59,381 bases of DNA. It comes from Ignisphaera sp. GTDB taxonomy: Archaea; Thermoproteota; Thermoprotei_A; Sulfolobales; Ignisphaeraceae. Position numbers and translations under genes: made by a program. A model generated the notes under the pieces. The model saw nothing but the letters and a program-made list of their open reading frames with translations, was not told where the DNA came from and did no database searches. Shown one piece after another: positions 1-59,381 of this stretch; the stretch's first letter is position 1; every line of letters begins with the position of its first letter. The stretch is from the NCBI GenBank assembly GCA_020833345.1, contig JAJHQM010000003.1, positions 1 through 59,381 on the forward strand. The letters run 5' to 3'.

Positions 1-215
1 GCATTAATTATAAGGAACTTTACAGAAGAGTAGCTTCCTATAATAAATTTTTTGACAAGAGGAATTTCGTGCAATGTTTCGTAAGAAACTATGCCAGTGC
101 AGTGTCTTCGAGGTGCATAGCTACGCTCATATAATGTAACATTCACACCAAATTTTGCTAAGTGATGTGCTGTAAGCAGCCCTGCAATACCTCCTCCAAT
201 AACTGCTACTTCCAT
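1..215 (-). CDS. FAD/NAD(P)-dependent oxidoreductase, N-terminal part (truncated by window edge)
   Basis: Reverse strand from ATG at 215 reads MEVAVIGGGIAGLLTAHHLAKFGVNVTLYERSYAPRRHCTGIVS; GxGxxG Rossmann motif. Confidence 0.75.
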   Translation of the reverse strand, partial: MEVAVIGGGIAGLLTAHHLAKFGVNVTLYERSYAPRRHCTGIVSYETLHEIPLVKKFIIGSYSSVKFLIIN

Positions 216-308
216 TTACGTGTCGCCACACATTAACACTTTGCAATGCTTGTTAAAACTTATTTAAGTTTCAAATGGCGTCAATTTAGTATTTGTAAAA
301 CGGGGGCT

Positions 309-2075
309 TCCATGAAGATTTCCTTAGCATTAGAAACACTTCGTGAAGTCTTTTCAGTAGCTGAGCTTATGGAGTATGTTACTGAGGTTTCAAAGTTTCA
401 TAGGATTCAAGGGTCTTCAGAGCTTGAAAAAGCTGGTGAGCTTATCTACACATTTTTAAAAAAGAGCTCTGCTTTTGAAGTTCGCATTCATGAGTTTGAT
501 TACTCTAAGCCTTACGGTCTTCACCTTCCGGTTGCTGGCTGGGATTTGGAGGAGTGTCACGCTGAAATAGTTAAGCCCTTTTACACAAAGCTAGTAAGCT
601 CTTTAGAGTCAAAGCATTGTGCTGTTGCACATTCTCCGCCTGGTCTAGTTGAGGGCGAAGTTGTCTATATTGGAAAGGGTATGGGTCTTGAGCAACCCGC
701 TTTGGATAAGCTGAGAGGAAAGATTGTTCTAAGTTATGGCACTCCTTACATTGTTTATACAGCTCTCGCTAGTGCTGGTGTTTCAGGATTCCTCTTCTAT
801 AAAGCGAGTATTCTAGAAAATGCTGTGCCATATCTATCACTATTTCTCACACCTGATGATGCTACTAAATACAGTGTCCCAGCTGTTGCTATTCCTAGAA
901 ATACTGCTACAAGAATTCTCACGCTATTAGAAAAAGGTGAGAAGGTGGTTGTAAGGATAGATGTTAAGGCACGCTACAGAGCTACTGCAAAAATAAAAGT
1001 TATTGAAGCTTTGCTACAGCAAAGCGAGAAGGAAGCAGAAGGGGAGCTTCATGTGTACGCCCATTACTGCCACCCAAAGAATGAAGTGAATGATAATGTT
1101 AGTGGCGTTGCTACAATCCTAGAGACTGTATCCGCTATAGACAGAGCTTTAGCGAGAAACGCTCTCAAGATATCTAATAAAAAACGCATAGCATTCATTC
1201 TATTTCCCGAATACTACGGCTCCTTACCTTACCTAATTAAGAAAAGTGAAAGTGATTCTAAAATAGAATTTGGAGTGAACTTAGATATGGTTGGAGAGAA
1301 GCAGGAACTCACAAAATCAACACTCAACATAATATTGCCACCGCACTTTCTATCAAATAATCTCTACGAATCCCTGCTACTAAAAATACTCCTTACTGTA
1401 ATAAGCTACAACAACAAGTCCTTTAACAGCGTATCTAAAATAAATAGATACAGATTTGATATTCTACCTTATGAGGGGGGCAGCGACCATGATATCTACC
1501 TTCAGTTCTCAATACCTTCAGTAATGATAAATCAGTGGCCTGATATCTTTTACCATAGTGACGAGGATAACATAGCTAAGTTTGATGCCGAAATTGCTAG
1601 GGATGTAGGTATTGCTGTAGGTGCTTTCTCAATTATTGCATCAAGTCATGAAGCTTTGGGATACAATACTGAAACAATGGCAAGGCTCTACAAGGAGTTG
1701 AAAAGCGGCTATATCGCTATGAAACAGTGCTTTGAAACACCACAATCCCCTACTTCAACAATGTTGAAGAACACGAGTTTAGAAGATAAGGAGAGATACA
1801 AGTATACTGGTCCTCGAGGTGTCCTTAGCTTAAGATATGTGATCAAAAACCTTGCAAAGCATGAATTTGAAGAGTTTGCTAAGCTTGTCGAAGATGACTT
1901 CATAAACTTCTTAGCGTTAAGGTATATTCCACTTCTTCTCCTACATCAAGACTTGACGGTAGGGGAGATAATTGATAAGGTGTTTCACGAATACTGCAGA
2001 ACTGTAGAAAGAAATGTTATATTAAAAGTATTGGGATACTTAATAAAATTAGGACTTGTTAAAGTTATTGCATGA
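309..2075 (+). CDS. M28-like / DUF4910-type aminopeptidase-domain protein
   Basis: ORF 246..2075, likely start MKISLAL; YAHYCHPKNEVNDNVSGVATILE and GGSDHDIYLQFSIPSVM metallopeptidase-like motifs. Confidence 0.6.
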   Translation, partial: SMKISLALETLREVFSVAELMEYVTEVSKFHRIQGSSELEKAGELIYTFLKKSSAFEVRIHEFDYSKPYGLHLPVAGWDLEECHAEIVKPFYTKLVSSLESKHCAVAHSPPGLVEGEVVYIGKGMGLEQPALDKLRGKIVLSYGTPYIVYTALASAGVSGFLFYKASILENAVPYLSLFLTPDDATKYSVPAVAIPRNTATRILTLLEKGEKVVVRIDVKARYRATAKIKVIEALLQQSEKEAEGELHVYAHYCHPKNEVNDNVSGVATILETVSAIDRALARNALKISNKKRIAFILFPEYYGSLPYLIKKSESDSKIEFGVNLDMVGEKQELTKSTLNIILPPHFLSNNLYESLLLKILLTVISYNNKSFNSVSKINRYRFDILPYEGGSDHDIYLQFSIPSVMINQWPDIFYHSDEDNIAKFDAEIARDVGIAVGAFSIIASSHEALGYNTETMARLYKELKSGYIAMKQCFETPQSPTSTMLKNTSLEDKERYKYTGPRGVLSLRYVIKNLAKHEFEEFAKLVEDDFINFLALRYIPLLLLHQDLTVGEIIDKVFHEYCRTVERNVILKVLGYLIKLGLVKVIA

Positions 2076-2089
2076 GAACGTCTTTTCAA

Positions 2090-2833
2090 TTACTGTACGT
2101 GTTTGCAAATAGGGCATTCGGGGTTTCGCTTGACCTCAAAGACTTTGAATTCAAGGTTAAGTAAGTCAATGAAAAGCATCTTTCCTTGGAGAGTTTCGCC
2201 AATACCTAAAATAAGCTTTAGTACTTCAGCAACTTCTAAGATTCCAAGCAAACCTGGTGTAACTCCGACAACACTTATCGTTTTTTTAATGTCTCGTTTT
2301 TCATTGCTTTTATAAGGTCTTATGCAGTATAGGCAGGGTGTTTTACCTGGTATTATTGTTGCAACTTGCCCATACCAGCCCTCCACCCCCGCATGCACTA
2401 ACGGTTTTCGAAGCTTTACACAAATTTCATTTAATAACATTCTAGTTTCCCAGTTATCTAAAGCGTCAACTACTATATCAACGTCTTTAACAAGTCTCTC
2501 TCCCAAATCCCTATCAAATCTTTGAGCATAGCACTCTAATACAAGCTTAGAATTCGCTTCTCGAAGCTTTTTACAGGCAACACTAGCTTTAGACTTCCCT
2601 ACATCACCTTCGGCATAAAGTATTTGCCTATTTAAGTTTGAAAGCTCTACAAAACCATCATCAACTAATACAAGCCTCCCTATACCTGCATACGCCAAAT
2701 AAGTTGTAACAACAGTGCCTAAACCCCCAATGCCAACTACTAAAACACTAGACTTCTTCAGCTTCTCCTGCCCCTCAATTCCAAGCAATCTTATCTGCCT
2801 ATCATACCTCTCAATTTCTTGCGGGCTCAGCAC
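2090..2833 (-). CDS. ThiF/MoeB/HesA family E1-like adenylyltransferase
   Basis: ERYDRQIRLLGIEGQEKL..VLVVGIGGLGT, DNWETRMLLN, CLYC..CPIC zinc cysteines. Confidence 0.85.
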   Translation of the reverse strand: MLSPQEIERYDRQIRLLGIEGQEKLKKSSVLVVGIGGLGTVVTTYLAYAGIGRLVLVDDGFVELSNLNRQILYAEGDVGKSKASVACKKLREANSKLVLECYAQRFDRDLGERLVKDVDIVVDALDNWETRMLLNEICVKLRKPLVHAGVEGWYGQVATIIPGKTPCLYCIRPYKSNEKRDIKKTISVVGVTPGLLGILEVAEVLKLILGIGETLQGKMLFIDLLNLEFKVFEVKRNPECPICKHVQ

Positions 2834-2945
2834 TGCTTCTCACCTACAATACGTAGTTCAGCGTAACTTATATTTTGAGCTGTGAGTATACAGTAAACAC
2901 AAGCTTGTAGTTGACGTATTTATGTTAAACACTCCGTGAGCACTC

Positions 2946-4544
2946 ATGCTCTTAACAGGCATCTTTGAAGTTATTTTCAGTAAGCCCTTGCCAAGTGAAG
3001 CTTCTGAGGAAATTGCAAAGCTTGTTGAGTTCCTTAATAGAGACTACCTCAAGAGAGGAACTAGAAGACCTGAGGATGCCGCCACTATAACTGAATACAA
3101 TATCGAATCAAATGTAATTAGAATGCAAATCGCATCAGGTACTAAGGTGAGACTAGATGAAGCGTCACTAAGAATAAAGAATGTGTTAGCAAACAGTCTT
3201 GGGAGCAGGTACCGCATTGGAATCCGCAAGCTAACATTAAGAGATGTGAAGATTATTCTCGATACAAAAATCTCCATATCTCTTAAGCTACCGTTTATAA
3301 GAGGTGTAACAGAGGTTAACGGTAAGACAGTTATAGAGCTTTCTGAACTGCATGAAGATGACCTAAAGAAGCCTATATTTCTCAGGTTATTGCAGCTTAT
3401 TGAGGAAAAGGAGAAGAGGGCTAAATGGGGCGGTAAGGCTGAGCACTGGATGTTATTGAAAGCTAGTGATTTAAAGATTCAGAAACCCATTGTGATAGAC
3501 CCCAATAAAGTTTTAGAAGAAATAGGATGGATGAAGAGAATGAGCATAGGACAGTGGCTCTATACCCCTCCATTAACACACCTGCTTAATGCATTAAAAA
3601 GGTTATTTCTAGACGAAGTCGTAAAGCCTTTGGGCTTTCAGGAAGCTACTTTCCCAAAAATGTACCCTCTTGAAGTGGGGTTAAAAACAGGGCATTTGAA
3701 GGGTGTTATCAATTCTATTGTATTTGCATCTCTACCCAAGAGTTATGATTTATCAGAATTTGAAGAGCTTATAGATAGCATGTACGTCTTGAATAGCGTT
3801 GAACCAGAAGATTTGCAAAAATATTTGAAGCCTTCATCCTACTTCCTCTGCTTTGCACAATGCGAGCCGTTCTACTGGTTTTTTGAAAATGAAATTCTTG
3901 ATAATGATGCTCTTCCCATAAAATGGTTTGACATGAGCGGCCCTTCATTTAGATGGGAGGCTGGAGGAATACATGGCATTGAAAGAGTTATAGAGTTTCA
4001 CAGAATTGAAATTGTTTGGCTCGGTAAACCTGAACAAGTTATAGAGATCAGAAATAAGCTTTTAGAGCGGTACGAATACTTCATGGACAGGGTCCTTGAT
4101 TTAGAATGGAGAATGGCGTGGGTAACACCATGGTTTTATGAGCAAAGTGGTGTTGTTCAAGAGGAGGTGAGGAGTATAAACATTGATGTGCCTGGAACAA
4201 TTGATTTTGAAGCATGGCTTCCCTATAGGGGGTCTAGGGAAGATAATAGGAATTGGCTAGAGATAGGCAATATATCCATCCACGGCACTAAATTCACAGA
4301 GCCCTTTAGGATAAAGCACAATAAGGGTGAAGTGTTGTGGACGGGGTGCTCAGGTTTTGGTAGCGAAAGGTGGTTAATAGCACTACTAGCACAAAAAGGC
4401 TTTAATATTGATGAATGGCCCAAAAAATTCCTTGAATATGTCAAGACCTCACCATTTCCACAATCTATTATGACTGTAAGCTATCCTAAGACGAGGGAAG
4501 GAAAGGAGCTACTAAGCAAAATTATTTCTAAACTTGTCTGGTGA
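2946..4544 (+). CDS. serS: Type-2 (methanogen-type) serine--tRNA ligase
   Basis: FLCFAQCEPFYWFF, SGPSFRWEAGGIHGIERVIEFHRIEIVW, WTGCSGFGSERW; zinc-ligand Cys/Glu/Cys layout of SerRS type 2. Confidence 0.8.
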   Translation: MLLTGIFEVIFSKPLPSEASEEIAKLVEFLNRDYLKRGTRRPEDAATITEYNIESNVIRMQIASGTKVRLDEASLRIKNVLANSLGSRYRIGIRKLTLRDVKIILDTKISISLKLPFIRGVTEVNGKTVIELSELHEDDLKKPIFLRLLQLIEEKEKRAKWGGKAEHWMLLKASDLKIQKPIVIDPNKVLEEIGWMKRMSIGQWLYTPPLTHLLNALKRLFLDEVVKPLGFQEATFPKMYPLEVGLKTGHLKGVINSIVFASLPKSYDLSEFEELIDSMYVLNSVEPEDLQKYLKPSSYFLCFAQCEPFYWFFENEILDNDALPIKWFDMSGPSFRWEAGGIHGIERVIEFHRIEIVWLGKPEQVIEIRNKLLERYEYFMDRVLDLEWRMAWVTPWFYEQSGVVQEEVRSINIDVPGTIDFEAWLPYRGSREDNRNWLEIGNISIHGTKFTEPFRIKHNKGEVLWTGCSGFGSERWLIALLAQKGFNIDEWPKKFLEYVKTSPFPQSIMTVSYPKTREGKELLSKIISKLVW

Positions 4545-4551
4545 CTCCTTT

Positions 4552-5232
4552 ATGGGACTGCTATTTCAAGGAGCCCTTAGAAGACCCATGCTACAGGTTG
4601 CATTAGATTTTACAGACCTTAAACCGGCTATAGAAATTGCATTAAAGGTTATTGAAGCTGGTGCAGATATCGTAGAGATTGGAACTCCCTTAGTTAAAAC
4701 ATGGGGAATTCAAGCTCTAAGGGAGATCAAAAAAATTGTTAGAGAGAACCTCACACTGGCTGACTTAAAGACTGTTGACGCAGTATTACTTGAGTTTACA
4801 CCATATGCATCTGAGGGAGCCAATGCTGTAACTATCTTAGGTATAGTAGATGATGATGTGATTAAAGATGCTTATGACATGTGTAAAAGTCTTGAAATAG
4901 ACCTTGTAGTTGATATGATGTATGTTAGTAACCCTGTTGAGCGCGCCTTCAGGTTAGCAAGCTATGGTATAAACATTGTAAACCTGCATATCGGTGTAGA
5001 TGTACAGAGAAAAAGAGGTGTGAGTGCAAAGCAGTTACTTAAAGAAGTTGAGGAGCTTGCAGAAAGCGATATCATTGTTTCAATAGCTGGAGGCATAAAG
5101 CCTGAAGATGCTGGGCATTTCGTAAGAAGTGGTGCAAGAATAATTGTAATAGGATCCGCCATAACTAAAAGTCCAGATCCCTACAAAGCTACAAAAATAG
5201 CTCTTGAAAAAATTAGAGAAGTGCAGGTCTAA
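4552..5232 (+). CDS. 3-hexulose-6-phosphate synthase-like / OMP decarboxylase superfamily
   Basis: LQVALDFTDL...GADIVEIGTPLVKTWG...LADLKTVDA...NLHIGVDVQ...IAGGIKPEDA. Confidence 0.8.
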   Translation: MGLLFQGALRRPMLQVALDFTDLKPAIEIALKVIEAGADIVEIGTPLVKTWGIQALREIKKIVRENLTLADLKTVDAVLLEFTPYASEGANAVTILGIVDDDVIKDAYDMCKSLEIDLVVDMMYVSNPVERAFRLASYGINIVNLHIGVDVQRKRGVSAKQLLKEVEELAESDIIVSIAGGIKPEDAGHFVRSGARIIVIGSAITKSPDPYKATKIALEKIREVQV

Positions 5233-5341
5233 ATCATATTATGATTCAAAATTGTTTGTGAAAGTCATACGAGTTAAAAATATTATATTTCGCATTTAAA
5301 GTAAAACAATAAGATGCTAGGCATTCATAAGGTGCTGCAAA

Positions 5342-5698
5342 ATGTCAGAAAATGTTGAAAAGGAAAATGAGATTAAGCAAAAGGTTGTAGAGGTACTGAA
5401 AGGTGTTTATGATCCTGAGATACCGATAAATATTTATGACTTGGGTCTTGTGTACTCAATTAAGGTAAGTGATAGTGAGCTGGAAATTACCTTAGGTTTA
5501 ACAACACCCTTTTGCCCCATAGCCTATCTCATAGTGCAACAAGCTGAGAGAGCGCTAAAGGAAGTTTTTCCTAATAAAAACATTAAGATTAAATTAGACG
5601 TAGAACGTTTATGGAATCCGACAATGATGACTGAAGAGGGTAGAAAGCTCTTTAAGCTTCTTTACGGCTATGACCCAGCTGAACTTGGGCAGAAGTAG
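5342..5698 (+). CDS. MIP18/SufT-type (DUF59) iron-sulfur assembly protein
   Basis: VLKGVYDPEIPINIYDLGLVYSIKV...TTPFCPIAYLI. Confidence 0.85.
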   Translation: MSENVEKENEIKQKVVEVLKGVYDPEIPINIYDLGLVYSIKVSDSELEITLGLTTPFCPIAYLIVQQAERALKEVFPNKNIKIKLDVERLWNPTMMTEEGRKLFKLLYGYDPAELGQK

Positions 5699-5749
5699 CA
5701 TTAATGTTTTTAATAGCACAACGCTACTGCATAGTTCTGGTGTAAGCAC

Positions 5750-6352
5750 TTGGCTTATGAAAGGGTAATAACAGGAGCTACAGCTATAGGTATTAAAGTT
5801 AGTAGTGGAGTTGTTGTTGGAGCTGAGAAGAGAGTTAGCTATGGAGGTTATATTGTTAGCAGAGGCGCTAAAAAAGTCTTTAAAATAGGCGATAGAATGG
5901 CAATAGCTGCAGCAGGTCTCATAGGAGATATGCAAACTTTACATAGGATTCTAAATGCTGAAATAATGTATAGAGAGCTTGTAACATCTACAAAAGTAAG
6001 TGTAAGATCTGCTGCAAAGCTTCTTTCAGCCATCTTATACAGCTATAAGCTAATGCCCTTCATATCAGAAGTAATATTTGCAGGGTATGACGATGAAGGT
6101 TATCACCTATACGTGCTTGACCCTATAGGTTCTGTAATTGAGGATGACTACGCCGCTGTTGGAACAGGAGCACCAATAGCTATAGGCATTATAGAAGCAG
6201 AGTATAAGAAAGACCTAGAGCTTGACAAGGCTGTAGACCTTGCTATTAAAGCCATAAAATCGGCTATATCTAGAGACGCTGTTTCAGGTGATGGTATAGA
6301 CATTATAGCTATAAGCAGAAATGGTATCATAGAAAAGAGCATAACTTTATAA
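5750..6352 (+). CDS. psmB: Proteasome beta subunit (Thr1-less, probably non-catalytic)
   Basis: MAYERVITGATAIGIKVSSGVVVGAEKRVSYG...KKVFKI...AAAGLIGDMQ; GTTTVG replaced by GATAIG. Confidence 0.9.
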   Translation: MAYERVITGATAIGIKVSSGVVVGAEKRVSYGGYIVSRGAKKVFKIGDRMAIAAAGLIGDMQTLHRILNAEIMYRELVTSTKVSVRSAAKLLSAILYSYKLMPFISEVIFAGYDDEGYHLYVLDPIGSVIEDDYAAVGTGAPIAIGIIEAEYKKDLELDKAVDLAIKAIKSAISRDAVSGDGIDIIAISRNGIIEKSITL

Positions 6353-6598
6353 CAATTTAACACTTATACAGTCTATGCTAGTTATTAATTAGACCCTCTA
6401 CTGCTTCTTAGAGCTGTAATGCTTAGACATGCTCAAGGTGTTCTCAGAGGATTAGTATGATACTCTTCGGTGTTTTGTCAATTCTTTACATCTGGCTGTT
6501 GCGTCTAGGACATTGCTTCTTAGAAAATTTTAAATAGAATTAAACACTATTTAAACACATTAACTGACAAGTTTGAAAGCAGCGGGGCAGGATAAGAT

Positions 6599-7249
6599 AT
6601 GGTTTTCTTAATTGAAAATGCTTTAAGGGCTCAGGAACTTCTCAGTAAATACATTGTTATTCAGCCTATAGATGTTTCTGCTATTGATATAGTAGCAGGA
6701 GTTGATGTTAGTTATAGGAGAGATGTGGGCTGCGCTGCAGCAGTTGCTTATAGCTTAAAGAGTAAAGCTTTAGTGACTTACTCATACTATTGTGAAAAAG
6801 TAACAGTTCCTTACATACCTGGGTTGCTAGCATTTAGAGAAGCTCCATTGATGCTAAGAACCTTACTGCATTTGTTAAGTAAAGTTCGCATAGACATAAC
6901 CTTTGTTAATGGTCATGGAATGGCCCACCCCAGGAGGTGCGGAATAGCTTCACATATAGGTGTAGTGCTAAACATACCATCGATAGGCGTTGCAAAAAGC
7001 CTTCTCTATGGAGAGGTGGTTCGAGCTGATGACAGCGAAGCCATAGTGATTGATAATATGATTGTTGGATATGTCTTAACTAAAAACTCTAAGAAGCTTT
7101 ATGTAAGTATAGGCAATAAGGTTACAGCAAAGGACGCTGCTGATATAACACTAAAAACTTGGGATTTTCGATACAGTCTTCCTGAGCCCCTTAGGCTTGC
7201 TGATGAAATATCGCGAAAAATAGTTAAAAAGCTAGCAACAAAGCTTTGA
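6599..7249 (+). CDS. nfi: Endonuclease V
   Basis: IVAGVDVSYR, YIPGLLAFREAP, VNGHGMAHPRRCGIASHIGVVLNIPSIGVAKS. Confidence 0.92.
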   Translation: MVFLIENALRAQELLSKYIVIQPIDVSAIDIVAGVDVSYRRDVGCAAAVAYSLKSKALVTYSYYCEKVTVPYIPGLLAFREAPLMLRTLLHLLSKVRIDITFVNGHGMAHPRRCGIASHIGVVLNIPSIGVAKSLLYGEVVRADDSEAIVIDNMIVGYVLTKNSKKLYVSIGNKVTAKDAADITLKTWDFRYSLPEPLRLADEISRKIVKKLATKL

Positions 7250-9214
7250 ACCCATTTCAGCGGGTACTTCATAGCCTGCAAAGCTGTTGACGAGCTGCCT
7301 TATTGAGGAATTTCTCAGTCCTTCAATAAACTTGTCAACAGCATTTTTGCTTAAACTTTGTATATTCACTAAAAAGTCGTAGTATTCCCATGTCAATGGG
7401 ATGTAATCTAGCTTATAAAGTATAGCAGAATACTCTGTGCACACTCCAGCATCAGCTCTGCCTTGAGCTATAGCAGCAGCTACACCAGTGTGCGTAGAAA
7501 CTTCATACCAGTACCCATTAATGCTCCTCATAATTTCGGCAAGGCTTTGCCCACGTTTTTTAGCCATATCCTCTAGAACCTTATCTATGTAAATTCTTGT
7601 ACCTGAGCCCTTGTTTCTATTGATAAATCTTATATCAGGTCTTAGCAAATCCTCAAATCCTTTAATATTCTTCGGATTTCCTTTTCTGAATGCCAAGACC
7701 AGCCTCCTCCTATAACCTCTAATTAATATAGCTTTATTCCTCAATTCGTTATCCTTCTCAATAAATGGAACATTGTACTCCCCTGAAATAGGATCCAATA
7801 AGTGAATAGGACTTACGTCTATGTACCCTTTTTTCAGCAACTGCAACCCCCTATAAGAGCCTACAAAACCTAGCGATACTCTATCCATGATTCCAAGCTT
7901 TGTTAGTAACATTGGCAGCAAAGCATCGTGACTTCCAATAATAACAACTTCTTTTAATTCATTGCTAAAGCTTACAACCTCCACTTCTTCACCTTCCTCT
8001 ATGTAGTCTCTGCCCTCTTGAAGAATTGCAATCCCATCTGCCCTGAGAAGCGACGATACGCTTCCAGAAGATGTTTGAAGTAGAATTGCATAGAGCCTTC
8101 CCCCCACATTACTTAAAACTACTGGCACAAACCAAGCTTTACCAATGTCTTTCCGTATTCTAAAGGTTGTTAATGCATGAATTACTTGCTTCCTGGACTC
8201 AAATCCCTCAAGCTTTTCAAGAATCCTGCTAAGTAAGAGTACCGCTATGGAAAGAGCTGAAAAAGGAAATCCTGGTAACCCAAACAATATCCTGCCATCT
8301 TTACTTAAAGCAATAACCGTAGGCTTGCCAGGCTTTACCTTAAGGCCGTGAACTAACAGAGTTCCAAGTCTTTCAAAAACCCTGTACACAACATCCTCCT
8401 CACCAGCAGATGTGCCCCCTGAGGTCACTATAACGTCGTAAAATGATGACAGCCTTGCTAACTCACTATAAACTATCTCTTCATCGTCTGGCAATATACC
8501 ACAGTACTTCACATCAAACCCGTGCTGCTTTAAGAAAGCTGTTACTGCATAACCATTACTATCATAGATCTTGCCCAAGGATAGCGCTAAGCCTGGCTTC
8601 ATCAACTCATTACCAATAGACACTACAGCAACCCTCGGCTTTTTAAATACCTTAACATGGCCTATGCCCAGTGCCGCTAAGACCCCTATCTCCCTATACA
8701 TGAGCCTTGTACCCTTTCTTAAAACAAGCTCCCCCAAAGCTACATCGCTACCTGCAAAGGAAATATTCTCCCCTGGTGCAATACTCTTGTACACTACAAC
8801 TTCGTCAAGTGCTATATGCTCTGTGTGCTCCTCCATAACAATTCCATCGGCTCCTTTAGGAACAACAGCCCCTGTATCTATTGCTGCAGCAACACCATTT
8901 ACAATAGTAATATCAGGAGCCTCACCTATAGAAACTCTACCCACAACCTTTAACTTCTTGGGGTGCAGCTCATCAGCCCCTTCAATGGACTTTATCGAAA
9001 CCGCATAGCCATCAACTTCAGACCTATCAAAAGGAGGGTAGTCTATTGGTGAATATATGTCCTCAGCTAGGACTCTTCCATAAGCATTTTCTAGCCCAAC
9101 TTCTTCAATACCAAGCGGCTTTAGTAATCCAAGCTGTTCTAATTTAGACAGCGTTTCTTCTATAGATAGCAAGGTATGAAATATTTTTCGTTTACCTATA
9201 ACAGCTTTATCCAA
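7232..9214 (-). CDS. moeA: Molybdopterin molybdenumtransferase MoeA fused to C-terminal PBP/LysR-substrate-like domain
   Basis: YPPFDRSEVDGYAV, TSGGTSAGEEDVVY, KPGKPTVIAL, LFGLPGFPFSAL; then C-terminal GSGTRIYID...GRADAGVCTEYSA. Confidence 0.9.
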   Translation of the reverse strand: MDKAVIGKRKIFHTLLSIEETLSKLEQLGLLKPLGIEEVGLENAYGRVLAEDIYSPIDYPPFDRSEVDGYAVSIKSIEGADELHPKKLKVVGRVSIGEAPDITIVNGVAAAIDTGAVVPKGADGIVMEEHTEHIALDEVVVYKSIAPGENISFAGSDVALGELVLRKGTRLMYREIGVLAALGIGHVKVFKKPRVAVVSIGNELMKPGLALSLGKIYDSNGYAVTAFLKQHGFDVKYCGILPDDEEIVYSELARLSSFYDVIVTSGGTSAGEEDVVYRVFERLGTLLVHGLKVKPGKPTVIALSKDGRILFGLPGFPFSALSIAVLLLSRILEKLEGFESRKQVIHALTTFRIRKDIGKAWFVPVVLSNVGGRLYAILLQTSSGSVSSLLRADGIAILQEGRDYIEEGEEVEVVSFSNELKEVVIIGSHDALLPMLLTKLGIMDRVSLGFVGSYRGLQLLKKGYIDVSPIHLLDPISGEYNVPFIEKDNELRNKAILIRGYRRRLVLAFRKGNPKNIKGFEDLLRPDIRFINRNKGSGTRIYIDKVLEDMAKKRGQSLAEIMRSINGYWYEVSTHTGVAAAIAQGRADAGVCTEYSAILYKLDYIPLTWEYYDFLVNIQSLSKNAVDKFIEGLRNSSIRQLVNSFAGYEVPAEMGSKLCC

Positions 9215-10461
9215 ATTACCTCACCTTTTTCATAACCTTCCACATTTCTTGGAATTGTAATAAGGGCATTTGCTTCAAGTAAAGACTTTAAGACTCCTGA
9301 ACCGTGAAGTAATATGGGCTCAACGCACAATTCATTATTACACTTAAATAGTTTAGCCCTAACATAGGTATCGTACCCCACTGCACCGTAAATTCTCTTA
9401 CTAAGCTTTACAGGAATCTCTATAAAGAGCTCCCCCCTGATTTTTAAAAGCATGCAGAGAGCCTTCAGAACAATCTCGTGCAGCGCTATATATGCTGCTA
9501 CAGGAAATCCAGAAAGCAGAAATACAGGCTTGCCATTGGCAACAAGTATTGAGGTTGGTCTCCCAGGTCTTACGGCAAGCCCCCTAGCTATGATTTTAAC
9601 ATCTCTATTCATCTCTACAATAGCTTCAAAAGTCTTATCTGTTTCTCCAGGTCCTGTACCCCCTGTAAGCACTAAGACATCATTTTCATTTAAAGCTTTT
9701 TCAACTACAGCCTTAATCTCTTGCTTAACGTCTTTAACAAAACCATACCAATTGACATTTACAAATCTGTGCATAGAGAGGACTGAGAGTAGAAGTATTG
9801 AAGTTGAGTCTAAAACTAATCCTTGTTCATAAGCCTTAAGCCCATATGAAGGATCTACTACTTCTGAACCTGTAGAGATAAGCCCTATATTTATCTTTCT
9901 ATACACCTTAACTCGTGTCATGCCAATTGCTGAAAGGACTGCTATGTGCGGGGGCTTAATTATAGTCCCCCTGGCAATGAGGAGCTCCCCCTTTCTAATA
10001 TCTTCACCTTTCCTAGACACATTGCCGTATTTGGGCACGGGCTTTAGCACGTATATGATGTTCCCTTCTCTATCAACGTCCTCAAGCATAACCACAGCAT
10101 CAGCACCTTCAGGAATTCTCTGCCCCGTTGCCACTGGTACAGCATAGCTACATGATGAAAGCGTAGGACTGTAGCTCAGTAATTTAAGAGGTATTGGATT
10201 ATTTGGAGATGCAGAAGTTATGGTTTCACTACATACAGCATAGCCATCAACAGCACTTCTGTCAAAAGGAGGTAAATCAGTAGGTGAATATATGTCTTCA
10301 GCACATATCATTCCAATAGCGTTCTTTAATTCAATTTCCTGAATCTCTAAATTTAACTTAGAGACCTTGGCAAGTTGCTCAATGGCCAAAGCCGTAGCCA
10401 TGAAATTGTATTTTACACCTTGTTGCCTCATTGCTGACATTGCCCTCTTACCTCTAATCAC
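9196..10461 (-). CDS. moeA: Molybdopterin molybdenumtransferase MoeA (second paralogue)
   Basis: LPPFDRSAVDGYAV, ISTGSEVVDP, LTGGTGPGETD, VRPGRPTSILV, LSGFPVAAY. Confidence 0.9.
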   Translation of the reverse strand: MIRGKRAMSAMRQQGVKYNFMATALAIEQLAKVSKLNLEIQEIELKNAIGMICAEDIYSPTDLPPFDRSAVDGYAVCSETITSASPNNPIPLKLLSYSPTLSSCSYAVPVATGQRIPEGADAVVMLEDVDREGNIIYVLKPVPKYGNVSRKGEDIRKGELLIARGTIIKPPHIAVLSAIGMTRVKVYRKINIGLISTGSEVVDPSYGLKAYEQGLVLDSTSILLLSVLSMHRFVNVNWYGFVKDVKQEIKAVVEKALNENDVLVLTGGTGPGETDKTFEAIVEMNRDVKIIARGLAVRPGRPTSILVANGKPVFLLSGFPVAAYIALHEIVLKALCMLLKIRGELFIEIPVKLSKRIYGAVGYDTYVRAKLFKCNNELCVEPILLHGSGVLKSLLEANALITIPRNVEGYEKGEVIWIKLL

Positions 10462-10524
10462 ATCTTAAAGGCATTTAATACACATAGCTACTAACATATA
10501 TTAAGTTAAAGTTCCTAAAGAATG

Positions 10525-10586
10525 TTTTAATCGATGATGATGTAGCTGAGCGCTGAATGATGATGTGCCCGGTGTTACTGAGAATT
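10525..10586 (+). ncRNA. C/D-box sRNA (candidate)
   Basis: ATGATGA(10534-10540)-TGTAGCTGAGCG-CTGA(10553-10556)-ATGATGA(10557-10563)-TGTGCCCGGTGTTA-CTGA(10578-10581); all four boxes perfect; overlaps 3' end of nth. Confidence 0.65.
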
Positions 10587-11285
10587 TATCTTTGCACCGT
10601 ATTGACATAGATCAATGAGCACACACTGCTTACATAAAGGCTTTCGAGCCTTACATACCCTACGTCCATGCTCAATTAGAAGTACGTGAAGTTCTTTAAG
10701 TAGTGTGACATCATTATTAAGAATTGACATTATGGTAGTGCTTATATAGTTGTAACTACTAGATTTGGGAACAACTCCTAATCTTAGTAAAACCCTTCTG
10801 ATATGAGTATCTATTGGAAATGCAGGTTTACCTAATTTCATTAAGATATATACGTCAACAGTCTTTGGACCAATTCCGTACACTTCCATAAGCAGCTTCC
10901 TAATTTCCTCAGACTTTAACACCCTCAGCCTTTCTATTAATTCGCTGTTCTCTTTAAACCACTTCGCAAGAGCTATCAGTGCTCTAACTCTTCTTCTAGC
11001 TAATCCACTACACTTAATCGCATTTTCTAACTTTTCTAATGGCGTATTCAATATGGATTCCGGACTTAAAGAATTGCCAAGTTCTTTTTTCAAAGCATTA
11101 AATGCTCTTAATGCATTTCTATCACTCGTATTTTGACTCAATACCACACCCACAAGAAATTCAAAGTCACTTACATTCAATTTTAATAGGTTAAGTGCCA
11201 CGTAATCCTCCAGCTTAGGTCTGTAAACACTCTCTAACCTCTTCAATACCTCAATAACAATGTTTTCATTAGATGACACGACCAT
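10575..11285 (-). CDS. nth: Endonuclease III (HhH-GPD, 4Fe-4S)
   Basis: LVGVVLSQNTSDRNA, VYGIGPKTVDVYI, FPIDTHIRRVLLRLG, C-x6-C-x2-C-x5-C. Confidence 0.92.
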   Translation of the reverse strand: MVVSSNENIVIEVLKRLESVYRPKLEDYVALNLLKLNVSDFEFLVGVVLSQNTSDRNALRAFNALKKELGNSLSPESILNTPLEKLENAIKCSGLARRRVRALIALAKWFKENSELIERLRVLKSEEIRKLLMEVYGIGPKTVDVYILMKLGKPAFPIDTHIRRVLLRLGVVPKSSSYNYISTTIMSILNNDVTLLKELHVLLIEHGRRVCKARKPLCKQCVLIDLCQYGAKINSQ

Positions 11286-11449
11286 CCCGCATTCAGCATT
11301 AGAATCCTTTTACTCACTTTAATTTTAAGAGTTGTGCCTTTGCACTAAAACCACATAATAAACTAAACGAGTCGTAGCATGATAAAATTTTTCTTTTTAA
11401 CCTCGGCTTCACGAATGTTTTTCTTGACAAACTTTGTAACTGATAATGG

Positions 11450-12556
11450 GTGTGGGCTACGTTTGCATTTACTGCTGAGAACGGTAGTGGCATTTCGGTG
11501 GTTATTCCTACATACAATGAATACGATAATGTAGAGCTGCTATTTAAGGAACTCGCTAAAAGCATACCTAAATATGTTGAATATGAAGTTGTTATAGTAG
11601 ATGACAATAGTCCTGATGGTACGTGGAGAAGGGCTATTGAGCTTCTCACAGAGGGTACTACGGTAGTAAGAAGAATTAATTTAAAGGGCCTGTCTACGGC
11701 TGTAATAGATGGTATTGTCTTTTCATTAAAAGAATATGTTGCTGTAATGGATGCAGATTTGCAGCATCCACCAAAATACATTGAGCTTTTTCTAAAAAAG
11801 GCTGTTGAAGAAGGGGCTGATGTTGTAATAGGTTCTCGGTATATGAAGGGTGGAGGTGTTGAGGGATGGTCGAAAGCACGCCTCCTAGCATCTAAAGCTG
11901 CTGGGTTAATTGCAAAGCTCTTTTTGCCTAGCATACGAAGGCTTTCTGATCCAATGTCAGGGTTCTTCTTAGTCAAGAAGCAACTGGTGATAAACAATAA
12001 GGAGAGATTAAATCCTCAAGGCTTTAAGGTCCTGCTTGAAATTTTAGAGCGCTGTAATCCTCAAAAAGTAATTGAAGTTCCTTACATATTCAGATCGAGA
12101 GTCTTTGGAAAGAGTAAACTAGGTTCAAAGGTAATTATTGCATACATAATTCACATTCTTAAGCTAAGTGGCTGGAGACCTTTCAAGTTTATTGCTGTAG
12201 GGATTGCTGGTACCTTTGTAAATCTCTGTACGTTACTAACCTTTAGGTATGTTATGCCATTGCTATATAGCGAGCTCTTCATATTAGGTAGTGCCATAGC
12301 TATAGAGCTTAGCATACTATTTAACTTCTTTTTACATGAGGTTTGGACCTTTAAAGATAGACGCTTTGGAAGCTTAATACACAGACTTCTACTCTTTCAC
12401 ATATCCTCAGCCATTAGTGCAACAGCTCAATACATTTCTGCGGTATCTATAAAATATGGCTTATCATGGAGCCCCTTACTAGCCCAATTTATAGGCATAC
12501 TGATTGGTTTTCCTGTCAATTACATATTTAGTGAGTTAGGTATTTGGAGAAAATAA
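11450..12556 (+). CDS. Dolichyl-phosphate mannose synthase-like GT2 fused to GtrA-like membrane domain
   Basis: [39 protein letters not shown], then GtrA-like TM region [27 protein letters not shown]. Confidence 0.88.
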
Positions 12557-12581
12557 TAAACACAGCTTTTTAACTGAATTG

Positions 12582-13295
12582 CTATGTCTTCATCCCTCCA
12601 CAGAACTCCGGATATCTTTGTCTAAGCATATTTTCACACTCCTCTAAATCCTTGATGGTGTCTATAGATTTCCACATAGCATCCTTAAATATATACCCCT
12701 TTAACTTGCCTTCCTTAGCTAATTGCGGAAATGCTGTAACCTCTATATCTCCTTTCTCAGGTAGGTAATTAAAGATCTGCGGCTTCATTACATAAATCCC
12801 AGCATTAATTGTGTATTCCAGTATAGGCTTTTCTAAAAACTCCTTGACGTAGCCCTCAACAAGTTTTACAATACCGTAAGGGCTTCTCATGTAAACTAAA
12901 GCTATGCTTGCAATAGCATCACTATTCTTAAGCGTTTCTAAGAGTAGAAGGGGATTTAGATCTGTAATCACATCACCATTTATAACTAAAAACCACTCTT
13001 CATTTCTCAAAACACCTTCTGCATTCTTTATAGCCCCTCCAGTACCAAGAGGTTCATCTTCCACAACATAAGCCACATTTATACCGTACTTCTTTCCACT
13101 ACCAACCTCCTCTAAAACCTTCTCCTTTGCATGCCCCAAGAGTAGCACAAAGTCTTTAAATCCATACTTACTAAGCCAATAAATATGCCACTCTAGAATG
13201 GGTTTTTTACACACCTCAACGAGGATTTTAGGCCTATCCTCTGTTAAAGGTCTCAGCCTTTTCCCAAGACCCCCTGCTAAAATTACAGCTTTCAT
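12582..13295 (-). CDS. Sugar-phosphate nucleotidyltransferase
   Basis: MKAVILAGGLGKRLRPLTEDRPKILVEVCKKPILEW, LGTGGAIKNA. Confidence 0.9.
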   Translation of the reverse strand: MKAVILAGGLGKRLRPLTEDRPKILVEVCKKPILEWHIYWLSKYGFKDFVLLLGHAKEKVLEEVGSGKKYGINVAYVVEDEPLGTGGAIKNAEGVLRNEEWFLVINGDVITDLNPLLLLETLKNSDAIASIALVYMRSPYGIVKLVEGYVKEFLEKPILEYTINAGIYVMKPQIFNYLPEKGDIEVTAFPQLAKEGKLKGYIFKDAMWKSIDTIKDLEECENMLRQRYPEFCGGMKT

Positions 13296-13415
13296 AAGGA
13301 TCCCTTACTAGCAACTAAAGATAGTTTTATAAGGACAGCAATTTAAAGTTATCTTTGATGTGCTTACGCTGGGTTGGCTGACTAGGTGATGATTTCACGG
13401 ACCATGTGAAGTGCC

Positions 13416-13733
13416 TTGCTCTTGAGTAACGAGAAGAAACGTGTTATAGTAAAATGTGCTATATGCAATAGAGAGATAGTAAATGAAGAAAGATACGTTA
13501 AGTGCTCAATCTGCGGTGCCTTAATGCATGAGGATTGTATTGATAGAGAGGTTTTAGAGGATTCTGAAGGTAACATCTTGTGTCCTTACGATGCCGTGTT
13601 AGCAGCGCTTGACTGGTTTGATACAATAATAAATACGTATCACGCATCTCTAAAAGTAGATAGTGAGAAGCACAGTGACATTATAGAAAGGCTTAAAAAC
13701 TACATAAAACTACTTGAAGAAGAGGCAACGTAA
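13416..13733 (+). CDS. Small RING/PHD-like zinc-binding protein
   Basis: CAICNREIVNEERYVKCSICGALMHEDCIDREVLEDSEGNILCPYD; TTG start. Confidence 0.6.
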   Translation: MLLSNEKKRVIVKCAICNREIVNEERYVKCSICGALMHEDCIDREVLEDSEGNILCPYDAVLAALDWFDTIINTYHASLKVDSEKHSDIIERLKNYIKLLEEEAT

Positions 13734-13747
13734 TACCTTACTCAGTA

Positions 13748-14428
13748 CTACACCTCCTTTAAAACCCCATCATAAAGAGCAAATTTTCTATTTGCAAATT
13801 CTAAAATCCTAGCATCGTGAGACACCATAACAACAGTTGTCTTAAAGTCTCTATTTATTTTTATAAACAACTCTAAGACTTTTTTAGCGTTTTCCCAATC
13901 CAAATTTGCTGTAGGCTCATCTGCTAATAAAAGCGATGGTGTGACAACTAGAGCACGTGCAATAGCCACTCTTTGCTTCTCGCCTCCGCTCAGATACCTC
14001 ACCTTTGTATGCATTTTCTCTGCTATTCCCATGTACTTGAGCGTTTCAAGAATTGTTACTCTTCTCTCTTCCTCTGAGAACCCTGCAACTAGTAATGGAA
14101 GCTCAACATTTTCATATACTGTAAAGTCTTCTATGAGTCCATAATCTTGAGGAATGTAGCTTACTATGCTTGCTCTTATTGTAGCTAGAGCATCGTCATC
14201 TAGCAGTGTTAGGTTATATCCTTCCACTATAATCTCTCCTAAATCAGGTCTCTCAAGCCCTGCCAAAATTTTTAAGAATGTTGTTTTGCCTGCACCACTA
14301 GGACCATAAATACATGCTATATCAGCTCTATACAGTGTCGCATTTATTCCTCTCAAAATAGCTATTCTATGACCCATATAGTTGTAGTATTTCCATAGAT
14401 TTTTAACTATAACTACAACGTCTTTCAA
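13748..14428 (-). CDS. ABC transporter ATP-binding protein (LolD/MacB type)
   Basis: GPSGAGKTTFLKILAG, YLSGGEKQRVAIARALVVTPSLLLADEPT. Confidence 0.95.
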   Translation of the reverse strand: MKDVVVIVKNLWKYYNYMGHRIAILRGINATLYRADIACIYGPSGAGKTTFLKILAGLERPDLGEIIVEGYNLTLLDDDALATIRASIVSYIPQDYGLIEDFTVYENVELPLLVAGFSEEERRVTILETLKYMGIAEKMHTKVRYLSGGEKQRVAIARALVVTPSLLLADEPTANLDWENAKKVLELFIKINRDFKTTVVMVSHDARILEFANRKFALYDGVLKEV

Positions 14429-14431
14429 TCT

Positions 14432-14824
14432 TCATACCCTTCGGAATGTGAAGTAGTATACCAATGCTATAAATGTATTTGATAATGTGAGAAATGCTAC
14501 AACAATACTGGGGTAGGCTACAAGAAACGCTATTGCAATCACCAATACTCGAGTATTGGCAAATATGTAGAATGATGCTACTATTTCCTTTCTTTTTAAA
14601 CCAACAATGCTATAGGCATTAATCAGCTGAGCTATGCTTAGCCTATCTGATAATAACGATGCATATAACATCATTATGCTTAAAAGCAGGGAAATAAATA
14701 GCGCTATTTCACTAAAGCAAATGGTTATATAGAGAGTTAGAGAGAGTGTGTATAGCAAAACATAGCCAAAGCCATTGCATGTAACTGAGTACTTAGCTGT
14801 TTTCATTAAAATCTTGTAATGCAT
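14432..14824 (-). CDS. FtsX-like permease fragment/subunit (membrane protein)
   Basis: Hydrophobic; QLINAYSIVGLKRKEIVASFYIFANTRVLVIAIAFLV resembles the second FtsX half; abuts 538-aa permease. Confidence 0.5.
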   Translation of the reverse strand: MHYKILMKTAKYSVTCNGFGYVLLYTLSLTLYITICFSEIALFISLLLSIMMLYASLLSDRLSIAQLINAYSIVGLKRKEIVASFYIFANTRVLVIAIAFLVAYPSIVVAFLTLSNTFIALVYYFTFRRV

Positions 14825-16422
14825 TGCATCAGAGCCCCCTGAACCTTTGAAAGTGCTAGGGAGGCTATTTTACTCTGTTCATATTTACTCAATTCTTCAA
14901 TACTCCACACATCTACATTTATAGTATAGCTCCAAACATCTTTACCTTTTTCTTCATAGACCTCTACAGTAACTATTGTGGCAAAACTCTTTCTGTAAAT
15001 AAGCTCTATTCTAATCTCATTGTAGCCTTCGGAACCTCTTAATACCTCCACCTCACTCAACATAAAGATGTCATCTAAAGCAAACAGCTTTTGTACAATT
15101 TGCTTAAAATACTCACTATCTATCTGCTCAGGGATATTGATGCTTAGGAAGGGCTTTGATAATACTCTATAACCTCTCAACTTCAGCTTTCTCGATACCT
15201 TATATGTTAATAAAAAGTTTGTTGCAGTTGCTGACAAAATGTATGAAAGTATTGAAATACCTGCCATAGCACCTAACGAAATTAATATTATTAGGAGAGG
15301 CGTAATTAAAATTGCAAATATTGAAGTTATAGCTATACTTACGGATGCTATAATTGTATCGTAGGTAACTCCCATCAAGGACAATTTTTCTGAAATTCTT
15401 ATAACCTTCTCAGCCAAGCCTCCAGAAATTGAAATTGAGAATATTAATGAAATCAATATTGAGGAAGTTATTCCTAATATTGTTTTTGTGGAAGGCACTA
15501 AGCTACGACTATATATATCAATTGAATTATTACGTCGCAAAGCCACGATTTCAAAATATCTTAACCCTGTCTTCACAATACTGTCTTTTATACCATCTGG
15601 TATCTGCGAGGTAATGATGAAAAACGTTTTGACATTGCATTCATTTTTACAAATAATTTCATAGAAATCCTTGCTGTAGGGTATCACAGTTATTGTTGAT
15701 GGCGAGGCTGTAATTGTACTACCCCCCATGACACCTATAGTATGCGTAAGAGGAATTCCAGGTAGTAATTGGATAGATAGGTACTCAGAAATGTTTACCT
15801 TAATTACTGAGAGCTTTGTGCCATCAACATTAATGGTTCCCTCAATATCTCTATTGCTTATATCAATTAACACATTATCTTTAGTAAGGTTCTTCACATA
15901 TTTGCATAGTTGAATCAGTATGTTATTGCTTCTTTCAATACTATGAACATTGCATTCGATAAGTAATGGAAGTAAATAACTTGCACCTCTACTACTCTTA
16001 ATGGGTATTTCACGAAAAACTTGAAGTATTCTAATGCAGTCAAGAGGTATTGTCGCATTTATTAAAAGCTCTTCAACTTGATTCACATAACTATTTGAAA
16101 CCAGTAATATAGAGTATGAGTAAGGTATGTTTATAGCATCAATAGTTGTATAGGAGTATGTGTATGTTGCTACGTAGCCTACTGTAAATGCTATTAGAAG
16201 TACTGCTATGGTCACTAATATTGTCTCAATACTTATAGCTACTTTAAAGAACATTAACTTGATGATCTTAAAAACAGGTGAGACTAGCGTTGGTATAGCT
16301 ATTGATTCCTCTTCTATGAACCCCTTTACTCTCTTCAATAATAAAATCACTACAATAGTAAGTAAAATTACTATCATCATTACTATATGCTCCATTGGTA
16401 TTGACATAGCATTGAAATTCAT
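14806..16422 (-). CDS. FtsX-like ABC permease with C-terminal soluble domain
   Basis: TM segments; ISEKLSLMGVTYDTIIASVSIAITSIFAILITPLLI; operon with ATPase. Confidence 0.6.
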   Translation of the reverse strand: MNFNAMSIPMEHIVMMIVILLTIVVILLLKRVKGFIEEESIAIPTLVSPVFKIIKLMFFKVAISIETILVTIAVLLIAFTVGYVATYTYSYTTIDAINIPYSYSILLVSNSYVNQVEELLINATIPLDCIRILQVFREIPIKSSRGASYLLPLLIECNVHSIERSNNILIQLCKYVKNLTKDNVLIDISNRDIEGTINVDGTKLSVIKVNISEYLSIQLLPGIPLTHTIGVMGGSTITASPSTITVIPYSKDFYEIICKNECNVKTFFIITSQIPDGIKDSIVKTGLRYFEIVALRRNNSIDIYSRSLVPSTKTILGITSSILISLIFSISISGGLAEKVIRISEKLSLMGVTYDTIIASVSIAITSIFAILITPLLIILISLGAMAGISILSYILSATATNFLLTYKVSRKLKLRGYRVLSKPFLSINIPEQIDSEYFKQIVQKLFALDDIFMLSEVEVLRGSEGYNEIRIELIYRKSFATIVTVEVYEEKGKDVWSYTINVDVWSIEELSKYEQSKIASLALSKVQGALMQCITRF

Positions 16423-18179
16423 ATAGCCAATCCCAAGGCGTTAAGCACGGTATTTAATATAATTGCACATGAAGCCCCAAGCAAGAAAAACGTAGTACTG
16501 ATAATGAGTTTCTCGTGTAGCACGGTCCCAAACTTTACAGCTAAGCTCTTTATAATGTATGCCAGCAGTGCTTGAAATCCTATGTCAGGAGTAAGTGTTA
16601 TGCCAACTAGTAATGGAAATGGTGAAAAACCTAATACGTGTGCTAGTAATGCCACTGGTAATGCAAAAGTAAGTGAAAAGATTGACACATATAAAGAAGC
16701 CATAGTAAGTTTTCCGCTGTATATAGCTGACATCCAAATTACTATTGGTATCCACCTTGTTAAAGGCATTTGAGGCGAGTCAATACCATAGATAAAAAGC
16801 AGTATGTTTCCATAGAGATACGTAATAATGCTCCCTACAATAACTCCAATACTAAAGTACTTAACTACGGCAATGCTATTGCCCTTATTAAACCTAGCAT
16901 AACGAAGCAAGTTCATAGCAGAAGCAGCTATAGTTTGAGGCATCGGAATTCCTGTATAGGGATCTAGAATAGCATATGTTAAAGTACTGCGTGTTCCTGT
17001 CACATACATTACTAAAGTTATTAATGGATACAAAGCCTGCGAGCCTATACCGGTTTCTCCAACAGTCCTAATGTTACCTATTATCAATATGAAGTGAAGG
17101 AACAAAACTAAAATTAGCATAGCAATGAAAACAACATTAATGCCATTTAAGCTTGCGAATACCAATGCAACAGCCCCAAGAAATGCTAAATACAGTATCC
17201 CTATGAATAGCATTAATCTCTCAAGGGTAAATTTCATAGTAACCTTTACACTTACTAAGAGTTGCCTAAGATATTTGATAATGTATAGTAGTAAAAATGT
17301 TGCTATAAAGCCAATGTTATAACTAAGTAAAATTGGAGATACGCTAAAGAGCATGCTATCGTAGCTTTGAGCAGGTATTATAGGAATTTTAAATAGAGCT
17401 ATGGCTGCAGGTATGAGTGCTAGGTACATTAATAGGGATCCTATAAACAACATTCTTAAAATGCCAAGGGGTAGAAGTAGAAAAAGTGCAAATACAAGCG
17501 GTATAAAGGTTAGTGCAAGTGATGCTCCAGGAATAAACATTGAAAGTGCAGGTGTTAGATCTATTGACATTTGATTCATAAAATAAAGTATTTGTAATAC
17601 AAATCCAATTATAAAGAATACCACAAAGAGTTTTTTATCTATAAAAATACCTTTAAACACCTGTGTAACTATAGCACTTACCGTACCCATGGGGTATCTG
17701 AGCCTCTCCTTGTAAAAGAAGTGATTTCTTAGTGCAAATGCTATGAAGAGGCCCCCTAGAGATACTAGGGCCAAGGTGATGTATGTTGGCATTGCATCTA
17801 TGTCTATGAAGAAAAGCCTGTTAATGCCGAAAAGCTGAGGTGGTACAGATATGTTAAATCCAAAGAGATGAAGCTTATTAGAAATGTGACTTAGAAAGCC
17901 GTATGTTACATACATCCCGCTTGTTAAAGTTGTTGTTATATCAATTCCCATAGCTATAGCTGTTGCGTATAAAATGTCTTGATCTTTATAATGAAGCTTC
18001 AGAAGCTTGCATATTAGCAAAATTAGTAACGGTATGTATATCAAAGAAATTTCAGAAGTTGTATAACCTGAGACTGCATAAGAATAGCTATTCATGAAGC
18101 TTACAAATAAGCCTACGAATGCTCCCATCAGAATGCTATGAAAACTCTTCATAGTGTTACCAGTATTCATTAACTGCAC
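16419..18179 (-). CDS. Polytopic membrane protein, possibly oligopeptide transporter (OPT) superfamily
   Basis: Many TM helices; RLRYPMGTVSAIVTQVFKG resembles OPT motif. Confidence 0.5.
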   Translation of the reverse strand: MQLMNTGNTMKSFHSILMGAFVGLFVSFMNSYSYAVSGYTTSEISLIYIPLLILLICKLLKLHYKDQDILYATAIAMGIDITTTLTSGMYVTYGFLSHISNKLHLFGFNISVPPQLFGINRLFFIDIDAMPTYITLALVSLGGLFIAFALRNHFFYKERLRYPMGTVSAIVTQVFKGIFIDKKLFVVFFIIGFVLQILYFMNQMSIDLTPALSMFIPGASLALTFIPLVFALFLLLPLGILRMLFIGSLLMYLALIPAAIALFKIPIIPAQSYDSMLFSVSPILLSYNIGFIATFLLLYIIKYLRQLLVSVKVTMKFTLERLMLFIGILYLAFLGAVALVFASLNGINVVFIAMLILVLFLHFILIIGNIRTVGETGIGSQALYPLITLVMYVTGTRSTLTYAILDPYTGIPMPQTIAASAMNLLRYARFNKGNSIAVVKYFSIGVIVGSIITYLYGNILLFIYGIDSPQMPLTRWIPIVIWMSAIYSGKLTMASLYVSIFSLTFALPVALLAHVLGFSPFPLLVGITLTPDIGFQALLAYIIKSLAVKFGTVLHEKLIISTTFFLLGASCAIILNTVLNALGLAI

Positions 18180-18231
18180 TTTAGCATAAAGAGAGTAGGT
18201 AACATTTTAAGGTTCCTAACTTTATAAATCT

Positions 18232-18687
18232 TTGCAGTTTAATGCTAGACTGAATTGCGATGGGTGTAATGCATTGGAGCACATTAATCGAGATATCATA
18301 ATAAAGAAAGCCAGTGAATTAATGAGAAGTGGAGCTACAATGCTCGCAGAATCTTGCCCACTTTGTGGCTCGCCTTTATTTAAGCTCGTTAGTGGAGAAG
18401 TTGTCTGCCCAGTTCACGGTCGTGTAATGCTTGTAAAGTCTGAGGAAGAGTTATCTGAGGCTAATGTTGCATCAGTACTAATTGAATTAGAGAAATCCAT
18501 AGCTAGTAAATTAGGTGATTATATCAGTAAAATAAGGAGTGGTAAGGAAGTAGAATTTGAGGATCTTAGGGGCATCATCTCATGGTTAGACGCTCTTGAA
18601 AGGGTTGAGAGAATAAAAACAATTTTAAGTAGAGAAAAAATGCAGGAAAAGCGAAAAACAAAGCCTTCTAGAAAAACTGCAGACTAG
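18232..18687 (+). CDS. Sjogren syndrome/scleroderma autoantigen 1 (p27)-like zinc protein
   Basis: SELMRSGATMLAESCPLCGSPLFKLVSGEVVCPVHGR; start may be downstream (TTG near 18274) because a TATA-like TTTATAAA lies at about 18221. Confidence 0.75.
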   Translation: MQFNARLNCDGCNALEHINRDIIIKKASELMRSGATMLAESCPLCGSPLFKLVSGEVVCPVHGRVMLVKSEEELSEANVASVLIELEKSIASKLGDYISKIRSGKEVEFEDLRGIISWLDALERVERIKTILSREKMQEKRKTKPSRKTAD

Positions 18688-18996
18688 TTTTAAGTATTTA
18701 ATAAATACTTTATGCTCATCTTTAAGCTTATGATTTCTTCGCAAGTACCCTTTCCTTATTGCTTAAGCATAACTCTCAAGTACTTATTAATGCTTTACAG
18801 CATGGTACTACATTAGAGAAGACTCTCGTTCGCTATATGTTAACTCCTTGATGAAAAATTTGCAAGTTTTAAAATTTCTTTACTTTAAGGGTTACGATTT
18901 GTCTCTCAACGGTGGTCTTAAAGAGGTTATGCATACTTATAATATTGTAAACTTTTCTAATTGCTAGTACCTGACAGCAATAACAGTGTTTAGTCT

Positions 18997-20286
18997 ATGT
19001 CACTAAGAGAGTTTATACATTCACTTGATAAAGGAGATGTTGAAGATTATTCAAATTATGAATTGAATCCTATACTAGAACCTACACGAATGCTTCACTT
19101 AGCAGATAGAAATGAAAGAATTGTACTTTTCAGAGTTAAGAATGCTCAACAGTATGTATGTGTTGGTAATGTATTAAATAGTAGGAGAAGACTCTATGAA
19201 AGGGTATTAAATGTTAGAAAAGATGAAGAAGCGTATAAGAAGTTGTTAGAGTCTATAACTAGGCTTAGTAAGCCAAAGGAAGCAAGCTTCTTTAACTATT
19301 TCAAACCTGTTGCAGACTTTGACTTACATAACTTACCTTTCATAAAGTTTTACAATAATGATGGTGGAAGATACCTAACATCTGCAATATATATTGCGTG
19401 TTTAGATGAATTATGTAATATGTCTATACATAGAACTATGCTTGTATCAAAAGATTGTGTAGTGGCTAGAATAGTTCCTAGGCATTTAAGGTACATATAT
19501 GATGAATACAGGAAGAGAGGTTCTGATACTCCTGTAGCAATAGTTATAGGTGCGCACCCGGCTGTAGAGCTCATGGCAGCTTCCTCACCCCCTTTGGGAG
19601 TGTTTGAGTTACACTTAGTGCCAAACCTATTAGAATCTTTCACAATCGCCTATACACCTATATACCATATACCTGTACCCTCTATCGCCTCTGTAGTTCT
19701 TGAAGGAAAGATATCCTCAACTCAGTTCGTTAATGAAGGACCCTTCGTAGATTTGCTAGGACTATATGATGCTGTTAGGAAGGAGCCCTTGATAAAAGTA
19801 GAGGCAATGTATGTAAATACAGAAGAATATTTTCATGTAATACTGCCTTCAGGCAAGGAACACAAGCTTTTGCAGAGCTTTTATAGAGAGGCATTAGTAT
19901 GGCAATATGTTAGTAATGTCGTTCCTAAAGTTCACAAAGTTAGATTATTAGAAGCAGCAGGTTCTTGGCTCATTTTAGCAGTCTCTGTAACTAAAAATGT
20001 TGATGGCGATGCAAAGAACGCAATATTAGCCGCATTCTCGGCTCATCCAAGTGCCAAAGTTGTATTAATACTAGACGAGGATATAGATTTGGATTCTTCT
20101 AATGATATTTTGTGGGCCTTTGCAACGAGGTTTAGGGGTCGGGAAAGCATTGTTCTTATCGAAAAGAGCAGGTGTTCAACACTAGACCCCATATCTCCAA
20201 CCGGGGTCTGCGATAAGATGGGAATAGACCTTACAATACCCGTTTCTGCAAATAAAGATGTCTTTAAATATGTTAGAGTCCAGTGA
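18997..20286 (+). CDS. UbiD-family decarboxylase (probable trans-anhydromevalonate 5-phosphate decarboxylase)
   Basis: NMSIHRTMLVSKD, IGAHPAVELMAASSPPLG, EGPFVDLLGLYD, HPSAKVVLILDEDIDLDSSNDILWAFATR, STLDPISPTG. Confidence 0.8.
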   Translation: MSLREFIHSLDKGDVEDYSNYELNPILEPTRMLHLADRNERIVLFRVKNAQQYVCVGNVLNSRRRLYERVLNVRKDEEAYKKLLESITRLSKPKEASFFNYFKPVADFDLHNLPFIKFYNNDGGRYLTSAIYIACLDELCNMSIHRTMLVSKDCVVARIVPRHLRYIYDEYRKRGSDTPVAIVIGAHPAVELMAASSPPLGVFELHLVPNLLESFTIAYTPIYHIPVPSIASVVLEGKISSTQFVNEGPFVDLLGLYDAVRKEPLIKVEAMYVNTEEYFHVILPSGKEHKLLQSFYREALVWQYVSNVVPKVHKVRLLEAAGSWLILAVSVTKNVDGDAKNAILAAFSAHPSAKVVLILDEDIDLDSSNDILWAFATRFRGRESIVLIEKSRCSTLDPISPTGVCDKMGIDLTIPVSANKDVFKYVRVQ

Positions 20287-20292
20287 TTTTCT

Positions 20293-21465
20293 ATGTATCT
20301 TTCAGGTATTGAAGAAAAAATGCTCAATGGTGAATATGGTGAAGTTATAGAAAAAGCAATGAAAGTTATAGTTAAAGTTGGTGAAACACTTGGAGCTGAG
20401 AGGCTTGTAGAAATAAGTCATGCACATGTTTCAGGAGTCTCTTATTTTAATATAGGTGATGAAGGTCTCGAGCTACTGGAGGATCTCAGCAATAGAGGTG
20501 CAAGAGTCTTAGTTTATACATCAGCAAATCCGTATTCCTTTGCAGGCTCAGCCCTATACAAGGACAGTTCACTACTTGAAAAACAGATGAGAATAGTGAA
20601 GAGCTTAATAAAAATGGGTGTAGACCCAAATAGCTTTACATGTACTCCGTATAAGCTTAGAAAACCTGGTATAGGGGAGCACTTAGCATGGGCGGAATCA
20701 AGTGCAGTAATCTATGCAAATAGCGTCTTAGGAGCAAGAACAAATAGAGAGAGTGGGCTAACAGCATTAATGGCAGCCTTAGTTGGAAGAACATACTATG
20801 CTGATATGCATAAGATAGAGAATAGAAAGGCTTGTGAAGAAGTGGTGGTGTTGTTTGATATCAATTCGATTCTCATTGCAAGTCTTCTCGGTCTCTACAT
20901 AGGTAAAGTGGCGCAATGCATTCCTTACATTAGGGCTAGGTATAGGGCAGAAAGTGAACTTATATTTGACTTGATGGTGAGAAACATGCTAGCCTCAATA
21001 TCTGCAACATCAGATTTACCGATGGCAGTGTTAGAAGGTGTAACACCTCAACATACATATGTTATAGAAAGAAGTGAAATCATATCTGTAAATCTCAAGG
21101 AACTTGAGGATATGGATTTAAAATGTTATAGCGACACTATGCTCATAGGGTGTCCTCATGTGACATTAGACGAACTTAAACTACTATTAATGGATAGACA
21201 CTTGGATTTGTTAAAGAAACAAGGCATTCAAAGAATTATTGTAACAGTACCTAAATATATTGAAAAGCGTGATAATGAAGTTAATGCGCTTATACAAAGA
21301 ATGAGAGAAAAGTACTCAATAGAAGTTCAAATTCTACCAGGAGGCTGTGCAGTAGTGTCAAATTTGAGGTTTCTAAACTTTATGACTATAGCCACACCAC
21401 ATGGTAAGGCATTACATTATCTTCAAAATTTAGCAGGTGTAAAACCTTGTACAATTCATGTATAA
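20293..21465 (+). CDS. Aconitase X catalytic subunit (probable phosphomevalonate dehydratase large subunit)
   Basis: MYLSGIEEKMLNGEYGEVIEKAMKV, SHAHVSGVSYFNIGDEGLELLEDL, GCPHVTLDEL. Confidence 0.88.
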   Translation: MYLSGIEEKMLNGEYGEVIEKAMKVIVKVGETLGAERLVEISHAHVSGVSYFNIGDEGLELLEDLSNRGARVLVYTSANPYSFAGSALYKDSSLLEKQMRIVKSLIKMGVDPNSFTCTPYKLRKPGIGEHLAWAESSAVIYANSVLGARTNRESGLTALMAALVGRTYYADMHKIENRKACEEVVVLFDINSILIASLLGLYIGKVAQCIPYIRARYRAESELIFDLMVRNMLASISATSDLPMAVLEGVTPQHTYVIERSEIISVNLKELEDMDLKCYSDTMLIGCPHVTLDELKLLLMDRHLDLLKKQGIQRIIVTVPKYIEKRDNEVNALIQRMREKYSIEVQILPGGCAVVSNLRFLNFMTIATPHGKALHYLQNLAGVKPCTIHV

Positions 21466-21866
21466 GGCTTGAGAATGTTGTAACGTTGAAGGAAGGAGTT
21501 GCCTCAGGCCAAATAGTTAAGGTTTCTACTTTGTCGTTTTTAGGAGATGTTGATAGACAGAGTGGAAGAATAATTTCTCAAGATGTAGGTAATTATGGTA
21601 GGGTGATCAAAGACGCTATACTAATTACTAAGAGGTTTCGAGGTAGCACTGTAGGTGTATATGTACTTTACTCTATGTGCAAAAGAGGATTAGCACCTAA
21701 AGCTATATTGATGTGCAGACCAGATCCCGTAGTAATAAGTGGCATTATTTTATGCGACATTCTTGGCGTAAGCAATATACCTGAGAATGTCTATGAAAAA
21801 GTTCCTGACGGTGTTAATGCTATATTAAAGTGTGATAAGAATGCAATAGAGCTGTGCTTTACTTAA
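21447..21866 (+). CDS. Aconitase X swivel domain (probable phosphomevalonate dehydratase small subunit)
   Basis: GVASGQIVKVSTLSFLGDVDRQSGRIISQ; overlaps large-subunit ORF; RGSTVGVYVLYSMCKRGLAPKAI. Confidence 0.85.
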   Translation: MYNSCIRLENVVTLKEGVASGQIVKVSTLSFLGDVDRQSGRIISQDVGNYGRVIKDAILITKRFRGSTVGVYVLYSMCKRGLAPKAILMCRPDPVVISGIILCDILGVSNIPENVYEKVPDGVNAILKCDKNAIELCFT

Positions 21867-21883
21867 TTTTGAAAAAGCTGTCT

Positions 21884-23194
21884 TTACAAAACGCATTTGC
21901 TTGCTATTCCTTTATCTGTCCAGTCCTCCCCTACAACAATTCTACCTATATCTAGACCCTTGACCTCTCCCTCATATTCAGTTAAGACACATACTTTTTG
22001 CTCCATAAAATCCACACTCTCAATAATTCCTATTCCCACTTCTTCAAGCGAATTATTGAGTAACGCTACAAGAACTCCTTTGGTATTTGATGGCCTAACT
22101 ACATAAACATCATCATGATTTATAGCAATTCTTTCTACTTTCACATCATCAGGTACGGCCATAACTATAGCGTCATTATATCGACTTAGCATTAGTACTG
22201 GTATTTTCAATTCTTTTTGCAATTTTTCATGAAGTTCTTGGTCAAGAGCCCCATTGAAAAGACAGGAATTTAGTAATGCTACTTCATTTAGTTTGAAGCA
22301 CCTTCGCTTAGCTCTTTGAAAGTAATTCATATAGTTAACTCTTCTAAGGTGTCTACGATCATCTCTATCTCTCTTTCTTACTACTTTTGGTGTAGGAGCG
22401 CAATATGCTTTGGAACTAGAGAACTTGCTTAAAACGCTGGTTAAGTAATTGCAAGATTCGTTACCCATTATTATAATGTTATCTGGTTTTAAATTCTTTA
22501 TTAGTTGTAATTTGTATTGTATAGCTCCAAAATCTCCAAACCATCCATCCGTGTTTATTATAATTACTTGCGAATTCTTTTCTTCTGCAAGTCTTACCAG
22601 CTCTAATATAGATGAAAGTAGCTTTACTATTGCAGCGCCATATGATGGCGATAGAAATCCTATGAAACGCATAACGTCTCCCGTAAGCTCTCTTAGCCAT
22701 AGCACCTTTCTGTCAATGAATTTCATAGCTATAAAGCCTGGAGGTGCTAGATCACATTGACCTATATCAGCGTCTATTAAAGCTACTTTGAGGCCTTTTT
22801 CAAGAGCTAAGTTAGATAATAGAGTTGCAAATGAGGTTTTGCAACTCTCAACATAACCAAGTATAACTACCTTCCCTCTACGTTCAACTATTTCCTGTCC
22901 TATAGACTCCCATACGTCTATTGGTTCCTCGCCTGGTAACGGCTCTTCAACTCTGCCTCCTTCACCAATAACAACATTAATAGTACTTGGCTCAAGTATT
23001 TTTAAAGCATAACTTCGAAATCTGTGAATCCAGATCTCCTTACCGGCATCTAATTCTATTCCTAGTATTCTAATACGTCCATTCTCAACATGAATCCTTA
23101 TAGGTCCTATTACCCTTAACAGTCTTCCTTTATCTATAGAAACTCTCGCACTAACAACGTCTATTGTTCGTTGAGCTTGCAGTGCTGCTATCAT
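21884..23194 (-). CDS. Polynucleotide 5'-hydroxyl kinase (Clp1/Grc3 family)
   Basis: VVILGYVESCKTSFATLLSN, VALIDADIGQCDLAPPGFIA. Confidence 0.85.
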   Translation of the reverse strand: MIAALQAQRTIDVVSARVSIDKGRLLRVIGPIRIHVENGRIRILGIELDAGKEIWIHRFRSYALKILEPSTINVVIGEGGRVEEPLPGEEPIDVWESIGQEIVERRGKVVILGYVESCKTSFATLLSNLALEKGLKVALIDADIGQCDLAPPGFIAMKFIDRKVLWLRELTGDVMRFIGFLSPSYGAAIVKLLSSILELVRLAEEKNSQVIIINTDGWFGDFGAIQYKLQLIKNLKPDNIIIMGNESCNYLTSVLSKFSSSKAYCAPTPKVVRKRDRDDRRHLRRVNYMNYFQRAKRRCFKLNEVALLNSCLFNGALDQELHEKLQKELKIPVLMLSRYNDAIVMAVPDDVKVERIAINHDDVYVVRPSNTKGVLVALLNNSLEEVGIGIIESVDFMEQKVCVLTEYEGEVKGLDIGRIVVGEDWTDKGIASKCVL

Positions 23195-23249
23195 GACCTG
23201 GTCCCATTTCGTAACTGTGCTATGTAGCTCTGCACTACATTACTTTACT

Positions 23250-23801
23250 TTATTTCTGCTCATAAATTTTACATGACTTCATCGCTATATTTAGTGCTGC
23301 AAAAGAGTCTTTGTCTGACCTTACTTCTTCATAAGTAATTGTTTTAGAAGTATTGTATTCAGAGACAAGCTCTACTACAACTCCCTGTGGAAGCTCTTTA
23401 TTTAACTTATCTATAAACAACTCAAAATCTCTATGAATTATCGCAGTTGGAATTCCTATTCTGACTATTTTCTTTGCAGCCTCAATATTACTAAAGAAGA
23501 ACTTGAGTATTTGTATAACTTCTTTTTCACTTCTATGCTTATTCATATAGATAATCTCCGAGTTTGCCAAGAGCGCTACACCTATTGACTTGCCGTAGTC
23601 TATACCCGCCGTGAGTACATGTACTTTGCTGCTCTCTAATTTTGTGTAAATAACTGCCTTTATTATAGCGCTTTCCACATTATCAGCATCGATATTTACA
23701 ATCTTAACGTTGTTTAAATTTAAGAAAGGGCGTATGTACTCTAATCCCTCTCTATCAGCTATAACAACGCCTGTTAACTGTAATTTTACATCAGGGTCCA
23801 C
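23250..23801 (-). CDS. Archaeal protein with RNase H/RuvC-like motif; true N-terminus probably about 40 codons upstream
   Basis: VHVLTAGIDYGKSIGVALLANSEII, SDKDSFAALNIAMK; upstream in-frame DKRIIVSIYNPRLLYRVVELLKSFNVVYQG. Confidence 0.55.
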   Translation of the reverse strand: MDPDVKLQLTGVVIADREGLEYIRPFLNLNNVKIVNIDADNVESAIIKAVIYTKLESSKVHVLTAGIDYGKSIGVALLANSEIIYMNKHRSEKEVIQILKFFFSNIEAAKKIVRIGIPTAIIHRDFELFIDKLNKELPQGVVVELVSEYNTSKTITYEEVRSDKDSFAALNIAMKSCKIYEQK

Positions 23802-23914
23802 CCCTTGATATACAACATTAAATGATTTTAGAAGCTCTACAACCCTGTATAGTAGTCTAGGATTGTAAATAGAAACAATGATTCTTTTATCTTGTTTTAA
23901 GATGCCTATTCCGA

Positions 23915-23985
23915 TCCCCCATCAGCCCAGATTTACGCAGACCTCACATCACTTTTCAGTTCCCGGATTCTTCTTCATCTATTAG
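23915..23985 (-). ncRNA. Possible C/D-box sRNA
   Basis: Reverse strand: TAGATGA-AGAAGAATCCGGGAA-CTGA-AAA-GTGATGT-GAGGTCTGCGTAAATCTGGG-CTGA; C and C' imperfect. Confidence 0.4.
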
Positions 23986-24124
23986 ATTAATTTAATTTTC
24001 AAGTTAATATGCTTTAATATTGTAATGATAATTACTTAAAGAAGCTCACATATAATCATGGTTAAGATTTATAACTCCTCCTTAAAATTACAGTGTAGCT
24101 TAGTAAATACTGAGCGATGTTACT

Positions 24125-24709
24125 ATGTTAACTAAACTGCGTCCCTTTATCATGAAATTTATTGCCTCATTAGCACAGCATATTGATGTTGATCCGAATA
24201 ACATTACGTTAATAGGATTAACACTTTCATTTTTTGTTATAATATTTGCAAGTATTGAAAGCTTAAAAATCATGGTACCCATAATGATTGCTTTCTCTAG
24301 TATTGCTGATATGCTTGATGGTGCTGTTGCAAGAGTTAAGAATAGAGTTACTGTATGGGGTGGTGTATTAGATTCTTTTTGTGATAGAATTGAGGAGTTT
24401 AATTATTTGCTTTCCTTAATGATACTAGGAGTGGATTCTCTTCTACTCTATTTTGTAATGCTTATATCGTTTTTAATCAGTTACTTGAGGGTTCTAGGTG
24501 AAAAGCTAGGGGTAAAAGTTGAGGGAGTAGGTATTTTGGAGCGCGGAGAAAGGGTTATATTGATATTAATATCTTCTCTTGTGATTGTAGTCAGCGAAAG
24601 CTATGGAATTACAATAGCAAAAATTGTATTGTTAACAATGGCATTTCTGGGCATAATTACAGTTATTCAAAGGCTTTACCATATATTTAAAGCGTTGAGT
24701 AAATCATAA
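24125..24709 (+). CDS. CDP-alcohol phosphatidyltransferase (archaetidylinositol-phosphate-synthase-like)
   Basis: DGAVARVKNRVTVWGGVLDSFCDR = DGx2AR..Gx3Dx3D. Confidence 0.88.
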   Translation: MLTKLRPFIMKFIASLAQHIDVDPNNITLIGLTLSFFVIIFASIESLKIMVPIMIAFSSIADMLDGAVARVKNRVTVWGGVLDSFCDRIEEFNYLLSLMILGVDSLLLYFVMLISFLISYLRVLGEKLGVKVEGVGILERGERVILILISSLVIVVSESYGITIAKIVLLTMAFLGIITVIQRLYHIFKALSKS

Positions 24710-24988
24710 TCTCGTAACTTTCTTTCTCTCTTCTTCTGCTCTGACCTTTATAATACCATAGAATATTGCACAGTTAATACAATAGCATTTTGTAACGGGA
24801 TACCTCATGATTATAGCCCCTTTCTTCTCTAACTCAGTAGCTAGCTGAGGATCTACAGGTGAATACATTCTAGTTACACAAATTGCCTTATCCTCAGGTA
24901 TGAGAGCACCACAATTATCGCAATGTACTCTTGTTACAGACCCCTTATCTCCCTTCCTTCTGCCTCTATTTTCCCTCTTCTTTGGCAT
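24704..24988 (-). CDS. rps26e: 30S ribosomal protein eS26
   Basis: RGRRKGDKGSVTRVHCDNCGALIPEDKAI...YCINCAIFYGIIKVRAEEERK. Confidence 0.9.
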   Translation of the reverse strand: MPKKRENRGRRKGDKGSVTRVHCDNCGALIPEDKAICVTRMYSPVDPQLATELEKKGAIIMRYPVTKCYCINCAIFYGIIKVRAEEERKKVTRL

Positions 24989-25200
24989 TCAAGGGCACCC
25001 ATAATATGTGTGACATTCATGACAATTCTATTTGCACTACTAGTTTAAAAACTATAATTAAGTTGAGAACGTATATTGTGAACCTAACTATACTGTAATG
25101 AGGTAATCATAGGTTTGTCATCCAGACTTCTACTTTATGATTATAATACTTCCCATGTCTTTATGTGTGGAGTGACAATAACTTATCGCCTGAAAATAAA

Positions 25201-26676
25201 TCAATATTTCTTAGCTATAGCTATTACAGCCTTTGCTTGATTATTGCAGAAACCACATTGTGTTCCTTTAAATAGATCTAAGCTAATGTTGAGCTTCTTT
25301 AACGATTCTTCCATAACCTCTCCTATTACGTCAACTCCTTCGATGCCTTGCATTTTACTGTAAACACACCTTTCATCTCCACACCAAGGCATTAAAACAA
25401 CTCCTCCTAGTTCTTTCAATATCTTCGCTGCTTCCTCTATACTCTTAGATATTCTAATGTTTGAAATGAGTTCTTTCCATGCCCTTGCTGCAAGGGCTTG
25501 TGCTATCTCAGTGAGCATTACATGGACTCTTTCAACTAATTGTTGTGCCGGTACTATTTCTCTCTTGACCTTATCACGTCTAAACACCGTCACAGTGTTA
25601 TTTGTGATTTCACGTACCCCAACTTCAATTCTCAATGGAACTCCCTTTAACTCCCACTCAAAGAACTTCTCAGCGGGTCTCATATCATCTCTTAAGTCTA
25701 GATATACCCGTATACCATTTTCACGCAGAGCCTTTGCTACATTATTACAATACTCAATTACCATATCTTTTGCATCTTCCTGGTAAATTGGTATCACAAC
25801 AGCTTGGTAAGGTGCAACTAGTGGTGGCAAAATGAGGCCCTTTTCATCGCTATGAAAAGCTATAATTGAAGCTATAACCCTTTCAGATATACCGTAACTT
25901 GTCTGCCACGCATAGTCTATTGATTCATCCCTCTTCTGAATTTTAACATCAAAAACCTTTGTAAATGTTTGCCCAAGATTATGCACTGTTCCTATTTGAA
26001 CAGCTCTCTTATCTGGGAATATAGTGTCAAAGGCTATTGTATAAATGGCTCCAGCAAATTTATCCCATTGAGGTCTTCTAGACACTATGTAGGGTATTCC
26101 TAACATGTCAAAAAACTTTGCATATATATTTATAGCCTCTCTTATTTGCTCTTCGCTACTCTCAAAGCTCTCATGAACTGTATGCGCCTCTTTAAATGTT
26201 GTGACCTCCCTTACCCTAATCATAGGCTTTGTCATTTTTGTCTCATATCTAAATATGCTAACAATTTGATAGTATTTCTTAGGTAATTGCTTGTAGCTTT
26301 TAATCCATAAGCTCTCCATATAGCTAATTGTGGTTTCACTTGTGGGTCTCAATGCTAGCTTTACATCTAATTCCTCTAATCCTGCTTTAGTAATCCAAAA
26401 CACCTCTCCTTCAAAACCTCTTACATGCTCACTTTCTTTTGCAAATAGTGTTTCAGGTATCAGCAATGGCAATAGTATTTCCTCATGCCCAGTCTCATCT
26501 AGAAGCATTCTAATCAATTCAATAACTCTTCTTCTAATTTGAAAGCCGTATGGAAGCCATATACCCGTTCCCTTAATAGGGTATCTTCCATAATCATATA
26601 TTTCAGCCTCTGAAATAATCCAGCTAAACCACTCACTAAAGCTTTCACCATATTTTTGAGGTCTTTGCATGTCCAC
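25201..26676 (-). CDS. proS: Prolyl-tRNA synthetase (archaeal/eukaryal type)
   Basis: [70 protein letters not shown]. Confidence 0.97.
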
Positions 26677-26699
26677 AGCTCTTCACACCATACCTGAAG

Positions 26700-27506
26700 T
26701 TATTGACCACTCTTAATTACTTTTCTGGCAAAGAGTATGAAACCTGTGTGACCCACCATATAAGTTGCTGGTCTAATAGATTTCCTTGATAACTCTATTT
26801 CCCTAAGAAGTATTTCACAAGCTCTCACATCTACAAATCCCTTATGTTCGTCCATAGCCTCAAAAAGCCTTATTAATTGTTGCATTGTCGGAATGAAAAA
26901 TGCTATAGGAGCTGAGGGCTTTAATGCAGTGTATATAGTATCTAATGCTTCCCAAGGATCAGGTATGTCTATAATTGCTGCATCCAAATCTTTTTCATCA
27001 ACACCTTTCTTAATGTCACCATGCTTTATAGTGACATACTTATCTAACCCCAATTTCATCAAATTACTCTTAGCAACCTCTATAAACTCTTTTCTGCTCT
27101 CATAACCAAAAACATGCCCTTGAGGCTTAACAAAATGTGCTAAAACCGCTGTAGTGTTACCAGAGCCTACTCCTGCCTCTAAAACCTTGCATCCGGGTTC
27201 GAGCCCAAGCATTAAAACTATGAACCCGAGATCCTTTGGATAAATTATTTGTGTAACTCGCTTAATACCCCTCTCTAAGTAATCGATGAGCAGGGGCTGT
27301 AAAATCCATGCCTTAACATTTAGCGTAGTTACTACTTGACTTCCTATCTCCTTCTTAATAATGTCATCAATAAGTATTACCCCCTTATCCGATGCCACCT
27401 TCTTGCCTTGCTCTACTCTAACCAAAAACTTTCTCCTACTATCAAAGTATATTAGAACCTCTCTACCATATTCTATTGTATTTCTGCGGCTCAGCATTGA
27501 TGTCAT
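26700..27506 (-). CDS. trmI: tRNA (adenine-N1)-methyltransferase TrmI
   Basis: VTQIIYPKDLGFIVLMLGLEPGCKVLEAGVGSGNTTAVLAHFV, AAIIDIPDPWEALD. Confidence 0.92.
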   Translation of the reverse strand: MTSMLSRRNTIEYGREVLIYFDSRRKFLVRVEQGKKVASDKGVILIDDIIKKEIGSQVVTTLNVKAWILQPLLIDYLERGIKRVTQIIYPKDLGFIVLMLGLEPGCKVLEAGVGSGNTTAVLAHFVKPQGHVFGYESRKEFIEVAKSNLMKLGLDKYVTIKHGDIKKGVDEKDLDAAIIDIPDPWEALDTIYTALKPSAPIAFFIPTMQQLIRLFEAMDEHKGFVDVRACEILLREIELSRKSIRPATYMVGHTGFILFARKVIKSGQ

Positions 27507-27700
27507 ATATCATCACTTCTATAATACCAGCCTTCATCATCACCGATCTAAAAACAGCTATTTCATTACTTAATACTTTAAATGCCAAATTAGTTTATAG
27601 TAAGATGCAAAAGTACAAGAAAATTACATAAAATGCTATAATAGATAATACGCAGTTTAATCAGCTTCTACTTACTTTTACTCATTTAGCTTGCCCATGT

Positions 27701-27913
27701 CTATATTTCCCTCAGAACCTCTATAACTTTAGACTTAGCATTTTTTCTCTTAGTTTTCTCTAAGCTTGCTTCTGACTCCCACAATTCTCTCCTTAACAAC
27801 TCCCTTATAGCTGTTCTTATCACTTCACTTCTTGATGAATACCTGCCCATCCTCACTAATTCGTCTATTGCTTCTAAATATGTTTCAGGCATCTTTACTG
27901 TAACGATGCGCAT
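27701..27913 (-). CDS. Ribbon-helix-helix (CopG-like) transcriptional regulator
   Basis: [44 protein letters not shown]. Confidence 0.88.
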
Positions 27914-28016
27914 ATTGTATCTACACCACCTACCTATTTATGATAATTATAATTTATAAGCAAGAGCACTGCTAAACTATCTTTGAGAATACCTTATATA
28001 AAGTGAGGCTGAAATA

Positions 28017-28331
28017 ATGGGTACAAAGGGAGGTAAGCCTCTTTCAACCTTAGAAAAAAGGCAGCGAAAACTTGTAAAAGAAGAAGCTAAGAAGGCTGTA
28101 AAGGAAGAGAAAAAGGAGAAGGCAGTGGCAACAATCAGCTTAGACCCGGCAATGATTACAAAAGCCCTTGAAGAGGTAAGTAATGCAAGTTTTGCAACAC
28201 CATACACTCTTTCACAGAAACTTGGGGTAAAGTATAGTATGGCTAAGAAATTAATAAAAGAACTGGCTAAAAACAGTAGTGCAAAAATATTAGCGAAAAA
28301 CAGACGCGTAATTCTTATATCCAAGAAATAG
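28017..28331 (+). CDS. rps25e: 30S ribosomal protein eS25
   Basis: MGTKGGKPLSTLEKRQRK, TPYTLSQKLGVKYSMAKKLIKELA. Confidence 0.88.
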   Translation: MGTKGGKPLSTLEKRQRKLVKEEAKKAVKEEKKEKAVATISLDPAMITKALEEVSNASFATPYTLSQKLGVKYSMAKKLIKELAKNSSAKILAKNRRVILISKK

Positions 28332-28405
28332 GGCAAAGTTTATTTTAATTTACAAGTTCTTAAACTACTCTAATAAATTAATACGAGTTTTAAGTTAACT
28401 CATTG

Positions 28406-29215
28406 CTATTGCAGTAATTTTTTCAAGACCCTTAAAAATCTCCTTCTTTCTGCTATAATCATGGAGTTATTCCGTGATCTCACATTTATATCCAATACCA
28501 CTACCCTTTCATCCATTTTATCAACTCTCTCTATATCATCTCCCTCTTCGCTTATTACAACTGTTGGTACAACAGCTAAAATCTCTTGTCTATGCGTGTA
28601 AATACCTCCTACAATTATGGTCACACTTCTACTTTCTAACGCCCTGGCCTTAGCCATTAATTGCTGTTTTGCAACATCGTTCACAAAGTGAGGGAAAAAC
28701 ACTGTTATATTAGGGTTTAAGATTGAAAGCGCTAGAGCGACATCAGGATAAAATATGTCTTCAGCTATGTAAACCCCCACCTTTAAATTGACTGAATCTA
28801 TGTAGGGAATTTCATTATATCCGCTAACCCCTCCTCTAACTGAAACTTGTCTTACAACTTTCTTTACTTCAGAATTTGATATAAATACTGCTGATCTATA
28901 AAGCCTAGAACCCCTTCGCTCAAGTATAGGGCCTGCTAAAAGAGTTACAGCATATTTTCTATTTATGTTAATTAACTCCTCTACTGTAGGACCTGGTATT
29001 AGTTCTCCATTAACTTTGACGCCTTTTCTAACTATTCCTTCATATAGTGCAATGCCATTTAGCATTTGCGGTAAGATTATCATCTTTACGTGTTCATCGT
29101 GTTGCAAAATCCTTTCTATTGCTTTAGAAACTCTTTCTATATTCCTTTTCCTTGCATTCAACTCTATGAATGTGTGTATTACTGCAATTCTTATAGCTCT
29201 TTCGTTTAAGAGCAT
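28406..29215 (-). CDS. Carbon-nitrogen hydrolase (nitrilase superfamily)-like
   Basis: IRIAVIHTFIELNARKRNIERVSKAIERI, IILPQMLN, GVYIAEDIFYPDVALALS; catalytic triad looks divergent. Confidence 0.65.
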   Translation of the reverse strand: MLLNERAIRIAVIHTFIELNARKRNIERVSKAIERILQHDEHVKMIILPQMLNGIALYEGIVRKGVKVNGELIPGPTVEELININRKYAVTLLAGPILERRGSRLYRSAVFISNSEVKKVVRQVSVRGGVSGYNEIPYIDSVNLKVGVYIAEDIFYPDVALALSILNPNITVFFPHFVNDVAKQQLMAKARALESRSVTIIVGGIYTHRQEILAVVPTVVISEEGDDIERVDKMDERVVVLDINVRSRNNSMIIAERRRFLRVLKKLLQ

Positions 29216-32200
29216 ATAGAGACCACTACATTATAATCATATACTAAAGGAAGTATAGTTTTGCACATCTCGTTGAAAAGATCCTCAATAACCTCTCTAT
29301 ACTCTGCTTTACCATTCTCTATTTGCTCCATCTTCTTAAGCAAATCTGTTGTTCTTGTAATTGAAACCATCTTTGCTATTGCTTCAGTTTCTCTAGAGGT
29401 GTTAGCAAGTATTAATTCAATTGTTTTACTAAGGTAAGATACATCAATACCTCCTGCTACAAAACCATACTTATTCAGATACCCTAGTATAGCATCCAAA
29501 ACGTTATAACTTTCTTCCTCATCAGGAAATCTTGTTCCCGCCAAGAGCATGTATATTAGTATCCCGGTAACAGATGGTATTAGGTACTGCACACCCTTTC
29601 CAACAGTATACACATATCTTCTCTTCTGTATTGTCTCAATTATTTTAGCATATGTACTCGGTCTTCCTATTTCAACTAATTTCATCCACTTAATCATATC
29701 TCCTTGCGTTGGTAACTTCACCTCACTAATTTCAACAGTTTTAATACTTGTTGGCTTTATTACAGTCTCGTGTTTAGGAAGCACTATTACTTGAATAGGT
29801 GCATAAATAAGAGTGAAACCAGGTTCCACGATGCTTACTGTAACGTCTATAAGTCCTCTCCATATAGTAGCATTAATTTCTTCGCTTCTGTATACTACCT
29901 CCACGTTATAGACCATTCGCTCTATAATTGCGGGCTTCATCTGACTAGCCATAAATCTCCTAAATATTAAGTCATATAATTTGAAATGCTGAGATGTTAG
30001 TCTTACGGGAACCTCTATAACACCTTCTGCTATAAGCTCTCTTAATTCAACAACATCTACAGGTTTTGTAGGCCTTATGGCTTCATGTGCCCCTCCTTCA
30101 CCCCATGTCCTTGGCAAAAAGAGCTCATTAGCTCTATTATCAAATATCTTTGTCAAATATTCTTTTGCTACACCTATTCCTGCTGTTGAAACTCTAGTAC
30201 TATCAGTTCTATGATATGTTATGAGACCTAATTCAAATAGCTCTTGAGCTATTTTCATGGCTTCTACAGAATTTAGCCGTAATATTCTTTGAGCTTCTGC
30301 TAGCATTTCATCTGTTGTGAATGGTGGTAGTGGGTATAATGTATCTACATATGATTTTACTGGCTTAAGCACGATGTCAATGGACTTTGGGCTCATCTTC
30401 TTCAGATTATACTTCTTTATATCTTCCTCTGGTATTTCAAATGTTAAAGCTCCTACCCTGACTACTTTACTTCTTCTAAGTGTACGAACTCTCGCTAAAG
30501 CCAACTCTATTATTTTTCCTAGCACAGGTGTTTGAACTCTACCAGCACTATACCTTCTATCTAGTTTTTCACGCCCACTTACCTCAGCATATCGCTTTGT
30601 TACATACTCTGAAAGTGCAAAACCCAGCCAGCGATCCTCAATTCTTCTAGCTAGCTGTGCTTTGACTAATTGAATATCTATTTCTCTAAGGTTTTCAAGC
30701 GCAGTTAAAATTGCTCTCCTTGTTACCTCATGGAACTCCGCTCTCTTAATACTCTTTGCATAAGGAGCTAAGGCCACAGCAATGTCATACCCTATTTTTT
30801 CGCCTTCTGCATCAGGATCAGTTGCTATAATAACTTCATCTACCTCCATAGCTAAGCGTTGCAGAGTCTCAACAATGTCTTTAGAAGAACGAAGATTTGC
30901 TGAACCACACATTGGACATATATCTCCCTTTACAAACTGAGTACCACAATTTAAACAACGTTTAATAAAGTCATAGCGTGGCACAAACCATGTAATACCA
31001 TTATAATTACGTTTCTCAACACCGTAAATAGATCCTGATGAAAGATCCTCCTCAACAAGTTCAAACATATGACCGCCTGACGCTGTTATGAGTAGGTGTA
31101 GCTTGCCTATGTTTACCTCATAAACTCTAAGAACCCCATACTCTCTTACCGAGGGCCTTCCAAAAAATGAAGCTATGGTCCTAGCTTTATTGGGTGACTC
31201 GACAACAAATAGTGCAGTCTTTATAAGCTCTTCTCTTTTCCTTACCATATCCTCAGGCACCATTCCAGACTTCAGCATTTTAACAATCTCTCTATCCTTA
31301 TCAATGCTTCCTAACTCCTGGTCTAACGCAACTTCGCGTAAATCATAAAACTTGAAGTCATCTATATAAAATCTAAGCCTTCTTTCCAATCCCTTCAAAA
31401 GTCTAATATCATCAACTATAACTATAGCTAGACCTCTAGTTATACCACCTATGTAAAGCCTTGAAGTCCTGCCGCTTGCTTGAATATATGTTGGAGCATC
31501 GGGTATCAACATATATAATTGTCCACTCTCTTCATAGATAACTAGAGTTTCGCTTTTCTTTAATTTCTCAATTATGTCGCTTCTCTTCAGCATGTTAATA
31601 ACGTAGCTATGCACTTTTATCAATGTTTTTGCCACATCTCCTTCAACTTCCTGCCCCTCTTCCAGAGCCTTAATTACGCTTTTCAATCTTGCCGTCGAGG
31701 TTCTCCTAACTACTCTCCTTAGCAATGTAATACAATTTAATATATCTCGCTTTTCTCTGTCCTCAACAATTTCAAGTAATGCCGTTAGTAATCTAAGTAG
31801 CGTAGTAGGGTTGAATTCTACTTTTGTAAGTGATATCTTGTGTCTTGGTACACCAAAGAATACCGCGTATCTTATTACCTCTGGCAAGTCAATTCCTCTA
31901 ACAAGAAGTCCGTAGTATGTTGCTACACCTACTACAGCACGCAACCTACCTTCTATGAAGTCTTGCAGTGCTTTACTTCGCTTACTGATAACAACATCTG
32001 CCTCTATGTTTCTATTTCTTAACTCTTGAGCTATTCTCTGAGCTTCTTGGACGCCTTTATCAATGGGCACATATATTAGTCCTCCAGAGCCAAGGTTCTT
32101 AATAAGATTGCTTAATAACTCTATTCTATGCTGCTCGTCAGTAACAATGTACGCATCACGTATGTTTCTATAGATTTCTACACCTGCACCTATAACAAAG

Positions 32201-33207
32201 CCCAGAAGCTCTCTAAATAACTTAACTCGACGCCCTCTTGCTTTACCAGTTGCAGAACTAACAATTAGCATTCCAACTTTAGCTCTTCTTTCTATGAGCT
32301 TTTTTTGATACTTGCTGTATAATTCTGTTATTGGTACACCTTCCTCCTGACAATACTCAGCATAACCCTTTTCTCTCTCGCTTTCACACCTTACGAGCCT
32401 TAATCTTAGGTTTGCTAACCTGTATCCTAATTGAATGTCCTCTTCGGAAAAGCCCATTAATTGCAATATGTATTCTACTGCTTTGCTTCCCTTCATTACA
32501 GCATCAACATCGTCAACAAAAATGAGATTGATTTTCCTACCATTATTAATCAAAGGCTTGAAAATTTCAGTAAAGTTTTTCTGCAAATAATTTGATGTTG
32601 TTATTAAAATATCAAATTTCCCTTCTTTTACGCTATTCTCTAACTCTATTCTCTTCTTAGTTGAAATCTTAGAATGTAAAGCGATGACTTCTACAACTAC
32701 ATTAGCCTTATTCATGTACTCCAAGAGCTTTTTGTAATAATGTTCAACAAGAACAGATGTTGGTACGATTATGTATGTGACTTTGCTATACTTATAGGCT
32801 AGAAAAAGTGCAGCTACTAAGCCAAATGTTGTTTTTCCTACACCTGTAGGAGCTATCATAGCAAAGCTTTGATTTTGAGCCAACCTATACGTCCAAGTTA
32901 TTTGTAAGCTCCATGGACTTCCACCAACACATTGATTGAAAAACCTAATAAATTCTTCAACAAATTCCTCTATTTTTACAAGTAACTCAAGTCTTTCTGA
33001 TGATTCACGTACATACTTAGCTAATTCCCTAAACGAGGACACTTTTACTAGTTGTGACCCCTGCATACACCTTTCACAAGCATTCTTATTCAATACTCTA
33101 ATGTCGTCTATAGGTCCTCCACAATTAATACATAACCTCATATATCTTGCTAAAGGCATCTCGGTATACAAATTCCTTTCAACAGTACCAGCGCAACACC
33201 GTTCCAT
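29206..33207 (-). CDS. rgy: Reverse gyrase
   Basis: 1333 aa; Zn finger CINCGG..CERC, APTGVGKTTF, DDVDAVMKGS, topoisomerase half with LITYHRTDSTRVS and GRPSTYAKIIETIQKRRYV. Confidence 0.98.
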   Translation of the reverse strand: MERCCAGTVERNLYTEMPLARYMRLCINCGGPIDDIRVLNKNACERCMQGSQLVKVSSFRELAKYVRESSERLELLVKIEEFVEEFIRFFNQCVGGSPWSLQITWTYRLAQNQSFAMIAPTGVGKTTFGLVAALFLAYKYSKVTYIIVPTSVLVEHYYKKLLEYMNKANVVVEVIALHSKISTKKRIELENSVKEGKFDILITTSNYLQKNFTEIFKPLINNGRKINLIFVDDVDAVMKGSKAVEYILQLMGFSEEDIQLGYRLANLRLRLVRCESEREKGYAEYCQEEGVPITELYSKYQKKLIERRAKVGMLIVSSATGKARGRRVKLFRELLGFVIGAGVEIYRNIRDAYIVTDEQHRIELLSNLIKNLGSGGLIYVPIDKGVQEAQRIAQELRNRNIEADVVISKRSKALQDFIEGRLRAVVGVATYYGLLVRGIDLPEVIRYAVFFGVPRHKISLTKVEFNPTTLLRLLTALLEIVEDREKRDILNCITLLRRVVRRTSTARLKSVIKALEEGQEVEGDVAKTLIKVHSYVINMLKRSDIIEKLKKSETLVIYEESGQLYMLIPDAPTYIQASGRTSRLYIGGITRGLAIVIVDDIRLLKGLERRLRFYIDDFKFYDLREVALDQELGSIDKDREIVKMLKSGMVPEDMVRKREELIKTALFVVESPNKARTIASFFGRPSVREYGVLRVYEVNIGKLHLLITASGGHMFELVEEDLSSGSIYGVEKRNYNGITWFVPRYDFIKRCLNCGTQFVKGDICPMCGSANLRSSKDIVETLQRLAMEVDEVIIATDPDAEGEKIGYDIAVALAPYAKSIKRAEFHEVTRRAILTALENLREIDIQLVKAQLARRIEDRWLGFALSEYVTKRYAEVSGREKLDRRYSAGRVQTPVLGKIIELALARVRTLRRSKVVRVGALTFEIPEEDIKKYNLKKMSPKSIDIVLKPVKSYVDTLYPLPPFTTDEMLAEAQRILRLNSVEAMKIAQELFELGLITYHRTDSTRVSTAGIGVAKEYLTKIFDNRANELFLPRTWGEGGAHEAIRPTKPVDVVELRELIAEGVIEVPVRLTSQHFKLYDLIFRRFMASQMKPAIIERMVYNVEVVYRSEEINATIWRGLIDVTVSIVEPGFTLIYAPIQVIVLPKHETVIKPTSIKTVEISEVKLPTQGDMIKWMKLVEIGRPSTYAKIIETIQKRRYVYTVGKGVQYLIPSVTGILIYMLLAGTRFPDEEESYNVLDAILGYLNKYGFVAGGIDVSYLSKTIELILANTSRETEAIAKMVSITRTTDLLKKMEQIENGKAEYREVIEDLFNEMCKTILPLVYDYNVVVSICS

Positions 33208-33349
33208 GTAACACCGAGACCCCTCAATGTTGTGATACTACATATACTAAAATACACTTTATAGTGAAAGTAGGTATATAACTTATTTGAGAAAATTTTG
33301 CTAACATTCATTTCTTCTTGAAAGCCGCAACTTTTTAAAGAATTGACTA

Positions 33350-33406
33350 AAATCAGAGAAGAGAAGTATCATCATTATTCAGAAGACCGTCGTATCATCA
33401 TGATAC
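33350..33406 (-). ncRNA. C/D-box sRNA
   Basis: Reverse strand: ATGATGA(33401-33395)-TACGACGGTCTT-CTGA(33382-33379)-ATA-ATGATGA(33375-33369)-TACTTCTCTTCT-CTGA(33356-33353); all boxes perfect, both guides 12 nt. Confidence 0.88.
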
Positions 33407-33451
33407 CCGTTAAAAATAAATAACTTTACAAAGCTTATTAATATTAAGAGC

Positions 33452-33517
33452 TCTATGTGATGAAGCTCACATTCTGATACAATGAGATAATGATGATACC
33501 TGTCTCAGCTGATTCAT
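33452..33517 (+). ncRNA. C/D-box sRNA
   Basis: GTGATGA(33457-33463)-AGCTCACATT-CTGA(33474-33477)-TACAATGAGATA-ATGATGA(33490-33496)-TACCTGTCTCAG-CTGA(33509-33512); all boxes perfect. Confidence 0.88.
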
Positions 33518-33522
33518 CTTTG

Positions 33523-33568
33523 TCCTGACCCCCTCCCCGCCCTAAAGGGCGAGGCTTCCAGTTGTAAG
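33523..33568 (+). repeat. IS200/IS605-like 3'-end hairpin (omega-RNA-like) remnant, copy 1
   Basis: tcctgaccccctccccgccctaaagggcgaggcttccagttgtaa; CGCCCTaaAGGGCG hairpin; near-identical copy at 40338. Confidence 0.6.
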
Positions 33569-33703
33569 AGCAACATGGTTAAATTGGTGTTTCAGTGATC
33601 GAGGGCTTCTTCATAGTGTTCATTAAAACCCCGTTTTCATCATCCCTAGCTACAGAGCTTATATGATATTACAGAGGATATTAGTCTTACTGGCGAAATC
33701 TAT

Positions 33704-34006
33704 ATGGGCATAGAGCTAGGCAAAAAATCCGTGCCACCACAACTTATTATCTTAGTAGTCATAGCTAAGCATAATGGCGTTACATTAAGGCAGCTCTTTG
33801 AGTCAATAAAGCAACAACATCATAGTTATGTTTTGAACTACTTATCTGTAGACGAGCTGTCTAAAGATTTAAACGTATTACACTTGCTAGGCCTTATTCA
33901 AGAAATTGACGGTAAGTATGTAGTTACAGACAGAGGTAAGATTATTGTTGAGAAGATCTTAAGGAGCAATAAAAATGCATCTATTGAGAGCAAAACCTTA
34001 GGTTGA
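33704..34006 (+). CDS. Winged-helix-like small protein
   Basis: IAKHNGVTLRQLFESI...VDELSKDLNVLHLLGLIQEIDGKYVVTDRGKIIVEKIL. Confidence 0.55.
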   Translation: MGIELGKKSVPPQLIILVVIAKHNGVTLRQLFESIKQQHHSYVLNYLSVDELSKDLNVLHLLGLIQEIDGKYVVTDRGKIIVEKILRSNKNASIESKTLG

Positions 34007-34090
34007 TGCAATTCTCCGAATAATGGTAATGCTCTTCTGCAATATCAAAAATTGTAATATGATGACTACTGTAAAACATTGTGTAGAGCA

Positions 34091-34166
34091 TGCGGCGGCC
34101 GGGATTTGAACCCGGGATCTCCGGCTTGGAAGGCCGGCGTCCTAGACCAGGCTAGACGACCGCCGC
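34091..34166 (-). tRNA. tRNA-Gly (TCC)
   Basis: GCGGCGGTCGTCTAGCCTGGTCTAGGACGCCGGCCTTCCAAGCCGGAGATCCCGGGTTCAAATCCCGGCCGCCGCA; 7-bp acceptor stem, loop CTTCCAA, no intron. Confidence 0.97.
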
Positions 34167-34183
34167 TCCAGAATCATAAGAAG

Positions 34184-34900
34184 CTACAGAAATCTGTTTT
34201 TAAGTGTTCTTTGAATGCTAAACTCGTTGTGCACTTGGTGAAAGATTTTGGTAACATGCTCTAAATACTCACTATCAGCTCTGTACCAATATGTAGGTTT
34301 TTCAATGCCTTTTAACACCTTAGCCATTGTTACTACTCCTCTTACAACGTTAGCTACATCCAGCATAAAGCTTCTATTCTCTATTATCGGCTCTTCTGAT
34401 TCGTGATATGCTAGCGCCCATGGCGGAATTGCTACGCCCATGCTATTCAGTATTGCCATGAGGTTCTGTATTAATGCTACGGCCCCTGTATCGTTTCCTA
34501 TGGCTATAAACCCTGCAACTTTTCCTTCCAATTTACTTCTTCCATCAATAAATATAGCATTTTCAAAAACCGTAAGTCTGTCTATAAAGTTCTTTAAAGG
34601 TCCTGGAACAGTGTACCAGTATATTGGGCTGATAAAAATCATTCCATCACTTTTTTCAATAATCTCATAAAGTTTTCTCATATCATCTTCATATACGCAT
34701 GGCAATTTGCATTGCTTAACATCCTCAGATACACAACCTCTGCAAGGCTTTATATCTAAGTCATACACATCTATTACTATAGCTTTAGCTTTCTCTAAAT
34801 ATTCAGCTATTCTTTTGCAAACCTCAGCTGTTAATCTTACACTACCGTATTTGTGTGGCGAAGAGCTAATAATCAGTATTTTTATATTCTCTAAACTCAA
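34184..34900 (-). CDS. NADPH-dependent FMN reductase / flavodoxin-like protein
   Basis: ILIISSSPHKYGSVRLTAEVCKRI, DGMIFISPIYWYTVPGPLKNFIDRL. Confidence 0.88.
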   Translation of the reverse strand: MSLENIKILIISSSPHKYGSVRLTAEVCKRIAEYLEKAKAIVIDVYDLDIKPCRGCVSEDVKQCKLPCVYEDDMRKLYEIIEKSDGMIFISPIYWYTVPGPLKNFIDRLTVFENAIFIDGRSKLEGKVAGFIAIGNDTGAVALIQNLMAILNSMGVAIPPWALAYHESEEPIIENRSFMLDVANVVRGVVTMAKVLKGIEKPTYWYRADSEYLEHVTKIFHQVHNEFSIQRTLKNRFL

Positions 34901-35115
34901 TAAGTAACCCCCTGTAAACTCTGATATAAGAGAGAAGTGTTCAAAAATAAAAAGCTATAGCATCTTGAAGACCGTATTGAGGTAACTCTCTATAAAAATT
35001 AATTGACCTTTAGACCATAAGTACTGATAATAAAAGCATAAACTTCTTGAAAACTTTTATATTATTATCTTATTTAGCTAACTTGGCTGACATGCTTAGT
35101 TAATGCTATGGTGTT

Positions 35116-35790
35116 TTGCATATGCTTAGTGAAGATTGGAAAACGTATAAGAGAATTGAAGCAGAGATAAAGAAAACTTTAAGTGATGATATACATGAGT
35201 TTCTGACAAAGATATTTAATGTTTACATAGTCAGGTTTGGTATAGATGTATTTAAGCGATTAGAAGATATAAGAGATAAACTCATACCCTTAACTACTAG
35301 GTTTGATAATGATAAGTACACTGAGTTTTGTGACACTTTCTCAAAGGCATATAGATCAATACTTCTTGATAAGGACATTGATAGCAGTACAAAGATGAAG
35401 TTAGTAGAGTTAGCACAAAAAACAAATGCGTTTTTTGGATCTAAGGGTCTAAGCATTTGTGTTAAAGAATTGAAATATTATAAAGTCAAGGTGAAAACAA
35501 TATTTAAAGGACAGGAACTTAACAATGCAATTGTTAGTGCAGAATCTGAGGGACGTGTTGTAGCTTCGTCAAAAACTAATGACGCTGGTATATGTGAAAT
35601 TGAAGTGCCTGAAGGTAGGTACACTGTCTATGTGTATAAAGATCTCGGTGAAGGAGAATACATATACGATGAGCGAATTATTAACGTGCCTCAGGAAATT
35701 GAAGTTGTTTTTAACATAAGTGAAACTAAGACTCGCACTGAAATAGAAAAAGAGCGCGGTGGTAGACCAATTATAAAGGAGGTTTCATAA
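35116..35790 (+). CDS. Hypothetical protein with C-terminal carboxypeptidase-regulatory-like beta domain
   Basis: Helical N-terminus then AIVSAESEGRVVASSKTNDAGICEIEVPEGRYTVYVYK. Confidence 0.55.
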   Translation: MHMLSEDWKTYKRIEAEIKKTLSDDIHEFLTKIFNVYIVRFGIDVFKRLEDIRDKLIPLTTRFDNDKYTEFCDTFSKAYRSILLDKDIDSSTKMKLVELAQKTNAFFGSKGLSICVKELKYYKVKVKTIFKGQELNNAIVSAESEGRVVASSKTNDAGICEIEVPEGRYTVYVYKDLGEGEYIYDERIINVPQEIEVVFNISETKTRTEIEKERGGRPIIKEVS

Positions 35791-35826
35791 ATTAAATGTA
35801 TTCTACTAATATGATGCCTAAACTTT

Positions 35827-36840
35827 TTAATAAAGATGTGCTGAACTGATATCTACGTGACATCTCTTTAACCCTTCCTTTTGCGAAAATAGTATTAGCT
35901 CTATGCTCATATTGTCTAGAATAGAAAGTGCTATTGCCTTACGGAAATCTTCTAATGTATTAATCTTTTTCCCATTAACTTCAATTATAATGTCTCCTAC
36001 AGATATATTACAATTCTTAAACAACAGCTTATTGGCTATGCCCATAATCATTAGACCATTTTCTAATTTAAGTTTCTTTAAAGCATTGGGAGATTGCAGA
36101 AGCTTTAATCCAAGCTTTATATGTACTACTTTACCTAACTTCCTTAGTATTAGGTAACTAAGAAAGATTCTTGATGATGGTAGTGCGAGTGAAAACTCAT
36201 TATATGAGAATGACCTTGAAAGAAGCATACCGACGACATTACTGTCAATGTTAAGTAATGGTGCACCACTCATTCCGGGTATTGTAGGCATGTTTAACAA
36301 CATTAGCCCTTCAATTTCTCTATTATTGATTATAGACCTAACCTCTAGGCCACTAACTATTCCCATTGTTATGAAGTGCCTTAAAATACCTTGTGCTATC
36401 CCACTTGAAAATACTATAGCTCCCTCACTAATTAATGTGTCCTCAATTTTAAGAGGTCTCCTACTTACATCAACGCCTATAAACATTAAATCGTTATCTT
36501 CATCTACAGAAATTACTGTACCTTTATAAATATCCCCGTCTAATGATATAATACACAGCCTATCTTTAAAATTGCTAAGAATGTGAGAAACTGTAATAAT
36601 AACATCTTTATCAATGTAAAAACCTGTTGCAATGCGCTCTTCTGTTACGCTTACATCACTATTAATACAGTTTCCTTCATTTACAACAATTGCTACAATG
36701 GACTCTATGACATTGCTAATGACTCTCCTCAAGTTATTTTCAATAAGTTTAAAAACATTTTCTGCATTACCTAGCACATTAATCACGCTCCTCATAATAA
36801 CCCATTTATAATACAGTAACTTATCAATACTAGCCCACAT
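35827..36840 (-). CDS. Trypsin-like serine protease with PDZ domain (divergent HtrA)
   Basis: TGFYIDKDVIITVSHILSNF, IPGMSGAPLLN, GDIIIEVNGKKINTLEDFRKAI. Confidence 0.75.
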   Translation of the reverse strand: MWASIDKLLYYKWVIMRSVINVLGNAENVFKLIENNLRRVISNVIESIVAIVVNEGNCINSDVSVTEERIATGFYIDKDVIITVSHILSNFKDRLCIISLDGDIYKGTVISVDEDNDLMFIGVDVSRRPLKIEDTLISEGAIVFSSGIAQGILRHFITMGIVSGLEVRSIINNREIEGLMLLNMPTIPGMSGAPLLNIDSNVVGMLLSRSFSYNEFSLALPSSRIFLSYLILRKLGKVVHIKLGLKLLQSPNALKKLKLENGLMIMGIANKLLFKNCNISVGDIIIEVNGKKINTLEDFRKAIALSILDNMSIELILFSQKEGLKRCHVDISSAHLY

Positions 36841-37069
36841 ACATTCTACCTATTTCAATTCAAAATCTTTTTCAAAATAATTGGAATGCTAGAACTTAAT
36901 CCTATGTGAGAAGAACCGTGAATAAGAATAAAGTGTTCACAAAATGATTGTCTTAGAGAAATTCTTCTGAGTTCAATAGCACTTTATTGTGCTTATGTTG
37001 ACTCTATACAAGCTTTTTAATAAGCAATTACATTTAACTATCAATATTGAGGTGTACGAAAGCGCTATG

Positions 37070-37357
37070 CGCACATACCTCATTATTATTAGGGGTGTTT
37101 TAAGAGGCTTTGGAATTAGGGGATACATATATGAGAGAATGGTGATAAAAGGATTACGTGGTATTATAGAGGATTTAGAGCCTAATGAAATCTTGCTCTG
37201 CATTAATGGATCCGAAAACGCGTTAAATGAATTTATTGAAGAATTGAAAAAGTGTACTCCTTTTGCAATAATAAATGATGTTGAAGTTTATGAATTTGAA
37301 GAGTGCCTGCCTCAGGAAGGTGAGGATATTTCAATAATAGTAAAAAGCTTTGAGTAA
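37070..37357 (+). CDS. Divergent acylphosphatase-like protein
   Basis: MRTYLIIIRGVLRGFGIRGYIYERMVIKGLRGIIEDLEPNEILLCINGSENALNEFIEELKKC. Confidence 0.55.
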   Translation, partial: RTYLIIIRGVLRGFGIRGYIYERMVIKGLRGIIEDLEPNEILLCINGSENALNEFIEELKKCTPFAIINDVEVYEFEECLPQEGEDISIIVKSFE

Positions 37358-37366
37358 GATTAATTC

Positions 37367-38320
37367 TTAAAGCTCTTCTACAACTATGGGCACCTTTAAC
37401 CTCATTAATGATCTTCCTCGGTATATTTCTAACTCCACGTAACCTTTATCAATGCTTTCTTCTATAGCCAGCCTAAGGTCTTTAACACTTCTAACTCTCC
37501 TTTCATTGGCCTTAACTATCACATCACCTTCTCTAATTTTAACTCTGTGTGCAGGTGATCCTGGGACTACTCTTACAACCATAACACCCTCGCTAACTGT
37601 TGAACCTATGGCATAAGCTACTTGAGGAGTTACCGGAGCCACATAGACTCCTATCCAGGCTCTAACGGGTCTTCCAAACAATTTAAGCATTTCTATAAAT
37701 CTCTTAGCACTATTTATTGGTATAGCGAATCCTATTCCTTGAGCATACGGAATTATAGCTGTTGTTATACCTACTACTTTGCCCTCAGCGTTTACTAATG
37801 GTCCTCCACTGTTACCAGGATTTATAGCTGCGTCTGTTTGAATTAAGTCCTCTAATATGACATTTTCACCTATTATTGTTCTTCCAACAGCACTTACAAC
37901 ACCTAAGGTCACTGAGGGGCCTGGAAGACCTAAAGGAGATCCTATAGCTAAGACTATTTCACCTACATTAATACTATCAGAATCTCCAAGTGATGCAGCT
38001 TTAATATTTCTATCAATTCTCAATAGAGCTAAGTCTCGATAAGGATCTAAAGCTATTACTTCAGCTTCCTCAGAAACCCCATCATGATATAGGATGATGA
38101 CCCTTGCAGCACCCCTAACCACGTGTGCATTTGTTATGATGAGGCCAGGCTCTATAATAAATCCTGATCCTACACCTGTAAGCTCTTTGTATCCAAACAA
38201 TGAAAGTACGTGTGGAACTTCTGTAATTATTGTTACAACAGATTCCTTAATCTCACTAACTATTTTTGCTATATCTGTACTCAACTTGTAGATTAAGCTG
38301 TTTACCACAAGCTGCACCAA
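37367..38320 (-). CDS. HtrA/DegP-like serine protease with PDZ domain
   Basis: GSGFIIEPGLIITNAHVV, DLALLRI, DAAINPGNSGGPLVNAEGKVVGI, GDVIVKANERRVRSVKDL. Confidence 0.95.
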   Translation of the reverse strand: MVQLVVNSLIYKLSTDIAKIVSEIKESVVTIITEVPHVLSLFGYKELTGVGSGFIIEPGLIITNAHVVRGAARVIILYHDGVSEEAEVIALDPYRDLALLRIDRNIKAASLGDSDSINVGEIVLAIGSPLGLPGPSVTLGVVSAVGRTIIGENVILEDLIQTDAAINPGNSGGPLVNAEGKVVGITTAIIPYAQGIGFAIPINSAKRFIEMLKLFGRPVRAWIGVYVAPVTPQVAYAIGSTVSEGVMVVRVVPGSPAHRVKIREGDVIVKANERRVRSVKDLRLAIEESIDKGYVELEIYRGRSLMRLKVPIVVEEL

Positions 38321-38338
38321 GTATGTTTAAAAATTAAT

Positions 38339-39025
38339 TCATTTTTTAAATGTTTTTGCAATGGCTAATGCCATTTCATTTATTACTTTCTCCGGATTCG
38401 AAGCTTTCATTATAGCAGAGGCTACTAAGACTCCTGCAGTTCCAAGCCTAATTGCAGCTTCAACATCTTCTGCTGTAGAGATCCCAGCTCCTGTGAGTAT
38501 TATGACATCTTTATTTATCTCTCTAACCTTTTGAACGGTATTTGTGATTATCTCTGGCTTTGCCTTTGACACAGCTATACCAGTACCTATCAACTCCGGC
38601 GGTTCTATGGCTATTGCTGTAGGTCTTATGGCAGCAACACTTGCTGCTGCAGTTGGCGTATCTGCGCAAACCAAGGCTTCTAAATTATATTTTTTAGCTA
38701 CTTCAACTATAGCCACAATTTCGTCAAGCCTCAATCTGTGTTCACTATGGTTGACAAGCACACCTTTAACGTTCATATCTTTCAATGCCACCACAGGTAA
38801 CCACCCTGTATACGCTCCAAATTCATAAGGATCTGCATGCTGTGCAAATACAGGTATTGAAACTACTTCAGCTATTCTTCTAAGTTCTGTTGCAGGTGGT
38901 ATCACGATAACCTCTATGCCATATTCCTTTGCCATTCTCTCAGCTGTTTTCGCTATTTCTACTGCTTTTTGGCCAAACGCTGTGTTATAGGTTTTAAAGT
39001 TTATTGCGAGCACTGGTATTTTCAA
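38339..39025 (-). CDS. tpiA: Triosephosphate isomerase (archaeal type)
   Basis: LAINFKTYNTAFG, GVLVNHSEHRL, AIEPPELIGTG, ILTGAGISTAEDV. Confidence 0.95.
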   Translation of the reverse strand: MKIPVLAINFKTYNTAFGQKAVEIAKTAERMAKEYGIEVIVIPPATELRRIAEVVSIPVFAQHADPYEFGAYTGWLPVVALKDMNVKGVLVNHSEHRLRLDEIVAIVEVAKKYNLEALVCADTPTAAASVAAIRPTAIAIEPPELIGTGIAVSKAKPEIITNTVQKVREINKDVIILTGAGISTAEDVEAAIRLGTAGVLVASAIMKASNPEKVINEMALAIAKTFKK

Positions 39026-39069
39026 GTTGCCTCACTAGGCCAGCATATCAATTTATGGATCTCAGCGTG

Positions 39070-40236
39070 TTAACCATGCAACAGCTCTGTTTTAACCTTA
39101 GGGCCTTTGACTTCATATAGTTTAGATTCTATGAATCTGTTCTGCAACTTCTCTAATACTTGTGGAAGAGTAGTGTATTCCATTTCTTCTGGTCCTAATC
39201 TATGAGGCATGAATGGCCCGTGCCTCCTCATATAATCAGCTATCATTTGTGCTAATCTTCTCGTTTCATCAAATGCCGGGTCATCAAATAGATCAGCAGG
39301 CCCTATCAGCCGCCCATTCTTAATTTGAAAGCCAAGTGCTACAACTCTTGGCGGTCCATCAAATCTTGTGCACCTTGCATGGCGCTGAGCTACGGGCATC
39401 AATGGTCCGAAATGACTTCCCCGCATCCACCCTGCGACGAGATGTGGAAATGCAAATGGCTCTAATACTTCGCCAACCGCTGGAAAGCCTGCTTGTGCTC
39501 TGACTATGGCTACGGGGTCATCTTTACCGACATATTGGCCAGCAATTAGATTTAGCCTTTCAACGGCTACCACTGCGGCTATTTCGTTATCAGATTTCCT
39601 GTACACCTTTCTTATAACAAATCTTCCTGGAGTGCCTATAAGTGCAAGTATATCATACATTTCTTCTGGCGCATTCATAATAACGTATTTTCCAGCCATA
39701 ACGTCATATACTTCAAATTTGAATCCACTATGAAGCTTAGGGTCTATTACAAGCCCTGCAGTTGTAAACGGGTCTGCAAAGATTCTAAAGAGTGGAAGAT
39801 TAAAGGCGCCAGGCTCTGTTTTGTCAGCCATGAAGATCACTACAGGCTCTGCAGGTCTTTCAACAAACTCCATTTCAGCAGCAGCAGGTCCTAATCCTCT
39901 TACGTTGCCTGAAAATGCGTCTGTCAGCAAGTCTTGACCTGCTGCATAAAGTCCAAGTTCTTTAGCAACCTTTGCAGCCTCTCTAAATGCATTCCAAGCA
40001 GTTTCATGAATCTCTGGAGCATCAACACCTTTTCTATGCGTCATTATTAGCTGAAGATCGTCACCAACATGTGTAATGTAGTAATCAATTAATACTCCCT
40101 TGCTTTTTGCTTCTGCAATCACTTTAGCAGCCGCTGCCATGGTATCAGGGTGAACGACGTGATGCCCAGCCAAGGAACCTATATCAGCTTTAATTACAGA
40201 AATTGTAGTGGTTTGCTTCTGACTCATATCTAACAC
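39070..40236 (-). CDS. fbp: Fructose-1,6-bisphosphate aldolase/phosphatase (type V, bifunctional)
   Basis: TTISVIKADIGSLAGHHVVHPD, YYITHVGDDLQLIMTHRKG, MADKTEPGAFNLPLFRIFADP, CTRFDGPPRVVALGFQ. Confidence 0.98.
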   Translation of the reverse strand: MLDMSQKQTTTISVIKADIGSLAGHHVVHPDTMAAAAKVIAEAKSKGVLIDYYITHVGDDLQLIMTHRKGVDAPEIHETAWNAFREAAKVAKELGLYAAGQDLLTDAFSGNVRGLGPAAAEMEFVERPAEPVVIFMADKTEPGAFNLPLFRIFADPFTTAGLVIDPKLHSGFKFEVYDVMAGKYVIMNAPEEMYDILALIGTPGRFVIRKVYRKSDNEIAAVVAVERLNLIAGQYVGKDDPVAIVRAQAGFPAVGEVLEPFAFPHLVAGWMRGSHFGPLMPVAQRHARCTRFDGPPRVVALGFQIKNGRLIGPADLFDDPAFDETRRLAQMIADYMRRHGPFMPHRLGPEEMEYTTLPQVLEKLQNRFIESKLYEVKGPKVKTELLHG

Positions 40237-40337
40237 CGTACAATATATTTTTACCTAGTTTCAACTTTTAAATCTATTTACTGTAACCATTATTACGAGG
40301 TTTAACCGATACTAATGTTATAATTGTAGTAAATCAG

Positions 40338-40380
40338 CTCTGACCTCCTCCCCGCCCTGAAGGGCGAGCTTCAGTTGTAA
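40338..40380 (+). repeat. IS200/IS605-like 3'-end hairpin (omega-RNA-like) remnant, copy 2
   Basis: ctctgacctcctccccgccctgaagggcgagcttcagttgtaa; near-identical to 33523..33568; overlaps the ABCE1 stop codon. Confidence 0.6.
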
Positions 40381-42176
40381 AAATAGTTTCCTGTAAGCTT
40401 TTGATACCTATCTAAATAGCTACCTGGCTTATTTATTCTAGGTCTACCTATATCTGGATCCCTTCTAACTGTTACATTAACATCTTTCAGAAATTCATTA
40501 AATGCTCTTGAGACACTTGTTGGGGCTTTTCCAAACCCCTTCACTCCAGGCTCGCCTAAAAAAACCATTAGCCTGTCAATAGCATAGTCTATTAGAAGTA
40601 TATTGTGATCCACAACAAATATTGGTACTTTTCTTAGTCTTGCAATTCTTCTAATAGCCCTAGCTACAGATAGCTGGTCTTCAACATCTATGTGTGATGA
40701 TGGTTCGTCTAGGAGATACACATCTGCATCCTTTATTAGCGATAGAACTATGTAGAGCTTTTGTAATTCTCCACCGCTAAGCGTTTTTGTATTCTTTTTA
40801 AGTATTCTCTCTACGCCTAATCTCTTAACTATTTCATCATAAAGCCAGCTATTTTCATTAAGTGCATCTTTATTTACTTCTTTTATACATTCTTCTACTG
40901 TTTCGCATTTTAGTGTATCTATACTCAAATACTGTGGTTTATAGCTTACAGTAAGTAAGGGTGATGTTACATAACCATTATCAGGTTTTATTTCTCCTGC
41001 TAATATTCTAATAAATGTGGTTTTGCCTATTCCATTAGGCCCTATAATACCTACTACCTCACCTTTCTTTACCTTACCTTCCTCAACAACAAGTTCAAAT
41101 GTATCTAGTCTCTTAAATATTTGACTCCACGATATTAATTCAACTTCACTTAGTGTTATAACCTCATCTCTTACGTCATGAAGCTTGAATACTATTGCTT
41201 CATCTCTAATCTTCATGTTTTCTGCAGGTAAAAACCCCTTCAAATAATTATCTATTCCTGCTTTTGCAGTATAAGGACTTGAGAAATGGCCATAAACACC
41301 TGGAACTCCATAAACTATTACCACGAGGTCTGCTACATAGTCTAAAAACATTATGTCGTGGTCTACTACAAACATGTAGCTTTGCTTAGGCCTTAGTTCA
41401 TCTAAGGCACGTAATAGGTTTAGCCTCTCTCTAATGTCTAGATAGGCTGTTGGTTCATCAAATATGTATGCCTCAGCATCGCGTTCTAAGGCTATTGCAT
41501 TAGCTAGTTTTTGTAGTTCTCCACCACTAAGTGTTCTCACATCTTTTGAAAGCATGTTGTCCATTTTAAGGAGTTCTGCAATCTCTTTGAGAATGCCTCT
41601 TTCGTCGTACTTCTTAAGCCACTCCTTTACACTGCCGTACCTTAAATACTGTCTTAAAGACTCTATGTACTGTATCTTGTGTATGACTTTAAGCTTACCG
41701 CTATAGAGCCTTTCGAAGTACTCATATAGTTGTGTACCCCGAAATCTTGAAACAACCTCCTCCCTACTCACCTGCCTCTCTACAATCCCAAAGTTGGGTA
41801 TTAGAAGCCCTGACAGAATCTTCATAGCAGTTGTCTTTCCAGCACCATTTGGTCCTAAAATGCCTATAATCTTATCCTTAACCGGTACAGGAAGACCATA
41901 TAGCTTGAATTCATTTATTCCAAATCTATGCACAAGTTTTTTCTCAACTTCGCTTGGCAAATTAACTATTCGTATTGCTTTATATGGACACTTTTTAATA
42001 CATATGCCACAAGCTATACACTTATCTTCATAAATAATAGGTTTTCCTTGCTTAGCTTCACTTAACTCTATGGCCTTGTAAGGCTTGGTTTTATTCACAG
42101 GACAAAAACGTACACAAGGGATTCCACATTTATTAGGTATGCAAAGATCATAATCTATTACAGCAACTCTCGTCAT
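40371..42176 (-). CDS. abce1: Ribosome recycling ATPase ABCE1/Rli1
   Basis: N-terminal 2x[4Fe-4S] cysteines, two ABC domains GPNGAGKTTAMKIL and GPNGIGKTTFIRIL, two LSGGELQKL signatures. Confidence 0.98.
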   Translation of the reverse strand: MTRVAVIDYDLCIPNKCGIPCVRFCPVNKTKPYKAIELSEAKQGKPIIYEDKCIACGICIKKCPYKAIRIVNLPSEVEKKLVHRFGINEFKLYGLPVPVKDKIIGILGPNGAGKTTAMKILSGLLIPNFGIVERQVSREEVVSRFRGTQLYEYFERLYSGKLKVIHKIQYIESLRQYLRYGSVKEWLKKYDERGILKEIAELLKMDNMLSKDVRTLSGGELQKLANAIALERDAEAYIFDEPTAYLDIRERLNLLRALDELRPKQSYMFVVDHDIMFLDYVADLVVIVYGVPGVYGHFSSPYTAKAGIDNYLKGFLPAENMKIRDEAIVFKLHDVRDEVITLSEVELISWSQIFKRLDTFELVVEEGKVKKGEVVGIIGPNGIGKTTFIRILAGEIKPDNGYVTSPLLTVSYKPQYLSIDTLKCETVEECIKEVNKDALNENSWLYDEIVKRLGVERILKKNTKTLSGGELQKLYIVLSLIKDADVYLLDEPSSHIDVEDQLSVARAIRRIARLRKVPIFVVDHNILLIDYAIDRLMVFLGEPGVKGFGKAPTSVSRAFNEFLKDVNVTVRRDPDIGRPRINKPGSYLDRYQKLTGNYFYN

Positions 42177-42230
42177 TTAGAAGTACCCTGAAAAAACTTC
42201 TTATTTTAATTGCGTGGTCAATTTAGGGTT

Positions 42231-42308
42231 TTACCATTCTTCCTCCTCCCACTCCTCTTCCTCCTCCCACCATTCTTCCTCTTCTTCCCACTCTTCTTCA
42301 AGCATCAT
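42231..42308 (-). CDS. 25-codon Glu/Trp-only micro-ORF upstream of ABCE1
   Basis: ATG ATG CTT then MMLEEEWEEEEEWWEEEEEWEEEEW* ; stop 54 nt before the ABCE1 start, same strand. Confidence 0.5.
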   Translation of the reverse strand: MMLEEEWEEEEEWWEEEEEWEEEEW

Positions 42309-42426
42309 TTCACTAACACCTCACGCACTCATACTTTGCTAAGAATAAAAGCATTTCTCTAAAACCCTTGATGCGGAGTCAATAATAGTAATTATAAATT
42401 ACCTTACATAAGTTTTACAAAAGTAG

Positions 42427-42960
42427 CTATGAGAAAAACACGTCACTCGATCCACTTATGCCCAATAGCATAACATCATTACAGTACCTGCTTAACATAG
42501 GTAACAGAGCTTCAATAATTTTACAGCCATGAATATAGTTAGTGAGGTCATTCTGATTTATCAAGTCGCAACCAGCATTGCTGAATTCTCGTGCGATGAT
42601 TCTACTAATACTATTGATTTTGCCTTCAGTTAGCTCTGCATCAATATGTGCAACTGTTATAGCGTAGTAACTTTCTTTACAATAGCTATTTAGAGTATTT
42701 GTTACGGTTTTTATTTGCCTCACTCCAAAAAGTCTTAAAAGGATTTCTATCTCTTTATACTTAGCCACATTATTGCCTTCTCTGAATGCCTTAACCGTCT
42801 TAATATATGCTACAATACCACTTCGTAGGGGAATTGAAGTACAGAGCTTTATTGATGTACAGGTGCACTTCTCTTCCATACATTCAAATGCGTTATATAC
42901 TATTTTGCAGGGGTCGTAATATGCTAAACAGGCATCCTTATGTAAAATCGCTAAGAACAA
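42427..42960 (-). CDS. cgi121: KEOPS complex subunit Cgi121-like
   Basis: VAYIKTVKAFREGNNVAKYKEIEILLRLFGVRQIKTV resembles Cgi121 core; ITVAHID. Confidence 0.65.
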   Translation of the reverse strand: MFLAILHKDACLAYYDPCKIVYNAFECMEEKCTCTSIKLCTSIPLRSGIVAYIKTVKAFREGNNVAKYKEIEILLRLFGVRQIKTVTNTLNSYCKESYYAITVAHIDAELTEGKINSISRIIAREFSNAGCDLINQNDLTNYIHGCKIIEALLPMLSRYCNDVMLLGISGSSDVFFS

Positions 42961-42975
42961 GGCATTTTTACCTAA

Positions 42976-43278
42976 CTAATTACTTAATCCTCCATGCGTA
43001 ACCGGAACAAATACTATCTCATCAGAGTTTTCAACATATATTTCAATATAGGGATTGTCAAATACCTTAATATCAATGCCATTGATTAAAACTAGTACAT
43101 CTTCCTCAGTTACACACCCATCATTGCTTATTAATTTATGCAAACCCGAGTGTGCACCTAGTGCTAACTGTAAAAACTCACCCAATTTAATCTTATGACT
43201 TATCTGAACTTCCAAAGACCCTACCCCAACAACATCTTTTAAATGCCCTAGAAAAATCAGTTTTACTATGGGCATCAC
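42976..43278 (-). CDS. MoaD/ThiS/Urm1-like beta-grasp ubiquitin-like protein with C-terminal HGG-LSN
   Basis: VKLIFLGHLKDVVGVGSLEVQI...EDVLVLINGIDI...DEIVFVPVTHGGLSN. Confidence 0.85.
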   Translation of the reverse strand: MMPIVKLIFLGHLKDVVGVGSLEVQISHKIKLGEFLQLALGAHSGLHKLISNDGCVTEEDVLVLINGIDIKVFDNPYIEIYVENSDEIVFVPVTHGGLSN

Positions 43279-43315
43279 CTTAATACAATTGAATATTCAC
43301 AAGACGCGGAATAAT

Positions 43316-43537
43316 TTATGCAGATTGTTGTTGCAATGCCTCTTTACGCCTTCTTTCAATTTTTATTAAGTGTGTTATGTATCCTGCTATCTGATTCCTA
43401 AGCTTTTTTGAAGGCGTTTTAACATAATTCTTTACCTTTTCCTTATTATGTTGAAAGTCTTCTGTAAAATCATTTTGATATAATTGTAATAGTTTTCTTG
43501 CTGTTCTCTTAACTAAGCTTATTCTAACCTTACCCAT
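43316..43537 (-). CDS. rps17e: 30S ribosomal protein eS17
   Basis: MGKVRISLVKRTARKLLQLYQNDFTEDFQHNKEKVKNYVKTPSKKLRNQIAGYITHLI. Confidence 0.92.
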   Translation of the reverse strand: MGKVRISLVKRTARKLLQLYQNDFTEDFQHNKEKVKNYVKTPSKKLRNQIAGYITHLIKIERRRKEALQQQSA

Positions 43538-43654
43538 GTTTAAACACCTTATTTCAATACTATGCTGACATAAATACACAATACACAAAAGCTTATTAAC
43601 ATAGATGCGCATTCAAAATAACAGTTGTTTAGTTTACTACCTGAATTTTTCATA

Positions 43655-43668
43655 AAAGCTTATATAGA
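43655..43668 (+). promoter_or_regulatory. BRE/TATA-like promoter of thermosome gene
   Basis: cataaaagcttatatagaacc about 35-45 nt upstream of the thermosome start. Confidence 0.5.
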
Positions 43669-43700
43669 ACCTCTTTAATACACAGTCCTAGAGGTGTAAT

Positions 43701-45368
43701 TTGATGGCAGCAGCTCCTCAACCTGTATATGAGCCCACAGGAATACCTGTAATAATATTAAAAGAGGGAACTTCAAGAAGTGCTGGCAGGGATGCACTAA
43801 GAGCTAACATGATGGCGGCATTAACCATAGCAGAAATGTTAAAGACAACCTATGGCCCTAAGGGCATGGATAAAATGCTTGTTGACGCATTAGGTGATGT
43901 GACAATAACTAATGATGGGGCAACAATACTGGATAAAATGGACGTACAACACCCAGCTGCAAAAATGCTTGTACAAATAGCTAAGGGTCAAGATGAGGAG
44001 GCTGGTGACGGTACTAAAACAGCTGTTATATTTGCAGGAGAGCTATTAAAACGTGCTGAAGAACTTTTAGATAAAGGACTTCATCCAACAATCATAGTTT
44101 CAGGCTATAAACGTGCATTAGACTATGCAATACAGGTGGCTCATAGCATAGCAGAAAATGTCGATGTTGAGGCTCCTGATGCAGACATCATTCTAAAGAA
44201 AGCAGCTTTATCGGCTCTAACAAGTAAAGCTGTGCACGGTGCTCGAGAACACATTGCAGATCTTGTAGTAAAAGCTATTAGACAAATAGTCGAAAGGAGA
44301 GGTGACAGATGGGTTGCTGATTTAGACAATGTACAAATAATTAAAAAGAAGGGTGCAGGATTAGTTGACAGCATGCTCGTCTATGGTGTTGTTTTGGATA
44401 AGGAAGTTGTTCACCCAGCAATGCCTAGAAGAGTTGAGAATGCAAAAATAGCATTACTCGATGCACCTTTAGAAATAGAGAAACCCGAAATAGATGCAGA
44501 AATCAGGATTAGCGATCCACTTCAAATGCGGAAGTTTCTGGAAGAGAAGGAAAATATATTAAAAGACATGGTTGAGAAGATTACTAGCGTTGGTGCTAAT
44601 GTTGTAATTTGTCAAAAGGGTATTGATGATGTTGCTCAGCATTACCTAGCTAAGAAGGGTATTATGGCTGTAAGAAGAGTTAAGAGAAGCGACATGGAGA
44701 AACTTGAAAGAGCCGCTGGAGGAAGGATAGTTAGCAATATTGAAGACCTTTCAGAGAAGGATTTGGGTGAATGCACACTTGTTGAAGAAAGAAAAGTTGG
44801 CGAAGATAAAATGGTGTTTGTTGAAAAGTGTAAGAATCCAAGAGCTGTATCAATTGTACTGAGAGCAGGTTTAGAAAGACTAGTTGATGAGGCTGAAAGA
44901 AGTCTTAGAGACGCATTAAGTGCTGCAGCTGACGTCTTTAGGTTGCCTAAAATTGTTTACGGTGCTGGCGCTTTTGAAATGGAATTAGCAAAGTATGTTA
45001 GAGACTATGCAAATAAAGTAGGAGGAAAAGAAGGTTTAGCTGTAGAGGCTTTTGCTAAAGCTCTAGAAGGCATTGTAGAAACACTTATTGTAAATGCAGG
45101 TCTAGATCCTGTTGACATGTTAATGAAACTACGGGCTGCTCACATGAAAACTGATGGGAAGTGGGCTGGTATTGACGTATTTACAGGAAGTATTGTTGAC
45201 GCAAAACAACTTGGAGTAATAGAACCACTACTGGTAAAAGTATCGGCATTAAAAGCTGGTACGGAAGCAGCAACACTAATTCTAAGAATAGATGATGTTA
45301 TAGCTGCTGCTAAAAGGAAAGAAGAGGAAAAGAAGGAAGAGAAGAAGAGGGAAGAGGAAGAGAAGTAA
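43701..45368 (+). CDS. Thermosome (group II chaperonin) subunit
   Basis: [59 protein letters not shown]; acidic [16 protein letters not shown] tail. Confidence 0.98.
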
Positions 45369-45373
45369 CTAGC

Positions 45374-46972
45374 CTAAATTATTCCAATTTTTACCAAAAC
45401 AGGTTCTGCAAGTTCTGGTATAATGATAAGTGCTTCGCCAGGTTTTAAAGAAGAAATAACCTTTTTGTATTCTCTTTTTAATACTAGTAGACCTAGCATT
45501 GTTTTAACATCTATGGTGGATTTTAAAGTGTGAACTATTTTTGTATTTGTATTCTTTAAAATGACAGGCGCTAGAGAGGAAGGAGATTGTGTAACTATAA
45601 TAAATCCTATACCCCACTTTCGCACTTCCGCAATTAGATTAGAAACAGGGTTGTCTTTTGTAAAGACATTGTGAGCTTCATCAACTATTATCACCAAAGG
45701 CCTTGCAACTTCACTGTGTTGCGCTTTCAATGCAGCAGTCTTTATTGCTATAGAAACAAAAACTCGCTTTACTCGTGTATTAGGAATGGAGGATACATCA
45801 AATATCATGATTTCTCCGTTTCTTACATGTAACTCTCTTACATCACCCCACTTCACCTTGAGGTAATCAGTAGAAAGCACCTTTAGCTTTCTAACTAAGG
45901 CTTCTCTGGATTCAGCAATCCATCTTGCAGTCAACGGAGTATTTTGAATTATGTCAATTAATGCGTCAATTTCATATAGGTTGATCATCTTTTTATGCAA
46001 TAGCTCTTTCATAGCCTCTTCCAATATGTGCGCTTGGGGAGGGGTGAGCTCCAAGGTGCTTTCTAAAATTTCTATAAATGCTAGTGGTTCGTGCTCAATA
46101 ATGCTTTTCATGTTTAGAAACTCAGGTACTATCCCTTCCACAGGGTTTGTGTAAGTAACATTATGAAGGCCCTTTAAGAGCTCCCTATACTCTCCATGCC
46201 AATCCGCTATGAAAACTGCAGCACCTTCCCTTGAAACTTCACGGGCAATAATTGATGCTGTAGTTGATTTTCCACTACCAGTAGCTCCCACTATTAAAAC
46301 ATGTTTTTGAATATGCTCCTGCCTTAGCTTTGCAATTATTCTTGTTGATTGAATCACACCTAATTTTATGCCTCCCTCTTTAAACACCGAAAGTAAATAA
46401 TCATATTTGCTTGCATCTACATTTGGATAGCCCCATTCAAAAGATAATGGATGAGGCAGTTGCATATTGCGCTTTTCATTAACCCTTATTCTCTTTGAGA
46501 ATGTTGTGAAAAGCCATGATAATGGATTATGATGTGACTGCCCATGAAAACAGCGCTTCATTACTGCCATTGCATTTTCTGGTTTTTCCTTCTTGCACAT
46601 AACAAGATTGTTTGTGAGGCTACTAATTAATGAACAAAGAATTTCAGACTCCCTTAGTACCAAGTTCTTGTCTTCTGACAGTATTATCAAGTGCGATGTA
46701 ACACTATCTGCACTTATGCAACTCATTAAAAAATACTTTTGCTCTGTTTCCATAGCTCTATTGATTATTGACTCTACAACCTTTACTTCTGGGTTTTCAT
46801 CTTTGATGTCTTCAACTCCTTTGTTAACATATTTTAGTGTAATAAGGATTCCATATACTATATCTGGATCTGACGATGTAGAGGACTGGATTTTATACCT
46901 TAAAACTTCCTCATGATTTTCAATAAGTATTGCTATGCTACTACTTTTATCGTGAAGCACTCTTAATCCCAT
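45374..46972 (-). CDS. HerA/FtsK-family (DUF87) ATPase
   Basis: HVLIVGATGSGKSTTASIIA, PLVIIVDEAHNV, GIGFIIVTQSPSSLAPVILKNTNTKIVHTL. Confidence 0.85.
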   Translation of the reverse strand: MGLRVLHDKSSSIAILIENHEEVLRYKIQSSTSSDPDIVYGILITLKYVNKGVEDIKDENPEVKVVESIINRAMETEQKYFLMSCISADSVTSHLIILSEDKNLVLRESEILCSLISSLTNNLVMCKKEKPENAMAVMKRCFHGQSHHNPLSWLFTTFSKRIRVNEKRNMQLPHPLSFEWGYPNVDASKYDYLLSVFKEGGIKLGVIQSTRIIAKLRQEHIQKHVLIVGATGSGKSTTASIIAREVSREGAAVFIADWHGEYRELLKGLHNVTYTNPVEGIVPEFLNMKSIIEHEPLAFIEILESTLELTPPQAHILEEAMKELLHKKMINLYEIDALIDIIQNTPLTARWIAESREALVRKLKVLSTDYLKVKWGDVRELHVRNGEIMIFDVSSIPNTRVKRVFVSIAIKTAALKAQHSEVARPLVIIVDEAHNVFTKDNPVSNLIAEVRKWGIGFIIVTQSPSSLAPVILKNTNTKIVHTLKSTIDVKTMLGLLVLKREYKKVISSLKPGEALIIIPELAEPVLVKIGII

Positions 46973-46995
46973 TTAAGTATAGGTAATATATAATG

Positions 46996-48652
46996 TTATT
47001 TAGTTATGAAGTTGCAATTAGTGAAAGCAGAAGAGATAATATTAGGAACACTTTTTCCATTGTAAGAACCTAAATTGCACTGTAACGTTATGATTTTAAC
47101 ACTTCTTTGAACTTTGGATGCACTTAGGCTTCTAATTAATTTGCTAATTAGCTTTTGCTGCCATGGTGCTTCAACACACCATGCTATTGCTATGAAGGAG
47201 TCTTTTTTAAGTAATAGTATTGATTCAAAGATTAGATACGCTAAGTCTTCAATAATTTCGTCTGTTATTTCTACACCAAACTCAAATTGAGAATATGGAA
47301 ATACAAATAATAATTCTTGAGGTACGACACCAATTATTGGATAATAGACATATACTTTTGTGAAATCCAATTCCTCATTCATTTGCTTTAAAACGCTTCC
47401 TATAAAATTATTGAGGAGAATTTTATCTTTATAAACATAAGGTATAAATACAATATTGCTTTTATTGCACATATGTATTTTTGACAAGATTTTTCTTCGA
47501 GGAATTTGCACTCTCGGGTTATATACGGAATAATGTGATATTAGCAGTACAGCCTTAACACCTGGTTTTGAATATGAGGTATGTTTATAAAGATATTCAA
47601 GATACTTGAGAAGTGCTTTAAAAGCACTTTTTGTTGCAGGATGCAAGTAAGCTTTAATTTCAAGGTACTCCCAAAACCTCCCCTCTTTTATTGCTTGCTT
47701 AACTTCATTCACTTCTTCCCTTATAACATACAGATTATGCTTAGAGAGATGTTTTATTCTTTCGTCTTTAGGCATTTCTAAGAGCTCCTTGGGAGAATGT
47801 TTTGAGCATATTGGGCAAGAACATGGAAAGTATTCAAGTTCACTAAGCCTATACGTTCCTTTTCGTGAAATGTACCTATCATCTTTAGCATAAAGAATGT
47901 AACTAGCAGAATCAAAGAGATCTACTCCTAATGCTACTGCAAAGGGTATTAATAGAGGGTGCCCAGCACCAAAAAGATGTAATGGTGCGCTGAACGGTAT
48001 TGTTGATCTTGCTGCAAATATCATGTCAATTACTTTATCAAATAAATATTGTTCTAATAAAGTTGTAGGACTTCCTAATGCAAATATGCTAAACCCATTA
48101 TAGAAGAGCTCCACAGACTTTTGCGCAAACTCTTTTACAACATCTACATAGACTCCCCCCTGGATCGGTAAAACCCATAAAATCTCTTGACACTGATTTG
48201 TAGTTATTATTTCAAGAGCTTTCTGCGCTCTATTGTATGTTTCTAGAGCACTGCTAAATGCTTCATCATAGGTAACGGTATATGGCGTAGGTATATCTAA
48301 TATAACCCCAATGTCTGTCTTTATTTTGCATTGATATTTCACTATTTCCTCATTACTCACATCTATTTTACCATACTTGAGTATTTGGTATGCTCCAGAA
48401 TCTGTCATTATAACTCCATTGAACTTCAAATATTCATGCACATCATCATAAATACCGACATTCTTCTTTAGCAAATATGCATTGGTTATTATTCCCTTAA
48501 ACCCCATCTCAATTAATTCATCAAGTTTTACATACTGATCTCTAAGTGTAGGATCTATTACAGGAAAAAGGTATGGTGTTTCAATGTGTCCGGATTTAGT
48601 CTTAAGCTTTCCTATTCTGCCAGCAAGGTCTTGGTCTTTTATCTCGAAACAA
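46996..48652 (-). CDS. tgtA: Archaeosine tRNA-guanine transglycosylase; N-terminus requires +1 shift or sequence correction
   Basis: MTDSGAYQILKYGKIDVS, ILDIPTPYTVTYDEA, CSCPIC zinc site; upstream in-frame FEIKDQDLAGRIGKLKTKSGHIETPYLFPVIDPTLRDQYVKLDELIEMGFKGIITNAY lacks a start codon. Confidence 0.88.
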
Positions 48653-48654
48653 TT

Positions 48655-49092
48655 TTACCCTCCTTTTTTCTTACTCTCTACATACTCTACAAAGAGTTCA
48701 TAAATCTTTTGGGCTAAGCTACCTGAGCCTTCTACGCCTGCTTCACTAACCTTTATCCTGTCATAAACAACAACTATATTAGCATCATGAAGTACCTTCA
48801 CAACATCAGGCCTAAGACCAAGTTTTGACAGCACTAAGGAAGCAAACTCCTCAGCACTAAATAGGGGCTGCTCTTGAATAATTATTTCAGAAACCCTTGA
48901 ACCATGCACTATAACCCTATGGTATTTAGCTCCATCATTACTTTCAGCATCTCCAAGCACAACATGAAGAGAGTTCTGATCAAATGATAAAAGCTTCCCT
49001 GTATATGTTTTACCATCAACCAACCTAACCATAACCTTCTTGTCAATAGCTTTAGCTAGCTCCCCAACAATACTTCTTGCTGTATGACTCAT
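48655..49092 (-). CDS. Sm-like archaeal protein with C-terminal extension (SmAP3-like)
   Basis: LAKAIDKKVMVRLVDGKTYTGKLLSFDQNSLHVVLGDAE...VIVHGSRVSEI. Confidence 0.85.
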   Translation of the reverse strand: MSHTARSIVGELAKAIDKKVMVRLVDGKTYTGKLLSFDQNSLHVVLGDAESNDGAKYHRVIVHGSRVSEIIIQEQPLFSAEEFASLVLSKLGLRPDVVKVLHDANIVVVYDRIKVSEAGVEGSGSLAQKIYELFVEYVESKKKGG

Positions 49093-49124
49093 ACTATTTC
49101 ACCGCACCTTTTGATAATAAAATT

Positions 49125-49147
49125 ATGAATAAAAGCTTTTTATTCAT
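49125..49147. promoter_or_regulatory. Palindromic element upstream of the Sm-like gene
   Basis: ATGAATAAAAGCTTTTTATTCAT, near-perfect 23-nt palindrome. Confidence 0.4.
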
Positions 49148-49301
49148 AGTTAAACATTAATTAAAAGCCGAAGTACACATCATATAATGAATAAGGTCGT
49201 GCTGTTCTTATTTCTATAAGCTCTAGTATCATGAAAACTTTGATGAAGCTTATAAAAGCTCTTTAACACCCTTCCAGTTAGGTATGGTGAGGTAGCAATT
49301 T

Positions 49302-49667
49302 ATGAGTATAGAATTAACGTGTAGTGTAGAGGCGGTAAAAGACTCATATATACCAGAAGTCAAGATTTTGGAAATGAATTGTAGAGATAATGTTAAAATT
49401 AGAATGGATATTCATAGAAAGGTAAACATATTCAAAACCCAAGATAATGTACTATTTGCAGTTTCAAAAACTATACCACAATACGTTGAAGGAAAGGATT
49501 TTGTAGCACACGGATATATTATCTCTAAGAGAATAGAAGATAGTAATATAGCTATGTATATAAGTCTGTGGGGTTTTCTAGTAATACTAACATTGCAAAA
49601 TGAAGAAAAAATTAGAAGTTTTAATGTAATGGATAAAGTGTATGTAAAAATTTCGCATACCACTTAA
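49302..49667 (+). CDS. rpo8: DNA-directed RNA polymerase subunit Rpo8 (RpoG, RPB8 homologue)
   Basis: DFVAHGYIISKRIEDSNIAMYISLWGFLVILTL...FNVMDKVYVKI matches crenarchaeal Rpo8 pattern. Confidence 0.75.
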   Translation: MSIELTCSVEAVKDSYIPEVKILEMNCRDNVKIRMDIHRKVNIFKTQDNVLFAVSKTIPQYVEGKDFVAHGYIISKRIEDSNIAMYISLWGFLVILTLQNEEKIRSFNVMDKVYVKISHTT

Positions 49668-49710
49668 TTAAATACTATAAATGATTTGCTAAGTTCTAAC
49701 GCTAATGAAG

Positions 49711-50448
49711 TTAAGTGTGCATTAAACTCTCTTTTCTTTCCATACCCAGCAAAGCTTCCTGTATATTCTTCTCAAGCTCTTCAACTTTTTCTGCATATCT
49801 CATTAGCTCATCAACATCAATGCTCAGATTTAATATGTTACTTAGTATCTTTACAGCTATAGCTGCAGCTCTATGGTCAATGCTTTCAGGCTCGGTATAT
49901 GGGAATATTGCTATTGCAGGAATATTTTTGTGTTCAAGTTCTAATAATAAGGCTGCAAGCGGACCTACAATATATGCTCCTTTAACAAAGTATAAACCAG
50001 AAACCTCTAAGCTACCTGCCGCACTAGTTTTTACCCATCTAAACTCTTCATTTCCTTCACGAAAACGCATATCAAGCCCTCCAATAAGATATACCTCTCG
50101 GATGTTTAAATTATTAATGAGGTCTAGTATGGACCTTACAAAGCTTGGTAAATATTTCTTATCAGGATTAACCCTATTAAGCAAAACAAGTATGTTAGTT
50201 CCATTCACATTCCCATAAAATATCTCGTGTGGCATGCTAAACCCATAGTCTTCAACTGATGTAAAGTCTGGTATTGTGGGAGGCAATATGTGACCTAACA
50301 GTTTCATATTTAGCTTTGCAATAATATATCGTGTAGTTATGTACCCTACACTACCAAAGCCTTGAAACCCCGTAATGAAAACACTTCTGCTATTCTTTGC
50401 CACAGCATCTTTATTAAGCAGCTTTAGTTTGTATTTACGTTTACTCAT
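49711..50448 (-). CDS. PAC2-family protein (proteasome assembly chaperone-like)
   Basis: VFITGFQGFGSVGYITTRYII, VYLIGGLDMRFREGNEEFRWVKTS, GPLAALLLELEHKNIPAIAIFPYTEPES. Confidence 0.85.
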   Translation of the reverse strand: MSKRKYKLKLLNKDAVAKNSRSVFITGFQGFGSVGYITTRYIIAKLNMKLLGHILPPTIPDFTSVEDYGFSMPHEIFYGNVNGTNILVLLNRVNPDKKYLPSFVRSILDLINNLNIREVYLIGGLDMRFREGNEEFRWVKTSAAGSLEVSGLYFVKGAYIVGPLAALLLELEHKNIPAIAIFPYTEPESIDHRAAAIAVKILSNILNLSIDVDELMRYAEKVEELEKNIQEALLGMERKESLMHT

Positions 50449-50950
50449 TATTTTTCACCTTCTCCCTTATTTGAACAGCAGGCCCTCTCAATGCTGTAAT
50501 TATTGCATCATAGCTAATAAGCGCTTTACCGACTCCAATTAATTTATTATCCTCATTCACTATAAGTACTTCATCGTATGGCTTTATATTTTCATCTCCC
50601 TCTAATACATGTCTAGAAAATACTGTATGTCCTTTTAAAATATCCTCAACAACTTCATTAATGACGACAATGCGATGCTTTGGATATGGTATAACCCTAT
50701 GCAAAAGTTTTGCCATGTTAATACGTGGTATTAGTCTAAAGTCAGAGGCCCTTATAAATGCTAACACTTCATCTCCGTATGCTATGGCCCTCAGCCTTCC
50801 TGTTCCTCTTGAATAACATAGTTTAAGGTTAAGCAGGTTTAAGTCTTTAAAAATTAAATGCGCATCATTACCATAGAAATAATCTATAAGCTCTATTAAG
50901 AAGTCCAGGTCTTCAGGCTTTACGTTTTTACACAAATATTGTTGTACCAT
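50441..50950 (-). CDS. PUA-domain protein
   Basis: HTVFSRHVLEGDENIKPYDEVLIVNEDNKLIGVGKALIS. Confidence 0.85.
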   Translation of the reverse strand: MVQQYLCKNVKPEDLDFLIELIDYFYGNDAHLIFKDLNLLNLKLCYSRGTGRLRAIAYGDEVLAFIRASDFRLIPRINMAKLLHRVIPYPKHRIVVINEVVEDILKGHTVFSRHVLEGDENIKPYDEVLIVNEDNKLIGVGKALISYDAIITALRGPAVQIREKVKNNE

Positions 50951-50982
50951 ATTGTGGCCATCATGTTCAGTACTAAGCCTAT

Positions 50983-52170
50983 TTAAAGGTGATATTCCAT
51001 TAGATTTGCGCTTTTAAAGGCTTGTCCTTCAGTAACGTAAGGTCTGAATCTCCTCTTCAATACTTTATCAATAGCATAAATAAAGTCCTTCCTTTCAACT
51101 ATTGACTTACCATGTTTAATAGCATGTAATGCAGCTTCTGTACATACAAACCTTATATCAGCACCTGTAGCCCCTTCTGTTAGTTTAGCTAGCTCTATTA
51201 AATCCACATCACTTGACAAAGGCATTTTCCTTGTATGAATCTTTAGTATTTCATATCTCCCTCTAAGATTGGGCAAAGGTATCTCAATTATTTTATCAAA
51301 TCTTCCAGGTCTTAAAATAGCCGGGTCCAGAATATCTATTCTGTTTGTTGTGGCAATCACTTTTACATTATCTAAAGGATCAAACCCGTCTAGCTCTGCT
51401 AATAGCTGCGTTAAGGTTCTATGAATTTCTCTTTCACCACTAGTACCTACATCAAGGCGCTTTGCAGCTATTGCATCAATCTCATCGATTAATATTATTG
51501 ATGGAGCCTTCTTCTTAGCTATGGCAAAAACCTCCTTAACTAACCTAGCCCCTTCACCAATGAATTTTTGAGCTAATTCGGATGCCACGAGCTTAATAAA
51601 AGTTGCATTACTCTCCCGCGCTACAGCCTTAGCTAATAGAGTCTTTCCACAACCCGGAGGACCGTAAAGCAGCACTCCCTTTGGGGGTTGCACGCCTATC
51701 ATTCTGAATATAAACGCATTTTTAAGAGGTAACTCTACCACCTCCCTCAGCTCTTCTACCTGTTCCTCTAACCCACCGATATCATTGTACGTTACATCAG
51801 GTTTTTCAATAACTTCAAATGCTCTAACCTGAGGATCCTCCATTCTTGGCAATACCTCTATTATGGCTGATCCTCTTTGATTTAAGGCTACAGAAGTACC
51901 AGGTTTCAACTTAGATTTATCTATGGTTTCCAGCACGTTTACAACGAGAATAGGTCCTGAAGAACTTTTAACAAGGGCTCTGCCATCAGGTAATAAGTCT
52001 ATCAATGTCGCTTCAACAAGTGGTGGTGCTGTAAGTTTTTCTATTTGTGACTTATAATACTCTAGCTCTTCTTTGTATTTCAATAGTAGCTCCCTCAGCG
52101 TTGAGACATCTGCTGTAAGAACATCAATAATGCTATCACTCTCTTTGCTAACACTGTTCTCATACTCCAT
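50983..52170 (-). CDS. pan: Proteasome-activating nucleotidase (PAN)
   Basis: Coiled coil, OB region, [66 protein letters not shown]. Confidence 0.96.
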
Positions 52171-52268
52171 AATGCTTCACACTTCCACAATACACATATA
52201 ATTGTGAAGCAAAACTAAAAACATTTTTTCTAAATATTGTATAATCTTTAGCTTGGGTGTAACGAGTT

Positions 52269-52844
52269 TTGACAGAAAATAGCATTACAAAGTACTGCGA
52301 AATCTGCGGAATGCCAGTAACTGCCAATAAGGTTCACAGAGTTTTAATAGACAAAGCAACACTCACGGTATGTGATCACTGTTTTAACAAACTTACTTTA
52401 GGTAAGGCAAAGGCTCATGCTACAGGTAGTGCTCCGGGTTGCCAATCTAAGTTGTTAAGCACAAGTACTATAAAGCCTCAAAACACGGTTGCCACGAGGA
52501 ATATACAACATCAGAAAAAGCAGAGTAGTACTAGTCAACGTAATTTAAATGCTTATGAACGGTTTGAGCTCGTCGATGATTATGCTGAAAGAATTAAGAA
52601 AGCTCGTGAAGCTTTAGGATGGAGCCAAGCTACATTAGCAGCTAAGGCTAAAGTCAGTGAAAATATTGTTAAGAGAATTGAAGGGGGAAAGCTTAGGCCT
52701 ACTCATGACCTAGCAAAGAAACTTGAAGACATTCTCAATATAAGACTTTTAGTGCCTGTTATTGAGGAAAGTATTAGTGGAAAAAAGAAGAGTGTTTCTA
52801 AGGAGGTCACGTTAGGAGAGATAGTAAATTTGAAGGAAGAATGA
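52269..52844 (+). CDS. mbf1: Multiprotein bridging factor aMBF1
   Basis: YCEICGMPVTANKVHRVLIDKATLTVCDHCF zinc ribbon plus HTH IKKAREALGWSQATLAAKAKVSENIVKRIEGGKLRP; TTG start. Confidence 0.93.
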   Translation: MTENSITKYCEICGMPVTANKVHRVLIDKATLTVCDHCFNKLTLGKAKAHATGSAPGCQSKLLSTSTIKPQNTVATRNIQHQKKQSSTSQRNLNAYERFELVDDYAERIKKAREALGWSQATLAAKAKVSENIVKRIEGGKLRPTHDLAKKLEDILNIRLLVPVIEESISGKKKSVSKEVTLGEIVNLKEE

Positions 52845-53993
52845 TGCTGGGGGATTAGCATCAGGGAAGATGTAATTCTTATCATTAAAAAGAGTGAGGC
52901 TGAAAATCTCAATGAGATTATGGCTCTAATTAGAGAGGCAGGATATGAACCGAAGCATGTAATAAAAATCAGTAAACGTGATTCTGCATGTTATTTAACT
53001 TATGGTAAATTAACGCGAGTAAAGTATATAGTGAAGGAGAGCAATATAAAGAGACTTTGTATATATGATCAGCTAAAACCTAGGCAATTTTCATGCTTAA
53101 TAAAGGAGTTAGGTGTAGAGGTTTTAGATAAAGTCATGCTAATCCTTAGGATATTCCAAATGCACGCGGGTTCTCGTGAAGCACTTCTTCAAATTGAGTT
53201 AGCAAGGCTTTTACATGAATTACCTCTTATTCGTGAATGGATTAGAAGAACTAAACTAGGAGAATTACCTGGATTCCTTAGTGGTGGTAGGTATGCTATA
53301 GACTTTCAATATGAGCATGTTAGAAGAAGATTAGCTAAAATAAAGAGGGAACTAGAGGAGTTACGAAGGAGAAAAAGTTACGAACATATAAAAAGACGTT
53401 ATTCAGGCTGGGTTCATGTTGCAATAATAGGATATACCAATGCAGGAAAGACAACATTATTTAATGCATTAACAAAATTAAACAAGCCTACAGGAGATGA
53501 AATGTTTACAACTCTAACACCTAAATCCTATGCCGTAGGAATTTGTAAAAATGATTTTAACACTAAAATAGTATTCGTAGATACTATAGGGTTCATTAAG
53601 GACTTACCTGTTGAAATAATTGAGGCATTTAAAGCTGTTCTTGAGGAAATAAGGAGTGCAGATATCCTTCTATTTGTAATTGATATTAGTAAGAGCTTGA
53701 AGGCTATTTATAATGAAATTGATTCTGTACTTGAGGCGTTACAAAGTGTGGGCTTTGAAGGGAAGCCTACTATAGTTGCTTTAAATAAGTTAGACCTCAT
53801 TAATATGAGTAACAATGCTTCTCCTCATAGCCTATTGGAAGAGGTATACAAATACCTATTACGTAAAAACGTAAATGTAATTGATGTAATACCCATTTCA
53901 GCTTATCTTAATACGAATTTAGATATTTTGAAGGAGTCTCTATGCAGGAGTGTACAACAGTTAAAGAACTTGGTAAACAAATATACGTTTTAA
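52841..53993 (+). CDS. hflX: HflX-family GTPase; N-terminus requires +1 shift or sequence correction
   Basis: VHVAIIGYTNAGKTTLFNALTKL, FVDTIGFIKDLPVEIIEAFKAVLEE, NKLD; upstream in-frame DVILIIKKSEAENLNEI lacks a start. Confidence 0.9.
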
Positions 53994-54514
53994 GACTTGG
54001 ACATAGACCACAGCGAGACCGCAGAGTTACAACTCATGTCGCTCTTGTTGCTAGAGCTTTTGGTGCTTTAGGTATGTACATAGCGGAGGTTAAAGATGAA
54101 AATATTAAGAAGAGCATTATGAAAGTTGTTGAGAGGTGGGGGGGAAAGTATTTTGAAGTTATTGATGGAGTGGATCCCATTAAAACTATATCACACTTTA
54201 AGGGTGAAAATTCCTGTATAATTCACCTAACAATGTACGGAATTCTAATAGACAGGGTAATTAAAGAAATCATAGAAAAATGTAAGAAAATTTTAGTAAT
54301 TGTAGGGGCAGAAAAAGTTGAAAGGATTTATTATGAGCTTGCTAACTATAATGTAGCAATAGGAAACCAGCCCCATTCTGAAGTCTCTGCCTTAGCGTTA
54401 TTTTTAGACAGGCTTTGGCAAGGACATGAAATGAATATATGCTTTCCAGACGCTAAATATTATATTGTACCCAGTGCTCGGGGCAAGGTAGTAAAGCATG
54501 TTCACAGAAGCTGA
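53942..54514 (+). CDS. trm56: tRNA (cytidine(56)-2'-O)-methyltransferase Trm56
   Basis: IYVLRLGHRPQRDRRVTTHVALVARAFGALGMYI, VGAEKVERIYYELANYNVAIGNQPHSEVSALALFLDR. Confidence 0.95.
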   Translation: MQECTTVKELGKQIYVLRLGHRPQRDRRVTTHVALVARAFGALGMYIAEVKDENIKKSIMKVVERWGGKYFEVIDGVDPIKTISHFKGENSCIIHLTMYGILIDRVIKEIIEKCKKILVIVGAEKVERIYYELANYNVAIGNQPHSEVSALALFLDRLWQGHEMNICFPDAKYYIVPSARGKVVKHVHRS

Positions 54515-54998
54515 TGCACTAAAGGTTGTTGAGAAGCTTTACGGTTTCGATGGTAAAAGAATTGTAGAGATGCTACTCAAGGTTAATAGTGGAAAGACTA
54601 TTGATGAAATAGCTCAAGAAACTGGTATTAGAGTTAATGATGTTAGGAGACTTCTCTATGAAATGGCTCAAGACGGTTTCGTATCTTACTTGCGCAGTCA
54701 GAAAGGAGAGAGCCTCTGGTATAACTACAGATGGTATACAAATAGCACTATGTTAAAAACTGCACTCTACAGGCGTATAGAGAACATAGTTAGAATTCTA
54801 AGGGAGAGACTGGAGTATGAGATGAGTACATCATTTTATGTATGCCCCATAGACTCAACTATATACACATTTGAAGAGGCTTTTGAAAACAACTTTCAAT
54901 GCATTCACTGTCAGTCAGATCTTATAGAATTTGATAATAGACAGATAATTACATATTTGAAAGAGCTATTAGAAAAGCTTAGAAAATTCATAGCCTAG
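54498..54998 (+). CDS. tfe: Transcription initiation factor TFE alpha
   Basis: wHTH GKTIDEIAQETGIRVNDVRRLLYEM, YNYRWYTN, zinc ribbon-like YVCPIDSTIYTFEEAFENNFQCIHC. Confidence 0.9.
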   Translation: MFTEADALKVVEKLYGFDGKRIVEMLLKVNSGKTIDEIAQETGIRVNDVRRLLYEMAQDGFVSYLRSQKGESLWYNYRWYTNSTMLKTALYRRIENIVRILRERLEYEMSTSFYVCPIDSTIYTFEEAFENNFQCIHCQSDLIEFDNRQIITYLKELLEKLRKFIA

Positions 54999-55002
54999 CA
55001 CT

Positions 55003-55965
55003 GTGATATCATCTATGAAACCTGTGGTAATAGACTTATTTTGTGGTGCCGGTGGTTTTTCCAGAGGATTTAAGGATGCAGGTTTTGATATTGCATTAGG
55101 TATAGATAACGACGCTGCTTGTGGAAAGTCTTTTAAGGCGAATTTTCCAAGGGCTACTGTTATTGTGGAGAATATTCAAGATGTTGATGGTACTGATATA
55201 AAGTACCTAGTGCACAAGAGATATGACATTGTTATTGGAAGCCCACCCTGCGAGCCCTTTACTGGTGCAAATCCAAATAGAGAGATTAGCCCATTAGACA
55301 GGTTATATAAGGATCCCTTGGGTAAACTAACATTAGAGTTCATAAGAATTGTAGGTGAGCTGAAGCCTAAGGTATTTGTTATGGAAAATGTGCCAGCAAT
55401 ATTAGAAGAAGAAATTAGAACTAGCTTAGCTGAAGAATTCAAATACGTTGGTTACAATAAGATATACTTTAATGTTCTTAACGCTGAAAAGTATGGTACA
55501 CCGAGTAGAAGAAGAAGAGTGTTCGTATCAAATGTGTTAATAAATCCAAAAACTGTAAAGAAGGTTATAACAGTAGCTGAGGCCCTAGCTGATCTACCCT
55601 CTCCATATGCTTCAACTATTCCAAACCATGAATATGTACCTCTTTCTGATAAAAAACTAAAGAAAATTACTAAGATTAAGCCGGGTAAGGCCCTCTACTA
55701 CTATCGTGGTGCTTCAAAAGCTATACCGACACTCATCAAGCTGAATCCTCATAAAATTGCCCCTCCAGTCTTAGGCTCCTCAAGATTCATACACCCATTT
55801 GAGAATAGACTGCTGACTGTACGTGAACAGGCGCGACTTATGGGATATCCAGATGATCATGTATTTTACGGAGGTAAGGACCAGCAATTCAATCAAGTTG
55901 GAGAATCTGTGCCACCGCCACTTTCGCATGCTATAGCAAGGTTTTTAATTGACATGCTTTTTTAA
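55003..55965 (+). CDS. Cytosine-5 methyltransferase (C5-MTase fold)
   Basis: VIDLFCGAGGFSRGFKDAGF, GSPPCEPFTGANPNR, VFVMENVPAI, EKYGTPSRRRRVFV, QVGESVPPPLSHAIA. Confidence 0.95.
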   Translation: MISSMKPVVIDLFCGAGGFSRGFKDAGFDIALGIDNDAACGKSFKANFPRATVIVENIQDVDGTDIKYLVHKRYDIVIGSPPCEPFTGANPNREISPLDRLYKDPLGKLTLEFIRIVGELKPKVFVMENVPAILEEEIRTSLAEEFKYVGYNKIYFNVLNAEKYGTPSRRRRVFVSNVLINPKTVKKVITVAEALADLPSPYASTIPNHEYVPLSDKKLKKITKIKPGKALYYYRGASKAIPTLIKLNPHKIAPPVLGSSRFIHPFENRLLTVREQARLMGYPDDHVFYGGKDQQFNQVGESVPPPLSHAIARFLIDMLF

Positions 55966-55989
55966 ACATTATACCGCAGGTGTGATTAA

Positions 55990-56469
55990 GTGAAACCAAA
56001 AATTCATTTAGTAGCCTTCGCACCTTCAAGTCCTCAGAGGTTAATAGATTTAGCAAAAACAGCGTATTCGTTTGAATTTGTTGATAGCTTTATCGTGATC
56101 AAACCTACAGGTCTTGCTGCACAAAGTGGAATTCCAGAGGTTTTTAAGCTCGCATATAAATGTGGCAAACCATTCTCAGTATTAGCTAGCTTAAGAGAAT
56201 TAAAAGAAATATTGAGTATAGACGTGCTCATTTTCATTCTCCAAAATAGAAAAGATATTCAAGACTTTACTGAAGTTATAAAAGGACTTTACGCTAATTC
56301 CATGGCTATAATTATACAAGCTGGTGAAACAACAATTAGTAAAGACGATTTGTCGTTAGGTATTGGAGCAAGAATCAGCGAGATGAGTAACCTATTCTCC
56401 CCAAATCCTATTGCTGAAGCCACCGCCGTATTGTTAAAATATGCAAAGATGCTACTAAGTTCTGGATGA
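55990..56469 (+). CDS. SPOUT-like / COG4080 family protein
   Basis: VAFAPSSPQRLIDLAKTAYSF...GLAAQSGIPEVFKLAYKCGKPFSVLASLRELKEIL. Confidence 0.6.
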   Translation: MKPKIHLVAFAPSSPQRLIDLAKTAYSFEFVDSFIVIKPTGLAAQSGIPEVFKLAYKCGKPFSVLASLRELKEILSIDVLIFILQNRKDIQDFTEVIKGLYANSMAIIIQAGETTISKDDLSLGIGARISEMSNLFSPNPIAEATAVLLKYAKMLLSSG

Positions 56470-56476
56470 TGAATAA

Positions 56477-58102
56477 ATGGAAAAAGTCTTAGTTGTAGAC
56501 GCTAATGCGCGCGGAATAGGAAGGAGAGTTTCAACAATAGATGTTATAGGTGTGGGTCCAAGGCTTGTAACATCTCTACTTAGGAACTATAACATTGCTG
56601 CAAGATTATACGCCTATGAAAACGTTATAGAAGATCCAAAAATTATGGAAAGCTACGATATTCTTGCAATATCATTTATGATAAGTGATGTGCCTGCAGT
56701 TAAGAAATTGATTAACCTATGGAATAAGATTAATAATGGAGGAATAGTGATTTTAGGTGGTAGTGGTGCACTTAGTCAAGCGATTTTACAATCATTGCGT
56801 TTTTCAATGGCATTCAAAGGCGAAGTTGAAGTCACATTTAAGCATATTTTTTCTAGTTACACAAAGTTAAGCGAATCTTATGAAGTATTTTTGAAAGAGA
56901 AGAGTACAATCAGAGGTCTAGTTATTAAAACGCAAAACGGTGAATTATTAGATGGAGGTCTAGGTATTTGGGCTCCCAAGGAGATGCTCAATATAATACC
57001 TGTTATAGAGGATCTGAAAACATACCCGCTTTTCTGGGCTTCAAGAGTATATGTCGAGGTGGTTAGGGGATGTAGTAACTTTAAAAGAGCTAAACAAGCA
57101 AGTAATGGTAAAGTATGTACCAATTGTAATCTATGTTACGTTGACCCTTTAAGTCTCAAAGCCCCGTGTCCTATAGGCATACTCCCTGGCTGTGGTTATT
57201 GTAGTGTACCTACAGTTCACGGACCTGCACGCTCTCGCAATTTGTATACAATACTTGAAGAGGTGGAAAGACTTACAAAAATTGGAGTTAGTAGAATTGT
57301 TTTAAGTGCGCCAGACTTTCTTGACTTTGGAAGAGATCATCTTGTTGAAAATCCCCTAACTGAGCCTTGCAGGCCGCCACCAAATATTGAAATGATTGAG
57401 GAGTTGTTAAATAAATTGACAAGAATTCGCGCTATAGCAATGGAAAAAACCGTTATAATGATAGAAAACGTAAAGCCATGCCTTGTTAACGATGAGGTAG
57501 CGGATGTTTTAGGAAGGTATTTAAAGGACACACCGATATACATAGGCCTAGAGAGTTGTAGTGATGAGCTACTAGAAAAAATTGGAAGACCAGCAACATG
57601 CAGTAGCACTATTAATGCAATTAAGAAACTTAGTGATCATGGACTTAGACCATATGTTTACTTAATGCATGGCTTACCCATAGAAAGCGAAGACGATATT
57701 AGGAAAACCATTAAATGTATTGATGTTTTGGAAAGCGTTGGTGTAGAAAGAATTGTATTGTACAGATTCAGACCTATACCATACTCTACTTTCGAGAATT
57801 TTACTAGACCTGACACAGCTATGCAAAATGCTTCTAAAAGAGAGCTATATGTAAAGGTCAGTGAATTCAATAAAAAACAGAAAGATAAATTGCGAGGCAT
57901 GGTAGTAAAGGCAATTATAGCACAAAGACATCCAACAAAAAGAGGCTTTTTAATAGCCTATCCGCAAAAACATGGTCCAGTAATACTCTTACGAGGTTCT
58001 AGTAATTTAATTGGACATAGAGTTACAGTAAAAATCCAGGAAGCCATTAGTGACAGAGTGGTTCTGGGGTCTTTAGTCCATATTCATGAGAGGTACATTT
58101 AA
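56477..58102 (+). CDS. B12-binding-type radical SAM protein with cysteine-rich insert and C-terminal TRAM-like domain
   Basis: EVVRGC...CTNCNLC...CPIGILPGCGYCSVPTVHGPARSRN; YIGLESCSDELLEKIGRPAT; YLMHGLPIESEDDI. Confidence 0.85.
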   Translation: MEKVLVVDANARGIGRRVSTIDVIGVGPRLVTSLLRNYNIAARLYAYENVIEDPKIMESYDILAISFMISDVPAVKKLINLWNKINNGGIVILGGSGALSQAILQSLRFSMAFKGEVEVTFKHIFSSYTKLSESYEVFLKEKSTIRGLVIKTQNGELLDGGLGIWAPKEMLNIIPVIEDLKTYPLFWASRVYVEVVRGCSNFKRAKQASNGKVCTNCNLCYVDPLSLKAPCPIGILPGCGYCSVPTVHGPARSRNLYTILEEVERLTKIGVSRIVLSAPDFLDFGRDHLVENPLTEPCRPPPNIEMIEELLNKLTRIRAIAMEKTVIMIENVKPCLVNDEVADVLGRYLKDTPIYIGLESCSDELLEKIGRPATCSSTINAIKKLSDHGLRPYVYLMHGLPIESEDDIRKTIKCIDVLESVGVERIVLYRFRPIPYSTFENFTRPDTAMQNASKRELYVKVSEFNKKQKDKLRGMVVKAIIAQRHPTKRGFLIAYPQKHGPVILLRGSSNLIGHRVTVKIQEAISDRVVLGSLVHIHERYI

Positions 58103-58283
58103 TTACCATTGTGGCAAAGCCTTAATTAAGTGATAGTAAGGCATTTTCACAGCTTTAATTTCCTTGAGACTGTAACCGCCTCCGAAAAAGTAAAAGGACT
58201 AGTTATTGGCACCATCATAAAGCGATGCTGTGCACAAGGTTTTATAAACCCTAAATAATGTATTTTTATGAGGTGATATAATT

Positions 58284-58604
58284 TTGGTGAAGGTGTCATC
58301 AATAGAGCTTGAGACATTTGAAGACATGGTCTTGATGTTGCACTCTCGAATGACTCCTGTCAGCATGACTTCATCGCTTATGTGTACAGATAAGACATGT
58401 TTTACCATAATAAGCGCTGGAGATGAGCAGGTTTTTATAATCTCTTCACCTCCACCTGTAAGTAAATGTAAGTTTGCATATGTTGATGACTACGGAAAGG
58501 TTAAATGCAGTGAAACTCCACCAACTGGCAGACCAATAGTTTTTGTAATATCTGTAAAAAACATTAAAGAAAGCGATAGCGTAGTAAAAGCTTTACTAAC
58601 ATAG
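58284..58604 (+). CDS. Conserved-looking hypothetical protein
   Basis: 106-aa ORF with upstream TATA-like GGTTTTATAAACC at about 58238. Confidence 0.5.
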   Translation: MVKVSSIELETFEDMVLMLHSRMTPVSMTSSLMCTDKTCFTIISAGDEQVFIISSPPPVSKCKFAYVDDYGKVKCSETPPTGRPIVFVISVKNIKESDSVVKALLT

Positions 58605-58678
58605 TCAATTAAAAGCTTATACTACTCACCATAAAAACACTTTTAATGCTTCTCACAAAATCCTATTTTGTAAACTGC

Positions 58679-58766
58679 GCGGGGGTGCCCGAGCCAGGTC
58701 AAAGGGGTCGGGCTGAGGACCCGATGGCGTAGGCCTGCGTGGGTTCAAATCCCACCCCCCGCACCA
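58679..58766 (+). tRNA. tRNA-Leu (GAG), CCA encoded
   Basis: GCGGGGGTGCCCGAGCCAGGTCAAAGGGGTCGGGCTGAGGACCCGATGGCGTAGGCCTGCGTGGGTTCAAATCCCACCCCCCGCACCA; anticodon loop CTGAGGA, long variable arm, no intron. Confidence 0.97.
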
Positions 58767-58788
58767 AAAAAATCAGAAAGTGAAAATC

Positions 58789-59091
58789 ATGAGTTATAGC
58801 TGGGAGCCTAAATGGATTAGAAAGAAGATTGCTGTAGCAGAAGGTATTGAAATAGAAACTTGTTATGATGCTTCGACGGGACTAATGTTATGCCCCCTTT
58901 GCGTAAATGTGTCTAAGGTATGCCCTAGCACAACAGAGCCTACAACTGTTATACCTGAGAACGTGCCGTATTTCTTCTCTCCTGAAGACATAGTTTACCA
59001 TATGAAGACCCATACAAAAGCAATTGAAACTAGAAAGCTGTACACAGAAGTTGAGATAGAAGAGGAGGAAGGTGAAGAGGAGGAAGAGTAG
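58789..59091 (+). CDS. Small Cys/His zinc-finger-like protein with acidic tail
   Basis: LCPLCVNVSKVC...EDIVYHMKTHTK...EVEIEEEEGEEEEE; ATG only about 22 nt after tRNA-Leu. Confidence 0.65.
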   Translation: MSYSWEPKWIRKKIAVAEGIEIETCYDASTGLMLCPLCVNVSKVCPSTTEPTTVIPENVPYFFSPEDIVYHMKTHTKAIETRKLYTEVEIEEEEGEEEEE

Positions 59092-59104
59092 TGCGTGAGG
59101 CGAG

Positions 59105-59381
59105 TTACAGGCTACATAAACTTCTATGCGTTTCATCATTCAACTTGAGTAGTGCTATAAACACCATCCTATAGACTTCTAGATTACTATCTTTTGACAG
59201 AACATAACCCTGCGATGTTCCTGCGTACGCTAAGCTGTAAATTGATTGATTAACTTTATCAGCTGTAACATAGAGACCCTGTCCCTCAAATGCCCCTATA
59301 GCAGTAGAATCTACTATAATACTAAAACTGTTTCCTATTAATTCGTATCCTAAAACCCAGGGAACAACTTTTATAGCATAA
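59105..59381 (-). CDS. Hypothetical protein, C-terminal part (truncated by window edge)
   Basis: Open reverse frame YAIKVVPWVLGYELIGNSFSIIVDSTAIGAFEGQGLYVTADKVNQSIYSLAYAGTSQGYVLSKD...LCSL*. Confidence 0.6.
   Translation of the reverse strand, partial: YAIKVVPWVLGYELIGNSFSIIVDSTAIGAFEGQGLYVTADKVNQSIYSLAYAGTSQGYVLSKDSNLEVYRMVFIALLKLNDETHRSLCSL

Follow-up and report, generated by a model that had tools for sequence, protein, structure and literature searches.

DSS1/Sem1 (Rpn15) is a very small, disordered, acidic protein with spaced Trp and Phe residues; it is Asp-rich and has a C-terminal helix. TnaC is a Trp-containing regulatory leader peptide. In eukaryotes, eIF3j (Hcr1) works alongside ABCE1 during recycling and alongside eIF1A during initiation (PMC2824034, PMC9618717, PMC10175282). 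Recycling is assisted by eIF3j, an interaction partner of ABCE1 (PMC9618717, PMC7196836), both proteins are present in the 40S post-splitting complex (PMC10175282) and occur together in PDB entry 6zvj, and eIF3j co-operates with eIF1A (PMC2824034). In its acidic N-terminal motif (NTA), Trp52 fills a hydrophobic pocket of eIF3b that is flanked by lysines (PMC2824034). Finally, stretches of Asp and Glu (D/E runs) located close to the N-terminus cause abortive translation in bacteria and yeast, and the proteome of Pyrococcus furiosus shows no avoidance of such N-terminal runs (PMC9718836).

The archaeal microprotein described here, EW, was compared with each of these systems. Like the NTA of eIF3j, it is short, highly acidic and Trp-centred (compare DNWDDDDDE in human eIF3j), and by analogy it resembles a concatenated, free-standing form of an NTA-type motif; unlike eIF3j, it is a separate protein of 25–60 residues that lacks the eIF3j C-terminal part. 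Both EW and DSS1/Sem1 are tiny, disordered, acidic proteins with spaced aromatic residues, as judged for EW from its composition and a predicted pLDDT below 30, but EW is built of Glu and Trp only and has no proteasome or repair genes as linked neighbours in the window. With TnaC-type leaders EW shares a short, Trp-containing ORF upstream of a gene; in contrast to them, it is not consistently in cis, its spacing and frame vary, and what is conserved is its repeated Glu/Trp pattern. Its D/E run lies within about the first 30–40 residues, as in the destabilising runs defined in PMC9718836. Those runs, however, are generic parts of larger ORFs and are avoided by proteomes, whereas EW is a conserved whole gene that is often unlinked to any downstream target.

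The EW gene and its surroundings in Ignisphaera

The window, a 59,381-nucleotide stretch of Ignisphaera sp. DNA (contig JAJHQM010000003.1), contains the EW ORF on the minus strand. The encoded 25-residue peptide is composed of 17 Glu, 5 Trp, 2 Met and 1 Leu, and its stop codon lies 54 nt before the ABCE1 ATG at 42176. The preliminary description of a Glu/Trp-only ORF of 25 codons at this distance from ABCE1 was thus exact, with “Glu/Trp-only” very nearly so. A pattern scan found this to be the single ORF of its type in the 1.3-Mb genome, and its occurrence is far beyond chance. The features of the locus are listed in Table 1.

Table 1 Features of the EW–ABCE1 region and other genes noted in the window
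Feature	Position	Strand	Basis and remarks
EW microprotein ORF, MMLEEEWEEEEEWWEEEEEWEEEEW followed by a stop codon	42231..42308	(-)	Sequence and ORF list; conserved in each of the ten same-genus genomes and also outside the genus
Shine-Dalgarno (SD) motif GAGGTG	42317..42322	(-)	Sequence; 8 nt 5' of the first ATG
Promoter-like BRE/TATA box AGAGAAATGCTTTTATT	42344..42360	(-)	Sequence; putative function
T6 tract	42191..42196	(-)	Between the EW ORF and ABCE1; T-run enrichment after EW stops
ABCE1, ribosome-splitting twin ATPase, 601 aa	40371..42176	(-)	PDB matches to archaeal and eukaryotic ABCE1
Upstream neighbour, 177-aa protein	42427..42960	(-)	Without Pfam match; Cgi121-like by eye
HtrA-type serine-protease-like gene, one of two close together	35827-36840	(-)	By eye
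HtrA-type serine-protease-like gene, the other of the two	37367-38320	(-)	By eye

The core of the SD motif, GGTG, is kept in nine of the ten genus sequences. In four close relatives the BRE/TATA-like box is identical or nearly so, and in the remaining ones it is degenerate; its distance from the EW ORF would be sensible for a promoter. The T6 tract is a probable U-tract terminator, of the archaeal type, of the EW transcript. Runs of at least five T occur within 60 nt of the EW stop at 99 of 135 loci, as against 26.5 in shuffled sequences, an enrichment that is indicative since related loci were counted separately. Because a T run usually follows the EW stop, EW is usually its own transcription unit. 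For ABCE1, a match is present in all 60 relatives. The 177-aa upstream neighbour has a syntenic equivalent in Desulfurococcaceae, a 160-aa protein gene convergent with EW, which likewise has no Pfam match.

Selection on the encoded peptide

Variation among ten species of the genus was analysed by codon position. Within the aligned Glu/Trp codons, none of the 20 first positions and none of the 20 second positions vary, while 14 of the 20 third positions do; the confinement of all 14 variable columns to codon position 3 has a probability of about 2e-7. Length differences between the ten species amount to whole Glu codons only. Nucleotide identity within the genus is 0.89 in the EW ORF, compared with 0.50 upstream of it and 0.43 in the spacer to ABCE1. 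Judged from these substitution patterns, EW is a real gene whose amino-acid sequence is under strong purifying selection.

The ORF is a low-complexity GAR/TGG repeat, which might also be expected of a purine-tract element that acts at the DNA or RNA level and not as a protein. We consider such an element vanishingly improbable: variation in the aligned codons is synonymous only, the indels are codon-sized, the SD motif and stop codon are conserved, and Asp, Phe and Leu substitutions are found in the EW sequences of other families. The EW RNA shows no significant fold (z = 0.5) and a search of Rfam with it returned no family. The codon-position test refutes the element, and the empty Rfam search agrees.

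Distribution and sequence character of the EW family

A search of 84,980 bacterial and archaeal species with a strict Glu/Trp pattern retrieved 64 stretches, all of them archaeal by title, from Ignisphaera, Desulfurococcales, Bathyarchaeota, Nezhaarchaeota, Methanomethylicota, Thermococcus and Nanopusillus. Most are free-standing ORFs, many with an SD motif, that end in EEEW directly before the stop codon. With a looser D/E pattern, EW was found in 89 of 398 Thermoproteota genomes and 61 of 115 Thermococci (two control hits in each case), as well as in 4 of 141 genomes of the Nanoarchaeota class. Besides all ten genomes of the same genus, almost all of those of the same family have it. The Sulfolobaceae versions, VFEEDWEEEFDEFEEEEDWEEEEFEEEEW and LMEEDWEDIEEEDWEDIEEEDWEEDEW, are missed by the strict pattern and were seen by reading around ABCE1. 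The pattern scan found no EW in families f4, f5, f6 and f18, the last presumably the ammonia-oxidising archaea, judging by how large and how dense this family is in the sample (names for numbered families being assigned from context). These families seem to lack EW, and recycling in general can thus do without it.

EW peptides are usually 25–60 residues long, consist of repeated W-E(3-6)-W units and usually terminate in Trp. The C-terminal residue is Trp in 134 of 136 non-identical segments, most of which were found with a pattern that includes Trp before the stop; the exceptions seen end in F, WE, EF or EEE. Each of the 96 distinct segments has Trp flanked by E/D runs, the composition for which the segments were chosen. 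With a net charge of about -18 and three to seven Trp, EW is an extremely acidic and intrinsically disordered protein. The versions in Thermococcus and in family f26 have an extra basic N-terminus (MQPPKKKKK and MSRRKTPPK, respectively). In one genome, the repeat forms the C-terminal tail of two paralogous proteins of about 100 residues (L185:3004-3378 (-) and L186:2683-3033 (+)), neither of which matches Pfam or NCBIfam.

Searches of Pfam (four peptides, E up to 0.1) and NCBIfam with EW peptides gave no match, apart from a sub-threshold chance match of the Thermococcus version to TOPRIM_C (E = 0.059). PDB sequence searches with EW and with the Thermococcus and Nanoarchaeota versions returned nothing significant, and our literature search found no paper describing the peptide. 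Loss of the E/W pattern in close relatives had been named as grounds for rejecting the ORF; instead, the pattern is conserved across Thermoproteota, Thermococci and a few Nanoarchaeota. By these sequence comparisons, EW constitutes an ancient archaeal microprotein family without a Pfam or NCBIfam entry, one that is apparently undescribed and unclassified so far.

Genomic context

In most lineages of Thermoproteota, Bathyarchaeia, Nezhaarchaeia and Methanomethylicia among them, the EW gene is found a short distance upstream of ABCE1. At 62 loci with both genes, ABCE1 is downstream of EW on the same strand at a distance of 43-508 nt, and the relation between the two reading frames is mixed; Sulfolobaceae add further linked loci, at about 40-55 nt. 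Upstream of EW, the neighbours vary with the class. Thermoproteia have an eS17/MoaD/Cgi121-like block, Bathyarchaeia an asparaginase-like gene, and Nezhaarchaeia and Methanomethylicia a THUMP protein. Since these other neighbours change, the EW–ABCE1 pair is what persists, and the antiquity of the adjacency supports a functional tie to ABCE1. An RPB9-like zinc ribbon of about 100 residues sometimes lies between the two genes (L061, L065, L109, L114, L118, L122 and others); an RPB9-like zinc-ribbon protein also adjoins ABCE1 in Desulfurococcaceae.

Other arrangements occur as well. Desulfurococcaceae have EW in convergent orientation to the 160-aa gene beside eS17, and ABCE1 is further off; here EW is inverted (convergent or divergent to its neighbours) and the peptide is equally conserved. 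Thermoproteaceae-like genomes and the Thermococcus genomes examined carry EW away from ABCE1. In all four Nanoarchaeota loci found (L220-L223), EW (MDWEDLK...WEEEEW) follows aIF2-beta, DUF424 and NMD3 and is located exactly 36 nt upstream of aIF1A.

Two further observations concern the surroundings of the gene. EW is near moeA in many Thermococcus genomes (L208-L219, L254-L258) and in f8, a family of the same order as the window (L052-L053). At five loci (L020, L022, L025, L026, L027), a conserved sequence, GCCGTCACCACTCATCAT, is found between EW and ABCE1 on the ABCE1 strand; its reverse complement, ATGATGAGTGGTGACGGC, has a C/D-box-like start and may represent an sRNA gene, although the four loci searched had no Rfam match at the gathering threshold.

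Leader peptide, by-product or diffusible protein

The preliminary description had offered two readings of the ORF, a leader peptide that controls ABCE1 and a free-standing acidic/aromatic microprotein, and had proposed a synteny comparison upstream of abce1. That comparison revealed the EW–ABCE1 adjacency across most Thermoproteota lineages. The free-standing microprotein is strongly supported by codon-level selection, by the wide spread of EW and by conserved unlinked copies, and the leader is unsupported as a general function. A cis-acting leader would use its acidic, Trp-containing nascent chain to destabilise or stall ribosomes, and in this way sense recycling capacity and control ABCE1. 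Consistent with this are the same-strand position of EW ahead of ABCE1 in most Thermoproteota, the T-tract between the two genes at most loci, and the destabilisation of bacterial and yeast ribosomes by 10E-type runs near the N-terminus (PMC9718836). However, instead of keeping EW always upstream of ABCE1 and co-transcribed with it, several lineages have it unlinked, inverted or next to other genes such as aIF1A, and there the peptide is equally conserved. Neither spacing nor frame is conserved, no structured leader RNA is found, the zinc-ribbon gene may intervene, the T-tract usually follows the EW stop, EW also exists as a C-terminal tail of larger proteins (L185, L186), and P. furiosus does not avoid N-terminal D/E runs (PMC9718836). 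We therefore regard such a leader as improbable, and on linkage, spacing, frame and RNA fold we reject it as the general function. Conservation in trans positions means that the product and not the position is under selection, which excludes a general cis-leader function; where EW is inverted or unlinked, it must act in trans. That EW is a real trans-acting microprotein is nearly certain, and a secondary cis effect is possible in genomes where it is linked to ABCE1. A related proposal makes the mRNA the effector: translating the acidic run would leave ribosomes aborted or stalled in trans, and these would serve as a decoy substrate that tunes ABCE1, Pelota or peptidyl-tRNA hydrolase, with the peptide as a by-product. 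In most versions the D/E-rich segment does start no later than residue 4, and a 25-residue peptide would still be inside the exit tunnel, where D/E runs abort translation in bacteria and yeast. But this proposal has no need of the strict retention of Trp or of longer versions with different N-termini, and the C-terminal tail fusions are hard to explain by it; we consider it very unlikely. More generally, ribosome destabilisation does not explain the conservation of Trp or the unlinked copies of EW.

The main rival to an eIF3j-like reading is that EW is a general acidic/aromatic glue or nucleic-acid mimic, working in the manner of DSS1/Sem1 or of a polyanion chaperone that acts on basic proteins; its main role would then lie outside recycling, and its linkage to ABCE1 would be inherited synteny. 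We hold this rival to be rather unlikely. The charge and Trp content of EW do resemble those of disordered acidic/aromatic hubs, and SEM1 is a weak, non-significant hit (E = 9.1) of a phmmer search with the acidic motif of human eIF3j; a basic N-terminus has been added in Thermococcus and f26, and one genome carries extra EW copies as C-terminal tails. Yet EW peptides have no Pfam match to the DSS1/Sem1 family model, EW stays next to ABCE1 from class to class as its other neighbours change, and the adjacency to aIF1A appears independently.

A possible role between recycling and initiation

The gene neighbours of EW point at a step between recycling and initiation. The retention of ABCE1 as a neighbour while others change, together with the independent adjacency to aIF1A, makes a role for EW in translation recycling or initiation fairly probable; counted against recycling are the copies unlinked to ABCE1 in Thermococcus and Thermoproteaceae-like genomes and the seeming absence of EW from f4, f5, f6 and f18. 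Rather than a leader peptide, EW is probably a small disordered protein that partners the translation machinery. As the best explanation overall, we tentatively propose that this disordered, acidic/aromatic protein is a ligand of the ABCE1-30S recycling/initiation machinery. As a soluble ligand, EW would insert its Trp side chains into hydrophobic pockets on ABCE1 and/or the 30S post-splitting complex, and its Glu runs would hold basic surfaces there. It might thereby modulate the residence or ATPase of ABCE1 and hand the 30S subunit over to aIF1A/aIF2. This action would parallel the presumed role of the acidic Trp-centred motif of eIF3j/Hcr1 in ABCE1-40S post-splitting and 43S complexes; that EW acts in an eIF3j-like mode is conceivable, if rather doubtful.

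The likeness to eIF3j concerns mode of action: EW may work like the eIF3j N-terminus, and homology is not claimed. Four EW peptides gave no match to Pfam eIF3_subunit at E up to 0.1, and the C-terminal half of the 258-aa eIF3j is absent from EW, so that membership of the eIF3j family is unsupported. The carrier of the known NTA pocket, eIF3b, is not expected in these archaea. AlphaFold2 models of two natural in-frame EW-ABCE1 read-through chains, from two species, showed no docking and left EW disordered, with a pLDDT below 30; for a low-complexity ligand, such models weigh neither for nor against binding.

Significance

The find is larger than first claimed, being a whole microprotein family and not one ORF: a conserved archaeal gene family of essentially two amino acids, apparently unannotated. 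At 25-60 codons, EW is easily missed by gene callers and low-complexity filters. Its existence raises the question of how ribosomes make a peptide that would be expected to destabilise them. The adjacency to ABCE1 and the separate adjacency to aIF1A point to an unrecognised component of archaeal recycling/initiation. It is possible, though the less likely case, that EW is an ancient unrecognised archaeal translation factor, binding to ABCE1, to the 30S post-splitting complex or to both, and linking recycling with initiation; with similar reserve, it might be seen as the archaeal functional counterpart, possibly the forerunner, of the eIF3j acidic Trp motif. EW thus bears on the origin of eukaryotic eIF3j-assisted recycling.
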